Translations under genes and position numbers: made by a program | Shown: piece after piece, positions 1-39,998 of the stretch | How the letters are laid out: the number at the start of each line of letters is the position of its first letter | How positions within the stretch are numbered: the stretch's first letter is position 1 | Virus record (IMG/VR): IMGVR_UViG_3300006917_000056 | Coordinates: 1-39,998 of that record | DNA: 39,998 nt | Direction: 5' to 3' (one strand) | From: a virus | Notes under the pieces: model-generated | Databases searched by the model: none | What the model was told of the DNA's origin: nothing | The model's input: only the letters and a program-made list of their open reading frames with translations

Positions 1-99
1 AGGCCGGTCGGCCGGAATAGGCTGCCGGATGCTAAATGGCTCCATGCCACAGAAGTTGGGGAAGGTCCAACGATGCGGGTTCAAGTCCCGCCCGGCCTG
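1..99 (+). tRNA. class II tRNA-like element, anticodon not assignable
   Basis: Positions 1-7 (AGGCCGG) pair perfectly with 92-98 (CCGGCCT) as an acceptor stem. Positions 75-91 form a perfect T arm (GCGGG, loop TTCAAGT, CCCGC). Positions 10-26 resemble a leucine-type D arm with GGAATAGG in the loop. Positions 55-71 (GTTGG/CCAAC) look like the long variable arm of Leu/Ser tRNAs. The stretch 27-54 is about 10 nt longer than a normal anticodon arm and I find no clean 5-bp stem with a 7-nt loop. Candidate loops give GCT or CCA with mismatches. No CCA is encoded. It may be a degenerate tRNA, a tRNA-like element or a tRNA with an insertion. The element starts exactly at the window edge. Confidence 0.45.
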
Positions 100-154
100 C
101 CTGTTGTCTTTCCGTGAGAGAACGCCCGCGATCACCAGCGGCGAGGAGGAAACG

Positions 155-334
155 ATGAGTGAACCAAACGAGACAGCCGAGCCGTCTGGTGCATCCGGTG
201 GTTCGCCGGCGAACTATCCGGCCATTCCGGACAGTTGCCTGCGTGGCTCAACGGTAGAGCAGCGTGGTAAGCGTAACTGTTTTTGCGTGTTTCCCACGCG
301 GGAAAACAATAGGAACCGGGAAATAGCCACATGA
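155..334 (+). CDS. small hypothetical protein (59 aa)
   Basis: ATG at 155 follows a strong ribosome site (GAGGAGGAAACG). The product is acidic and rich in Ser, Pro and Gly in its first half, then basic around residues 38-53. It has no predicted membrane segment and I recognise no family. It lies between the tRNA-like element and the helicase, with 28 nt before the helicase start. The internal bases 240-262 look like a tRNA D arm but no full tRNA can be built there, so the coding reading is preferred. Confidence 0.5.
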   Translation: MSEPNETAEPSGASGGSPANYPAIPDSCLRGSTVEQRGKRNCFCVFPTRENNRNREIAT

Positions 335-362
335 GGCTGGCAAGATAGGCAAGGAGGTCATC

Positions 363-1892
363 TTGATTCTGCGTTCGTACCAGGCTGAGTCTGTAGACAC
401 CGGACTCGTGGCCGTGCATGACCGTGTTGAGGCCATGCTGGTTGGCATGTTCACTGGGGCCGGGAAGACAGTGATCTTCACGAGCCTTGCGCAGAAGGTT
501 CACCAGATCTTTGGTGGCCGCACTCTGATCGTCACTCCGCTGCGGGAGCTTGCCTGGCAGGCTGCTGACAAGGTCAGGGATGTGGCGGGCATGGACCCTG
601 GGATCGAGATGGCTGAGTACCGTGCCTCGACTGACACCTGGGAGTCTCCTGATGTCGTGGTTGCCAGCAAGCAGACGCTGCTCAGGGGCAGGTACAAGAA
701 GTTCACTGATGTCCGCCTCGTGATCGTGGACGAGGCTCACCTCCAGTACACCGAGCCCTGCCTGGAGATGCTCAGGTGGTTCAACGCCAATGGTGCCACA
801 GTCATCGGGTACACCGCCACGCCATTCCTTATGGACGGGCGGGCCATGGCGGATTACTACCAGCCCTCGGTGAACTACGACATCCAGTGGGCAATCAATG
901 AAGGCTGGGCAGTTCCTCCTGTGTGCAAGCTCGCCAAGGTTGACGGGCTTGATCTGTCTGGCGTGAAGCTGTCGATGGGGGATTTCAATCAGGCCCAACT
1001 GAATGCCGCAGTGGAGAAGGAGGCCAGCCTCCATCGCATCGCTCTCATCACGAGCAAGGAGATGAAGGGGCCGACCGTCGTGTTCACTCCCTCGGTTGCG
1101 TCGGCCAAGGGCGTGGCTCACTACCTCGCCAACAACTACGACATCAAGGCCGAGGTGGTGTGGGGCAAGCAGCCCGAGGAGGAGCGGCAGCTAGCCATCC
1201 GCAGGTTCAAGAACAACGAGTCCCAGGTGCTGGTGAACTGTGCGGTGGTCGCCGTTGGATTCGATCACCCCGCCATCCAGACCATGATCCTTGCCAGGCC
1301 AACCCGCTCTCGATCTTTCTGGCTCCAGTGCGTTGGCCGGGCAACGAGGCCTCTGGCTGGGACCGTAGACTTCGAGGGCTCGACGGCAGAGAGCAGGAGG
1401 GCTGCCATTGCCGCCAGCGAGAAGCCGCACTTCCAGATCATCGACTGCACGGACGCATCGCTGGATCACAGGCTCATCACCTCGGTAGACATGTTCGTCA
1501 CCGACAAGGACTGCGAGGTGAAGAAGGCCGTGAAGAAGGCGATGTGCGAGGGAGACAAGCCGCTCACCCAGGAAGAGATCGACGCCCTGGCCCAGGCCGA
1601 GCTTGAACGCAGAGTCATTGCCGAGGAGATCCAGAAGCGGCGAGAGGCCATGCGTGGCCGTGCCGATGGGGTTGTCTCAACCGAGGAGTTTGAGCTAGGA
1701 TCTGACGGCAAGAGGACAGTTGGTACATACCGCAATCCGCTCCGTGGCAAGTACGGCGGCGTGAGAATGTGCGACCTTCCTCCATGGTATCTGAAGTGGG
1801 GTGCCGACAACCCCAGCCTGAAGCATTGGATTCGTGCCACCTACAGAAAGGAGATTGACCGTCGTGCCAAACAAAGACGGGCTTTTGCCTGA
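363..1892 (+). CDS. superfamily 2 DEAH-box helicase
   Basis: A 509-aa ATP-dependent nucleic-acid translocase of the RAD25/SSL2-like SF2 type common in phages, probably used in replication or recombination. Visible motifs are an N-terminal LRSYQ, Walker A TGAGKT (31-36), DEAH (123-126), YTATP motif III (150-154), a second RecA-like domain with the VVFTPS strand, and motif VI QCVGRATRP (322-330). The C-terminal 150 residues are charged and of unknown role. The start is TTG at 363, 5 nt after AAGGAGG. No nearer ATG has as good a ribosome site. It is the first large gene of the plus-strand block. No primase or polymerase is next to it. Confidence 0.9.
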   Translation: MILRSYQAESVDTGLVAVHDRVEAMLVGMFTGAGKTVIFTSLAQKVHQIFGGRTLIVTPLRELAWQAADKVRDVAGMDPGIEMAEYRASTDTWESPDVVVASKQTLLRGRYKKFTDVRLVIVDEAHLQYTEPCLEMLRWFNANGATVIGYTATPFLMDGRAMADYYQPSVNYDIQWAINEGWAVPPVCKLAKVDGLDLSGVKLSMGDFNQAQLNAAVEKEASLHRIALITSKEMKGPTVVFTPSVASAKGVAHYLANNYDIKAEVVWGKQPEEERQLAIRRFKNNESQVLVNCAVVAVGFDHPAIQTMILARPTRSRSFWLQCVGRATRPLAGTVDFEGSTAESRRAAIAASEKPHFQIIDCTDASLDHRLITSVDMFVTDKDCEVKKAVKKAMCEGDKPLTQEEIDALAQAELERRVIAEEIQKRREAMRGRADGVVSTEEFELGSDGKRTVGTYRNPLRGKYGGVRMCDLPPWYLKWGADNPSLKHWIRATYRKEIDRRAKQRRAFA

Positions 1893-2187
1893 GACGATTG
1901 AGTTGATTACCGAGACGTTCGATGTCTCGCATGCGTTCCCTGTTACCTACCTACCCGTTGAGAGAAAGAAGAATGGATTCTTCCACCGACTGTGGCTTCG
2001 TCTTGCGGCATGCCTTGGCCTACGCTCACGACATCTTGAGGATGGTCGTGGTGAACAAGGTGACGGCGATAGTGTGCGCCAGGAAGTTGGGGCTGGACCC
2101 GGACCAAGTGCTGGGGGTTGCACACTTGCTGTCCAAATTGGGGCTGGTGCCTTCAAGGGAGAGGCTGGCTCTGGTGGCGATGCGTGA
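1864..2187 (+). CDS. possible overlapping hypothetical ORF or 5' part of the next gene
   Basis: The GTG at 1864 lies 10 nt after AAAGGAG and inside the helicase tail. The first 45 residues (PNKDGLLPETIELITETFDV...) look protein-like. From about 1995 the frame becomes Gly/Arg-rich and reads as a shadow of the gene at 1973, which is in the +1 frame. Either this is a short real gene with a spurious tail, or a frameshift splits one longer gene across the two frames. I cannot decide from sequence alone. Confidence 0.35.
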   Translation: MPNKDGLLPETIELITETFDVSHAFPVTYLPVERKKNGFFHRLWLRLAACLGLRSRHLEDGRGEQGDGDSVRQEVGAGPGPSAGGCTLAVQIGAGAFKGEAGSGGDA

Positions 2188-2500
2188 CCCAGGACTGGAC
2201 GACTCCGACATCGCAGAGATCTTCTCGGAGGATGAGTCCTGGGCTGCTGCGGTGAGGGCTGACGCCGCCCGCATCAAGGCAGAGGAGCCAATCGACTGGA
2301 GACTTGAGACGCTGAGGGGGTACTACTACCTAGAGGATCTTCCGCCAGACGAGTTGTACAGGGAGGCCGAGGCTGTGCGTAGTAAGCGTGTGCAGCCGAG
2401 GTTCAATGGCACGATGTGGGATCTCGTGAGGCTACGGGCGTTCTCGTGGAATGGCAGGAAGGGCGCTTTCCAGTCACTTTGTTTCCCGGATGTTGTATGA
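1973..2500 (+). CDS. hypothetical protein (175 aa)
   Basis: No family is recognised. Residues from about 24 (a KVTAIVCARKLGLDPDQVLG stretch) have helix-turn-helix-like spacing. The middle is acidic and the end is aromatic (W, F). The start is uncertain: ATG 1973 follows a purine-rich GAGAGAAAGAAGA, ATG 1922 is upstream and ATG 2042 is downstream. The stop overlaps the start of the next small gene as ATGA. See the entry at 1864 for a possible frameshifted N-terminus. Confidence 0.65.
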   Translation: MDSSTDCGFVLRHALAYAHDILRMVVVNKVTAIVCARKLGLDPDQVLGVAHLLSKLGLVPSRERLALVAMRDPGLDDSDIAEIFSEDESWAAAVRADAARIKAEEPIDWRLETLRGYYYLEDLPPDELYREAEAVRSKRVQPRFNGTMWDLVRLRAFSWNGRKGAFQSLCFPDVV

Positions 2501-2580
2501 ACCGCGACGACTTCATTGAGTTCATGATTGCCATTGCTGTGTCCGCACTCGCCATAGCCTTTGCTTCTATGGAGTGGTGA
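2497..2580 (+). CDS. 27-aa membrane microprotein
   Basis: The ATG is coupled to the upstream stop by a 4-nt ATGA overlap. The product starts MNRDDFIEF and is then almost entirely hydrophobic (MIAIAVSALAIAFA), one transmembrane helix, ending in MEW. The next gene starts 2 nt after its stop. A similar 21-aa protein lies on the minus strand at 8565. The function is unknown. It could be a holin-like or regulatory membrane peptide. Confidence 0.5.
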   Translation: MNRDDFIEFMIAIAVSALAIAFASMEW

Positions 2581-2581
2581 C

Positions 2582-2941
2582 ATGGCCAAGTCTGGCACTC
2601 GTGTTGGTGACATGTACGAGAGTCTGCTCTCGGCGTTCACTGGACTAGGGGGGGATCGGCGGGCCTGTCCGTTCGACGCCCCCGGCTACGAGTACGATGG
2701 TCCGGAGATCTCATGGCTAGGAACAAAGCCAGCGATGGCAGCAGATCTACCCTCTCTGCGTTTGCTCTGGAGTTCACGCGATGCGCGGCCTGCTGGGAAA
2801 CCCAGTGCTGGAAAGGAATGCACATCCACCATCTTGTCGGAGGAGCCGGGCGAAAGCACGACCGTCGTAACCTGCTCAGGCTATGCGGCAACTGTCATGA
2901 CTGTCTCCACCAGGGGCCGCCAGCCGGTCAGCCCGACCTGA
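2582..2941 (+). CDS. hypothetical protein overlapping HNH gene
   Basis: The ATG at 2582 directly follows the stop of the membrane microprotein. The first 45 residues (MAKSGTRVGDMYESLLSAF...) look plausible. After position 2713 the frame runs under the HNH gene and becomes Ser/Arg-rich. Gene boundaries are doubtful. Either the real product is mostly the N-terminal part with an incidental tail, or a frameshift once joined it to the HNH gene. Confidence 0.35.
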   Translation: MAKSGTRVGDMYESLLSAFTGLGGDRRACPFDAPGYEYDGPEISWLGTKPAMAADLPSLRLLWSSRDARPAGKPSAGKECTSTILSEEPGESTTVVTCSGYAATVMTVSTRGRQPVSPT

Positions 2942-3084
2942 CGAAGGGGATGATGTTGTGGTGCAAGCAGCAGGAGGATCCAGAGTATTACGATCCCGTG
3001 TTCCTGGCTGGGCTTGTCCATAGGAAGTGGCTTGGTTATGATCCCGAGCCGCTGGATGAGTGGTACATCTCACGGAGGAAGTGA
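2713..3084 (+). CDS. HNH-type zinc-binding nuclease-like protein
   Basis: A 123-aa protein with an HNH/treble-clef arrangement: CAACW near residue 24, a HIHHLVGG segment, then RRNLLRLCGNCHDCLH. The two CxxC pairs and the central HH are typical of small phage HNH nucleases. Asn in RRNL fits the HNH asparagine. The ATG follows GGAGATCTC. The stop TGA shares its A with the ATG of the next nuclease gene. It may cut DNA during packaging or be a mobile free-standing endonuclease. Position in an early operon next to another nuclease favours DNA processing. Confidence 0.75.
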   Translation: MARNKASDGSRSTLSAFALEFTRCAACWETQCWKGMHIHHLVGGAGRKHDRRNLLRLCGNCHDCLHQGPPAGQPDLTKGMMLWCKQQEDPEYYDPVFLAGLVHRKWLGYDPEPLDEWYISRRK

Positions 3085-3422
3085 TGGGCAAGATGTCCAG
3101 GGAGAAGGGCAAGGCCGGGGAGCGTGAGGCTGCCGGTGAGTGGGCCAAGGCGTTCGGCGGCACGGCCAGGCGAGGGGTGCAGTTCCAGGGGTCTAAGGAT
3201 TCCCCCGACATCGTCACCGACCATGCCAACATTCACATCGAGGTGAAGCGGTGCGAGTCTGGCAGCCTGTACCTGTGGCTGGCCCAGGCCAAGTTCGACT
3301 GCGGCGGGAAAATCCCAGTGGTTTTACACAGAAAGAACAAGAAGAAATGGGTGGTCATCATGGAGCTTGATGACGCGCCTGCTTTTGTGCGGGAAATCTC
3401 GGGAGATACAGAGATTCTGTAG
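3084..3422 (+). CDS. small PDDEXK-like nuclease (resolvase-like)
   Basis: A 112-aa protein beginning MGKMSREKGKAGEREAA, a basic helix with an early Glu as in archaeal-type Holliday junction resolvases and VRR-NUC-like enzymes. Then come SPDIV (Asp) and IHIEVKRCE (ExK), which complete a PD-(D/E)xK core. The C-terminal IPVVLHRKNKKKWVVIMEL strand pattern fits the fold. The ATG at 3084 follows ACGGAGGAAGTG and overlaps the upstream stop. The likely role is DNA branch resolution or repair. Confidence 0.7.
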   Translation: MGKMSREKGKAGEREAAGEWAKAFGGTARRGVQFQGSKDSPDIVTDHANIHIEVKRCESGSLYLWLAQAKFDCGGKIPVVLHRKNKKKWVVIMELDDAPAFVREISGDTEIL

Positions 3423-3425
3423 CAT

Positions 3426-3454
3426 TTGCAAGGTTTGTGGGACACTTGTATAGT
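3426..3454 (+). promoter_or_regulatory. sigma70-type promoter
   Basis: TTGCAA (3426-3431), a 17-bp spacer and TATAGT (3449-3454), placed in the gap before the gene at 3488. A second TTGCAA-17-TAAGAT promoter is at 30501. It would drive the membrane and protease cassette. Confidence 0.55.
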
Positions 3455-3487
3455 GACGCCCCACAACCTTACGAAAGCGAGAGTCTC

Positions 3488-3757
3488 ATGACGATCTGGG
3501 AAAAGCTGCGGCTGCTTCAGGAGTGGTCGCCGGTCCTGTCCATTGCCCAGGAATACCTGGCCGAGAAGGACGCCCACAAGAAGGCCATCATCGTGGCTGA
3601 CGCGGCCGAGTGGCTGACCTCCAAGACCACGACCAAGATCGATGACCGCATTGTATCCCGCCTGGCTGCCGTCCTCAAGACGCCGCAGGGCGAAGACCTT
3701 CTCCGGGAGATTGTTGCCATTGCTGGTGAGCTTGGGCAACCGGAGGTGCCGAAATGA
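3488..3757 (+). CDS. hypothetical helical protein (89 aa)
   Basis: Amphipathic, Ala/Leu/Glu-rich and predicted all-helical, with no signal peptide. It is the first gene after a promoter-like sequence. ATG 3488 follows AAAGCGAGAG. An upstream in-frame start at 3437 lies inside the promoter spacer and is unlikely. The stop overlaps the next start (ATGA). No family is recognised. Confidence 0.6.
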   Translation: MTIWEKLRLLQEWSPVLSIAQEYLAEKDAHKKAIIVADAAEWLTSKTTTKIDDRIVSRLAAVLKTPQGEDLLREIVAIAGELGQPEVPK

Positions 3758-4011
3758 AAGAGGCTATCGAACTTGCCCTCCAGGTTGGTATTGGCCTGGC
3801 CTTCGCCGCGTACGGCCTTTATTCCCTCGGTAAAGCGTACCTGCCAAAGCTGAGGCCCGCCAGTCCACCCAGCCTGGAGGGCGGCCCTACACCAGAGGAG
3901 GATCGCCACACGGTCCTCGCCATCCAGGGCAGGCTGACTGCTGCTGGCAACACCAAGGCGGCTAAGACTGCGTACACCTTGATCGGTGAGATGCTGGACC
4001 CTGGCAAATGA
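3754..4011 (+). CDS. small membrane protein (85 aa)
   Basis: Residues 6-28 form one hydrophobic helix (LALQVGIGLAFAAYGLYSLG). A Pro-rich linker (30-50) and a soluble helical tail follow. It is probably an inner-membrane protein with N-terminus out or in undetermined. Overlaps of 4 nt on both sides show translational coupling. It could be a holin-class protein given the membrane and protease neighbours, but no diagnostic motif exists. Confidence 0.6.
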   Translation: MKEAIELALQVGIGLAFAAYGLYSLGKAYLPKLRPASPPSLEGGPTPEEDRHTVLAIQGRLTAAGNTKAAKTAYTLIGEMLDPGK

Positions 4012-4382
4012 AACCGTGGCTGTTCATCTTCGGCGGGTTGATCATGGCGTTCGGCCTGCCGGACCTGCCAGAGATCCCGTCGTGGGTGGTGGCCCAGCCG
4101 GTGGCCGACAGAGTGGTGCTGGTATACGAGAAGAACGACCATGTCGTGGCCTCGGGCGTCAAGGCCGGGCTCAATGCACTGAACCGTGCCGGGGTGCAGG
4201 CCACCATGTTCGAGGTGGACAACACCGATGGCGATGGCGATGTGCCAGAGCAGTACAAGCTGCCCCTTGAGGCGGCCAAGAAGGCTGGCCTCCCGGCCCT
4301 GGTTGTGATGAGTGGGGGCAAGGTGCTTCGGGTGGTGGTCGGCCCGAAGACGCAGGATCAGGTGGAGGAGGCGACCCGATGA
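4008..4382 (+). CDS. membrane-anchored thioredoxin-fold-like protein
   Basis: A 124-aa protein. Residues 1-16 are a hydrophobic signal or anchor (KPWLFIFGGLIMAFGL). The rest alternates strand and helix. The end (LPALVVMSGGKVLRVVVG then TQDQVEEA) matches the final strand-helix pattern of thioredoxin folds, with cis-Pro-like LPAL. No CxxC is present, so it should be redox-inactive. Overlaps of 4 nt link it to both neighbours. Assignment is by pattern only. Confidence 0.45.
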   Translation: MKPWLFIFGGLIMAFGLPDLPEIPSWVVAQPVADRVVLVYEKNDHVVASGVKAGLNALNRAGVQATMFEVDNTDGDGDVPEQYKLPLEAAKKAGLPALVVMSGGKVLRVVVGPKTQDQVEEATR

Positions 4383-5263
4383 ACTCCTTTGAGGTCATTG
4401 ATCCACGGCTGGTCGATGTTCGTCTGCCTGAGCATGACGGCTACCCAGAGGAGCTAGCTAAGGGCGACACTCAGGATGTCCTCATGGATGTCTGCGGTGA
4501 CGCTGCTCGTTCGTTCCCTCAGTCACTGTGGATCGAGCCGAGGGACTGGGCCGACAAGGCAGCCGACAACGACCGGCACAAGACCTGGCCGGTCAACTAC
4601 ATCGACCGCTTCACGAACCAGTCGCCCAGCCATGAGTGCGTGTACCATTCCGCATCAAGCGGGCTGGCCTCATGTTGGAACCGACAGCGCGGGATCATCT
4701 ACCCTGATGGTCCGAAGAAAGAGTTCCGCTACCCTGAGTCGGGGAAGTTCCAGTCGATCTGGTTCTCGCCACTCTCGGGCTACAGCCCGGCAAATCCCCG
4801 ACAGTGGGGTGGCTCTTCCGTTCGCGGTTCACTGGAGCGGCTGACCAAGCACGGCCTGCTGCCCGACAAGATTCAACCAGGCGAGTACGGATTCAAGCAC
4901 ACCCTTCAGGGAACCAGCGGCAAGGGCAACCTGAACCAGAGCGGTGGCGAGTGGGTTCGCGAGCGTGATTTCCCGGAGGGGTGGGAGCAAACCGCCAAGA
5001 TGTTCCGGGTGAAGGAGGCGGTGTTCGCTGACTCCTGGGAGCAGGCGGTCTGCCTTGTGCTGCACGGCATCGCCTACCACGTTGGCCGTGACGGGCATGC
5101 CGTCCCGTGGATGCGATACCTGCCCGGCCAGGGCATGGAATACCCCGACAGCTACGACGTATTCCGCTACGACTCCATGCGAACAGTGCAGCGGGCGTGG
5201 AGCAGCGGATACGGGATCATCTCAATGACCCAGCCCGACGATTACTCCAAGCCAGGAGAGTAA
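4379..5263 (+). CDS. possible papain-like cysteine peptidase
   Basis: A 294-aa protein without a signal peptide. NQSPSHECVYHSASS (about residues 79-93) resembles the Gln...Cys-helix start of papain-fold peptidases, and GRDGHAVPWMRY (about 237-248) resembles the active-site His strand. NRQRG and the aromatic Gly-rich middle fit a globular enzyme. It sits directly upstream of a secreted trypsin-like protease and after two membrane proteins, suggesting a role at the cell envelope or in protein maturation. The family assignment is pattern-based. A non-enzymatic relative is possible. Confidence 0.4.
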   Translation: MNSFEVIDPRLVDVRLPEHDGYPEELAKGDTQDVLMDVCGDAARSFPQSLWIEPRDWADKAADNDRHKTWPVNYIDRFTNQSPSHECVYHSASSGLASCWNRQRGIIYPDGPKKEFRYPESGKFQSIWFSPLSGYSPANPRQWGGSSVRGSLERLTKHGLLPDKIQPGEYGFKHTLQGTSGKGNLNQSGGEWVRERDFPEGWEQTAKMFRVKEAVFADSWEQAVCLVLHGIAYHVGRDGHAVPWMRYLPGQGMEYPDSYDVFRYDSMRTVQRAWSSGYGIISMTQPDDYSKPGE

Positions 5264-5265
5264 GC

Positions 5266-6102
5266 ATGAGCCCCAATCGTATGCGGACAGCCTCACTTTT
5301 CGTTGCTTTTCTGATATGCGTGGGGCAAGTAATCGCCGCCTGCCCTAACTGCGAAGACGGCATGGTGCGGGCTGGCCGGATCCTCTATCCCTGCCCTCTC
5401 TGCTGTGGGGAAAATGAATCAGATTTCCCACACGGGCTGAAAGAAAAAGGCACCAGTATTCCTGACAAAAAGCCTGACACTTCTGAACAAGTACAGGCAG
5501 TTCTATCCCCCGAGGAGTCGGTGGTTCGCATCGTGTCGGAGAACAAGGACTCCACCTCATATGGGTCTGGCGTGGTGGTGATGTACGAGGGGCAGGTGCT
5601 TGTGCTGACGGCGCGGCATGTGGTGTTCGACGACGACACGACCGAGGGTTTCAAGCACACGGTCCACTACCAGGACGGCACCACCTCCCCGGCCAGGCTG
5701 GTCAAGGACAACTCGCCCTTCGATGTCGCCGCCCTGGAGGTGGATGTGGTCGCTGCCCCGGCCCTGGTCGTGGCCGAGAAGGCTCCAGCCCTGGGTGAGA
5801 AGGTCACTATTGTGGGGTACGGAAGCCACGGTTCACGCAGGAGGGCCGCTAGCGGCCGCGTAGACGGGCGATGGAAGCCGGTGGGCAATCAGCCCATGGA
5901 CAGGTTCTCCTCGTCTGTAGGGGCACGGCAGGGGGATTCTGGTGGGCCTGTGTTCAGTGAAGATGGGAAGGTTGTAGGGATCCTGTCGTCCTCGGATGGA
6001 GGCAGGACATGGTCAACCAACTGTGAACGTATACGCAAGATCCTCGCCGGGGAGGAGAGCAAGCAGGCTGCCTGCCCAGATGGAAAGTGCAGAAAGCGAT
6101 GA
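5266..6102 (+). CDS. secreted trypsin-like serine protease with N-terminal zinc-ribbon motif
   Basis: A 278-aa S1/DegP-like chymotrypsin-fold protease. Residues 1-25 form a signal peptide (basic start, FVAFLICVGQVIAA). Next comes a CPNCEDG...CPLCCG pair resembling a DnaJ-type zinc ribbon. The catalytic triad is visible: His118 in TARHVV, Asp153 in FDVAAL and Ser225 in GDSGGPV. The ATG at 5266 follows CAGGAGAG. It acts outside the cytoplasm, perhaps on envelope proteins, during lysis or as a host-surface factor. Trypsin-like proteases with signal peptides are uncommon in tailed phages. It is the sixth gene of the cassette starting at 3488. Confidence 0.85.
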   Translation: MSPNRMRTASLFVAFLICVGQVIAACPNCEDGMVRAGRILYPCPLCCGENESDFPHGLKEKGTSIPDKKPDTSEQVQAVLSPEESVVRIVSENKDSTSYGSGVVVMYEGQVLVLTARHVVFDDDTTEGFKHTVHYQDGTTSPARLVKDNSPFDVAALEVDVVAAPALVVAEKAPALGEKVTIVGYGSHGSRRRAASGRVDGRWKPVGNQPMDRFSSSVGARQGDSGGPVFSEDGKVVGILSSSDGGRTWSTNCERIRKILAGEESKQAACPDGKCRKR

Positions 6103-6410
6103 CACTTCGGGATGCCAAGGACGGCGCCTGGGAATCCCTGTCGCATGCCCCTGTCCGGCGGTATCTGCTGGGCCGTGATCGCTGCGACCGGCTGGTTCGT
6201 ATCGCCATGGAGACGGTGAACGGCGGGGAGTTCGTGGCTGCCGGATTCAACACCGCCAACGGCAGGGAGATCTGCCAGTCCATCGAGGAGCGGGTTGCCG
6301 CCAGCTACACCGAGCGGTGCAGCGGCGTGTTCACAACGCTCATCTTGTCCTGGGCCATTCAAGCAATTGTTCAGTACCTCATTCGGCGTTGGTGGAAGGA
6401 GATAACGTGA
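6099..6410 (+). CDS. hypothetical protein with C-terminal membrane segment
   Basis: 103 aa. The N-terminal 70 residues are soluble and charged. Residues about 76-98 (VFTTLILSWAIQAIVQYLI) are a membrane helix followed by RRWWKE. ATG 6099 overlaps the protease stop (ATGA). An in-frame GTG at 6087 is less likely. It ends overlapping the next GTG start. No family is recognised. Confidence 0.6.
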   Translation: MTLRDAKDGAWESLSHAPVRRYLLGRDRCDRLVRIAMETVNGGEFVAAGFNTANGREICQSIEERVAASYTERCSGVFTTLILSWAIQAIVQYLIRRWWKEIT

Positions 6411-6793
6411 CAGCGTGGCAAGCACAGACACTTCGCGAACTCAAGGACATCGCGATTCGGGTCGGTGTCCCAGGCGTTGCGCTCGGGTTTGTCTTGTATG
6501 TCGTGACCCTGGCGGGCGGGAAGTTGCACGACTCGGTGCTGGTTCCGTTTGTCGAGACATTCCGCGATGCATCGAGAGACACCCAGGAGTCCCTGAAGAT
6601 CTCAGCCAAGGCGCAAGAGAGGCATGCTGATGCCGAGGAGACTCAGGCCAAGAGCATGGCCGTGATGGCAGAGCAGGCCGAGGTGCAGACTGAGATCCTG
6701 CGAGCCATGGCGAACGACGCACGCGCACACAAGGAAGCGATCACCGAGATGAACAAGGCGCTGCTTGAACTGCGAGAGGCGATCAAACCTTGA
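6407..6793 (+). CDS. membrane-anchored coiled-coil protein
   Basis: 128 aa with GTG start at 6407 after GGAAGGAGATAAC. Residues 18-38 (VGVPGVALGFVLYVVTLAGG) are a membrane helix. From residue 55 a long heptad-like helix rich in Ala, Glu and Gln runs to the end. The layout is like small spanin-like or envelope-spanning proteins, but it lacks a lipobox. Start and stop overlap both neighbours. Confidence 0.6.
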   Translation: MTAWQAQTLRELKDIAIRVGVPGVALGFVLYVVTLAGGKLHDSVLVPFVETFRDASRDTQESLKISAKAQERHADAEETQAKSMAVMAEQAEVQTEILRAMANDARAHKEAITEMNKALLELREAIKP

Positions 6794-7008
6794 GAAGCGA
6801 TGTCGTCAACCACTTCCTGTCTGCGGAGGCTGACCCGCTGATCCGGCTGTCCGTCACGATGGACGGCCACACCTACATCTACCAGTACCGCCGATGCCAA
6901 ACTCCTCTCATGCGAGAGGCACTGAAGAATCACGTTGAGCTTGGGAAGACAGACCCCTACGCTAGCCTCATCTTACTGCGGATGATGAAGCAGTGTGAAT
7001 CCCAGTGA
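6790..7008 (+). CDS. hypothetical protein (72 aa)
   Basis: TTG start at 6790 overlaps the upstream stop. It is a small soluble protein with a strand-rich centre (LIRLSVTMDGHTYIYQYRR) and a helical end. No family is recognised. It is the last gene before the sigma-like factor. Confidence 0.55.
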   Translation: MRSDVVNHFLSAEADPLIRLSVTMDGHTYIYQYRRCQTPLMREALKNHVELGKTDPYASLILLRMMKQCESQ

Positions 7009-7014
7009 GATAAA

Positions 7015-7629
7015 ATGCCAAGAGGACAGAGGCTTACCAAGCACCGCCGTGAACTCGTTGAAGAATGGGCCTGGCTCGCCAGACAGATGGCAAGGTACTT
7101 CGTCCAACGCCGAGAGCGGTGGCAGAGGGAACTGTTCATCCCCGACCTAGAGGCAGAGGGCTACCTCGCGATCTGCAAGGCGGCTCGCACCTACGACAAG
7201 AAGCGGCTGCCGTACCCGAAGAGGTACTTCGTTCGTGCCGCCCTGAACTCCATGTTCCGGTGGATCAAGAAAGAAACCAGGGCTCCAGGTGAGTGGAAGG
7301 TTTCCCTTGAGGAGGCAGAGGATCTGCTCCCCATGTTCGAGCATCCAGACTACCTGTCCCTAGCAATCGAAGACCTGGACGAATGCGACCAGGAGATTGC
7401 CGAGGACAGGTTCAAAGAGGGATGTACTCTTCGGACAATCGCGGATCGCCATTCGATCTCAACTCGGCTAGCTTCTCTGCGTAGTCGCGAGATTGCCAAA
7501 AGGCTTGCGGAAGCCTTGGGTACCCAGCTACCGCCGCCCGACGAAGCCATGCCAACTCGGAGGAGTGGTAGTACTTGCCGCCCCCGCCGCTCTTCGGCTT
7601 CACGATCTTCCTCTTCACGCAAAAGTTGA
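7015..7629 (+). CDS. sigma70-family-like transcription factor
   Basis: 204 aa. Residues 35-80 (FIPDLEAEGYLAICKAARTYD, then RYFVRAALNSMFRWIKKE) follow sigma region 2, which binds core polymerase and the -10 element. Residues 125-168 (QEIAEDRFKEGCTLRTIADR, HSIS, LRSREIAKRLAEAL) follow the region 4 helix-turn-helix. The last 35 residues are Ser/Arg-rich and are antisense to the recombinase gene. It may redirect host polymerase to late phage promoters. ATG 7015 has a weak GTGAGA site. It shares 218 bp tail-to-tail with the recombinase. Confidence 0.75.
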   Translation: MPRGQRLTKHRRELVEEWAWLARQMARYFVQRRERWQRELFIPDLEAEGYLAICKAARTYDKKRLPYPKRYFVRAALNSMFRWIKKETRAPGEWKVSLEEAEDLLPMFEHPDYLSLAIEDLDECDQEIAEDRFKEGCTLRTIADRHSISTRLASLRSREIAKRLAEALGTQLPPPDEAMPTRRSGSTCRPRRSSASRSSSSRKS

Positions 7630-8224
7630 AGCAGATGTCAGCCCACGAGAAGCCTTGCTCTCGCATGGCTATCACCAGGCGCCCAGTCTCTCGCTCCGCT
7701 TCGCACTTAGCCCACCCCTTCAGCCTGCCCTTGCTGTCACGGGTCACGACCCATCCATACGGGCGGGTCAGGGCATACGGCTTGCCAGACTTGGCCTTGT
7801 GTGCGTAGATCTCTTTCTTCCTGGCTGAGTGCAGGTCGGATTCCAACTCCGCACCCACTGCCATGTACCCCAGGATGGCCCGGCCATAGGGGGTACTCAT
7901 GTCCACGTTCATGTCGAGGAGGTGGGCGGTGATGCCCAGATCCCACCATGTCTGGAACCTGCCGATGCACTCCGCTGCCCGGCGAAAGCCACGGCTGATC
8001 GATGTGAAGAACACATGATCTCCGGGCTGGAGATCCTCGCACAATCTCTTGCCCTCTGGACGCATATGCAGGGGGGTTGAGCGGGCAGACACATCCTCGT
8101 CAACGTACATGCTGACCGGCATGCCAAGTGCCTTGCCAGCCTCGATGAGCCTGGCCTGCTGTGCCTCAAGCGAGTTCTCCTGCCGGTCAGTCGAGACTCG
8201 GACATAGCACCTAGCTGTCGGCAT
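7412..8224 (-). CDS. serine recombinase (resolvase/invertase family)
   Basis: 270 aa. It has the N-terminal catalytic domain CYVRVSTDRQENSLEAQ with the nucleophilic Ser, GDHVFFTSISRGFRR with catalytic Arg residues, GRAILGYMAVGAELE, and the E-helix basic region SARKKEIYAHKAKSGKP. A short recombinase-like DNA-binding domain follows (PYGWV, GFSWADICFNFCVKRKI). It is shorter than large phage integrases (450-600 aa). It may integrate the phage, invert a segment or resolve multimers. It starts at 8224 overlapping the gene at 8211. Its last 70 residues are antisense to the sigma-like gene. Confidence 0.85.
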   Translation of the reverse strand: MPTARCYVRVSTDRQENSLEAQQARLIEAGKALGMPVSMYVDEDVSARSTPLHMRPEGKRLCEDLQPGDHVFFTSISRGFRRAAECIGRFQTWWDLGITAHLLDMNVDMSTPYGRAILGYMAVGAELESDLHSARKKEIYAHKAKSGKPYALTRPYGWVVTRDSKGRLKGWAKCEAERETGRLVIAMREQGFSWADICFNFCVKRKIVKPKSGGGGKYYHSSELAWLRRAAVAGYPRLPQAFWQSRDYAEKLAELRSNGDPRLSEEYIPL

Positions 8225-8489
8225 CTTTCGGCCCCCATGAGTTGTCGAGTTCAGCGAGCATGGCGCTGATTGCCTGGCTGAACGACGGTGTGTCGGCCAG
8301 CTTCTCTCCCACTTCGATGTCGTCCCTGTTTCCGATCACCTCCCCATATCGCAGCACCCTGCCGCTCTCATAGAGGTGAGCGAACGATGGCTCCAGGTTT
8401 TCAAACTGCTCCTCCTTGACGATGGCCCCGCCATCCTCTGGGCTGCCGACCAGCAGGAAGTCCTCACCCTTGAACTTGATCTTGTACAT
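8211..8489 (-). CDS. hypothetical protein (92 aa)
   Basis: Soluble and acidic, starting MYKIKFKGEDFLLVG. No family is recognised. GGAGGGACG precedes the ATG. The 3' end overlaps the recombinase start by 14 nt, suggesting co-expression. A 13-bp hairpin lies directly upstream (8507-8559). Confidence 0.6.
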   Translation of the reverse strand: MYKIKFKGEDFLLVGSPEDGGAIVKEEQFENLEPSFAHLYESGRVLRYGEVIGNRDDIEVGEKLADTPSFSQAISAMLAELDNSWGPKDADS

Positions 8490-8506
8490 CGTCCCTCCAA
8501 AGTGAA

Positions 8507-8559
8507 AGCCACCGCCGGGTCTTACGGACAGGTAGGTTGTGGCCTGCCCGGCAGTGGCT
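8507..8559 (-). other. intercistronic hairpin
   Basis: Arms 8507-8519 (AGCCACCGCCGGG) and 8547-8559 (CCCGGCAGTGGCT) pair over 13 positions with one mismatch that is a G-U wobble in the minus-strand RNA. The 27-nt loop can pair further (CAGG/CCTG). It lies 17 nt upstream of the ATG of the gene at 8489. No T-run follows, so it is not a simple terminator. It could be an mRNA processing or regulatory element. Confidence 0.6.
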
Positions 8560-8564
8560 AAGTG

Positions 8565-8630
8565 TCAGTCAATACCCAGAATCACGATCAACGCAATAGC
8601 TGCGATGATGAACTCAAACCATTCGCCCAT
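8565..8630 (-). CDS. 21-aa membrane microprotein
   Basis: Starts MGEWFEF and then IIAAIALIVILGID: one membrane helix. GGGGTG precedes the ATG. Its layout matches the microprotein at 2497 (acidic start, FEF/IEF, hydrophobic helix, acidic or aromatic end). The function is unknown. Confidence 0.45.
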   Translation of the reverse strand: MGEWFEFIIAAIALIVILGID

Positions 8631-8641
8631 GTCGCACCCCA

Positions 8642-8845
8642 CTAGAAAAGGATCTCGGTATCCAAGATCGCAGCCTCAAGCCTGGTCCGCAGCTTGCGGA
8701 CGCGATCACTCTCCTGAACCATGTGGCCCAGGCCGCAGTTGATCATCTCGTCGATGTCCTGCATCTCGTCCTCGATCAGCCCGAGCAGGAGTTCCGCATC
8801 CTCTCGGCTCATCGTCGCTCGCACTTCCATGTCTGGACTCTGCAT
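8642..8845 (-). CDS. hypothetical helical protein (67 aa)
   Basis: The start is ATG 8845, 6 nt after AAGGAGGACGG. Upstream in-frame codons lack a site. The product is acidic and helical (REDAELLLGLIEDEMQDIDE). No family is recognised. The start region overlaps the zinc-ribbon gene in another frame. Confidence 0.55.
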   Translation of the reverse strand: MQSPDMEVRATMSREDAELLLGLIEDEMQDIDEMINCGLGHMVQESDRVRKLRTRLEAAILDTEILF

Positions 8846-8945
8846 CGCCGTCCTCCTTGATAACTCTGAACTCCGGACAGCCGCACCCACGGCACGGCAA
8901 CCTATCATCCTTATCGGCATTGCACCGATTGCACTTGAAGATCAT
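8706..8945 (-). CDS. small zinc-ribbon protein
   Basis: The start is MIFKCNRCNADKDDRLPCRG with CxxC...CxGCxC, a four- to five-cysteine zinc ribbon within the first 27 residues. The ATG overlaps the upstream stop (ATGA). After residue 35 the frame overlaps the gene at 8642 and becomes Arg/Gly-rich, so the true C-terminus is uncertain. Either the tail is incidental or an indel has extended it. Confidence 0.5.
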   Translation of the reverse strand: MIFKCNRCNADKDDRLPCRGCGCPEFRVIKEDGDAESRHGSASDDEPRGCGTPARADRGRDAGHRRDDQLRPGPHGSGE

Positions 8946-9298
8946 GCTGTCTCTGCCGCACCAAGGATTTCCTTGAGGCGTTCGAGGGCAGCAAGGATAT
9001 CTCTCTTGTTCGAGACGGCGTAGTCGCGAGGCTTGCACTTAGCCCGCACCATCCTGCTGACCGCACCGCACACAATGGCCGCACCTTCGTCGTGCCTATA
9101 GCCCAGCATGGAGTAGGCCCAGACCATCTCGCGAGGAAGGTCTTCCCCGCCTGCGTCACAGGAGATCATGTTCATGTACTCAACGCCATCCTTCGTGATG
9201 GGGTGGCACGCAATGAACGGGACACCGCCAGCCTCTGCAACGCCGCCAGCCTCCATCATCAGTTCATTGATCTTCTTCTCGGCCTCTTCCTTCGTCAT
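8942..9298 (-). CDS. hypothetical protein (118 aa)
   Basis: Starts with a charged helix (MTKEEAEKKINELMMEAGG), then a compact central domain with two Cys and Gly-rich turns, and ends helical. No family is recognised. ATG 9298 shares its A with the upstream TGA. It is part of the long overlapping minus-strand operon. Confidence 0.6.
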   Translation of the reverse strand: MTKEEAEKKINELMMEAGGVAEAGGVPFIACHPITKDGVEYMNMISCDAGGEDLPREMVWAYSMLGYRHDEGAAIVCGAVSRMVRAKCKPRDYAVSNKRDILAALERLKEILGAAETA

Positions 9299-9519
9299 CA
9301 CTTGTCTCCATTGGGGTTGGTAGTCTTCGCACCTTCGTAACCATCGAGCAGAATCAGCACGGCCTCCATGTCACCGAGGTACTTGGCCTTGAACGCCAGC
9401 ACCGGCTTCCCCTCGGCACGGATATCGAACCTCGTGTACTCCTTGGTCTTGCGGATAGCCTGCTCACTGAGCCAGTCGCCGTCCCTCGTCCCGCCGATAC
9501 ACAAAAACTGTGGCATCAT
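9298..9519 (-). CDS. hypothetical protein (73 aa)
   Basis: The sequence MMPQFLCIGGTRDGDWLSEQ resembles small phage proteins of beta-rich fold with a GGxxDG turn, but I cannot name a family. GGAGGA lies immediately before the first ATG, so the second ATG (9516) may be used. Overlaps of 4 nt or less bind it to both neighbours. Confidence 0.55.
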   Translation of the reverse strand: MMPQFLCIGGTRDGDWLSEQAIRKTKEYTRFDIRAEGKPVLAFKAKYLGDMEAVLILLDGYEGAKTTNPNGDK

Positions 9520-9716
9520 TCCTCCTCTTCTGTTTGGTGAAACCGTCCAGCCATCCGCTTGCGTTCAATGTCCTCGTCTATCGCACGCTCGATCTCCCCC
9601 AGTGCATACCGAAGAAGCACGGCGTCCGATCTCCTTGATGCCCTGGTCATAGCCGCCCGCATGGCCGCCTCAAACTCCAGGGCATCGTCGTCTGTGAAGT
9701 CCAGTTCAATGATCAT
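9516..9716 (-). CDS. hypothetical helical protein (66 aa)
   Basis: The start MIIELDFTDDDALEFEAAMR is chosen because GGGGGTGCAAG precedes it. The longer in-frame ORF (to 9794) has no site and lies within the neighbour. It is acidic and then basic helical (TRASRRSDAV, IERKRM). No family is recognised. Confidence 0.5.
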   Translation of the reverse strand: MIIELDFTDDDALEFEAAMRAAMTRASRRSDAVLLRYALGEIERAIDEDIERKRMAGRFHQTEEEE

Positions 9717-10077
9717 CTTGCACCCCCATGAGTGAGATGCCTCCACCCTCGTGGTGTTGCACCCCGAGAAATTCGTAGCCGGAATCTTCGACACCTAACT
9801 GGTGTGCGACCGGCGTCGGTAGAGTGATGCGGAGATATCGGCCAGTGCCACCAGCGTACTGGTGTACCCTATACCCCTTCTCGTCTGGCTTGATACTCCA
9901 CGTTCCGGCATCAACATCGACAACAACCTTCTGTCCAACGTCTGGTCCGATGACCCAGTCACGCCACACAATGTCCACGCGATACCCGTCCCTGGCCTTG
10001 CGGCCAATGACCCACCCTGGACAGTCCGCCGGGTGGCGACCGTGCTTCCTGAATGCCCGTGGCGATAGCTGAATCAT
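9706..10077 (-). CDS. hypothetical protein (123 aa)
   Basis: Beta-rich, with RKARDGYRVDIVWRDWVIG and DAGTWSIKPDEKGYRVHQY segments suggesting a small barrel-like fold. No family is recognised. The ATG overlaps the upstream stop. The 3' end overlaps the next gene by 11 nt. Confidence 0.55.
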   Translation of the reverse strand: MIQLSPRAFRKHGRHPADCPGWVIGRKARDGYRVDIVWRDWVIGPDVGQKVVVDVDAGTWSIKPDEKGYRVHQYAGGTGRYLRITLPTPVAHQLGVEDSGYEFLGVQHHEGGGISLMGVQDDH

Positions 10078-10340
10078 GACTGCTCCTTGGAATCGGGTTG
10101 ACAGGGAACTGTACTCTCAGCCATGGCGGCAGTCAAGGATTTCTTTCGGCGGTACTCCTCGACATCCTTGATCATGGCCGAGGCCAGGTACATGAACTCC
10201 TCGCACATGGATTGCAACAAGGAGTCCTGCTCATCCTCGGGGCAGTCCTTGAGGGTGTCGTCCAGCAGTTCGTACATCGCACGATACTCAGCACTGCCCA
10301 CCCCGTCTGGATGTGAGCCGAAGATCTTAGGCAGTTCCAT
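10074..10340 (-). CDS. hypothetical helical protein (88 aa)
   Basis: Acidic helices (YRAMYELLDDTLKDCPEDEQ). No family is recognised. ATG 10340 lies 7 nt after AAGGAGG and shares its A with the stop of the upstream gene. This start is preferred over the adjacent GTG. Confidence 0.55.
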   Translation of the reverse strand: MELPKIFGSHPDGVGSAEYRAMYELLDDTLKDCPEDEQDSLLQSMCEEFMYLASAMIKDVEEYRRKKSLTAAMAESTVPCQPDSKEQS

Positions 10341-10681
10341 CACAGCACCTCCTTGTTGGCTTCAATGATCAACGCAATAGCCCGAAACGGCGTGCCTTCG
10401 TCATTGAGTTCAGCCAGGTACAGGCCACTGCTCACCTTGCCGCTGTCTTCCTTGACGCCAGCCCACTCCATGACCTCCTTCGGCAGCACGTCGCACTGAC
10501 CGAGGATTGCCTTCATTGAGTGGGCGCCTTCCACCCATTCGATGCCATGCTCTTTGGCGTACATGTCACACAGCACGCCGAGACAGCAGTACTTGCCGTC
10601 CTTGCACAGCGCAAGCTCACCCTGCTCGTACTTGCCGCTGTTCAGTTCGTCCACCCATCGCTCTGCAATGTCAGTCTTCAT
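10340..10681 (-). CDS. conserved phage protein with YCCLGVLCD motif
   Basis: 113 aa with the signature ALCKDGKYCCLGVLCDMYA (about residues 24-42), preceded by a WVDELNSGKYEQG stretch and followed by AELNDEGTPFRAIALII. I recognise this pattern (W..AL.SG.Y.Q, then CCLGVLC, then LND) from many phage hypothetical proteins. Its function is unknown. GGAGACAAGC precedes the ATG. Confidence 0.7.
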   Translation of the reverse strand: MKTDIAERWVDELNSGKYEQGELALCKDGKYCCLGVLCDMYAKEHGIEWVEGAHSMKAILGQCDVLPKEVMEWAGVKEDSGKVSSGLYLAELNDEGTPFRAIALIIEANKEVL

Positions 10682-10926
10682 TGCTTGTCTCCTTCTGATT
10701 TGTATTCACGCAACCTACTTCCAAGCCTTGCCATCGTCACGCCGAACGCATAGCCGCACCGCAGGGTGCAGAAGGCGTTGTCCCTGTAAGGCCCGAGCCT
10801 TCCGTCCTTCTTGCCATAGGATGGAGGTGCCAGCTTGGTGCCGCACCAAAGGCAAGTGCCATGATTGTTCGTGCGATTGAAGCGTCCTTCCTTTACTCCA
10901 ATCGTCAGGCGTATGTCACACCCCAT
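10678..10926 (-). CDS. small zinc-finger protein
   Basis: 82 aa. A CLWCG pair (about residues 25-29) and an FCTLRCGYAFG pair (about 52-62) give a treble-clef-like metal site. The start MGCDIRL follows AGGAGGTGTGACA. This start region is nearly repeated at 11562 (MKCDI), including the 16-bp ribosome-site segment. Confidence 0.6.
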   Translation of the reverse strand: MGCDIRLTIGVKEGRFNRTNNHGTCLWCGTKLAPPSYGKKDGRLGPYRDNAFCTLRCGYAFGVTMARLGSRLREYKSEGDKQ

Positions 10927-10928
10927 TG

Positions 10929-11183
10929 TCACACCTCCTGTTGGCACTCACACACTACCGGGACATCGCACGGCACGACATCCGAGGTCGTCTCGATCCA
11001 GACCTTTGCCCCGCAACTCAGCGGCTTGTCAGGGGAGTACACCACCCGGCATGGGCCGGTGATCTCCACCGCATGGCAGTAGGTGTTGGTCTTGCCACGC
11101 TTGACCGTGATGACCGGCTCCCTCTCTCCGGTCTTGGCGTTCCGCTTGATCACATGTTGATTGATGTGGACCCTGGCAATCAT
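10929..11183 (-). CDS. hypothetical beta-rich protein (84 aa)
   Basis: Alternating strands (MIARVHINQHVIKRN, EPVITVKRG, AKVWIETTSDVV). No family is recognised. The ATG lies at the edge of a 31-bp repeat shared with 12152-12182. Confidence 0.5.
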   Translation of the reverse strand: MIARVHINQHVIKRNAKTGEREPVITVKRGKTNTYCHAVEITGPCRVVYSPDKPLSCGAKVWIETTSDVVPCDVPVVCECQQEV

Positions 11184-11210
11184 GCTGTCCTCCCTTCTGC
11201 CTTGGCGATG
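11180..11210 (-). repeat. 31-bp direct repeat, copy 1
   Basis: Identical to 12152-12182. It encodes the shared C-terminus IAKAEGRTA, the stop and the next gene's ATG. It marks a duplicated module. Confidence 0.85.
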
Positions 11211-11518
11211 TCCTTCTTTATCGCAGCCACCTGAGTTGCGATGATCTGATCAACGAGCGTGGCATCCATGTCACGCCACCCGTCGTCCAACTCTTGGAAG
11301 CAGGCGAGGACAACCCGCAGGCGGTGCATCAACTCAGGTGCTGCCGCAATGAGGCGGGCTGTGGCGATGCGGTCGGGCGTGCCCGTCGCAACCTCCGCTA
11401 CCAGCGAAGGGTCGGAGTCCACGAACGTCGGCTTGGAAAGAATCCACGCCCGCCCAGGTGGATGACAAGCCTCCATAGTCCATGGCCCGCGAAGCGGGAT
11501 GCCCGGTGTGTCGCTCAT
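11180..11518 (-). CDS. phage protein with ARLIAAAPEL motif
   Basis: 112 aa. The DRIATARLIAAAPELMHRL segment (about residues 49-67) is a pattern I recognise from many phage hypothetical proteins. The function is unknown. It ends IKKDIAKAEGRTA, sharing an identical 31-bp end with the gene at 12152 (which has YRAAPDLLEAL at the matching place), so the two are paralogues. The start MSD overlaps the 15-aa mini-ORF upstream. Confidence 0.65.
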   Translation of the reverse strand: MSDTPGIPLRGPWTMEACHPPGRAWILSKPTFVDSDPSLVAEVATGTPDRIATARLIAAAPELMHRLRVVLACFQELDDGWRDMDATLVDQIIATQVAAIKKDIAKAEGRTA

Positions 11519-11562
11519 ACTGCCACCTCCTCCCTCTTAGAATCAGCAATGTCGCACTTCAT
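11515..11562 (-). pseudogene. 15-aa chimeric remnant ORF
   Basis: The ORF is MKCDIADSKREEVAV with a perfect GGAGGTGTGACA site. Its start and 16-bp leader match the gene at 10926 (MGCDI). Its end (DIADSKREEVAV) matches the C-terminus of the gene at 12478 (YDIADSKEEVLA). It reads as a recombination scar joining the start of one gene to the end of another. It may still be translated and couple expression of the next gene. Confidence 0.6.
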
Positions 11563-11564
11563 TG

Positions 11565-12155
11565 TCACACCTCCTTGGTTTTGTACCCTGCCGCCTGGTC
11601 CAATGCCTCGTCGGCCCAAGCACACTCGCGGTCCCAGTCGGCAATGGCGACATCGAACGCCTCCATGATGGCGGCGACCATCTTCTCGCCGTCCACCTCA
11701 GACTCGTCATCGGTGAACACGACAGGGACAGCGAACGGGATTTCGTCGTTCACGCTCCAGTCGTCGCCGGTCCAGTAGCCGCTCCCTGGGATAGAGTTCA
11801 CAATCTCCTGCGCGACCTCAAGGTAGGCTTCGATCTTCTTCCGGTACTCGCCGTCATCCTCGCAGTCGTCGGCCAGCGAGACATCGGTGCCGGGGATGGT
11901 CTTCTGGGCATGGGCCAGGAGGTGGGCAACGTACTTGCCGTTCTCGTAGCTCACGCTCACTGCCTCAATACCCTGCTGCCCGCAGGGCTCAAGGTCTGCG
12001 TCCTTGCCGGTGACGCAGCAATCAATGCGAGGCCAGTCCCAGCGACCGCTGCATGCGCCGCGAAGGGACTCCTTGATTTCTCCAAGCATGACCTGCTCCT
12101 CCTCAGGATTGTGGTTCCACAAGTGGATGTCGGGGTCAAGATGGTCTTCGTTCAT
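11565..12155 (-). CDS. hypothetical protein (196 aa)
   Basis: Acidic. The start MNEDHLDPDIHLWNHNPEEE is followed by a domain with CVTGKDADLEPCGQQGIEAV and a Trp/Asp-rich IPGSGYWTGDDWSVND segment. No family is recognised. It is the largest gene of the shuffled cluster. Its start lies in the 31-bp repeat. Confidence 0.6.
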   Translation of the reverse strand: MNEDHLDPDIHLWNHNPEEEQVMLGEIKESLRGACSGRWDWPRIDCCVTGKDADLEPCGQQGIEAVSVSYENGKYVAHLLAHAQKTIPGTDVSLADDCEDDGEYRKKIEAYLEVAQEIVNSIPGSGYWTGDDWSVNDEIPFAVPVVFTDDESEVDGEKMVAAIMEAFDVAIADWDRECAWADEALDQAAGYKTKEV

Positions 12156-12182
12156 GCTGTCCTCCCTTCTGCCTTGGCGATG
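12152..12182 (-). repeat. 31-bp direct repeat, copy 2
   Basis: Identical to 11180-11210. The pair is 972 bp apart. Recombination between them would delete 11211-12182 and fuse the two paralogues. Confidence 0.85.
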
Positions 12183-12481
12183 GCGGCAAACGCGGTGTCG
12201 ATAGCCTCCGTAATGTCGTTGTCAGACTCGCCGTTTGGATAGTTCTCTTCGTACTGGTCGATCAGTTCTGCCTTTGCTATCCGCAGTGCCTCCAACAGGT
12301 CCGGTGCTGCACGATACAGCGGATCTAGCTCAATCGAATCGAAGTAATCGTCGTCCGACTCGCCCTCAACGTACCCGTCTGTCTTTGCCCAGTACTCCTG
12401 GGCGTTGCCAGTGATTACTGCCACGCTCAGGCCATGCCGGTGACTGTACACGCTGATGTACGGAGTGTTGCTGTCGCTCAT
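12152..12481 (-). CDS. phage protein paralogous to 11180 gene
   Basis: 109 aa with the YRAAPDLLEALRIAKAEL segment and the C-terminus FAAIAKAEGRTA shared with 11180. The N-terminal half (MSDSNTPYISVYSHRHGLSV) is different. The function is unknown. Overlaps of 4 nt lie on both sides. Confidence 0.65.
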   Translation of the reverse strand: MSDSNTPYISVYSHRHGLSVAVITGNAQEYWAKTDGYVEGESDDDYFDSIELDPLYRAAPDLLEALRIAKAELIDQYEENYPNGESDNDITEAIDTAFAAIAKAEGRTA

Positions 12482-12837
12482 GCCAGCACCTCCTCTTTGG
12501 AATCAGCGATGTCGTATGCAATCATGCGTTGCAGTTCCTTTGCCACCGCAGACATGAACTTCGCCCTGGTGTAGACGTTCGCGTTGGTTGATAGACCCAC
12601 CCATCGGGTGAGCAATGCCCGCATCTGTGCTGGGCCGAACCCGTCCGGTGCGTTGAATGCCTCCAGCCCCACCCTCTGGAGGTAGAGCAGGCGGAACATC
12701 CACTCATCAATGTTCTTGTCGGTGATCTTGTCCAGCCCGACAGACAGGGTCGCAAAGACCAGGGCATCCCGTGCCGAACGCTCGTCCTCGGCAGCGTTGC
12801 CGCCCTTGCACTTCTCGGTACTCCAATTGAGACTCAT
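12478..12837 (-). CDS. hypothetical helical protein (119 aa)
   Basis: Helix-rich (ARDALVFATLSVGLDKI, IDEWMFRLLYLQRVGLEAF, GPAQMRALLTRWVGL). The end YDIADSKEEVLA recurs in the mini-ORF at 11515. No family is recognised. It has overlapping stop-start with both neighbours. Confidence 0.55.
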   Translation of the reverse strand: MSLNWSTEKCKGGNAAEDERSARDALVFATLSVGLDKITDKNIDEWMFRLLYLQRVGLEAFNAPDGFGPAQMRALLTRWVGLSTNANVYTRAKFMSAVAKELQRMIAYDIADSKEEVLA

Positions 12838-13019
12838 TGCACCACCTCCTTTGCTACCAGCAGGGAGTGCAACTCGCGTTGCAGTTCCATCTCCCGCTCA
12901 TGTTCCTCCTCGCCGTCGTCAATCTCCCACGGTGGCATCTCTTCAAGGAACTCCTTGTCCCTCACCACCGCACGGTACAGGTACTCGGCCTGCTCCTTGG
13001 TCAGTGTCAGTGTGGTCAT
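12834..13019 (-). CDS. hypothetical helical protein (61 aa)
   Basis: Starts MTTLTLTKEQAEYLYRAVVR, then an acidic stretch (EIDDGEEEHERE) and a Leu-rich helix. No family is recognised. AAGGCAGGTGCAACC precedes the ATG. Confidence 0.55.
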   Translation of the reverse strand: MTTLTLTKEQAEYLYRAVVRDKEFLEEMPPWEIDDGEEEHEREMELQRELHSLLVAKEVVQ

Positions 13020-13405
13020 GGTTGCACCTGCCTTTCAAGAAGGGTCCAGTCGGAGCTTTCGCATTGCTCGGCCAGTCGAATCTCGGCCTGCAAGTCTTCG
13101 ATCATCTTGCGGGCATCGGACACAGACCTCCTCGCATGGGCCGGGAAGATCTTGACGATGTAGCCGACGACCTTCGGATGTTCAGATGATCCAGCCCGCA
13201 CCCTGTTGATCGTGGCGACTAGCTCCCATCTGTCCACCCTGTCGTTGCAGACCCGAGTCTCGATCTCGATCCGCTCCAGCGGATGGGTGTGAAGGTACTT
13301 CTTCCACATTCGGTTGGCCGCAAGCCTGGCCCCTGTTGGGGTGTCGGCATAAGCCGCAGTGAAAATGGTTCCATCGCGATACGGTGTGATGCGGAACTTC
13401 TTCAC
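13016..13405 (-). CDS. hypothetical protein (129 aa)
   Basis: Starts at GTG 13405 (KKFRITPYRDGTIF) after GGGAGGTGCG, overlapping the upstream stop. The longer ORF to 13429 would lie within the neighbour. It is mixed alpha/beta with a basic middle and a helical end (SDARKMIEDLQAEIRLAEQ). No family is recognised. Confidence 0.6.
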   Translation of the reverse strand: MKKFRITPYRDGTIFTAAYADTPTGARLAANRMWKKYLHTHPLERIEIETRVCNDRVDRWELVATINRVRAGSSEHPKVVGYIVKIFPAHARRSVSDARKMIEDLQAEIRLAEQCESSDWTLLERQVQP

Positions 13406-13572
13406 ACCGCACCTCCCTTCTTCTTCCACTCGGCCAAGGCCAAGACCAACTCGGCCAACTCCTCGCCTGCCCTGGCTTGGTCGTAGTCGTCGCGGGCGTA
13501 CTCTTCGTCTGCCTCTGCAATGATCTCCCGAGCCAGGTCAATCTGGCGTTTCATGTTTGCTTCAGGGTCCAT
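13402..13572 (-). CDS. small acidic helical protein (56 aa)
   Basis: Starts MDPEANMKRQIDLAREII and continues as a long helix rich in Glu, Asp and Ala, ending WKKKGGAV. A strong CGAGGAGGTGAGTG site precedes the ATG. It is the first gene downstream of the structured gap 13573-13748. Confidence 0.6.
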   Translation of the reverse strand: MDPEANMKRQIDLAREIIAEADEEYARDDYDQARAGEELAELVLALAEWKKKGGAV

Positions 13573-13600
13573 CACTCACCTCCTCGGTGTATGAAAGTGC

Positions 13601-13740
13601 CACCCGTTTCGCAGCTTGCGGCAGGCCGGGTGGCCCCACCTTAGTAGGTCGTGAGGGGCGCAGGGATCAGGCGGCGGGTGGTTTACTTCGCACTGCCATG
13701 CACCACCAGCCGATGCAGCCGAACCACCGCCCGATCCCTG
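13601..13740 (-). other. structured intergenic leader with inverted repeats
   Basis: The gap 13573-13748 has no gene. One inverted repeat pairs 13661-13684 (CAGGGATC...GGCGG...GTGGTT) with 13721-13740 (GAACCACCGCCCGATCCCTG), interrupted by one mismatch and a CGG bulge. A second pairs CACCCG (13601-13606) with CGGGTG (13627-13632), with an inner CGCA/TGCG. The minus-strand transcript would fold into two hairpins just before the ribosome site of the gene at 13572. It could be an attenuator, a processing site or a protein-binding RNA. Confidence 0.55.
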
Positions 13741-13748
13741 GAATCCCA

Positions 13749-14474
13749 TCAGACGGCGAGCAACGTGCTTGCCACCTCAGCATCGACTACAGAATGTAGA
13801 CGCTGCGTCCGGCGGGTCAGGTCGCCGTACTCCTTGAGAACCTCAGTGCAGGCATTGAAGAATGACCACACCGTCCGAGGTCGGAACTCCTCATGTCGGG
13901 GAGTCTCGAACTCCTCGATCACCTCGGTGATAGCACGGGCGGGGATAGCCCCTGCCCGGTATGACCGGAGGACAAGATCGTGCAGGTTGGCATCCCGCTC
14001 GACCGTGGCCTGCTTATAAGCCTCGATCCGGCGGTCTTGGTTGCCACGCTGGTCGATCAACCGACTGATCCCCTCACCCACCAGGCGAGGGAGGCGATCC
14101 AGAACCAGGCGGGTATGCTTGGTCTTGATCTGCACCTCAGCCGAGAAGGCAAGGTTGTCACACACGAACACGCGGGAACCGAGGCACAGCCCGACCGGAA
14201 AACTCTGGTCGTGACTGTTTCGGATGCCGACCACCGTCTGGTAGTCGGTCCCGCCACCGAGGGTGATCACGCCGAACATCCTCGCGCCACCCTTGGTGAT
14301 GGCAAACGTGGAGTCTGTGATCGTGGCACCACACTGGACGAGATGCTGCTCGGCCATGCGTACCAGACGCTCATGGGGAACCGGGGTCCACGTTGCCGTG
14401 GGCTCAGGTGTTTCGATGCCAGCAATGGCATCACGTTCTACGGGTTCAGCCCCGCAGTGGAGGATCATTCCCAT
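13749..14474 (-). CDS. DUF932 family phage/plasmid protein
   Basis: 241 aa. The hallmark segment is present: VVGIRNSHDQSFPVGLCLGS followed by RVFVCDNLAFSAE (about residues 80-112), as in DUF932 proteins of phages and plasmids, whose biochemical role is unknown. The helical C-terminal half has WSFFNACTEVLKEYG, also typical. AAGGAGAAAGCGAG precedes the ATG. Length is within the family range. Confidence 0.8.
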   Translation of the reverse strand: MGMILHCGAEPVERDAIAGIETPEPTATWTPVPHERLVRMAEQHLVQCGATITDSTFAITKGGARMFGVITLGGGTDYQTVVGIRNSHDQSFPVGLCLGSRVFVCDNLAFSAEVQIKTKHTRLVLDRLPRLVGEGISRLIDQRGNQDRRIEAYKQATVERDANLHDLVLRSYRAGAIPARAITEVIEEFETPRHEEFRPRTVWSFFNACTEVLKEYGDLTRRTQRLHSVVDAEVASTLLAV

Positions 14475-14550
14475 CTCGCTTTCTCCTTGTTGAGGAACCT
14501 ACCAACCAGAACACTGGACGTTTCGGTTTTGTGGGGAGTCTTCCCATCAT
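14446..14550 (-). CDS. possible 34-aa basic peptide
   Basis: The ATG overlaps the stop of the upstream gene (ATGA) after GGGGGGTGC. The product starts MMGRLPTKPKRPVFWLVG and overlaps the DUF932 start in another frame. It fits the coupling pattern of this operon but has no other support. Confidence 0.25.
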   Translation of the reverse strand: MMGRLPTKPKRPVFWLVGSSTRRKRDGNDPPLRG

Positions 14551-14822
14551 GCACCCCCCGCAGAGAATGCCTTGTTCTCGCAGACCATGGGGACCCCACG
14601 GCTTGTCACCGCAAGAACTGCCTGGTCGTCGCGATGCTTGACCGTGTACCCCAGGTACTTGATTTCGGCGGCCTCGATCCGCATGAGATCCTCCTCGGCA
14701 GAACACCACCGCTCGTAGACATCGCGAGTCTCGACGGCGTTCCCGCCGTACTGGTTGAAGAGCCTGACATAATCAGACTTCAACTCGTGGCAACGCGCCT
14801 CGATTGCTTGCTTGAGATCCAT
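14547..14822 (-). CDS. hypothetical protein (91 aa)
   Basis: Starts MDLKQAIEARCHELKSDYVR, is helical, then a beta segment (IKYLGYTVKHRDDQAVLAV). No family is recognised. ATG 14822 shares its A with the upstream stop and follows GAGGGCCAGTG. Confidence 0.55.
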   Translation of the reverse strand: MDLKQAIEARCHELKSDYVRLFNQYGGNAVETRDVYERWCSAEEDLMRIEAAEIKYLGYTVKHRDDQAVLAVTSRGVPMVCENKAFSAGGA

Positions 14823-15055
14823 CACTGGCCCTCCTCTTCCTGGTCGCAGAGATCACTGTAGTACACCTCGCAGATGACCTTCCCGTTGAAGGCATCAAAC
14901 TCGGCCTCAAACGTGTAGTCGTTCGGAACCACCTTGACCACCATCTGCTCGCCGTCGTCAATCCGCACCACGGCATAGTCTTTCTTGTTCAGGATGGCCC
15001 GAGCCCGAGCCCGCTCCATGGCCTCGTTGATCGCATATTCCTGTGCGTTGATCAT
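14822..15055 (-). CDS. hypothetical protein (77 aa)
   Basis: An N-terminal Ala/Arg helix (NEAMERARARAILNKKDYAV) and a strand-rich end. No family is recognised. It starts 3 nt after the GP88 stop. Confidence 0.55.
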   Translation of the reverse strand: MINAQEYAINEAMERARARAILNKKDYAVVRIDDGEQMVVKVVPNDYTFEAEFDAFNGKVICEVYYSDLCDQEEEGQ

Positions 15056-15058
15056 CGG

Positions 15059-15781
15059 TCACCTCGCATAGGTAGAGACTCCCCGCAAGGCATACGCAGC
15101 CTTGCCAGCCTCCGATCCCTTCGGCTGCGTGCCGTGGATGAGGAGGGCAAACGACCCGCCACGCAATCGGTAGGCGTGGTAGTCGTTGTGGTCGATCACA
15201 AGACGCAGCCGCTTGGCCTCCTTGGCCGAGTAGACTACGCGGGCCTCCCGGAAACCATGCTCGTCGATGAGATGGTCCCATCTGCCGCCACGGGATGCCG
15301 TGAGGGCAAAGTTTGCCGGGATGGAATCCTTACGCCGCACCCAGAACGGGATGCTCTTGGTGTAGGCGTAGAAACGGACATCTGGCCGCCGTCGCGCCAC
15401 TTCCAGCCATGCGTCAAAGTACGCAAGGGTACGGAAGTCTCCGGAAACGTGGATGCGAACCACCTCGGCATCGCTGGGCATCGCTGCTAGCAGCATATCC
15501 GCCATGGTGTCGCTGTCTTTTGCCATCAGGACTTCCTGATTGGCCTCTCGCTTGGCGAAAACGTCAGGGTACTGCGCCTCCTGACTGGCCGAGAAACACC
15601 GAAACTCGGTGTCTGGACCGTCAACGATACGCAGACCCTCACTGGTACGCTCGGCCCACGCCTTGCAATCCTGAGCGCCGGGGCAATTCACCCCGGAGAG
15701 GATATCGTAGGAGTAGACCTTGCGACCAATCCGCTCTTGCAAGAGTTTTAGCTTGCTGTTCGGATTGGAGAACTTGATCAC
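15059..15781 (-). CDS. GP88-family phage protein
   Basis: 240 aa. It starts from GTG 15781 (IKFSNPNSKLKLLQ). Features match the phage gene 88 family: YSYDILSGVNCPGAQDCKAW near the N-terminus, FRCFSASQEAQYP, then VVRIHVSGDFRTLAYFDAW and FYAYTKSIPFW in the middle. The biochemical role is unknown. Cys/His placement hints at metal or cluster binding. It overlaps the upstream stop by 4 nt. Confidence 0.75.
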   Translation of the reverse strand: MIKFSNPNSKLKLLQERIGRKVYSYDILSGVNCPGAQDCKAWAERTSEGLRIVDGPDTEFRCFSASQEAQYPDVFAKREANQEVLMAKDSDTMADMLLAAMPSDAEVVRIHVSGDFRTLAYFDAWLEVARRRPDVRFYAYTKSIPFWVRRKDSIPANFALTASRGGRWDHLIDEHGFREARVVYSAKEAKRLRLVIDHNDYHAYRLRGGSFALLIHGTQPKGSEAGKAAYALRGVSTYAR

Positions 15782-15969
15782 GCATAGACCTCCCGCCTGG
15801 TCGCCGCAGCCCTCGCTGCTACCAGGCTCTTGAAGTACTGGTACTGCCCGCCATCGTGACGGACCCAGAACATCCGAAAACCGGGCGAAAACCCGATCAC
15901 GGCTGTATTGTGACGCTCACGGCGACCGAGTTTGAACTCGCGCTCTGTGAGACTGTTAGGTCGGAACAT
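15778..15969 (-). CDS. hypothetical basic protein (63 aa)
   Basis: Starts MFRPNSLTEREFKLGRRERH after GAGGAGCATC. The longer in-frame ORF to 15981 overlaps the neighbour without a site. It is basic and strand-rich and ends AARAAATRREVYA. No family is recognised. Confidence 0.55.
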   Translation of the reverse strand: MFRPNSLTEREFKLGRRERHNTAVIGFSPGFRMFWVRHDGGQYQYFKSLVAARAAATRREVYA

Positions 15970-15977
15970 GATGCTCC

Positions 15978-16157
15978 TCACTGTTCGGTCTGGTAGAACT
16001 CGCGGGCAACGTGGTCGATGACAAGGAATTCCTTGCCGTCAGCCTTGAACACTTCCCACCTGCGCTCGCTGCCGAGAGACTCGACTGTGCGAGTGAGAAT
16101 CTTTCCGGCCTGCTGCTCGACTAGGCGAATAGCGGCCTGCCGACTGATAGCGGTCAT
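15978..16157 (-). CDS. small hypothetical protein (59 aa), first gene of the minus operon
   Basis: Starts MTAISRQAAIRLVEQQAG after CAGGAGGGTCATC. A short N-terminal helix precedes a strand-rich part (RWEVFKADGKEFLVIDHVA). No family is recognised. It is the promoter-proximal gene of the leftward operon beside the control region, a usual place for a regulator, but no helix-turn-helix is clear. Confidence 0.55.
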   Translation of the reverse strand: MTAISRQAAIRLVEQQAGKILTRTVESLGSERRWEVFKADGKEFLVIDHVAREFYQTEQ

Positions 16158-16186
16158 GATGACCCTCCTGCCCGGCTTGCATAGCA

Positions 16187-16203
16187 GCGGGAACCGTTCC
16201 CGC
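16187..16203. promoter_or_regulatory. 17-bp perfect palindrome
   Basis: GCGGGAAC-C-GTTCCCGC lies 30 bp upstream of the leftward ATG at 16157 and 3 bp from copy 1 of the 21-bp element. It is a likely regulator-binding site or a hairpin at the leftward mRNA start. Confidence 0.55.
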
Positions 16204-16206
16204 CAC

Positions 16207-16227
16207 AGTAGACAACGAGTTGCGCAG
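16207..16227 (+). repeat. 21-bp element, copy 1 (direct)
   Basis: AGTAGACAACGAGTTGCGCA plus G. The core CAAC-GA-GTTG is itself a dyad. It is preceded by GCCAC but lacks the CCT found in the other two copies. Confidence 0.8.
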
Positions 16228-16274
16228 GGTTGCGGACCGGCCAGCCTTTATCGGCCAGCCAGCCGCAATCGTTC

Positions 16275-16303
16275 GCCACCCTAGTAGACAACGAGTTGCG
16301 CAG
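16275..16303 (+). repeat. 29-bp inverted repeat, left arm (element copy 2)
   Basis: GCCACCCT followed by the 21-bp element. It is a perfect reverse complement of 16384-16412 across an 80-bp spacer. Confidence 0.85.
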
Positions 16304-16383
16304 CCGGAAGATAAATTTTTCGCAAGAAAGCGCAGGCCATATATTACAGCCGGAACATACGACAAAAATGTCGCGTATCGGCC

Positions 16384-16412
16384 CTGCGCAACTCGTTGTC
16401 TACTAGGGTGGC
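16384..16412 (-). repeat. 29-bp inverted repeat, right arm (element copy 3)
   Basis: Exact reverse complement of 16275-16303. The enclosed 80 bp contain the most AT-rich stretch of the region (ATAAATTTTT near 16311) and a TGTCG dyad. Confidence 0.85.
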
Positions 16413-16577
16413 AAGGGTGGCCGATTCTCAGGATACTAAATGTCCAACTGGGCCGCTTTTTCCACAAGTATAGGCAAAAATGAAATGGTATAGATTCCAT
16501 TTGACAATGCCGATACACTCCATGCGGGCGACAGGAGCCAATCCGGCAACCGGCCCGAACCAATGAGGGTAGGTGCG

Positions 16578-17162
16578 ATGATCAATCATCAGGAATTGTG
16601 GGCCAATCTCGAAAGCATCGCGAGGGCCGCAAAGGTTGCCGATTCCCAAGACAGCGCGTCGGAAGCGTATGCGGCTTGGCTTGAAAACGGGGCCAAAGGC
16701 TACACGTTACGGGAAGCAATCCGACACGCGACAAGCGGTATACCGCTGGGATTGCCGACGCGACAGGAGCGGGCCGACCGACACGCCGGCCTTGCATTTT
16801 TGGATGACACGACGGACGGCTACGCGGGACTGGACCGCCGGCACTGCAATGCCCGATTCCCGCAACCGCCGGAAGTATGGCAAGGGCTGGAGGCGCTCAA
16901 TCGGGATGATCGGGCCGAGTTGCGGACGCTCGCCCGCATCGAAGGGCGGACGCTCGAAAGCATCTACCTTGAATCGTGCGGCGTCCACGGCCCGGACGAG
17001 CCTAGCATCATCCCACGGCCATCGGCGGAACCAGTAGACTGTCGGACACGCGAGGAGAAGCACAAGGCGAGGGCACGGGACTATGCCAGTGCTAAACGGG
17101 CAGCCAATAGGATGGCCGCCCAGCGGGCACGGGAAGCAACGGAACGGGCAGCCGCCCAGTAG
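16578..17162 (+). CDS. hypothetical helical protein (194 aa)
   Basis: The start MINHQELWANLESIARAAKV is chosen for GAGGGTAGGTGCG before ATG 16578. ATG 16563 is an alternative. The middle is acidic, and the C-terminal 45 residues are very basic and Ala/Arg-rich (a likely nucleic-acid-binding helix). It is a monocistronic unit between the control region and a strong terminator, so it may be the regulator of the repeats. No family is recognised. Wording such as CGG/GGG/GAT-rich codons differs slightly from neighbours. Confidence 0.6.
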   Translation: MINHQELWANLESIARAAKVADSQDSASEAYAAWLENGAKGYTLREAIRHATSGIPLGLPTRQERADRHAGLAFLDDTTDGYAGLDRRHCNARFPQPPEVWQGLEALNRDDRAELRTLARIEGRTLESIYLESCGVHGPDEPSIIPRPSAEPVDCRTREEKHKARARDYASAKRAANRMAAQRAREATERAAAQ

Positions 17163-17190
17163 GCTCCCCGCCAATAGGTTGACGCGATTC

Positions 17191-17227
17191 CACCCTCCCC
17201 GGTTACAGGCCGGGGAGGGTGTCTTTT
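17191..17227 (+). terminator. rho-independent terminator
   Basis: A perfect 12-bp stem CACCCTCCCCGG / CCGGGGAGGGTG (17191-17202, 17210-17221) with a 7-nt loop, followed by TCTTTTT. It ends the 16578 transcript. Confidence 0.92.
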
Positions 17228-17341
17228 TGCGCGCTCGCTAAATGCAAATGCATTGCAATTGCGATAGCGAGCAGGGGATAGTTGCAACGGGATTGCAAGA
17301 GCCTATGCAATGCGATTGCGAGAGGGGGTGTCGATTCATCG

Positions 17342-17365
17342 ATATATCGGAATATTCCGACATAT
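17342..17365. repeat. 24-bp palindrome with perfect 14-bp core
   Basis: The core TCGGAATATTCCGA (17347-17360) is perfect. The flanks ATATA/CATAT match at 4 of 5 positions. It is a candidate operator or recombination site. Confidence 0.75.
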
Positions 17366-17367
17366 GG

Positions 17368-17388
17368 TAGTGTAAACCTAGTGTAAAC
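17368..17388 (+). repeat. tandem TAGTGTAAAC pair, 11-bp period
   Basis: Two identical 10-mers at 17368-17377 and 17379-17388 fall on one face of the helix, about 10 bp upstream of a TATACT box. They are a likely activator or initiator binding pair. Confidence 0.65.
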
Positions 17389-17613
17389 TGCGGGGGTATA
17401 CTCGCCTGCGAGCGTAACCCGTTGTCATTGCTTGGGTTACGTCGGCACATGGCAGGACACCCACGATACCCCCATGGCCCCCAAGCCCAATCCTAGCTAT
17501 CAGTCATTTCCCCTCCTGGATTTTCGCCCCCCCCTATGAGTCCAACTACCCTCCAGCCCATCTGCCCTCTAATCGCCTCCCAGGAGCCCACAGAGGGTGC
17601 TGTGGTTTTGTGG

Positions 17614-17642
17614 TTGACTCTTGTCGGACTCCTGGGTATTCT
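17614..17642 (+). promoter_or_regulatory. sigma70-type promoter
   Basis: TTGACT (17614-17619), a 17-bp spacer and TATTCT (17637-17642). It lies 20 bp before ATG 17662 and supports that start over ATG 17536. Confidence 0.65.
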
Positions 17643-17661
17643 TTGCCCACCAGGAGGACCA

Positions 17662-18153
17662 ATGGAGTGGTATGATCTTTCCCCCTACTGGGATGAGCTT
17701 CGCCTGAAGGCTGACGAGAGAGATGGGCAAAAGCGTGGCTATTCATCGACCAGGAATTGGAGCAAGCACTCTACCCACTTCATCGGTTTGCTCGGGGAGA
17801 AGGCCGTTGGATTGGCTGTCGGCCTGGATGTTGACCTGGATCTTCGGGCTGGCGGGGATGGTGGTCGGGATTTCATTTGCGACGGCAAGAACTACGAGAT
17901 CCGCTCTACTCAGTACTGGAAAGACCCGCACCTCAAGCAAAAGCCGGACGCCAAGTTCTGGGCAGACTTCTACGTTTCTGTTGGGATCGATGTCGAGAAT
18001 AGGCGGGCCAGGATTGCTGGATGGGCGACACAGAATGATGTTCGCTCGGCCAAGGCCAGAAACTACGGGTATGGCGACATGCTGACCATCGAGTCTCAAA
18101 ACCTACGGAAGGGCCTGCCGCCGGGATTCAAAGGAGGGTTGATCGATGAGTAG
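17662..18153 (+). CDS. PDDEXK-like nuclease-fold protein
   Basis: 163 aa. The start MEWYDLSPYWDELRLK follows CAGGAGGACCA. GLLGEKAVGLAVGL supplies the early Glu, GGRDFICDGKNYEIRST supplies the Asp and an E-x-R in place of E-x-K, then WADFYVSVGID. This is the layout of small phage restriction-endonuclease-fold proteins. The Lys to Arg change may reduce or alter catalysis. It is the first gene after its own promoter and heads a small-gene operon. Confidence 0.6.
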   Translation: MEWYDLSPYWDELRLKADERDGQKRGYSSTRNWSKHSTHFIGLLGEKAVGLAVGLDVDLDLRAGGDGGRDFICDGKNYEIRSTQYWKDPHLKQKPDAKFWADFYVSVGIDVENRRARIAGWATQNDVRSAKARNYGYGDMLTIESQNLRKGLPPGFKGGLIDE

Positions 18154-18343
18154 CTTTTGGTTCGTCTCCAAGGCGTACCCGTTTTCTGCGATCAAGGTTG
18201 GGGACTCTTGCGTGGTGACTCCTCCAGAGGATCCTCAGTGGTTTCTCCCGGTTTTTGGTAGCAGGGAGGCTGCTGTCGCGTGGTTGGGGGGTGAGTCGGC
18301 TGAGATCCATGAGGTTTTCACGGAGGAGAGGAAGGATGGATGA
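18146..18343 (+). CDS. hypothetical protein (65 aa)
   Basis: Strand-rich (SSFWFVSKAYPFSAIKVGDS), with an AAVAWLGG helix and an acidic end. No family is recognised. AGGAGGGTTGATCG precedes the ATG. It overlaps both neighbours by 8 nt. Confidence 0.6.
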   Translation: MSSFWFVSKAYPFSAIKVGDSCVVTPPEDPQWFLPVFGSREAAVAWLGGESAEIHEVFTEERKDG

Positions 18344-18554
18344 GGAGTCGAACTGCGGGAACTGCTACTTCTGGCGGCAGTCTGAGCCGGGGCTGTACGA
18401 GATTGGTGATTGCCGGGTGCGACCGCCGATCATTATCGACCGGCTCACCAGCAGGAACTCCGACTACTCCGACCTGTTTGATGCCACTTCCTTTCCCGTG
18501 ACGCACATGTCTGAGTGGTGCGGGGAGTACCGCCACAAGAACAGGATGCCATGA
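18336..18554 (+). CDS. conserved CxxC...WCGE protein
   Basis: 72 aa with NCGNCYFW (residues 6-13), IGDCRVRPP and a closing FPVTHMSEWCGEY. Four cysteines probably bind a metal. I recognise the CYFW...CRxxPP...FP.T...WCGE pattern from small phage and bacterial proteins of unknown function. AGGAAGG precedes the ATG. Confidence 0.65.
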   Translation: MDEESNCGNCYFWRQSEPGLYEIGDCRVRPPIIIDRLTSRNSDYSDLFDATSFPVTHMSEWCGEYRHKNRMP

Positions 18555-18727
18555 TCGAACTACGCTGGGCCTGCAACTCGGCCGGGGACAAGGTTCTCCA
18601 GTACCGAGCCGTCCCGCTCATTATGACCACCGTCCCGAACCCGTGGCTTGGGGTGCGGGAGCCAGAGTGGAAGGATGTTCCGAATGTGTACGTTGACTTC
18701 CCCTCCATGGAGACGCCGGAATCATGA
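18551..18727 (+). CDS. hypothetical protein (58 aa)
   Basis: Strand-rich (MIELRWACNSAGDKVLQYRA) and ends with acidic residues. The ATG overlaps the upstream stop (ATGA). No family is recognised. Confidence 0.6.
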   Translation: MIELRWACNSAGDKVLQYRAVPLIMTTVPNPWLGVREPEWKDVPNVYVDFPSMETPES

Positions 18728-19317
18728 GAAAGCCACTTCACCCGATCTCCCAGCCAATCGGGATTCCACCCATTGGTGACATCGAGTGGTGCGACAAGGC
18801 CGGGGAGTATGCGTTCTTCCCGAGGCCTGGAAACTTCCTCCTGACCAGTGACCTACGAACGATCCAGCAGGAGATTGTCGCGATGAACGGCGGGGAGCGT
18901 GGGCGGCAGATGGCCGAGGACCGCGAGAACAAGGAGAAAAAAGCCATGACCGACGACAACGGCTGGATTGATCCCAAGACTTGCCTGCCTGGCATTGGCG
19001 AGAAAGTTGCGTGGAAGATGAAGAACACTGGGACCGCTCCGTTTTGGACAACCTCCGGCTACATCCGAGACGACGGCAGGATTGCCCATTCCGGTGGGTG
19101 CGGCGTGTCGTATCCTAGCCTAGCTCTCGGATGGCAGGTCATGCCAAAGGAGTGGATCGCAATCGAGCATTCCATGCCTGGTGTCTATGAGACTGTTGAG
19201 TGGCGGCTCAAGAGCGGCAAGGCGGTTTTCGGTGACTGCGGGAAGAGCGGGACAATCAACACGCCTGACGGCAAGGCGGTCAACCTGCACGACGTTGACG
19301 CATGGAGGAAGCGATGA
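18724..19317 (+). CDS. hypothetical protein (197 aa)
   Basis: Two parts: a short N-terminal module with GDIEWCDKAGEYAFFPRPG, a charged linker near residue 60-75 (EDRENKEKKAM), then a beta-rich domain with Trp-bearing repeats (GEKVAWKMKN, YETVEWRLKSGKAVFGDCGK). The DNA has an internal ATG after the linker (near 18946), so an independent shorter product is possible. No family is recognised. Confidence 0.55.
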   Translation: MRKPLHPISQPIGIPPIGDIEWCDKAGEYAFFPRPGNFLLTSDLRTIQQEIVAMNGGERGRQMAEDRENKEKKAMTDDNGWIDPKTCLPGIGEKVAWKMKNTGTAPFWTTSGYIRDDGRIAHSGGCGVSYPSLALGWQVMPKEWIAIEHSMPGVYETVEWRLKSGKAVFGDCGKSGTINTPDGKAVNLHDVDAWRKR

Positions 19318-19520
19318 AGAAGCTCAAGTACGTTTTCCGAGTCTCCCTCACTGGCGGGGCCGAAAAGCTTGTCTCCGGGAACGCGATGTCGGTCAACAAT
19401 CGCGGCGACCTCATGATCCTCAGGGACGAGAATACTAGCGGGTTCAATGCCCCTGTCGCCCTGGCGGTATTCAAGACCAATAGCTGGGTCCAGGCCTCTA
19501 TCGTGGATGAAGAGAGCTAG
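19314..19520 (+). CDS. hypothetical protein (68 aa)
   Basis: Starts MKKLKYVFRVSLTGGAEKLV after GGAGGAAGCG and is strand-rich. Its TAG stop lies in the palindrome CTAG (19517-19520), which is also the stop of the convergent gene. No family is recognised. Confidence 0.55.
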   Translation: MKKLKYVFRVSLTGGAEKLVSGNAMSVNNRGDLMILRDENTSGFNAPVALAVFKTNSWVQASIVDEES

Positions 19521-19708
19521 GATCCCTGGTGAGCCTCGTAGCCCTCTGGCGGGTTCACTTCGTCTTTCTTCTCACGAGGCGATGCTGTCTTGGCCTGCTC
19601 GCCTGCCTTCCTGAGTTCATCCCTGGCCTCCTCCAAGAGGTCAAGTGCTTGGTGGATCGGAAGGTTCCTCTGGTTGAGGAATGCGTCGATGCGGTCAGCC
19701 AGGGTCAT
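19517..19708 (-). CDS. hypothetical helical protein (63 aa)
   Basis: Starts MTLADRIDAFLNQRNLPIHQ, continues as a helix and has a Lys/Glu-rich tail. It overlaps the 3' end of the upstream gene by 14 nt. No family is recognised. Confidence 0.5.
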   Translation of the reverse strand: MTLADRIDAFLNQRNLPIHQALDLLEEARDELRKAGEQAKTASPREKKDEVNPPEGYEAHQGS

Positions 19709-19952
19709 TGGCCTTCTCCAGTCTTGTCATGAAATCCATGGCCTGGAGGATGAAACCCTCCTCCATCTCGCAGCGGTCCTGTATCGACCGGAGCGTGGCC
19801 GAGGTTCCGCTTGCCATCTGGTCGAGCGGCGGCGTGGACATCCGGGCTGAGAACTGGCCATCTGGCTCCACTGTGATGATCCAGGCGTGATCCTCTCCTG
19901 CGGCAGACTCGGCCACCCAAGCCGTTGTCTCCTCTGCGAACTTCCAGTCCAT
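19695..19952 (-). CDS. hypothetical protein (85 aa)
   Basis: Starts MDWKFAEETTAWVAESAAGE after GGAGGAGCCTT, with a DHAWIITVEPDGQFSAR strand pair and a helical end. It is the first gene of a two-gene leftward operon with its own promoter. No family is recognised. Confidence 0.6.
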   Translation of the reverse strand: MDWKFAEETTAWVAESAAGEDHAWIITVEPDGQFSARMSTPPLDQMASGTSATLRSIQDRCEMEEGFILQAMDFMTRLEKANDPG

Positions 19953-19976
19953 AAGGCTCCTCCGTGATGGTCGCGA

Positions 19977-20005
19977 ATCTTACCTGAAGGTGCCCTTTTG
20001 GTCAA
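19977..20005 (-). promoter_or_regulatory. sigma70-type promoter (leftward)
   Basis: On the minus strand: TTGACC (20005-20000), a 17-bp spacer and TAAGAT (19982-19977), 25 bp before the ATG at 19952. Confidence 0.7.
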
Positions 20006-20366
20006 GCCAACCTAGACCCCTTCCCCGCTGAAAAGGGGGAAAGGCCCAATTCAGTGCCACGGCGGGCGGGGAGGAGTGACTGCCTTATCGGGTTCTTTTC
20101 AGCATAACGACCAGGACGTAGGGGTGTGTGCCGGATCTAATACCGGCCCGGAGCCTGGAGTTTCGTGCAGCTTCCTCTGACTTGTGTGGACTAGCCACTC
20201 CCTGGTTTAGGGCTTTCTTTAGGCTGGCGCTCCCTTGATTTCTAGAGCGGTGTGTCGCAGCCAGTAAATGACGGCACCGCTTTCCTAAAGCCTATTGTCC
20301 TTCGAGCAGGATTGCAAACGACCATTTTTTGGACACTGGTTTCGTAGGAGAAAACAAGGAGTAGCC
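20006..20366 (+). other. structured non-coding leader of the virion operon
   Basis: No credible gene. It has several inverted repeats: CCTTCCCC/GGGGGAAAGG (20019-20044), GCCGG/CCGGC around 20135-20155, GTGG/CCAC near 20185-20198, and a nested pair with outer GGCTTT..TTAGG (20211-20223) with CCTAAAGCC (20284-20292) and inner AGCGGTG/CACCGCT (20246-20252/20275-20281). It may be a long 5' leader, a small RNA or a packaging signal. Confidence 0.45.
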
Positions 20367-20816
20367 ATGGCCGGATACATCAGGCAGCAAGAGGGCACCA
20401 GACTTCGTCACGACGAGGTGGAGCAGAGGCAGAAGGAATACCGTGAGCGGATGGCGGCCAAGCAGCAAGCCGACCAGGATCGTCTGCGGGCCTTCAAGGC
20501 AGACCGCTTCTCAGCCGACAGGATCGGCGTCAGTCCTGGGGCCATCACTCCCGGATCGGACGCCCAGCGTCGGCTTATCGGAGAGCGATCACGCCTTGCC
20601 CTTTCTCAATGGGGCGCAGACGGAGATGGACGCTGGAATGGCTGGAAAGCCCCGGAACCACCTCCACCACCCGAGGAAGCCCCCCTCACGGAAGAAGAAC
20701 GCATGAACAACCTCCTATCTCGTCTTGACCAAGTGGCCTCGCAAGCCCAAGCTATGTGGCCATACGCCCAGGCTGGCATTCAGGCCATGAACATGATGAT
20801 GTACGGACAGAGGTGA
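20367..20816 (+). CDS. hypothetical virion-block protein (149 aa)
   Basis: The start MAGYIRQQEGTRLRHDEVEQ follows CAAGGAGTAGCC. It has a charged N-terminal coiled-coil helix, a Pro-rich centre (PEPPPPPEEAP) and a Met/Gln/Ala-rich amphipathic C-terminus. The composition resembles phage internal head or ejection proteins. No family is recognised. Confidence 0.6.
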   Translation: MAGYIRQQEGTRLRHDEVEQRQKEYRERMAAKQQADQDRLRAFKADRFSADRIGVSPGAITPGSDAQRRLIGERSRLALSQWGADGDGRWNGWKAPEPPPPPEEAPLTEEERMNNLLSRLDQVASQAQAMWPYAQAGIQAMNMMMYGQR

Positions 20817-20819
20817 CCG

Positions 20820-21542
20820 ATGGCTTGCGTCGGCCCATGTTCGTGCTGCAAGGGTGCGTGCTGCAATGCTGGGTCATGCTCGCAAGAGACGTGCGCTGAT
20901 TGCGAAGCTGCTGGCGGCACCTACAAGGGCGCTGCGACTGACTGCGGCGACTACGACTGCACGGATGGATGCTGCGAAGGCAAGGCGTGCATAGACGATT
21001 CAGGGAACACGTCGTACACAAAGTGCGAGTTCGGCTACTTTGCCAGCGAATGCCCAGGCGGAAACTGCACTCCAGGTACGCCAGCAACCTACGACAGTTT
21101 TCCGGTTTGCCAGGAAGGGCTTGATTACCCGACATCCGTAACGGGTTCTGGTTTTGTTGGGATTTCAGGAGACCCTACTTTCGACGCATTGGCAGAAGAG
21201 TGCTTCAACAACACCTACAACATTACCAGAGATTGCTGCAACGGAGGCGAATGGAACGGCTCGTCATGCACTCAGCTTGTGAAGTTCCCGCTTAGCAATC
21301 CAGACTACGAGGCTTGGGTGACGTTCCCTGCGGTCAGCAATGGCGCAAGGCTTGTGAACATAGACATGAGATACCTCACGTCAACGACGGCTGCATCTGC
21401 GTTTCGCAATGAGGGTGCTTACTCAAGTGCGGCCGACCCTTGCGGAAATACCCTGTACGATTGCAGCGAAAGCGTAAATGGAGCGCCTAGTGGATCAACT
21501 GGCCCAATCGACATCACTGGAGCTACGCTTTCAGCGGCTTGA
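20820..21542 (+). CDS. cysteine-rich secreted or virion-type protein
   Basis: 240 aa. The first 85 residues hold about 20 Cys in CC and CxxC pairs (VGPCSCCKGACC, CADCEAAGGTYKG, DGCCEGKAC). The GACC...C..C...GGTYxG...C repeat resembles disulfide modules I associate with Planctomycetes. Residues 90-240 form a Cys-poor, Asn/Ser/Thr-rich beta-type domain with two later CC/C pairs. No signal peptide is present. It may be a disulfide-stabilised surface or tail-tip protein. The last 65 bp overlap the next gene. Confidence 0.6.
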   Translation: MACVGPCSCCKGACCNAGSCSQETCADCEAAGGTYKGAATDCGDYDCTDGCCEGKACIDDSGNTSYTKCEFGYFASECPGGNCTPGTPATYDSFPVCQEGLDYPTSVTGSGFVGISGDPTFDALAEECFNNTYNITRDCCNGGEWNGSSCTQLVKFPLSNPDYEAWVTFPAVSNGARLVNIDMRYLTSTTAASAFRNEGAYSSAADPCGNTLYDCSESVNGAPSGSTGPIDITGATLSAA

Positions 21543-21948
21543 GTGCGACCTTGTGTTTAGCAACGGATGGGCCAAGTGCCGCCGCTGCAAGAAGGAGTTC
21601 AAGGCACCTCATGGTCGCGCTCGCTCGCACTGCGCCATTGAGCCTCCATTGCCAACTTCTGGCCCCGGCTCATGGACGAAGCGGATTCTTGAGCGATTTG
21701 GCATAGTCGCCACCCACGGCTGCTCGTGCAACAAGATGGCCAAGAAGATGAACGAGCAGGGCGGGTGGTGGTGCCTCACCTCCGGGAGATCTGAGATTCT
21801 GGGGGTCATGAAAGCCGAGGCCGAAAAGAGAAAGCTGACCTGGCGTCCAGCCTGCGTAAACGTCCTAATTTTCTTGGCCGTTCTGCTTTCTTGGATCGAA
21901 ACAGCCATCCTCTGGGACACTGGTATACAGGACACCAAAAGGAAATAG
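21478..21948 (+). CDS. zinc-binding membrane protein (156 aa)
   Basis: CRRCKKEF (about residues 34-41), an HGRARSHC segment, and FGIVATHGCSCNKMAKKMNE then GGWWC (about 74-99) give Cys/His sites. Residues about 127-146 (VNVLIFLAVLLSWIETAILW) form a membrane helix. The start ATG 21478 lies inside the previous gene and lacks a good site. An internal TTG near 21539 is possible. The GCSC...MN..G..WC pattern recurs in phage proteins of unknown role. Confidence 0.55.
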   Translation: MERLVDQLAQSTSLELRFQRLECDLVFSNGWAKCRRCKKEFKAPHGRARSHCAIEPPLPTSGPGSWTKRILERFGIVATHGCSCNKMAKKMNEQGGWWCLTSGRSEILGVMKAEAEKRKLTWRPACVNVLIFLAVLLSWIETAILWDTGIQDTKRK

Positions 21949-21949
21949 C

Positions 21950-22198
21950 ATGCTCGGCATTCATCAGATGCAAGCCCCGTTCGCCGCCCAGTTTGGCCCT
22001 GCCGCCCAGGCCAGCCAGCATTCCCAGATGGTTGGGGATGTGAACCGGGCCATTGGTGATGCGGTTGACCATCAGCGCGACCGCGAGAAGATGGCCCACC
22101 AAGAGCGGATTGCCGCCATGAAGTACAACGCCGAAAAGTCTGAGCGAGAGAAGAAGCTCGAAGAGATCATCGCCCGCCTGACCCAGTACGCACAGTAG
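21950..22198 (+). CDS. small helical virion-block protein (82 aa)
   Basis: Met/Gln/Ala-rich N-terminus, then a long charged helix (REKMAHQERIAAMKYNAEKS), resembling small internal virion proteins. AAAAGGAAATAGC precedes the ATG. No family is recognised. Confidence 0.6.
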   Translation: MLGIHQMQAPFAAQFGPAAQASQHSQMVGDVNRAIGDAVDHQRDREKMAHQERIAAMKYNAEKSEREKKLEEIIARLTQYAQ

Positions 22199-22214
22199 CC
22201 CGGAGATCCCCCCG

Positions 22215-22745
22215 ATGGGCTGGGAGTGGCTGTCGCACCTCTTGCAGGTGTTTGCCGATTTCATTCCCCGCCCTCTCATGGTGCGGACTGATGAGCGGTG
22301 CATTGAGTTCGTGGCCGGATTCTGGCCCCGCTGCCTGCGTCCGGGCTGGTACATTGAGTGGCCTCTCCTGGCCAGGTACGAGTCGGTCCATGTCAGCAGG
22401 CAGGTGACCTCTCGAACTCAGAGGTTTGGCAAGAATGCGTTCAGGTGGAAGGCCGTCTACCAGATCACCGACGCCCTGTCCTTGGTGGTCAACACGATGG
22501 ACTACGACGAGACGATTGCCGACTTCTGCGAGATTGCCTTTGCCCACGTCCACCGAAGTGTCCAGTCGGCCGAGGAGATGTTGAGCGTGCGATCCCGCAA
22601 GAAAGTGATCGCCAGGATCAGATCGGAGTTGAAACCTTTCGGCGTAGAGGTTATAGACTTCTCGGTCGTTTCGGCCAGCACTGCCGACCGGCAGTTCTCG
22701 ATCTGGGAGCTTCAACCAAGGAGGGTTCATGAGCAAGAAGGCTGA
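22215..22745 (+). CDS. SPFH/band 7 (prohibitin-like) domain protein
   Basis: 176 aa. After PRPLMVRTDERCIEFVAGFW, the RPGWYIEWPLLARYESVHVS segment and a RWKAVYQITDALSLVVNT strand set follow the SPFH core. AFAHVHRSVQSAEEMLSVRS then ARIRSELKPFGVEVIDFSVV matches the end of SPFH domains. There is a weak N-terminal hydrophobic helix (about residues 4-18). SPFH proteins scaffold membranes and regulate membrane proteases. A phage copy in the virion block is unusual. It overlaps the next gene by 17 nt. Confidence 0.75.
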   Translation: MGWEWLSHLLQVFADFIPRPLMVRTDERCIEFVAGFWPRCLRPGWYIEWPLLARYESVHVSRQVTSRTQRFGKNAFRWKAVYQITDALSLVVNTMDYDETIADFCEIAFAHVHRSVQSAEEMLSVRSRKKVIARIRSELKPFGVEVIDFSVVSASTADRQFSIWELQPRRVHEQEG

Positions 22746-23001
22746 CCACAAAGCCTTGATCGCAGAGATTGCATCTCGTTCTGCTGCTTCCCCAACATGT
22801 GCATTGCCGTGGTATCGCAGGCACTACGCGGCTCACGGGGAGACGATCAAGGCGATCCACGACGCCTGGCATGCAGGGGAGCTTGGAGATAGACCGACGA
22901 CAACGTCGCGGATTATCTCAGAAAAACTGGCGTCACTTGGGATCAAGGTCGGCACTGACGGAGTCCGAAGATGGCTAAACAAAAATCCCGGTCAGTGGTG
23001 A
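22729..23001 (+). CDS. small DNA-binding-like protein (90 aa)
   Basis: Basic, with two helical parts: PWYRRHYAAHGETIKAIHDA and ISEKLASLGIKVGTDGVRRW, the latter like a helix-turn-helix with a DNA-recognition helix. It could be a small DNA-binding or terminase-small-like protein. AAGGAGGGTTC precedes the ATG. It overlaps genes on both sides. Confidence 0.5.
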   Translation: MSKKADHKALIAEIASRSAASPTCALPWYRRHYAAHGETIKAIHDAWHAGELGDRPTTTSRIISEKLASLGIKVGTDGVRRWLNKNPGQW

Positions 23002-24077
23002 GCGAGATTGCAGCCGGTGTTGGTGCAGAAGCGAAGCTCAAAACCGACGCCGAGATTGCAAGGCTCAAGGCAGATCTTCTGGAGTACAAGGGCAAGTACG
23101 CCTTTGCTCTCAAGGAGATAGAGAGGCAGAAGGCAAGAGCGGACAACAAGGCGGCGATTAGGGGAGTCGATCCTGCAAAGCCAGTCAACATCGTCAGCAA
23201 AGCCAAGAAGCGGACAAGGAAGCATTCAGCAAGTGCATTGCTCATGCTTTCCGATGTCCATTGCGAAGAGAGGGTCAGGCCTGAGACGGTCAACGGCGCG
23301 AACGACTACTCGCTCGACGTTTGTGATCAACGCATGCAGGAGGTTGAGGAGCGATTCCTTGGCAGCCTTGATCACGAGCGGAATCTGGTAGACATCGACC
23401 GCGTCGTGGTGTGGCTCGGCGGGGATTTCATCACGGGACACATCCACGAGGAACTCACCGAGGTGTGCCAGCTATCCCCAACGAACGCAACGCGGTGGGT
23501 GCAAGCCCGCATTCGCAGGATGCTCAACCGCATCTCTCCGCAGGCGGCCGAGATAGTCGTCATCACGAACGCCGGGAACCACGGGAGAGATACCCCAAAG
23601 CAGAGGATCGCCACCGAGCTTGAGCATTCGTACGAGCAGTTGATGTACCACACAATGGCCGAGGCCGAGCCGTGCAAGAATGTGCATTGGAAGATTGCCG
23701 AGGGGCATCTTGGCTATCTCGACCTCGACGGGTTCAGGATTCGCCACACCCACGGACATTCGATCAAGTACAACGGCGGCGTCATGGGAGTGGCCCTGCC
23801 GGCCGCCAAGGCAATAGCTGCATGGGACGCCCTGGACGGCCCGAGCGACATCACGATCTTTGGACACTATCACAGTTTTTCTTGGCTAAAGGGGGCTCGG
23901 CAAATCTCGAACGGGAGCGTGATTGGGGTGTCTCCGTATGTGAAGTTCATCAAGGCTCCCCCGACAAGCCCGTGCCAGGGGTTTGCCGTGATTGATCACG
24001 AAAGAAACGAAGTCACGCGAGCCTACCCTATTTTTTGCGACAGGGATCTCCGACGCCGCGCGGGGGCCGTTTCGTGA
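22971..24077 (+). CDS. calcineurin-like metallophosphoesterase
   Basis: 368 aa. Residues 1-70 are a charged coiled coil. The metallophosphoesterase core follows, with all metal motifs: LSDVHCEE (Asp95, His97), WLGGDF (Asp152), NAGNHGR (Asn203, His204), HTHGHS (His261, His263) and FGHYHS (His299, His301). This is the Mre11/SbcD-like family found in many phages, probably a nuclease or phosphodiesterase in DNA processing. Its last 26 residues (from HERNEVTRAYP) are duplicated at the end of the next gene, which has inserted at this 3' end. Confidence 0.88.
   Translation: MAKQKSRSVVSEIAAGVGAEAKLKTDAEIARLKADLLEYKGKYAFALKEIERQKARADNKAAIRGVDPAKPVNIVSKAKKRTRKHSASALLMLSDVHCEERVRPETVNGANDYSLDVCDQRMQEVEERFLGSLDHERNLVDIDRVVVWLGGDFITGHIHEELTEVCQLSPTNATRWVQARIRRMLNRISPQAAEIVVITNAGNHGRDTPKQRIATELEHSYEQLMYHTMAEAEPCKNVHWKIAEGHLGYLDLDGFRIRHTHGHSIKYNGGVMGVALPAAKAIAAWDALDGPSDITIFGHYHSFSWLKGARQISNGSVIGVSPYVKFIKAPPTSPCQGFAVIDHERNEVTRAYPIFCDRDLRRRAGAVS
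23997..24052 (+). repeat. 56-bp tail repeat, copy A
   Basis: Encodes HERNEVTRAYPIFCDRDL at the end of the phosphoesterase. It matches 24605-24660 at 43 of 56 bases. All but one change (I/L) are synonymous. Confidence 0.9.
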
Positions 24078-24676
24078 GTCGCGCACTACAGCCTGGGGAT
24101 GTCGTAAACGGAAGGCAGATTTTGAGTCGCGTCTCGCCTTCAGGGAGCGACCACGCGCGGTACTTGTCTAGGTGCCTTTCTTGCGGGGCTGTGGTTGAGT
24201 GTTTTGGGTATAGGCTCAAGAGGAGCAAGTGTCGGGGCTGCCGCAAGCCACCAGACTGTGGTGTTTATGCCAAATATCAGCGGGGGTGTCGCTGTGAAAA
24301 GTGCCGCGCCGCCAACTCCGAAAACGAAAAGAAGAGGAGGGCCACTCCGCACGGGCGGAGATCAGTCAGGAACTCTCAATTAAAGACCAAGTTTGGGATC
24401 GACATAAATCAGTTTGAGTCCATGTGTTCGGCCCAAGGCGGCCTGTGCGCCATCTGCGGCGAAGGCGACAAGCCGCTTTGCGTTGACCACAGCCACGACA
24501 GCGGCATGGTTCGCGGTATTCTGTGCAAGCAGTGCAACGCCGCCATTGGGCTCTTAGGCGACTCTTCGGCCTGCCTTCGTCGGGCTGCCGAGTATTTGGA
24601 AATCCACGAACGCAACGAAGTCACCAGAGCGTACCCATTGTTTTGTGACCGCGACCTCAGAAAGGCAGGAAGATGA
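24074..24676 (+). CDS. endonuclease VII-type homing endonuclease
   Basis: 200 aa from GTG 24074 overlapping the upstream TGA. The N-terminal module (3-60) carries CLSCG and CRGC, a zinc ribbon often seen in mobile endonucleases. A second basic CRCEKC part follows. The catalytic endonuclease VII/HNH core covers 108-176: FGIDINQFESM, CAICGEG, CVDHSHD (His139), GILCKQCNAAIGLL. The family normally ends near AAEYLE (176). The last 23 residues are the captured phosphoesterase tail. It probably cuts phage genomes lacking the insert and so spreads. Confidence 0.85.
   Translation: MSRALQPGDVVNGRQILSRVSPSGSDHARYLSRCLSCGAVVECFGYRLKRSKCRGCRKPPDCGVYAKYQRGCRCEKCRAANSENEKKRRATPHGRRSVRNSQLKTKFGIDINQFESMCSAQGGLCAICGEGDKPLCVDHSHDSGMVRGILCKQCNAAIGLLGDSSACLRRAAEYLEIHERNEVTRAYPLFCDRDLRKAGR
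24605..24660 (+). repeat. 56-bp tail repeat, copy B
   Basis: Encodes HERNEVTRAYPLFCDRDL, now the C-terminus of the endonuclease. Being next to the following operon gene, this is the probable original 3' end of the phosphoesterase gene. Confidence 0.9.
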
Positions 24677-25002
24677 AGAAAGCTACCCAACTCCTCGAAT
24701 CCGCAACCGACGCCATCGAAGACCGCCACGCCATCTACGACCACCCGTCCCGGCACTTTGCCAGGACAATTGGTGCGATCAACGCCATCTTCGCCCACAA
24801 GCTCCGCGAGCCCTTCGAGCCACACGACTGGCCGATCATCATGTCGCTGGACAAGTTCGCCAGAGAGCAGGGGTCCATCCATCCTGATAACCCGGTCGAT
24901 GTGGTGGGCTACATGGCTTGCAGGGCAGAAGTCATGCCCCAGCCGACAAACACCTACGAAGAGGACACTGGAGACATAGAGGGCCGAATCGTGAGGTGCT
25001 AG
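24673..25002 (+). CDS. DUF6378-like phage protein
   Basis: 109 aa. The pattern RHAIYDHPSRHFARTIGAIN, then DWPIIMSLDKFAREQG and HPDNPVDVVGYMAC matches a widespread phage family that I recall as DUF6378. The His/Asp distribution suggests a nucleotide-binding or pyrophosphohydrolase-like helical fold, unproven. The ATG overlaps the endonuclease stop (ATGA). Confidence 0.7.
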   Translation: MKKATQLLESATDAIEDRHAIYDHPSRHFARTIGAINAIFAHKLREPFEPHDWPIIMSLDKFAREQGSIHPDNPVDVVGYMACRAEVMPQPTNTYEEDTGDIEGRIVRC

Positions 25003-26205
25003 GTGGCAAAACCGCTGTCGGATCGTGAGGCATGGGCTCTTCGCGAGTACCAGCGGCGGCTTGGTTCCTGGCAGTCCGGCGAGGGCGAGGAGATGTCCGA
25101 CGAGGACTTCCGCCTCTTGCAGCTTGCCGAAGACAACTGGGCTAAGGGCAATATCCCTGTCGCTGGCACTCCAGGCAACGCCCCTGTAGTCCAGCCAGCG
25201 GAAGGTCCGGAGCATGACATCCGCAGGCTCAGGCAGGCGATCAGTGCGGGCATGGGGGACGGGGCTCCACGCAAGACGGCCGCCACAGAATGGGGGCCGT
25301 ACGTTCCCGAGAAGTCTCCAGCCGCCATTCAGGCCAGCGAGCGGACAGACGCCTTTCACCAGAACATCGCCAGGAACTACCCGCACCCGACCGACTGGAA
25401 GAACATTCCTCCAGACGTTCGCCGCAATCATCTGGCATACGTTGGCAATGCCGATGGCTACCAAGACAAGGTTCGCAGCGGCTACGAAACGACCGGCGTG
25501 ATTGGCCCCGGCTCGACTCTTGGTGCAGCGGGCGGGTGGCTCCAGTCTGGTGCCGGGATGCTGTACGGCGTCGGCGGCATGGTTGGCAACGCCATGGACG
25601 AGATCTACTACCCCGCAGAGGCGCTGGGGTCGAATCAAGTTGCTCCTTATGGCAACGCCGCCGAGCGAACCGCCAAGTCTGCCGCCACCTTCCTTGCCCC
25701 ATTCAGGGATCTTGTCGAGCCAGCTACAGAATCACTCTACGGTCCGACCGAGGATCCGCTACCAAGCTCGCACTATGCGGACGGCCGGGACTTGGCCGCT
25801 GCGTATCGATCCGAGAAGGACGCCATCCCATGGGACCATCCATGGCGGAATTATGCCAAGCCTGACGGGCAGTACTGGGTTTCCAAGCCTGAGCCGACTG
25901 GTGCTGGTTTGGCGTACTGGAACAGACCAAATTACGGCCTGAATCCGGCAATACATGCATCCCAGCCAGAGGGTGGCGAGGACTACTTCGTCTCGATGGG
26001 AGTCCCTCGCGGGCTGGCGGGTGTCATTGGTGCCGGTACGGATGCGCTGTTCAATCCGTTCTTCGGAGCCAATGAGGCGGTCGCTGCATCGAAGCTATTG
26101 CCTCGAATTGCCCCCATGGCTAAGTGGGCTGCTGGCGAGTTTGGACTCGACGGATATCTCCTTGGACAGCGTGTTTTAGGCGGTCTTGGAAGAGATCAAA
26201 GATGA
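25003..26205 (+). CDS. hypothetical virion-associated protein (400 aa)
   Basis: Starts at GTG 25003 right after the upstream stop. The N-terminal 65 residues are charged and helical. The middle has a Gly/Ala-rich hydrophobic stretch (GSTLGAAGGWLQSGAGMLYG, residues about 171-195) that could be a membrane-active segment. Pro/Tyr/Asn-rich parts follow, and a second Gly/Ala segment (GVIGAGTDALFNPFFGANEA). This may be an internal head or ejection protein. No family is recognised. Confidence 0.55.
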   Translation: MAKPLSDREAWALREYQRRLGSWQSGEGEEMSDEDFRLLQLAEDNWAKGNIPVAGTPGNAPVVQPAEGPEHDIRRLRQAISAGMGDGAPRKTAATEWGPYVPEKSPAAIQASERTDAFHQNIARNYPHPTDWKNIPPDVRRNHLAYVGNADGYQDKVRSGYETTGVIGPGSTLGAAGGWLQSGAGMLYGVGGMVGNAMDEIYYPAEALGSNQVAPYGNAAERTAKSAATFLAPFRDLVEPATESLYGPTEDPLPSSHYADGRDLAAAYRSEKDAIPWDHPWRNYAKPDGQYWVSKPEPTGAGLAYWNRPNYGLNPAIHASQPEGGEDYFVSMGVPRGLAGVIGAGTDALFNPFFGANEAVAASKLLPRIAPMAKWAAGEFGLDGYLLGQRVLGGLGRDQR

Positions 26206-26233
26206 AGGTGTAACAAAATCAGGGGTTGTGTGT

Positions 26234-26272
26234 CACTTGTCTCGTAGAGGTTTGCCACCCCCGAGGCAAGTG
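26234..26272 (+). promoter_or_regulatory. hairpin masking the scaffold ribosome site
   Basis: Arms 26234-26244 (CACTTGTCTCG) and 26262-26272 (CGAGGCAAGTG) form an 11-bp stem with one G-U pair and a 17-nt loop. It ends 2 nt before ATG 26275. The only Shine-Dalgarno-like sequence, GAGG (26263-26266), is within the 3' arm. Folding should limit initiation of the scaffold gene. Confidence 0.7.
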
Positions 26273-26274
26273 AA

Positions 26275-27351
26275 ATGGAAACTGAACAAGACTTTGATTC
26301 CGGTGTCGATTCTTCTGTGGCAACAGCCCCAGATGTGCCACCATCCTATGAGCCCTCTGTCGGTGGCCAGTCCGCTCCGACTGACGCGGTCAACCCTCCT
26401 GCTCAGTCGGAGCCTGGCTATCAGTCTCCGTACGAAGCGTTCCGAGCCCTCCCTGAATTCCAGGGCCGCTCGGATCTCGACATCGCTCGCGAGCTTTATT
26501 CAAGCCGGGTAGGCTACCAAGAAGCCCAGCGTCAACTCGCCCAGTACCAGCGTCTCGTTCCGTATGCCGAGTACGGCCAGCGATACGCTAGCAACGCCGA
26601 GGCATTTGAGCGCTGGCAGGCCGAGCAGGCTAAGGCCAGCCAGGCTCCCCCGCCTCCGCAGCCCGAGCAGCCGAAGTGGTGGAATCCTCCGCAGCTTGAG
26701 GAAACCTACAAGTCGTACATCATTCGCGATCCTTCGACTGGCCGCGAGATGATCGACCCGAACGCTCCCCTCCATGCGAAGGAAGCGATTCAGAAGTTCC
26801 AAGACTACACGGCCAACTTCGCCCGCAAGCTGGTCACCGATCCTGAGAACACGCTGAAGCCGTTTGTTGAGCAGGTTGCTGCCGAGCGAGCCAAGCAACT
26901 CGTTGAGGAGCAACTCAACGGCTACAAGACCCAGAACTTCATCCAAGACCTTGAGCGGCAGAACGCCGACTGGCTGTATGAGGCTCCTGGCGTTCCGAGC
27001 CGCGAAGGCGAGGCTGTCAGGCACTACATTGCCGAAGCTGCCCAGATGGGTATTTCCGATCCGAATGCTCGGTGGAAGTACGCCACGTCGATGCTGCGTG
27101 GGGATCTCCTCATGATGCAGCGTCAGATGGCAGCCCAAGCTCCTGTGTACGCCCCGCAGTACGCCGAGCCCATGCCTCCTCCGATGCAGGCTCCCCCTCC
27201 TGCGATGAGTGCAGAGGCTCGGTTCCTTCGGGAGCGAGCCACACGAAAGACCAATCGCTCGGCCGGTGCCAGCGAGCCTCGTGCCCCGCAAGGGAACATG
27301 AGTTTTGAGCAGCGACTTCTTAGTCAGTTTGAAAAAGACGGAGTAATTTGA
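26275..27351 (+). CDS. probable scaffolding protein
   Basis: 358 aa, directly upstream (2 nt) of the capsid gene, the usual scaffold position. It is acidic with a disordered Pro/Ser N-terminus (1-50), a helical Gln/Glu-rich middle, a Pro/Gln linker (PPPPQPEQPKWW), a long helical segment (AAERAKQLVEEQLNGYKTQN) and a Pro/Met-rich then basic C-terminus (FLRERATRKTNRS), as in scaffolds whose basic tail binds capsid protein. It is translation-controlled by an upstream hairpin. Confidence 0.7.
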   Translation: METEQDFDSGVDSSVATAPDVPPSYEPSVGGQSAPTDAVNPPAQSEPGYQSPYEAFRALPEFQGRSDLDIARELYSSRVGYQEAQRQLAQYQRLVPYAEYGQRYASNAEAFERWQAEQAKASQAPPPPQPEQPKWWNPPQLEETYKSYIIRDPSTGREMIDPNAPLHAKEAIQKFQDYTANFARKLVTDPENTLKPFVEQVAAERAKQLVEEQLNGYKTQNFIQDLERQNADWLYEAPGVPSREGEAVRHYIAEAAQMGISDPNARWKYATSMLRGDLLMMQRQMAAQAPVYAPQYAEPMPPPMQAPPPAMSAEARFLRERATRKTNRSAGASEPRAPQGNMSFEQRLLSQFEKDGVI

Positions 27352-27352
27352 A

Positions 27353-28474
27353 ATGGCCGGAAACGTCAACTGGGCTCGTTCACTTGCTACGACGATCACC
27401 AATTACCTCCGTGAGGAGGAGTTGGCGTGCTTCCGGAACTTCAAGTTCTGGTCAACCATCGTCAACAACGGCCGTGTGCAAACCGGCATGTCTGGCGAAA
27501 GCATTCAGTGGCAGGTTCAATATCGCAACCACCTTCCTACTGGCAACACTGGCGAGACTCCTCGGAACTTCGCTCGTGAGAACCTGTGGAAGAATGCGAC
27601 CCTCGGATGGAGGGGCAGCCAGGTTACGGACGCCATCTACAACCGTGAGCAACTCGCCAACCGTGGCGCTCAGGCTCTCGTGAAGGTTGCCAGTGGTCTG
27701 AAGGATCGGCTCATGAAGTCGATGAATCAGTACCTCGGCAAGGAATGGGTGGTTGACGGTGAGGCGACCGGCAACGAAGACCGGCTCGTCGGTATCGAGA
27801 CGATGTTCGGAACGAACGGCACGGTTGACGTGACGGGCACTGGGGCGACCCAGCGTTCGTACCAGGCTGCTGACCCGTTCTACTATCCGAGCGACACCTA
27901 CGCTGGTCTTTCGACCGTGCTGGCCAACTACGGTGGTTCGCTCGTGAGCGACACCTACTGGCCGAACGGTGTCAGCGATCCTGAGACGGACTTCTGGACT
28001 CCGGTGATCGTGAACGGCGTCTCGTCGTTCTTCGGTGCATCGACCTGGAAGGACAACTGCACCAAGGCCATCCGAGAGGCGATCCATCAGACTCAACGCA
28101 ACGAGTCGCTGGAAGACCAGATCGACATGTGCCTCATGAATCGTCGGCTCTACATCGAGGCCCTCAACAGCCTTGACTCGAAGGAGCGAGTGGTTGTGAC
28201 TCGTGACAACGGTCTGCGGGCCTACGGCTTCAAGGACGTTTTTGAGTTCGACGGTGTGGAATGCTCGAAGGACGAGGCTGTTCCGGCCAACACGGCCTAC
28301 GGCCTGGCTTCGGGCAACATCGAACTCCTCAGCCTTCAGGACAACCTCCTCGAAGCTGAGGGACCGTTCTACGACGAGGAAACCCAGCAGTTCCGCTACG
28401 CGGTGACGATGCTCGGCAACCTCAAGTTCAAGAGCCCACGAAACTTCTTCAAGATCAAGACCAGCGGGTCGTGA
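27353..28474 (+). CDS. major capsid protein
   Basis: 373 aa, in the expected length range for an HK97-fold capsid subunit, downstream of the scaffold. It has an N-terminal helical part (LREEELACFRNFKFWSTIVN), a beta-rich middle, LANRGAQALVKVASGLKDRL (spine-helix-like), DPFYYPSDTYAGLSTVLANY, and a late NIELLSLQDN with RYAVTMLGNLKFKSPRNFFK, which fits P-domain strands ending the fold. AATTTGAA precedes the ATG. Codon use is strongly biased to GTC/CTC/CGT type codons, as expected for a highly expressed gene. Confidence 0.8.
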   Translation: MAGNVNWARSLATTITNYLREEELACFRNFKFWSTIVNNGRVQTGMSGESIQWQVQYRNHLPTGNTGETPRNFARENLWKNATLGWRGSQVTDAIYNREQLANRGAQALVKVASGLKDRLMKSMNQYLGKEWVVDGEATGNEDRLVGIETMFGTNGTVDVTGTGATQRSYQAADPFYYPSDTYAGLSTVLANYGGSLVSDTYWPNGVSDPETDFWTPVIVNGVSSFFGASTWKDNCTKAIREAIHQTQRNESLEDQIDMCLMNRRLYIEALNSLDSKERVVVTRDNGLRAYGFKDVFEFDGVECSKDEAVPANTAYGLASGNIELLSLQDNLLEAEGPFYDEETQQFRYAVTMLGNLKFKSPRNFFKIKTSGS

Positions 28475-28504
28475 TTCAACTAGGTAACAGCAGGAGCAGA
28501 AAGA

Positions 28505-29056
28505 ATGAGCATTTTGAGCGATCCGCCGTTCGGGCTTGGAAAGACGTTCGGCACCACGTCAACCTCGGAAGGTTTGAACTGGGAGGGGTGCGTCAAGGAA
28601 TTCCCTGACGTGAATCCCAATACGGGGAAGATTCGCAGCAACCGCCGCAAGGTGTGCGTCTGCGTCCGCAACTCGTCTGGTCAGACCCTCAAGCCGAAGC
28701 GGGCTGTTGTGTTCTCGTCCGGCAGCATCAAGGCTGTCTCGGGCTACACGCGGCTTACCAACGACGACTGTGCTGGCGTGGTGGATGAGCATCTGCCTTC
28801 GACCGGCGTGGTGGCCAATGACCTGTTCTGGGTCACGATTGACGGCCCGTCTGAGTGCTGGGTCAGCGGTCAGGTTGCGGTTGGCGACGTTGTGGCGGCT
28901 GTCACGGCCCACACGACCAACGGCACGGACTCGGCTGGCACGGGCGGCTACGGTGCGACGGTGAGCGTGACGGTTGCCCCTCAACAGGGCCGAATCGGTC
29001 GCGTCATCGGAGGCACCACGGGTGCGGTCACTCTGCTTGTGGACACGATGCACTAG
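28505..29056 (+). CDS. probable capsid decoration/stabilisation protein
   Basis: 183 aa, entirely beta-rich with Gly/Val/Thr repeats (VAVGDVVAAVTAHTTNGTDS) and a compact VCVCVRNSSG core, as in head decoration proteins encoded just after capsid genes. It has four N-terminal Cys. AGCAGGAGCAGAAAG precedes the ATG. A terminator follows. Confidence 0.6.
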   Translation: MSILSDPPFGLGKTFGTTSTSEGLNWEGCVKEFPDVNPNTGKIRSNRRKVCVCVRNSSGQTLKPKRAVVFSSGSIKAVSGYTRLTNDDCAGVVDEHLPSTGVVANDLFWVTIDGPSECWVSGQVAVGDVVAAVTAHTTNGTDSAGTGGYGATVSVTVAPQQGRIGRVIGGTTGAVTLLVDTMH

Positions 29057-29085
29057 GAACTTCCCTTGCCTGGGGAATCGGGGGA

Positions 29086-29121
29086 GGGTGCTGGGCTCGA
29101 AAGGGTCCAGCACCCTTTTCT
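29086..29121 (+). terminator. rho-independent terminator after capsid genes
   Basis: The stem GGGTGCTGG (29086-29094) / CCAGCACCC (29107-29115) with a 12-nt loop is followed by TTTTCT. It separates the capsid pair from downstream genes. Confidence 0.9.
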
Positions 29122-29134
29122 ATAGAGGGACGAG

Positions 29135-29935
29135 ATGATCACAGCAAAGCCTTTCGCCACTGGCCCTCAATCGCGTCAGCAGGCTACGCGACAGCCCGCT
29201 GCTGGACGGGCGCCGAGCCGCTCTCGGATTGCCTACGGCGAACACCAGGCGAAGCTGGCTGAGGCGTACAAGCCCAAGCAGGCTCCAGCAAGGTATGCCC
29301 CTGGCCAGCGTCCAGTTGGGTGGGAACATGGCCCTCAGCAGCAGGGGAAGATTGATCCTTGGTTCGGCGTCGGCCCGCCGCCTGCCACCAGAACTCCCGG
29401 TGGCATGGGTGACAAAAACATCGCCTGGAAGGGGCCTCACGTCACGGAGAACTCCCCGCTGGATTGGGAGACTCGTCCTGGCGGCGCGTGGGGGCCTCCC
29501 ATTCAGCCAGAGCCTTTTCAGCTTCCTGGTGGCTGGGAGACGCGGTTTCCATCGGCAGGCAACTCCCACCTTGCCCGCGACAACGCCATCATCCCCGGCC
29601 GCGATTACCCTGTCGGCGGGAAGTTTGGCGACCCAATGCCGCCTCCAGAGCAGCCGGGCAACTACGCCAACATGCGGCCGGACCAAAGGCCGCCAGCGTT
29701 TCAGCAATCGCTCACGACGCCGTTCGGCGAGATGGCACCTGAGCAGTTCTTCAATCAGAGGAACGACTTCGTAAGCAACATCCTGGCCCAGCAAAACAAG
29801 TTTACCCAGAACGCCGGGGTGTTCCCGCAAGGCCAGGCACCGCAGAACGCCGCACCTCAATGGGGCAATCCTGCCAGCTACTGGCCTGGGCGGGATCAGT
29901 ACGGCGACATGATTCGCAATCTAATCTCTAGGTAG
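29135..29935 (+). CDS. Pro/Gly-rich virion-associated protein (266 aa)
   Basis: Low-complexity and mostly disordered: many Pro, Gly, Gln and Trp (GWEHGPQQQGKIDPWFGVGP, WETRPGGAWGPPIQPEPFQL), with a more ordered C-terminus (EQFFNQRNDFVSNILAQQNK). AGGGACGAG precedes the ATG. The next gene has a similar composition, so both may be internal or surface head proteins. No family is recognised. Confidence 0.6.
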   Translation: MITAKPFATGPQSRQQATRQPAAGRAPSRSRIAYGEHQAKLAEAYKPKQAPARYAPGQRPVGWEHGPQQQGKIDPWFGVGPPPATRTPGGMGDKNIAWKGPHVTENSPLDWETRPGGAWGPPIQPEPFQLPGGWETRFPSAGNSHLARDNAIIPGRDYPVGGKFGDPMPPPEQPGNYANMRPDQRPPAFQQSLTTPFGEMAPEQFFNQRNDFVSNILAQQNKFTQNAGVFPQGQAPQNAAPQWGNPASYWPGRDQYGDMIRNLISR

Positions 29936-29946
29936 TGGAGGATTCG

Positions 29947-30495
29947 ATGTTTGGCGCAGCAAGTGTTTCAGGCGCATCACCTATGGGCGGTGACCCTTAC
30001 GGGCAGCAGGTTCGCAGCGTCCTCCCGAGTAAGTCGGCCCCAAGGCGAAACGAAGCCTACGGCATCAAGCCGAACCAAATCATCCAGCAGCCAAAGAATG
30101 GCAAGCAGATCAGCCCGCTGGACATTCAGCGGCACTACGGCCAGATCCGTCTAGCCAACTCCCCAGATCAGGGGGGTAATGCCCAGGCTGCCCGCCGGTA
30201 CATGGAAGCGTATGGCAGAGGCCAGCAGGGCGTTGGCGCTCCTCCTCCAGCGGCTCCTCGTAATTTTGCGGCCGAAGAGTACCAGCAGAATGCCGCCGTG
30301 ATTGCCAACATGCCAAGGGGTCCGGTTGCTGGGAGGCCATCCCCTACCATCGACATGTACCGACAGACCCCTGCTCCTCAGTGGGGGCAGCCAGGGTACT
30401 ACGGGGCAGACCGCCAACCTCGCACACTCACGCCGCAAGAGCAGGCCCTCTGGAGTCAGCGAATGACTCCTCCGGGGTTTTATCGCCCTGGCTGA
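29947..30495 (+). CDS. Pro/Gln-rich virion-associated protein (182 aa)
   Basis: The start MFGAASVSGASPMGGDPYGQ follows GTGGAGGATTCG. It is disordered and rich in Gln, Pro, Gly and Arg. The end, QEQALWSQRMTPPGFYRPG, parallels the composition of the preceding protein. No family is recognised. Confidence 0.6.
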   Translation: MFGAASVSGASPMGGDPYGQQVRSVLPSKSAPRRNEAYGIKPNQIIQQPKNGKQISPLDIQRHYGQIRLANSPDQGGNAQAARRYMEAYGRGQQGVGAPPPAAPRNFAAEEYQQNAAVIANMPRGPVAGRPSPTIDMYRQTPAPQWGQPGYYGADRQPRTLTPQEQALWSQRMTPPGFYRPG

Positions 30496-30500
30496 CGCTT

Positions 30501-30529
30501 TTGCAAGAAATGCGCGGGCACGTTAAGAT
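30501..30529 (+). promoter_or_regulatory. sigma70-type promoter of the HNH gene
   Basis: TTGCAA (30501-30506), a 17-bp spacer and TAAGAT (30524-30529). It has the same -35 box and spacing as 3426-3454. A GTGAGCT/AGCTTCAC hairpin (30536-30561) follows in the leader, as in phage mobile endonuclease genes with controlled translation. Confidence 0.6.
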
Positions 30530-30583
30530 CCTCCAGTGAGCTATTGACTCCCGAGCTTCACGCGGATTGACGGAGGATGCAAA

Positions 30584-31252
30584 GTGATCGTGCTAAACGC
30601 CGAGGTTGAGGCGAATCGCCAATACCAGCGAGAATACGACGCTCGCCGCCGTGAGGAGAAAAAGCAGTATCTCCGTGAATGGAGGGCAAAGAGAGACGCA
30701 GACCCAGAAAGGAGGGCGGCTCACCTTGAGTATCACAGGAGGCGTCAGTTAAGGACGGCTTCTGATGAACGCGCCGCCGAATCTCTCCGAGAGGCAAACA
30801 GAAGGAGCTACCGAAAAAACAAAAAGCGAAGGATTTCCGCAACTGCGGAGTATAAGAGACGAAGGTCTAAGTCCGACGCCAAGTTCAATCTGCTGCTCAG
30901 GCTCCGCGCCCGTGCTTCCAAGATACTGAAGGCAGACGGACTGCCTGCGAGGTCTTGTGCAGGCCTTTTTGGGTGCAGTAGGGATCACCTGTTTAGTCAC
31001 ATAGAGTCCCAGTTCACAGACGGCATGAATTGGGAGAATCGTCGGCTTTGGCATATAGATCACATATACCCCGTCTCAAGAATCGACGTGACCAGTGAGC
31101 TAGATATTTCTGCTGCGTTTAACTGGAGAAACCTTCGCCCCATGTGGGCTGCGGATAATCTGCGAAAAAACGCCAAGGTGACGCCTGAGTCTGCTGACGC
31201 ATTCGAGTCGATTAAAAAAATTCTCTCTACCCCCGAGGAGACTGTTTCGTGA
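30584..31252 (+). CDS. free-standing HNH endonuclease
   Basis: 222 aa from GTG 30584 after GGAGGATGCAAA. Residues 10-100 are extremely basic coiled helices (DNA binding). The HNH core is at 147-197: GMNWENRRLWHIDHIYPVSR (HIDH 157-160), FNWRNLRPMWAADNLRKNAK. Its AA/AAA-rich coding (AAAAAACAAAAAGCG) is lower in GC than flanking genes, a sign of recent transfer. It sits between virion genes with its own promoter and overlaps the next ATG by 4 nt. It is probably a mobile homing endonuclease. Confidence 0.85.
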   Translation: MIVLNAEVEANRQYQREYDARRREEKKQYLREWRAKRDADPERRAAHLEYHRRRQLRTASDERAAESLREANRRSYRKNKKRRISATAEYKRRRSKSDAKFNLLLRLRARASKILKADGLPARSCAGLFGCSRDHLFSHIESQFTDGMNWENRRLWHIDHIYPVSRIDVTSELDISAAFNWRNLRPMWAADNLRKNAKVTPESADAFESIKKILSTPEETVS

Positions 31253-32685
31253 TTAAGAAGCTCAGTGTTGGGTTGTGGGTTCCAGCGTACGGAGGCAACG
31301 GAGGGATTTCTTCAGAGCATCCAGACGTTCGTGAGTGGATGATTCCACTCGCAGTCAAGGCGAGCCAAGACCCCCGCATTGATCGGCTGCATGTTTGGAC
31401 GAAGAGCGATACACCGGCCACCATGGTTCGCAATGAGGCTGTCCTGCAAGCGCGAGAGATGGGGCTCGATGTCCTCGTCATGATTGACAGTGACATGAAG
31501 CCGGACATGCACCTGTCAGAAGACCAGGCAGCGAAGCCGTTTTTTGATTCATCGTTCGACTACATCTACAAGAACTGGGACAAGGGGCCGATGGTGATTG
31601 GCGCCCCATACTGCGGCCCCCCTCCGCACGAGTGTGTGTATGTTTTCCGTTGGCAAAACAGAATGACAACCACGGCTGGCCCGGATTACCAGCTTGAGAT
31701 GTATGACCGACTTACGGCAAGCAAGATGTCCGGCATTCAGGAATGTGCGGCGTTGCCAACCGGATTGATCATGTACACCATGTCGGCGTTTGACATCATC
31801 GAGCCAGGGGACGCATCCAGCAAGCCGTTCTTTTACTACGAGTACCCCGACAAGTACCAGGCCAGAAAGGCCTCCACCGAGGACGTGACCAACACCCGTG
31901 ACATCTCTCTCGTTGGCATCCAGAAGCTGGGGTACAACCCGGTCATGTGCAACTGGGACGCCTGGGCTGGGCACTGGAAGCCGATCTGCGTCGGCAAGCC
32001 ACAGGTCATCGACGCCAAGGGTGTGAGCGACAAGTTCCGCGAGGCCGCCGTCTCCGGCCACGACTCCTCCACGAAGATCGTTGACATCAAGCCGAACCCG
32101 GTGCTTTCTCGCCTCATTGAGAAGGCAAAGGCTGAGGCCGCTCCTGAGTTCGACAACATGGGGCTCGTGACTCCTGATAGGGATCTTGAGGCCATTGGGA
32201 GGCTGGTCGAGTCTTTCAAGGCCAAGCATGGATTCCCTCCCAAGGTTCTTGAGGTAGGCTCTTGGGCTGGTGCCTCAGCCTTGGCGTTCTCTCGGGCCGG
32301 GGCAGAGTCGGTGACGTGCGTGGACACTTGGGAAGGCAGCAAGAACGACGAAGGCACCAGCAAGTACGACCGATCACGCGGCATGCCCATCGAGGTGTTC
32401 ATCAAGAACACGAAGCATGCTGGCAACATTGTGCCGTTTTGCAGCCGATCCCCAAAGGCTGCGGAGTTTTTCCAGGATGGCTTCTTCGACATCATCTACC
32501 TCGACGCCGAGCATGATGAAGAGTCGTTTGATGCCGACTTGGACGCCTGGCTGTCGAAGGCCTCGTACGTCATCGCAGGCCATGACTACGGGTTCTTCGA
32601 CGGAGTGACGAAGGTAGTGAATCGTCGGTTCAAGGACTTCCAGGTCGAAGGCACAGTCTGGTGGGCAAATGTCGGAAAAGAGTAA
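31249..32685 (+). CDS. glycosyltransferase-methyltransferase fusion
   Basis: 478 aa. The N-terminal half (1-260) is GT-A-like: LWVPAYGG start, TPATMVRNEAVLQAREMGLD, the metal-binding VLVMIDSDMKPD (DSD 80-82) and GAPYCGPPP. The C-terminal half (about 310-478) is a class I SAM methyltransferase of the Methyltransf_24 type: VLEVGSWAGASALAF (about 334-348), VTCVDTWEG, YLDAEHDEES (about 417) and VIAGHDYG (about 443). It could add and methylate a sugar on a virion protein or on host surface glycan. The two domains in one phage protein are uncommon. Confidence 0.75.
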   Translation: MIKKLSVGLWVPAYGGNGGISSEHPDVREWMIPLAVKASQDPRIDRLHVWTKSDTPATMVRNEAVLQAREMGLDVLVMIDSDMKPDMHLSEDQAAKPFFDSSFDYIYKNWDKGPMVIGAPYCGPPPHECVYVFRWQNRMTTTAGPDYQLEMYDRLTASKMSGIQECAALPTGLIMYTMSAFDIIEPGDASSKPFFYYEYPDKYQARKASTEDVTNTRDISLVGIQKLGYNPVMCNWDAWAGHWKPICVGKPQVIDAKGVSDKFREAAVSGHDSSTKIVDIKPNPVLSRLIEKAKAEAAPEFDNMGLVTPDRDLEAIGRLVESFKAKHGFPPKVLEVGSWAGASALAFSRAGAESVTCVDTWEGSKNDEGTSKYDRSRGMPIEVFIKNTKHAGNIVPFCSRSPKAAEFFQDGFFDIIYLDAEHDEESFDADLDAWLSKASYVIAGHDYGFFDGVTKVVNRRFKDFQVEGTVWWANVGKE

Positions 32686-33322
32686 GGCATGCTCTCTCTG
32701 TCGCAAGACGAAGCCTCTTGACGAGAAGCACTACCACGCCAACGTCAATGCCCCGGACGGATTCCGCTCGGAGTGTCGTGAGTGCCGAAAGCTCAGTCGT
32801 GCCGAAAGGCAGAGGAAGCGAAGGGAAGCAAAGCTAGAGGAAGTAGAGAAAGGTGCCGTAGACATCTTTGTCGGTGCCGCGCGAGTAGGGGGCGGGAACA
32901 TACCCCACTCCCGAGAACTGCTCGAAGTGATGATGGAGTACTTCGGCGGGGTTCGCGGGTACATGAACGTGTTCATGAAGAACCTGTACGACTCGCCAAG
33001 CGGGGGCTCCCACAGGACGAAGATGCTCCTCTCGGTTATGGGCCTGGTGACGGCCAACACATCAATGGGCGGTGCCGTGAAGCCGCTGGAGGCGATGACC
33101 GAGGAAGAGCTTGAGAGCGAGTACCGTCGCCGGATCATGCTCGAAGCTGCCCAGATGGCGAAGCAGATGAATGTGAACGGCGAGCCAGTGAAGATGATCA
33201 AGTCTGACGATCCGGATGCGATAGCCCTTCCGGATCCAGCAGAGTTCGAGGTTGTGAAGCGTGGCAAGAAAGAAGAAACATCCTCCGGTTCCGCCGCCGC
33301 AGATCCCGACTCCGACTCCTGA
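32669..33322 (+). CDS. probable terminase small subunit with N-terminal zinc ribbon
   Basis: 217 aa. Starts MSEKSKACSLCRKTKPLDEK, with CSLC and CREC pairs as a zinc ribbon of the kind seen in phage DNA-binding proteins. A basic linker (RAERQRKRREAKLEE) and a helical domain follow, with an acidic disordered end. It lies immediately upstream of and overlaps the large terminase by 62 nt, the standard place for the small subunit. The assignment is mainly by position. Confidence 0.5.
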   Translation: MSEKSKACSLCRKTKPLDEKHYHANVNAPDGFRSECRECRKLSRAERQRKRREAKLEEVEKGAVDIFVGAARVGGGNIPHSRELLEVMMEYFGGVRGYMNVFMKNLYDSPSGGSHRTKMLLSVMGLVTANTSMGGAVKPLEAMTEEELESEYRRRIMLEAAQMAKQMNVNGEPVKMIKSDDPDAIALPDPAEFEVVKRGKKEETSSGSAAADPDSDS

Positions 33323-35822
33323 ACTGGGCTTGTCCCAACACCAGCGAGGCGAGCTTCGTGATCTCCAGGCCGAGATCCTCCTGCGCCGCATGGAGGCTCT
33401 CAAGCTCTATGAGCCACAGCCAAAGCAGGACGAGTTCCATGCCTGCATGTCCAGCGAACGCCTGGCAATAGGCGGGAACCGTTGCCTTGGGGGCGACCAG
33501 GAAATCTATGACCCAGTCGCCAAGCGGTACGAAAAGGTCAAGGACATCAAGGCGAACTTCCACGTCCTGTCGTCAAAGAACGGGGAGGTCGTGGTTCGGC
33601 GGGCGTGCAGGCCGTTCGTGAAAGGGATTGGGGACATCTATCGCGTCCACCTCACGAGCGGATCGTCGTTTCTGTCTACGCTTGAGCATCGCGTTCACAC
33701 TTCGGAAGGCTGGGCTTCCGTTTTCGACGCCCACCGAGAAGGATCTTTTCTCTGCCCTCCGGTGTCCACTTCGGGCATTTCCCCTTCAGCGTTGCGGCGA
33801 GGTGCTTGCCGTTCGACTCAAAAAGCTCAAGGTTGTCTGGATGATTATTCCCGCGATCATCGTCAATGTGATGAACAACCTCTCCAGGGAGAAGGTATCG
33901 CCCTAACTTCTGCTCCATCACGAGTCGATGCTCCCGAACATACCCACGCACGTTCGCACGAGGATGCTCTGGTCGGAACCGAAGGATATAGCCCGACTTG
34001 TCTACCGTCACTCCTCCCCGCCACGCATGTGCCAGCGGCCCACTCCTCGGCCCCCTCTTTCTCATCTTCACGCCAGCCCGCTTGCACGCCTTGTTCGCTA
34101 CCTTCCCGGAAACTCCAAGCCTTTTCCCGACAGCCTCAACACTCAGCCCCTCATCCTCATACAGCCTCTTCAGAAGCTCAACATCCCACAGAACTGGATT
34201 GCGTTTCTTCGGCACTGCAAGAACCTCCATTGGTGGAAAAGCTACAGATTACCGCCCTTGAGCTAATCGGTCAACAGGAAATCTGGGACTTCACCGTAGA
34301 GGAGACTGAGTGCTACTTCGCTGGCGGTGTTCTCCATCACAACAGCGGCAAATCTGTGGTTGGTGGCGTTGAGGTTGCCCGCGCTGCCACCGGCCAAGAC
34401 CCGTATGAGAAGTACCCGAAAGAGAACCTCATCATCGCGGTGATTGGCAAGGACTGGAGGCACATCGGCCTGGTCTGCTACCCGATGTTGTTCAAGTGCG
34501 GTGCGATCAAGATGATCCGCGACGAGGTAACGAATGAATGGAGGGCATATCGCCCGAAGACGGACGCCCGCCGCTCAAGGGAGGCCAAGCCAGCCCAGCC
34601 TCTGATTCCGAATCGATTTGTAAAGCCCAAGGGCAAGTCCTGGCTCAATCGACGCCAGGGGTACATCCAGAAGGTTGAACTCATCAACGGCACGGTGATC
34701 CACTTCTTCTCATCGGAAGGCGATCCTCCGCAGGGCTTCCAAGCTGACCTTATTTGGATCGATGAAGACGTGAACGATGAGCGATGGGTGGGTGAAATGC
34801 AGGCCCGCCTCGCAGACCGCAAGGGGCGGTTCATCTGGTCTGCCATGCCGCACTCCGAGAACGACGCCCTCATTGGCCTGAAGGACCGGGCTATCGCCGC
34901 CGAGGAAAATGGCGACCCGAATCCGATCATTAAGATGTTCATCCTTCGCCACCTCGACAACCCGTACATCGACGACGAGGAGAAGAAAAAGAACATCGAG
35001 CGGTGGAGTGCCATCAGCCAAGACGAGTTGATGAAGCGAGCCGAGGGTGAGTTCATGACGGGCTCGACCCTCATGTACCCCACGTTCAATCGCTCTGTCC
35101 ATGTGATCCCGAGATCGACGTTCGAGAACGGAAACATCCCTGACGACTGGACCCGGTACTGCTCTACAGACCCAGGCTGGTCGGTGGCCACTACGTTGTT
35201 CTTTGCCGTCCCGCCCGACGAGAGCTACGTTCTGTTCTACGACGAGATCTACATCCGGAACTGCAATGCGGAGATCTGGGGCGAGGCGTTCCTGGGCAAG
35301 GCTCTCGGCAAGTCGATCTACGCTGGCATCTTCGACATGCACGGCGGTCGCCTGAGAGACATCGGCGGCGGCAGGCTGCCCCATGAGCTTTACTCTGAGC
35401 AGCTAAAGAAGGGTGGGTTCTCTTTCCGGTTTGGCGGCACGACCTTCATCCCTGGTTGCGATGACCCGAAGACGCGGGCCAACATGGTTCGCGAGAAGCT
35501 GCACATCCGGCCGGACGGCACGACCAAGCTGAAGGTGCTTGAGGGATCTTGCCCGAATCTCCTCGAAGAACTCAAGCGTTACCGCAAGAAAACCACTCGC
35601 GTAAACGGCATGGTCTATGTGACAGACGAGCCCCAGACGAGGGGTGATGTCCACGCCTGCCAGGCTCTCGAATACGCCATCGCCTACGAACCGAAGTATC
35701 ACCAGCCTCCACGGACTTCAGGCCCGAAGCCGTGGTGGAAGTCATGGATGGAGAAGCGTGAAGCCCGGAATCGGGAGCTTCAAGATCCGTGCATTTTGCT
35801 TGGGCCTGCCAGGAGGAAGTGA
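33261..35822 (+). CDS. terminase large subunit precursor interrupted by an intein
   Basis: 853-aa precursor; 566 aa after intein removal. GTG start at 33261. The ATPase Walker A is split: GGNR (71-74) | intein 75-361 | SGKS (362-365). The Walker B region is ADLIWIDEDV. The nuclease domain has CSTDPGWS, a central FDMHGG and a late TRGDVHACQALEYA, each giving an acidic metal ligand. It powers DNA packaging through the portal and cuts the concatemer. Without splicing the P-loop is destroyed, so packaging depends on the intein. The stop overlaps the next ATG. Confidence 0.92.
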   Translation: MARKKKHPPVPPPQIPTPTPELGLSQHQRGELRDLQAEILLRRMEALKLYEPQPKQDEFHACMSSERLAIGGNRCLGGDQEIYDPVAKRYEKVKDIKANFHVLSSKNGEVVVRRACRPFVKGIGDIYRVHLTSGSSFLSTLEHRVHTSEGWASVFDAHREGSFLCPPVSTSGISPSALRRGACRSTQKAQGCLDDYSRDHRQCDEQPLQGEGIALTSAPSRVDAPEHTHARSHEDALVGTEGYSPTCLPSLLPATHVPAAHSSAPSFSSSRQPACTPCSLPSRKLQAFSRQPQHSAPHPHTASSEAQHPTELDCVSSALQEPPLVEKLQITALELIGQQEIWDFTVEETECYFAGGVLHHNSGKSVVGGVEVARAATGQDPYEKYPKENLIIAVIGKDWRHIGLVCYPMLFKCGAIKMIRDEVTNEWRAYRPKTDARRSREAKPAQPLIPNRFVKPKGKSWLNRRQGYIQKVELINGTVIHFFSSEGDPPQGFQADLIWIDEDVNDERWVGEMQARLADRKGRFIWSAMPHSENDALIGLKDRAIAAEENGDPNPIIKMFILRHLDNPYIDDEEKKKNIERWSAISQDELMKRAEGEFMTGSTLMYPTFNRSVHVIPRSTFENGNIPDDWTRYCSTDPGWSVATTLFFAVPPDESYVLFYDEIYIRNCNAEIWGEAFLGKALGKSIYAGIFDMHGGRLRDIGGGRLPHELYSEQLKKGGFSFRFGGTTFIPGCDDPKTRANMVREKLHIRPDGTTKLKVLEGSCPNLLEELKRYRKKTTRVNGMVYVTDEPQTRGDVHACQALEYAIAYEPKYHQPPRTSGPKPWWKSWMEKREARNRELQDPCILLGPARRK
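33483..34343 (+). other. intein in terminase Walker A
   Basis: 287 residues. Block A: CLGGDQEIYDP with Cys1. Block B: TLEHRVHTSEGW with T..H (Thr140, His143 of the precursor). Blocks F/G: IWDFTVEETECYFAGGVLHH then N, with the +1 residue Ser362. The first ~78 and last ~35 residues form a normal splicing domain. The ~170 residues between are Ser/Pro/His/Gln-rich and match no endonuclease. That stretch is antisense to an HNH gene. It probably splices autocatalytically to rebuild GGNRSGKS. Confidence 0.93.
33676..34215 (-). CDS. antisense HNH homing endonuclease nested in the intein
   Basis: 179 aa, entirely within the intein on the opposite strand. GTG 34215 lies 8 nt after GGAGG. ATG 34230 is an in-frame alternative without a site. 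Residues about 10-50 form a helix-turn-helix (DVELLKRLYEDEGLSVEAVG...). Residues 59-140 are a typical phage HNH_3 domain: LAHAWRGGVTVDKSGYILRF, REHRLVMEQKLGRYLLPGE, VVHHIDDD (His115-116), NHPDNLELF (Asn128), GKH (His138). The tail is basic. The stop codon falls on the codon of block B Thr140. Its promoter is not evident. Confidence 0.9.
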   Translation of the reverse strand: MPKKRNPVLWDVELLKRLYEDEGLSVEAVGKRLGVSGKVANKACKRAGVKMRKRGPRSGPLAHAWRGGVTVDKSGYILRFRPEHPRANVRGYVREHRLVMEQKLGRYLLPGEVVHHIDDDRGNNHPDNLELFESNGKHLAATLKGKCPKWTPEGREKILLGGRRKRKPSLPKCERDAQA

Positions 35823-36136
35823 TGAGTTTCAAGAGTCCCGAAGTTCAGTTGGCCGAGACGGTCTTGTTCATGCCCCACGAGGGTGCCGAGGCCGTTCCTG
35901 CCGTTGTGTGCAAGATCGGATCCCGCACCCTCGACCTGTACGCCATGGGGTCGCACGGCCCGGTGTACAAGCCTGGCGTCCACCACCAGAAAGACCCCGA
36001 CCTGGAGAACTTCCCTGAGTGGCGGAAATCCGGCATTTGGGAGAAGGCTCCACAAGACCCCAAGTACGCCATTCTCGCGGAGAAAGTGGCCCTCTTAGAG
36101 AAGAAGGTCGAGTCCCTGGGTGGGAAAAAGGGCTAA
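35822..36136 (+). CDS. hypothetical protein (104 aa)
   Basis: Strand-rich (VQLAETVLFMPHEGAEAVPA, a DLYAMGSHGPVYKPGVHH turn), then a C-terminal coiled coil (LAEKVALLEKKVESLGGKK). AGGAGGAAGTG precedes the ATG. It lies between terminase and portal. It could be a head-closure or connector accessory, but no family is recognised. Confidence 0.6.
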   Translation: MSFKSPEVQLAETVLFMPHEGAEAVPAVVCKIGSRTLDLYAMGSHGPVYKPGVHHQKDPDLENFPEWRKSGIWEKAPQDPKYAILAEKVALLEKKVESLGGKKG

Positions 36137-36153
36137 AGGGACAATAGTTTTTC

Positions 36154-38139
36154 ATGGAACGAGACTTTCCCCTCAAGCCGATTTGTGCCCGCTGGCTCGA
36201 CTGCATCAAGAAGGCAGAAGAGTACAAGAAGGCCTTCACTCAAGACGCTGCCGAAGCGATGATGTTCTTCAGCAGTGACAGTGACGCGGTGTGGGGGGAG
36301 ATTGCCAAGAACAAGTTTGCGAAGGGTGTCGGCCTGCCGACGTTCCGCATGGTGGTCAACCGCCTGTGGGAAGCCGTTCGCATCTTTGCCGCCGTGATTC
36401 ACCACAGAAACCCCAACAGGGTAGCTACGCCCAAGCAGCTTCCCTCGATTCTCCCGCAGCAGTTGGGGATTGTTGACCAGCCGGTTCCTCAAATGGGGCC
36501 GGATGGTCAACCTGTGGTGGGTCCGGACGGCCAGATGGTCATGATGCCATCTCCTGAGATGATGGAGTACCACCAGATGGCCGGGCATCAGCAGATGCTC
36601 ATGGATCATCGCACTCTGGTTTCCTCGCTCTTGGAGATGTACCTGAACTACACCCCGAACGAACTGAATCTCCAGTACCAGTCCAGGCAGGTGGTGGAGG
36701 AGGCGTTCATCAAGGGGGCTGGTGTGTGGTGGCATGAGCTTTACGCCCCGCCAGGAAGCTCTACCAGGATGGTCGGCAGCTTCTTCGATACCATCGACAA
36801 TCTTGTCTGGGATCCTGATGCAGACAAGTTTGACGACATCCGCTGGGCAGCCCGTAAGCGTATCCGTCCGATTGACGACGTGGCCTCTGAGTTTGGGCTC
36901 GACCGAGAGTGGCTCAAAGGCCATGCGGAAAGCTATTCTTCCCAGGCCGACTCAAAGCGTCCAGATTACAAGTACCGGAAATCCCGAGGGCAGACGAACG
37001 ATCTCCTTGAATACTGGGAGATCTATTCCAAGACGGGCTTCGGGGACCGGCTCAAAGACGTGGATGAGCGCTTCCGTGGCGCGTTCGATTCCCTCGGTCA
37101 GAACTGCTATATCGTCGTCGCTAAGGGAATTGATTTTCCGCTGAACATCCATCCCGATCTTCTCAAGCAAGAGGTTGGTGAGGGTCAGGTTCCAGACGAT
37201 CTCTTCATGGCGGCTCAATGGCCAGTGCCATTCTGGGTGGAGCCGAACGGCTGGCCGTTCACGCCGCTCATGTGGCATGGCAAGCCAAACTATACCTGGC
37301 CGCTGACTGTCGTGTCGGCTGGCATGGGCGAATTGCGGTTCATCAACTGGGCCATGTCCTACCTGATGGGGCGAATCCAGAAGACGGCAGACACGATCAT
37401 CGGAGTGGCGAAGGGTGCCGAGGAGTCCCTGAAGGCCCAGATCACCGCCCCGTCCGAGGGTGGCCTCAAGGTCGTGGAAATCAGCCAGGCACTGAATATG
37501 CCGCTGAACCAGTTGATCCAGGTCTTCGAGCAGCCGCAGGTTTCCCAGGAGATGTTCCGGATCATTGCCGAAGTGACGGCTATGTTCGACCGCCGGGTTG
37601 GGCTGACCGAGCTTATCTACGGCATGACCTCGGCATCGATGCGGAGTGCTACCGAGAGCCAGGTCAAGATGGATCAAGTGTCCATCCGGCCGGACGACTA
37701 CGCCAACATCCTCGAAACCGCCATGTCGGAGTGTGCCCGCAAGGAAGCCCTCATGGCTCGGTGGGCTCTGGAGCCGCAGGACGTTGAGCCGATCCTCGGG
37801 CCGCTTGGGGCTCGGGCCTGGGCCATGCATGTCAAGAGTGCCGACGTGGAGTCGGTGGCTCGGGAATACAGCTACCGGGTCGAGGCCGGGTCCACCAGGA
37901 AGCCTAATTCCGCGACCCGCCTGGAAACGATCAACAACGCCATGCAGATCCTCATGCCGGTGGCTCAAGGGCTCATGCAGGCAGGGCAGCCTCAGTTGTT
38001 CAACGCCCTCATGGCCGACTGGGGCAAGGCCATGGAGATCGATGTCTCCAAATACGTCATCCCCCCACCTCCGCCCCCGCCCCCGGAACAGGCTGGGCCG
38101 CCGCCCGCAGAGCCACCTCCACCCCCGGAAGGACAATAG
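36154..38139 (+). CDS. portal protein
   Basis: 661 aa, the usual size for a portal, directly after the terminase. The N-terminal half has helices and a Gly/Met/Pro insertion (PQMGPDGQPVVGPDGQMVMM). The middle (about 385-480) has GELRFINWAMSYLMGRIQKT, AEVTAMFDRRVGLTELIYGM, SASMRSATESQVKMDQVSIR, a layout typical of the portal stem and crown. It ends in a poly-Pro tail. It forms the dodecameric DNA gate of the head. There is no RBS stronger than AAAGGGACAATAG. Confidence 0.8.
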   Translation: MERDFPLKPICARWLDCIKKAEEYKKAFTQDAAEAMMFFSSDSDAVWGEIAKNKFAKGVGLPTFRMVVNRLWEAVRIFAAVIHHRNPNRVATPKQLPSILPQQLGIVDQPVPQMGPDGQPVVGPDGQMVMMPSPEMMEYHQMAGHQQMLMDHRTLVSSLLEMYLNYTPNELNLQYQSRQVVEEAFIKGAGVWWHELYAPPGSSTRMVGSFFDTIDNLVWDPDADKFDDIRWAARKRIRPIDDVASEFGLDREWLKGHAESYSSQADSKRPDYKYRKSRGQTNDLLEYWEIYSKTGFGDRLKDVDERFRGAFDSLGQNCYIVVAKGIDFPLNIHPDLLKQEVGEGQVPDDLFMAAQWPVPFWVEPNGWPFTPLMWHGKPNYTWPLTVVSAGMGELRFINWAMSYLMGRIQKTADTIIGVAKGAEESLKAQITAPSEGGLKVVEISQALNMPLNQLIQVFEQPQVSQEMFRIIAEVTAMFDRRVGLTELIYGMTSASMRSATESQVKMDQVSIRPDDYANILETAMSECARKEALMARWALEPQDVEPILGPLGARAWAMHVKSADVESVAREYSYRVEAGSTRKPNSATRLETINNAMQILMPVAQGLMQAGQPQLFNALMADWGKAMEIDVSKYVIPPPPPPPPEQAGPPPAEPPPPPEGQ

Positions 38140-38145
38140 CTCTAT

Positions 38146-38685
38146 ATGGAACTCCCGTTTGACATCCAGGACGCCCCTACGGCCGTCCAGAGGCGGTATG
38201 TTGAGTTGGTCAACAAAGGAAACAGCCCTCGGTTTGCTGAGATGCTGGCCCTCCAGCAGCCTCCTGGCGTGAGGGGGACCGACAGGGCGTTCATGGAGGG
38301 TCGTCTGAACAACCAGCAGCTTGACGCCATGCCGAAGCGGCAGGCCAGGTGGCTTGTCAAGGAGGCCCTCCAGGCTGGCATCTCAATCGAAGGGAAATAC
38401 TACTGCGGCGGCATTGCCGACCGGCGGCGTTGGAAGGATCCAGAGGCCTGGGTCGGCAGCGTTGATGACATTAAGAAGGTGGCCCAAAAGAGACGGCTCC
38501 ATCTTCAGGGCGGGATTGAGTACTCCCCGCCCGAGATGCCACCTCCGGAGCGAGTCGTCCTGCACGAGAGCATCGTGAAAGAGCGAGTCAAGGAATACAA
38601 GAAGAAGTTCCCCAACAAGAAGGTTGACGAGCTTCGAGAAATGGTGATCGAGAAGCACGGCTACAAGCCAAAGGTAAAGAAATGA
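38146..38685 (+). CDS. hypothetical head/tail-junction protein (179 aa)
   Basis: Soluble, with a helical N-terminal part (TAVQRRYVELVNKGNSPRFA), a central Trp/Gly-rich part and a Lys-rich helical C-terminus (KERVKEYKKKFPNKKVDELR). It starts 6 nt after the portal stop. Probably a structural or DNA-binding protein. No family is recognised. Confidence 0.6.
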   Translation: MELPFDIQDAPTAVQRRYVELVNKGNSPRFAEMLALQQPPGVRGTDRAFMEGRLNNQQLDAMPKRQARWLVKEALQAGISIEGKYYCGGIADRRRWKDPEAWVGSVDDIKKVAQKRRLHLQGGIEYSPPEMPPPERVVLHESIVKERVKEYKKKFPNKKVDELREMVIEKHGYKPKVKK

Positions 38686-39020
38686 GCAAAGAACTCTTCC
38701 GCAACCCCCCAACTCCAGTTGCCATCACGGCCAACTCCTCGGCAGCCTCGACGGCTGGGCATATCGCATACGGTGTCCACGGCGGCGGCGGCATCTTCAT
38801 TGGGAACACTGGCGGTGCCACGCTCATCAACTGGCACACCAAGTGGCGTGAGGATCAGACTCCTCGCCAAGCGTACATCCAGGGAACGAGTACGGCGGAA
38901 ACGACGCCCGTTGTGGTTGGCTATCACCCAATCCCGGACTCGTGCTTTGCCGTACCGTTCGTTGTTCCGGTCATCACAGGTGGCACCACGATGGCGGCCA
39001 CGTTTGTAGGAAAGGGTTGA
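38682..39020 (+). CDS. small beta-rich virion protein (112 aa)
   Basis: Gly/Thr/Ala-rich with strand patterns (GGGGIFIGNTGGATLINWHT, PVVVGYHPIPDSCFAVPFVV). Overlap with the upstream stop (ATGA). It resembles small tail or head decoration proteins by composition only. Confidence 0.55.
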   Translation: MSKELFRNPPTPVAITANSSAASTAGHIAYGVHGGGGIFIGNTGGATLINWHTKWREDQTPRQAYIQGTSTAETTPVVVGYHPIPDSCFAVPFVVPVITGGTTMAATFVGKG

Positions 39021-39021
39021 C

Positions 39022-39465
39022 ATGGCTTACGAGTACCCAGCAGACGGCAGCACCCCGAAGCGGCTTCGCACCTCCAACACGGCCGCAGACGTTCCTGTCG
39101 CTGCCGAGATCCAGGAAGACGAAGTTCTGCTCAACACCGCAGACGGCCTTCTTTACTACAAGACGCCCGGCGGCACCGTGTCCTCTTTGAAGATCGAAGG
39201 CACAGACAAGGTTGACGGCTTGGATGCTGCGCTGGCCGCCAAGCTAGAGTCTCCCATCGCCATCAGCGACACGACAGGCCTTCAGGACGCACTTGACGGC
39301 AAGGTTGCCAGCACGACCGCGACGGCGATTGTTGCTCTCACTGACGCCGCCTACACCGCCCTGACCCCCAAGGTGGCAACTACTCTCTATATCATAACCG
39401 ATGCCTCGGCTGGCGGAACGGGGGTCTACCTTGGGTCCACCGTAATTGCAAGCAAGGCGCTCTAA
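39022..39465 (+). CDS. tail fibre-like protein (147 aa)
   Basis: A shaft-type repeat is visible: KVDGLDAALAAKLE then ISDTTGLQDALDGK, a motif common in tail fibre and spike proteins (xxTGLxxALxGK). It has a Thr/Ala-rich collagen-like linker and a strand-rich end (TLYIITDASAGGTGVYLG). Short for a fibre, so it may be a joint or an adaptor. GTTGAC precedes the ATG. Confidence 0.65.
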   Translation: MAYEYPADGSTPKRLRTSNTAADVPVAAEIQEDEVLLNTADGLLYYKTPGGTVSSLKIEGTDKVDGLDAALAAKLESPIAISDTTGLQDALDGKVASTTATAIVALTDAAYTALTPKVATTLYIITDASAGGTGVYLGSTVIASKAL

Positions 39466-39653
39466 TGACCCTCCTCACCGACGCCCTCGCCGCAACCCTC
39501 CTCATGGCAGGCATGTGCCTGGGCGTCTCCGTGATCGTGTCTGGCTGCATCAACGAGCCGACTTTCGCGAACCGCTGTGACCACTGCGGCGAGTACCTTG
39601 AGGACGCGGAAGCGGTCCACGAGCATTTTGCGAGGTGCCACCTATGCCGATGA
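39465..39653 (+). CDS. membrane protein with C2H2 zinc finger (62 aa)
   Basis: Residues 5-27 are hydrophobic (TDALAATLLMAGMCLGVSVI) and end in VSGC, possibly a lipobox-like site. Then CDHCGEYLEDAEAVHEHFAR and CH give C-x2-C-x12-H-x4-H-type spacing of a classical zinc finger. The ATG overlaps the upstream stop (TAATG). A C2H2 finger next to a membrane segment is unusual in a phage. Confidence 0.55.
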   Translation: MTLLTDALAATLLMAGMCLGVSVIVSGCINEPTFANRCDHCGEYLEDAEAVHEHFARCHLCR

Positions 39654-39998
39654 ATCATCGACTGTTGGTGCCGAGGCAGACCACGCACCCGGAGGCGTTG
39701 GCGTGGAAGTCTGCTGCCGTGGCGAATGGCGGCACAGTAAGCGGATCTGAACTGAACGCCGTGGATAGGATGTTCAGGTCGCTTGACTCGCAAGGGCTGC
39801 GGTCGTCGTTCTGTCGCATAAACCTGTTCGTTGGTGGTTTCAACGGCGCTCTAGTTCCGCAGGTGCGGGGATTCAGCAGATCCGGCACGCAGTACGGGAA
39901 TGCGACGGACACCAACAGCAACTTCGTCAGCGGCGACTACTCGCTGCCGACTGGTCTTACGAGCCTTGTGACGACGAAGTGCCTCACCACGGGGCTCA
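39644..39998 (+). CDS. structural/tail protein, 3' truncated by window end
   Basis: ATG 39644 or 39650 (ATGA overlap with the upstream stop). The visible 118 residues start MPMNHRLLVPRQTTHPEALA and include an INLFVGGFNGALVPQVRGFS stretch and Gly/Thr/Asn-rich strands, as in phage tail or receptor-binding proteins. It runs off the window, so size and C-terminus are unknown. Confidence 0.6.
   Translation, partial: MPMNHRLLVPRQTTHPEALAWKSAAVANGGTVSGSELNAVDRMFRSLDSQGLRSSFCRINLFVGGFNGALVPQVRGFSRSGTQYGNATDTNSNFVSGDYSLPTGLTSLVTTKCLTTGL

Follow-up and report, generated by a model that had tools for sequence, protein, structure and literature searches.

The window, which is the whole stretch of 39,998 nucleotides analysed here (positions 1 to 39,998 of IMG/VR virus record IMGVR_UViG_3300006917_000056), contains a gene for a calcineurin-like phosphoesterase, followed by a gene for an endonuclease of the endonuclease VII (EndoVII) family and a gene with a DUF6378 domain (Table 1). 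The phosphoesterase was assigned to PHROG 284 ('exonuclease') and also gave a weak match to Metallophos_2. The endonuclease most likely starts at a GTG codon overlapping the phosphoesterase stop (GTGA), and its own stop shares bases with the start codon of the following gene (ATGA). The listed start of this reading frame at 23997 was rejected, as it marks the beginning of a duplicated gene end (tail A, see below) and not that of the endonuclease. The four-cysteine zinc site and the DH.H and N catalytic residues of the EndoVII motif (PF02945) are all present in the protein (C125, C128, D138, H139, H141, C151, C154 and N155), and these positions are invariant or nearly so among its relatives. 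The family profile matches T4 EndoVII (E about 6e-12) and Hpy99I.

Table 1. Coordinates of the features discussed; positions refer to the window unless another locus is named.
Feature	Position	Strand	Remarks
Host gene, calcineurin-like phosphoesterase	22971..24077	+	phrog_284, E=2.6e-38; now ends in tail A
Tail A	23997..24053	+	Encodes HERNEVTRAYPIFCDRDLR; followed by RRAGAVS and stop
Putative inserted element, 608 bp	23997..24604	+	Tail A and endonuclease coding sequence without its own stop
EndoVII-family endonuclease	24074..24676	+	PF02945, E=4.6e-20; phrog_2633, E=4.9e-28; C-terminus is tail B
EndoVII catalytic and zinc-binding domain	24380..24601	+	Residues 103-176, Pfam match
Tail B	24605..24661	+	Encodes HERNEVTRAYPLFCDRDLR; in-frame fusion to endonuclease; followed by KAGR, stop at 24676
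Next gene, DUF6378	24673..25002	+	PF19905, E=3.9e-10; ATG overlaps the tail B stop (ATGA)
Mirror-image heads	L325:2397-2919; L114:1476-2080		

The ends of the phosphoesterase and endonuclease genes form a direct repeat with a spacing of 608 bp. The near-identical C-terminal peptides on which the original prediction was built were confirmed as 57-nt copies, which are identical at 44 bases, differ at 13, and encode peptides sharing 18 of 19 residues, the sole change being Ile in tail A and Leu in tail B; ten codons differ, nine of them synonymously and one nonsynonymously. The repeat is real and far beyond chance: the protein alignment score of the two copies is 106, while only about 1% of 768 pairs in a shuffled-locus null reach 55, and the second tail copy in the window record was detected by tblastn with E = 9e-9. 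No other duplicated gene end of this kind was found on the plus strand of the window. The longest identical run common to the two copies is 11 nt. The first 20 nt are identical at 18 positions and differ at two, while the remaining 37 nt are identical at 26 positions and hold 11 of the 13 differences; this 5'-to-3' gradient is suggestive, with numbers too small for a reading.

A scan of IMG/VR viral contigs yielded 80 relatives of the phosphoesterase at about 60% protein identity. The tail is present exactly once, at the end of the protein, in all 80 of them, with the sequence DHGRNEVTRAYPLFCDRDLRK or one close to it, and in none of them is the phosphoesterase gene followed by an EndoVII gene, whereas relatives of the EndoVII protein finish at about EYLExH, without the tail; the peptide is not a general domain of this endonuclease family, which was the outcome that would have spoken against the original prediction. 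With the endonuclease as the query against the phosphoesterase relatives, the sole match was the tail region, and an apparent homology of endonuclease residues 139-177 to the phosphoesterase was put down to the alignment having run by chance beyond the tail. In the structure model of the phosphoesterase, which is moderate overall (mean pLDDT 68), the tail forms the last predicted beta-strand (347-355), adjoining strand 335-342, with a block pLDDT of about 87, and the repeat begins just past residue 342. The endonuclease was modelled with confidence over its catalytic part (69-181) but poorly over the tail (residues 182-200), where the block pLDDT is about 52-57. On the basis of the relatives' ends and of both structure models, the tail is a part of the phosphoesterase, fused onto a nuclease. 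Tail A supplies the host gene with an in-frame replacement C-terminus, as mobile ORFs (mORFs) do; the reading frame is unbroken and the tail conserved, and the host protein stays intact, as had been predicted. The sole phosphoesterase relative found among genome contigs (L407, 41% identity) belongs to a Planctomycetaceae MAG, a hint that the host of the phage may be a planctomycete.

A survey of EndoVII loci, comprising three scans and 194 non-redundant units, revealed the same architecture in a portal gene. In L171 (also fetched as L159) and L180, an EndoVII gene sits at the 3' end of the portal gene and runs in frame into a second copy of the portal tail; the two elements occupy the same site. 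L171 and the element-free L172 are 96.2% identical up to the insertion and 100% identical over 746 nt after it, and the intact portal tail of L172 is exactly the tail fused to the L171 nuclease; likewise, the fused tail of L180 and the intact tail of the L198 portal agree at 120 of 122 nt. The displaced tail in the portal gene matches the tails of relatives with empty sites, as for mORFs, and, judged from sequence, the fused portal tail is shown to be the native one. The moving unit in the portal system appears to be tail A together with EndoVII, because these are more alike between L171 and L180 (92.7% and 86.4% identity, respectively) than the portal before the junction and the flanks (73-75%) and tail B (75.5%). 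On the portal protein tree, L171 groups with L172, while L178, which is the same sequence as L180 where the two overlap, lies among empty relatives. This topology appears to need at least two changes and the portal element likely moved horizontally; a single ancient gain followed by several precise losses is possible, though less simple. Altogether, the sporadic presence and empty sites that characterise free-standing homing endonucleases were found, with the EndoVII gene accompanying none of the 80 phosphoesterase relatives and the portal site being both occupied and empty at one position. By eye, the L171 and L180 portal resembles the window's own portal (36154-38139). In L171 and L172, the portal gene is immediately followed by an ORF that also looks HNH-like on inspection (L172:3400-4040), and this boundary may be a target for more than a single nuclease.

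In the window, native status of tail B is moderately favoured by its Leu, its short C-terminus and its ATGA overlap. Leu is the family residue; tail B ends in the short KAGR, like the relatives, while tail A ends in the longer RRAGAVS with a stop overlapping the endonuclease GTG; and of 64 distinct relatives, 38 have an ATGA overlap between the phosphoesterase stop and the next gene. The DNA identity between the copies (44/57) is close to the mean between tails of different phages (45/57). A raw DNA vote of distinct relative tails placed 48 nearer B and 11 nearer A, but it was rejected as proof that B is native, since it rests largely on the Ile/Leu codon and fails on its removal; without this codon, the relative clusters, only about 60% identical in protein and compared at synonymous sites, split 12 for B and 9 for A. 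With relatives this distant and synonymous sites that favour neither copy, the window DNA does not reveal which one is native. According to the original prediction, the displaced original tail is now the endonuclease C-terminus; the fusion of tail B was observed and the anatomy favours B, while its native status, directly shown only for the portal gene, would extend to the window.

Both copies also have Glu (HER) where relatives have HGR, a residue seen in 0 of the 80 relatives fetched, both use an uncommon GTC codon, and a pattern search found no other viral contig with the DHERNEVT codon pattern. Since the common Glu is absent from the relatives, the two copies would have a recent common source or tail A a closely related donor; probably tail A came from a near relative or was homogenised in part. 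The common Glu is also compatible with an internal duplication, in which this lineage came to have a copy of the phosphoesterase 3' end on either side of an intergenic endonuclease, the second becoming fused to it, with A as the native copy and B as the duplicate. The uncommon GTC codon likewise suggests shared ancestry within the lineage, and tail A remains joined to the gene body. However, the divergence between A and B equals that between distant phages, yet the B peptide is fully conserved, which is unexpected for a duplicate that does nothing for the endonuclease; B and not A has kept the family Leu and the ATGA overlap, and in the analogous portal system it is the fused copy that is native. 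We consider such a duplication unlikely.

Still less probable is that the EndoVII gene has one of the usual phage roles, as a resolvase of Holliday junctions or a packaging nuclease, and that its C-terminal tail is a functional peptide. Its family does include T4 EndoVII, as seen from the profile match, but the tail is missing from EndoVII relatives and poorly predicted in the endonuclease model, the gene is sporadically present among phosphoesterase and portal relatives, and homing endonucleases with the EndoVII motif are established (F-CphI, PMC6083498). An intron or intein, with tail B as the downstream exon or extein joined by splicing and tail A as a read-through, is hardly credible, since, although EndoVII genes do occur near psbA group I introns (e.g., L396), no intron was detected in the whole window at the gathering threshold or in 23800-24900 at a permissive threshold, no intein domain was found in the phosphoesterase protein, and tail A already completes this protein.

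We consider it highly probable that a 608-bp element, consisting of tail A and a free-standing homing endonuclease of the EndoVII family (beta-beta-alpha-metal), split the 3' end of the phosphoesterase gene, so that the protein is made whole by tail A, while the native tail, displaced as tail B, serves as the endonuclease C-terminus. An insertion of about this size, carrying its own copy of the tail, had been predicted, and it is supported by the host tail in all 80 relatives and by the portal analogue with its empty sites; the boundaries of the element were set by the direct repeat, and analogous empty sites are those known for the portal gene. In the proposed mechanism, the endonuclease would cut the uninterrupted gene at or near the junction between body and tail, and repair from a carrier would copy in tail A and EndoVII, with the gene body as the left arm and the native tail with the downstream gene as the right arm; this unit of transfer is recognisable in the portal system. 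Tail A, with the left homology arm on one side and the nuclease on the other, would always be copied together with the latter. Tail A completes the host protein, and the recipient's own tail would complete the nuclease reading frame, the displaced native tail B giving the endonuclease its C-terminus and stop, as shown for the portal gene and presumed for the window. The changed junction and the differently spelled tail should block self-cleavage, and identity between the copies (an 11-nt run) would be too low for deletion of the element by recombination between them. The destruction of the cut site by recoding, also part of the original prediction, is at the level of inference; since the last 37 nt hold all but two of the 13 differences, immunity by recoding would need recognition bases there.

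Other duplicated gene ends beside EndoVII provide what appear to be supporting cases of the element model. In L140, a lambda-type portal gene is involved, with 58 compared residues, 60% DNA identity and a displaced tail out of frame. In L396, the psbA C-terminus is duplicated over 23 residues, with EndoVII between the copies. L114 and L325 display a mirror image, in which a short fossil gene head is followed by EndoVII and then by the complete gene, whose own head has diverged. In L140, L396, L114, L325, L171 and L180, the copies have at most 14 identical nt in a row, a short stretch for homologous recombination to act on. Searching viral contigs gave no empty relative of L140, and cultured phages gave none of L396 downstream of the tail. 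The psbA gene of L396 also carries two group I introns near its 3' end (Rfam RF00028; 1726-1953 and 2070-2293, plus strand), with EndoVII and the second psbA C-terminus downstream. High survey scores were also obtained for psbA/psbD neighbours in L375, L089 and L385, which are paralogues, and for repetitive proteins in L155 and L310 together with GC-rich noise, which are of low complexity; all were rejected. We lean towards the view that these elements form a recurrent phage class, natural home-and-rescue elements in which a homing endonuclease carries a substitute tail or head of the invaded gene, some of them finishing their own frame with the victim's end.

Several further nuclease-related features were noticed. 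The large terminase ORF of the window (33261-35822, plus strand) has an intein-like insert (Intein_splicing, E=0.0016), and an intact HNH endonuclease ORF (33676-34230, minus strand; HNH_3, E=1e-10) lies antisense to the middle of this insert. It seems that the strand opposite the terminase codes for the homing nuclease of the intein, an arrangement that may be compared with the hidden out-of-frame HNH insertions described earlier (PMC11855218). In L146, a terminase (555-2933, plus strand) also has an intein-like insert, flanked on both sides by TRWxxxDLTGxVLKxE, and this terminase gene contains an EndoVII ORF (1445-2041, plus strand) in another frame. The window ORF 30584-31252 (plus strand) is HNH-like by eye (AFNWRNLRPMWAADN); it has no Pfam match, and its surroundings showed no duplicated gene end.

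The nearest precedent is provided by the fungal mitochondrial mORFs. An mORF with a foreign C-terminus is known in atp6 of Allomyces macrogynus (Paquin 1994, as described in PMC3630166), and mobile ORFs with foreign C-termini were found in atp6, atp9, cox2 and nad3 of Glomus sp. (Beaudet 2013, PMC3630166), where the inserted tails have 64-81% DNA identity to related species and nearly the same protein. As proposed for the window, an endonuclease ORF lies in the 3' end of a gene and brings a substitute C-terminus, the native tail is moved downstream, and the copies are divergent in DNA; however, the mORFs are mitochondrial and encode LAGLIDADG or GIY-YIG nucleases, while here the setting is a phage, the nuclease belongs to the EndoVII family, and the native tail would be the nuclease's own C-terminus. 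New relative to mORFs are the phage setting, another nuclease family, and a nuclease borrowing its C-terminus from the victim; the logic was already known.

Among phage systems, F-CphI of cyanophage S-PM2 is a free-standing homing endonuclease using the EndoVII motif, with proven homing (PMC6083498). It likewise lies beside a conserved phage gene, but its own genome is spared by the psbA group I intron, a role that the replacement gene end would play here. The phage homing endonucleases covered by a review lie between genes, in introns or within a host gene that they split (PMC2988022). T4 seg and mob (PMC2988022) and mobE in Aeh1 nrdA are also selfish phage nucleases acting on neighbouring genes; however, they are intergenic or split a gene into two cooperating pieces, and a substitute end is described for none of them. 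No report of duplicated gene ends in phages was found in the open-access literature searched. Synthetic home-and-rescue and Cleave-and-Rescue gene drives (PMC7968924, PMC7951863) similarly link a nuclease to a recoded target copy restoring function, but these are engineered and CRISPR-based, and the likeness is in logic only.

These data suggest that, beside introns, inteins and intergenic sites, an extra route exists by which a selfish nuclease may reside inside a phage gene at little cost, carrying the missing end with it. If the recurrent class is true, essential genes could be occupied without introns or inteins. Such elements would explain diverged duplicated gene ends beside phage nucleases, which are easily overlooked by annotation, and would offer natural examples of the rescue logic of engineered gene drives. 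Phage EndoVII genes become testable as homing elements, and the occupied and empty portal pairs make specificity and self-immunity directly testable.

Follow-up and report, generated by a model that had tools for sequence, protein, structure and literature searches.

A terminase intein with a probable homing endonuclease gene on the opposite strand

Can a mobile intein have its two functions, protein splicing and DNA homing, encoded on the two strands of one stretch of DNA? Inteins are taught as single polypeptides that carry out both. The question is raised by a terminase locus on the plus strand of an IMG/VR virus record of 39,998 bases (IMGVR_UViG_3300006917_000056; the whole stretch analyzed is called the window below). 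Judging from sequence, we consider it likely (probability roughly 0.85) that this locus holds a mobile intein with its homing endonuclease encoded on the opposite strand, at the position usually occupied by an in-frame endonuclease domain.

The terminase intein and the antisense HNH gene

The large terminase (TerL) open reading frame (ORF) occupies positions 33261-35822 (+), encodes 853 amino acids and is open throughout in the window's ORF list. The features of the locus, in window positions, are as follows.

33261-33482, +: N-extein of the large terminase, ending in GGNR, the first half of Walker A (from the ORF and the terminase relatives L001-L015)
33483-34343, +: intein of 287 aa (TerL residues 75-361), from Cys1 to HHN, followed by Ser+1 (from motifs, fold model and profile)
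33483-33758, +: N-terminal part of the Hint splicing domain, blocks A and B, intein residues 1-92 (AlphaFold, pLDDT 95-98)
33759-34229, +: intein linker, residues 93-249, predicted to be disordered (pLDDT ~50), stop-free and antisense to the HNH gene (AlphaFold; recoding test)
34230-34343, +: C-terminal part of the Hint domain, blocks F and G, intein residues 250-287 (AlphaFold; profile)
34344-35822, +: C-extein of the large terminase, beginning with SGKS (Terminase_6N)
33676-34230, -: antisense HNH homing endonuclease gene (putative), 184 aa from ATG at 34230 or 179 aa from an alternative GTG at 34215
33820-33930, -: HNH_3 core, residues 101-137 (profile and conserved residues)
34224-34228, -: Shine-Dalgarno-like GGAGG preceding the GTG at 34215

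Is the inserted segment an intein? It splits Walker A between GGNR and SGKS, shares one reading frame with both exteins and is precisely absent from relatives. Its splicing residues are Cys1, the block-B His69, the C-terminal HHN and Ser+1; C1, H69, D269 and N287 are invariant across the family, position 1 is Cys in 74 of 76 family inteins (the two exceptions come from contigs truncated there) and the +1 residue is Ser, Thr or Cys in every one examined. The single window protein matches the Pfam model Intein_splicing weakly and below the cutoff (E 1.6e-3), and the family intein profile hits DnaB and RecA inteins of solved structure, the Npu DnaB intein best (E 9e-23). AlphaFold predicts a Hint fold, with a pLDDT of 95-98 at residues 1-92 and about 250-287 and ~50 between; the low-confidence stretch is the segment opposite the HNH gene. 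The model matches the RecA, DnaB and DnaE inteins at E values of about 1e-6. By all criteria of sequence and predicted fold that we applied, the element is an intein, and the earlier note's description of a terminase P-loop split by an intein with its splicing blocks holds. A group I intron was also considered and rejected, as no Rfam match was found at E values up to 1 in window positions 32600-36200.

The antisense ORF matches HNH_3 (PF13392) at an E value of 1e-10, with 41.5 bits against a cutoff of 24.8, and its best match among phage HNH families is phrog_10730 (4e-27). The protein is laid out as an N-terminal helix-turn-helix, an HNH core and C-terminal helices; the invariant HNH residues are His101, His121, Asn129, Asn133 and His143, the last just beyond the HNH_3 core. 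The structural model, which has a pLDDT of 88 and includes the helix-turn-helix, finds its best match in the PDB in the homing endonuclease I-HmuI, a weak one (TMq 0.34, E 0.18). These results bear out the earlier claim of a complete antisense HNH gene with a GGAGG-GTG start. That claim had also placed the gene antisense to the region where an endonuclease domain normally sits, which stands for the linker and needs refinement at the gene's 3' end: this additionally overlaps folded Hint codons (33676-33758), so the gene is not confined to the linker. A promoter and terminator scan of the window gave background-level matches, with no antisense promoter signal upstream of the HNH gene.

Several neighboring genes are also of interest. 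A second, free-standing HNH-like protein (DHIYPVSRID...NLRPMWAADNLRKNAK) is encoded a few kilobases upstream of the terminase, at 30584-31252 (+), and has no match in Pfam or NCBIfam. The gene at 32669-33322 (+) probably encodes the small terminase subunit, with an N-terminal four-cysteine zinc finger that resembles phage endonuclease VII and HNH families (phrog_1035). In intein-free terminase relatives, the interval from terminase to portal holds a free-standing HNH gene (L003, 6016-6687 (+), and likewise L004 and L007-L010), possibly a homing gene that competes or collaborates; the window has none at that place.

Recurrence, phase and selection

Does the arrangement recur? We searched IMG/VR with the HNH protein and obtained 80 loci (scan 1). 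With the window and one further locus (L016) included, 74 loci had a single stop-free ORF opposite the HNH gene, and intein N- and C-blocks flanked the HNH gene in 73 of them. A second scan used the splicing N-block alone as query, removing the bias of an HNH search. It recovered 80 inteins: 71 with an antisense HNH gene, 8 mini-inteins without one and 1 cut by the contig end; none had an HNH gene on the same strand. Altogether, there were 163 intein ORFs, 155 of them with an antisense HNH gene (116 distinct), most of the 155 coming from the two viral-contig scans. The earlier note had allowed that HNH homologues might never be found so arranged; 155 intein ORFs instead have the arrangement. 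Host gene and intein form a single ORF in every complete case.

An invertible segment might produce such loci, if the HNH part flipped by way of inverted repeats and at times lay in frame with the intein, and the size and usual position of an endonuclease domain would suit this. However, flanking inverted repeats of useful length are absent, the 80 unbiased loci include no sense-strand HNH in the clade and the sole conventional in-frame HNH intein that we met (L088) is distant. We consider inversion very improbable.

The relative phase of the two frames is identical in all 116 distinct antisense-HNH loci, with the HNH wobble base falling on the second base of the intein codon. Across these loci the intein frame has no stop in 35,116 intein codons, and at least 80% of the HNH profile is kept in one open frame in 113 of the 116.

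Could one of the two frames be open by accident? GC-rich DNA often contains antisense ORFs, and the window itself has several. As a null model, we recoded the HNH genes synonymously and counted stops in the intein frame. In a diverse set of 62 loci, thinned to <70% identity and comprising 9,325 codons, there were 0 stops against 313 expected; the corresponding values were 0 against 325 for 73 loci and 0 against 4.7 for the window alone. The other two antisense frames served as a control and contained 280 and 431 stops, close to the expected numbers; a set of 13 free-standing HNH genes had 52 stops against 67 expected. The synonymous recoding test rules out a chance overlap, an idea that the phase shared by 116 of 116 loci and the stops filling the two remaining frames also leave with next to no credibility.

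The HNH frame has its own signature. Among 21 independent pairs, differences at HNH codon positions 1, 2 and 3 numbered 141, 135 and 492, a pileup at third positions which shows that the HNH protein is selected while the amino acids of the intein linker drift. Because the third-position bias persists in close pairs (3-10% divergence), this selection is recent. A Shine-Dalgarno sequence of at least 4 nt precedes 56 of 114 HNH starts, compared with 25 of 154 in control frames; roughly half of the HNH starts have no detectable one. Both strands are kept readable by selection, through stop avoidance in the intein frame and purifying selection in the HNH frame. The earlier note would have been contradicted by an antisense frame under no selection; that frame instead shows protein-level purifying selection.

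Endonuclease loss, empty sites and spread

If homing and splicing are separate genes, is the endonuclease ever lost? One locus (L063) has a stop within the HNH gene, another (L142) retains a 26-codon HNH remnant, antisense and in the common phase, and the eight mini-inteins of the splicing-domain scan are complete. Endonuclease loss is caught in these sequences at several stages: HNH stop, remnant and mini-intein. None of the loci showed the reverse, an intact HNH gene opposite an interrupted intein frame, as would be predicted for an essential host gene.

These losses would fit an antisense HNH gene that formerly powered homing and is now a decaying passenger, with current copies inactive and the inteins spreading or persisting by ordinary recombination and vertical descent; the lack of a promoter signal in the window points the same way. 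A decaying gene is hard to reconcile, however, with the 113 distinct loci that keep most of the HNH profile open and with the recent selection seen in the close pairs, and we think the idea unlikely.

Are there empty sites and traces of movement? In one TerL family (83-100% amino acid identity; L233-L312), 17 loci have an intein and 63 are empty at the identical site, a Walker A codon boundary occupied by several intein types, including two 408-nt mini-inteins. Comparisons of intein alleles with empty ones show a dip in identity over the first 60 nt downstream, which is missing when empty alleles are compared with each other (per-locus p 1e-5). TCN is the Ser+1 codon of 16 of 17 intein alleles and of 11 of 63 empty ones; the other 52 empty alleles have AGY. 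In the window's own TerL family, an intein-bearing locus (L022) and an empty one (L006) share 96-98% identity 120-180 nt upstream, ~57% at the site and again 95-98% at 660-720 nt downstream. Such tracts of flank divergence are those expected from repair-copying at a nearby cut, a reading that these alignments support, and ordinary recombination carrying the intein would also be compatible. At +1, Ala or Gly is found in most of the intein-free alleles within the window's terminase family (L001-L015). Since splicing needs Ser there, invasion must alter the +1 residue together with the flank, or these alleles resist. The search that the earlier note had proposed, for inteins with and without the antisense gene, thus returned mini-inteins lacking the HNH gene, one HNH remnant and many empty alleles.

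The HNH protein might instead act elsewhere, in marker exclusion against competing phages or in regulation of the host gene, with the intein as a safe location. Free-standing HNH relatives near the terminases of intein-free phages would suit such a role, as would the N-terminal helix-turn-helix, which could bind DNA without cutting. Against this, the splicing domain and the HNH protein diverge together, and the flank divergence is centered on the intein site, as homing there predicts. We rate action elsewhere as unlikely, though marginally less so than decay.

Under homing by an opposite-strand gene, the reading that we prefer, the sense strand would yield one TerL-intein-TerL polypeptide, to be spliced by the Hint halves, in which the stretch opposite the HNH gene would be no more than a long disordered loop. 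The minus strand would be transcribed as an HNH gene in its own right. The encoded protein would cut Walker A sites that lack the intein, and repair from an intein-bearing allele would copy the whole element with some flanking DNA.

Do the elements share one origin? Grouping of the antisense HNHs as one clade is compatible with the data (p-AU 0.89, the constrained tree also having the higher likelihood) in a tree that leaves out 20 short or long-branched rows. HNH distances track splicing-domain distances (Mantel r 0.735); nearest neighbors by the two distances agree in only 24 of 78 cases, so exchange of HNH genes between inteins is possible. The host genes include several terminase families, an SbcC-like protein (L016), SF2/SNF2 helicases (L039, L184) and a clamp loader (L074), and four bacterial MAG contigs carry an antisense-HNH intein (L184-L187).

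Nine cultured phages have the element: seven Pectobacterium phages, Dickeya phage Setonix and Pseudoalteromonas phage PHS3. The Pectobacterium intein, as query against a phages collection, matched nine isolates and, weakly, one uncultured phage record; no actinobacteriophage was matched by this query, and the N-part of the window's own intein had no match in the collection. Actinobacteriophage HNH matches in GAL1, FlyingTortilla and Thibault were set aside as same-strand genes with no intein seen. In the annotation of the seven Pectobacterium phages, TerL is a hypothetical protein and the HNH gene is absent. Because the intein was not recognized, that of PHS3 (L100, 1041-3167) has a shortened terminase and lists the HNH gene as intergenic.

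The earlier note had proposed a separate antisense homing gene, uncoupled from splicing, and perhaps a new type of composite element. This reading is supported, and what had been taken for a single oddity becomes a clade in several host genes. With less confidence than we place in the locus itself, we think it probable that these loci form a widespread class of composite mobile elements, in which splicing and homing lie on opposite strands as two overlapping genes of stable phase, with a single origin, spread to the Walker A sites of terminases, the SbcC-like protein, helicases and the clamp loader, and separate control of homing and splicing.

Meaning and comparison with known systems

What follows if each strand carries one of the two functions as its own gene? 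Homing could be turned on regardless of whether the host protein is being made, and an in-frame deletion would be enough to remove the endonuclease. The overlap is among the cleaner natural examples of two genes sharing a long antisense stretch in which constraint is demonstrated for either frame, and it recurs in 62 diverse loci. The element also explains some phage terminases annotated as hypothetical proteins or fragments, and its presence in cultured phages (Pectobacterium phages Sabo, Ymer and others; Pseudoalteromonas phage PHS3) makes the system testable.

Canonical large inteins, such as Mtu RecA and Synechocystis DnaB, have their endonuclease domain in frame, and HNH-bearing examples exist. 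The element shares with them the Hint blocks A, B, F and G, the place of the endonuclease segment, insertion at conserved active-site motifs and empty alleles. It falls outside this canonical class since its endonuclease is out of frame: a separate gene on the opposite strand, with a disordered linker as the in-frame segment. Two loci met along the way touch on this comparison. L088 (4308-6563 (+)) has a conventional in-frame HNH intein in a host protein resembling a B12-binding radical SAM enzyme; it adjoins a free-standing HNH gene of the same family and offers a natural in-frame contrast case. In L027 (1163-3679 (-)), a terminase with an antisense-HNH intein seems to contain another intein as well, whose LAGLIDADG-like domain is in frame.

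Fractured genes, reportedly the subject of work by Dassa et al. in 2009, are said to contain split inteins whose halves are separated by a free-standing homing endonuclease gene. As in those genes, the endonuclease has its own gene, tied to an intein in phage-like genes; here, however, host gene and intein form one uninterrupted ORF that the endonuclease gene overlaps in antisense. We rejected a split intein for the window on the same ground, every complete case being a single ORF.

We found no published description of antisense endonuclease genes in inteins in the open-access literature, outside the scope of which lies a preprint on non-canonical actinobacteriophage inteins (10.1101/2025.01.02.630785). 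Two relatives in concept have been described. The ShiLan domain is a hidden out-of-frame HNH in phage methylases (PMC11855218), and here too the HNH gene overlaps a host ORF that remains open. It differs in lying on the same strand without a splicing domain, so that the host protein would retain the loop; an insertion of this type was rejected for the window, where the HNH gene is on the opposite strand and a Hint domain is present. The other relative is the set of antisense homing genes within nuclear group I introns, one of which, I-DsqI, is expressed and cuts the empty site (PMC9548176). Both systems have an antisense homing gene within a splicing element, and the expression and activity of I-DsqI make an antisense homing mechanism plausible by analogy. 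In the I-DsqI system, the splicing element is a self-splicing RNA in rDNA and its sense strand need not be translatable, whereas that of the phage intein must be.
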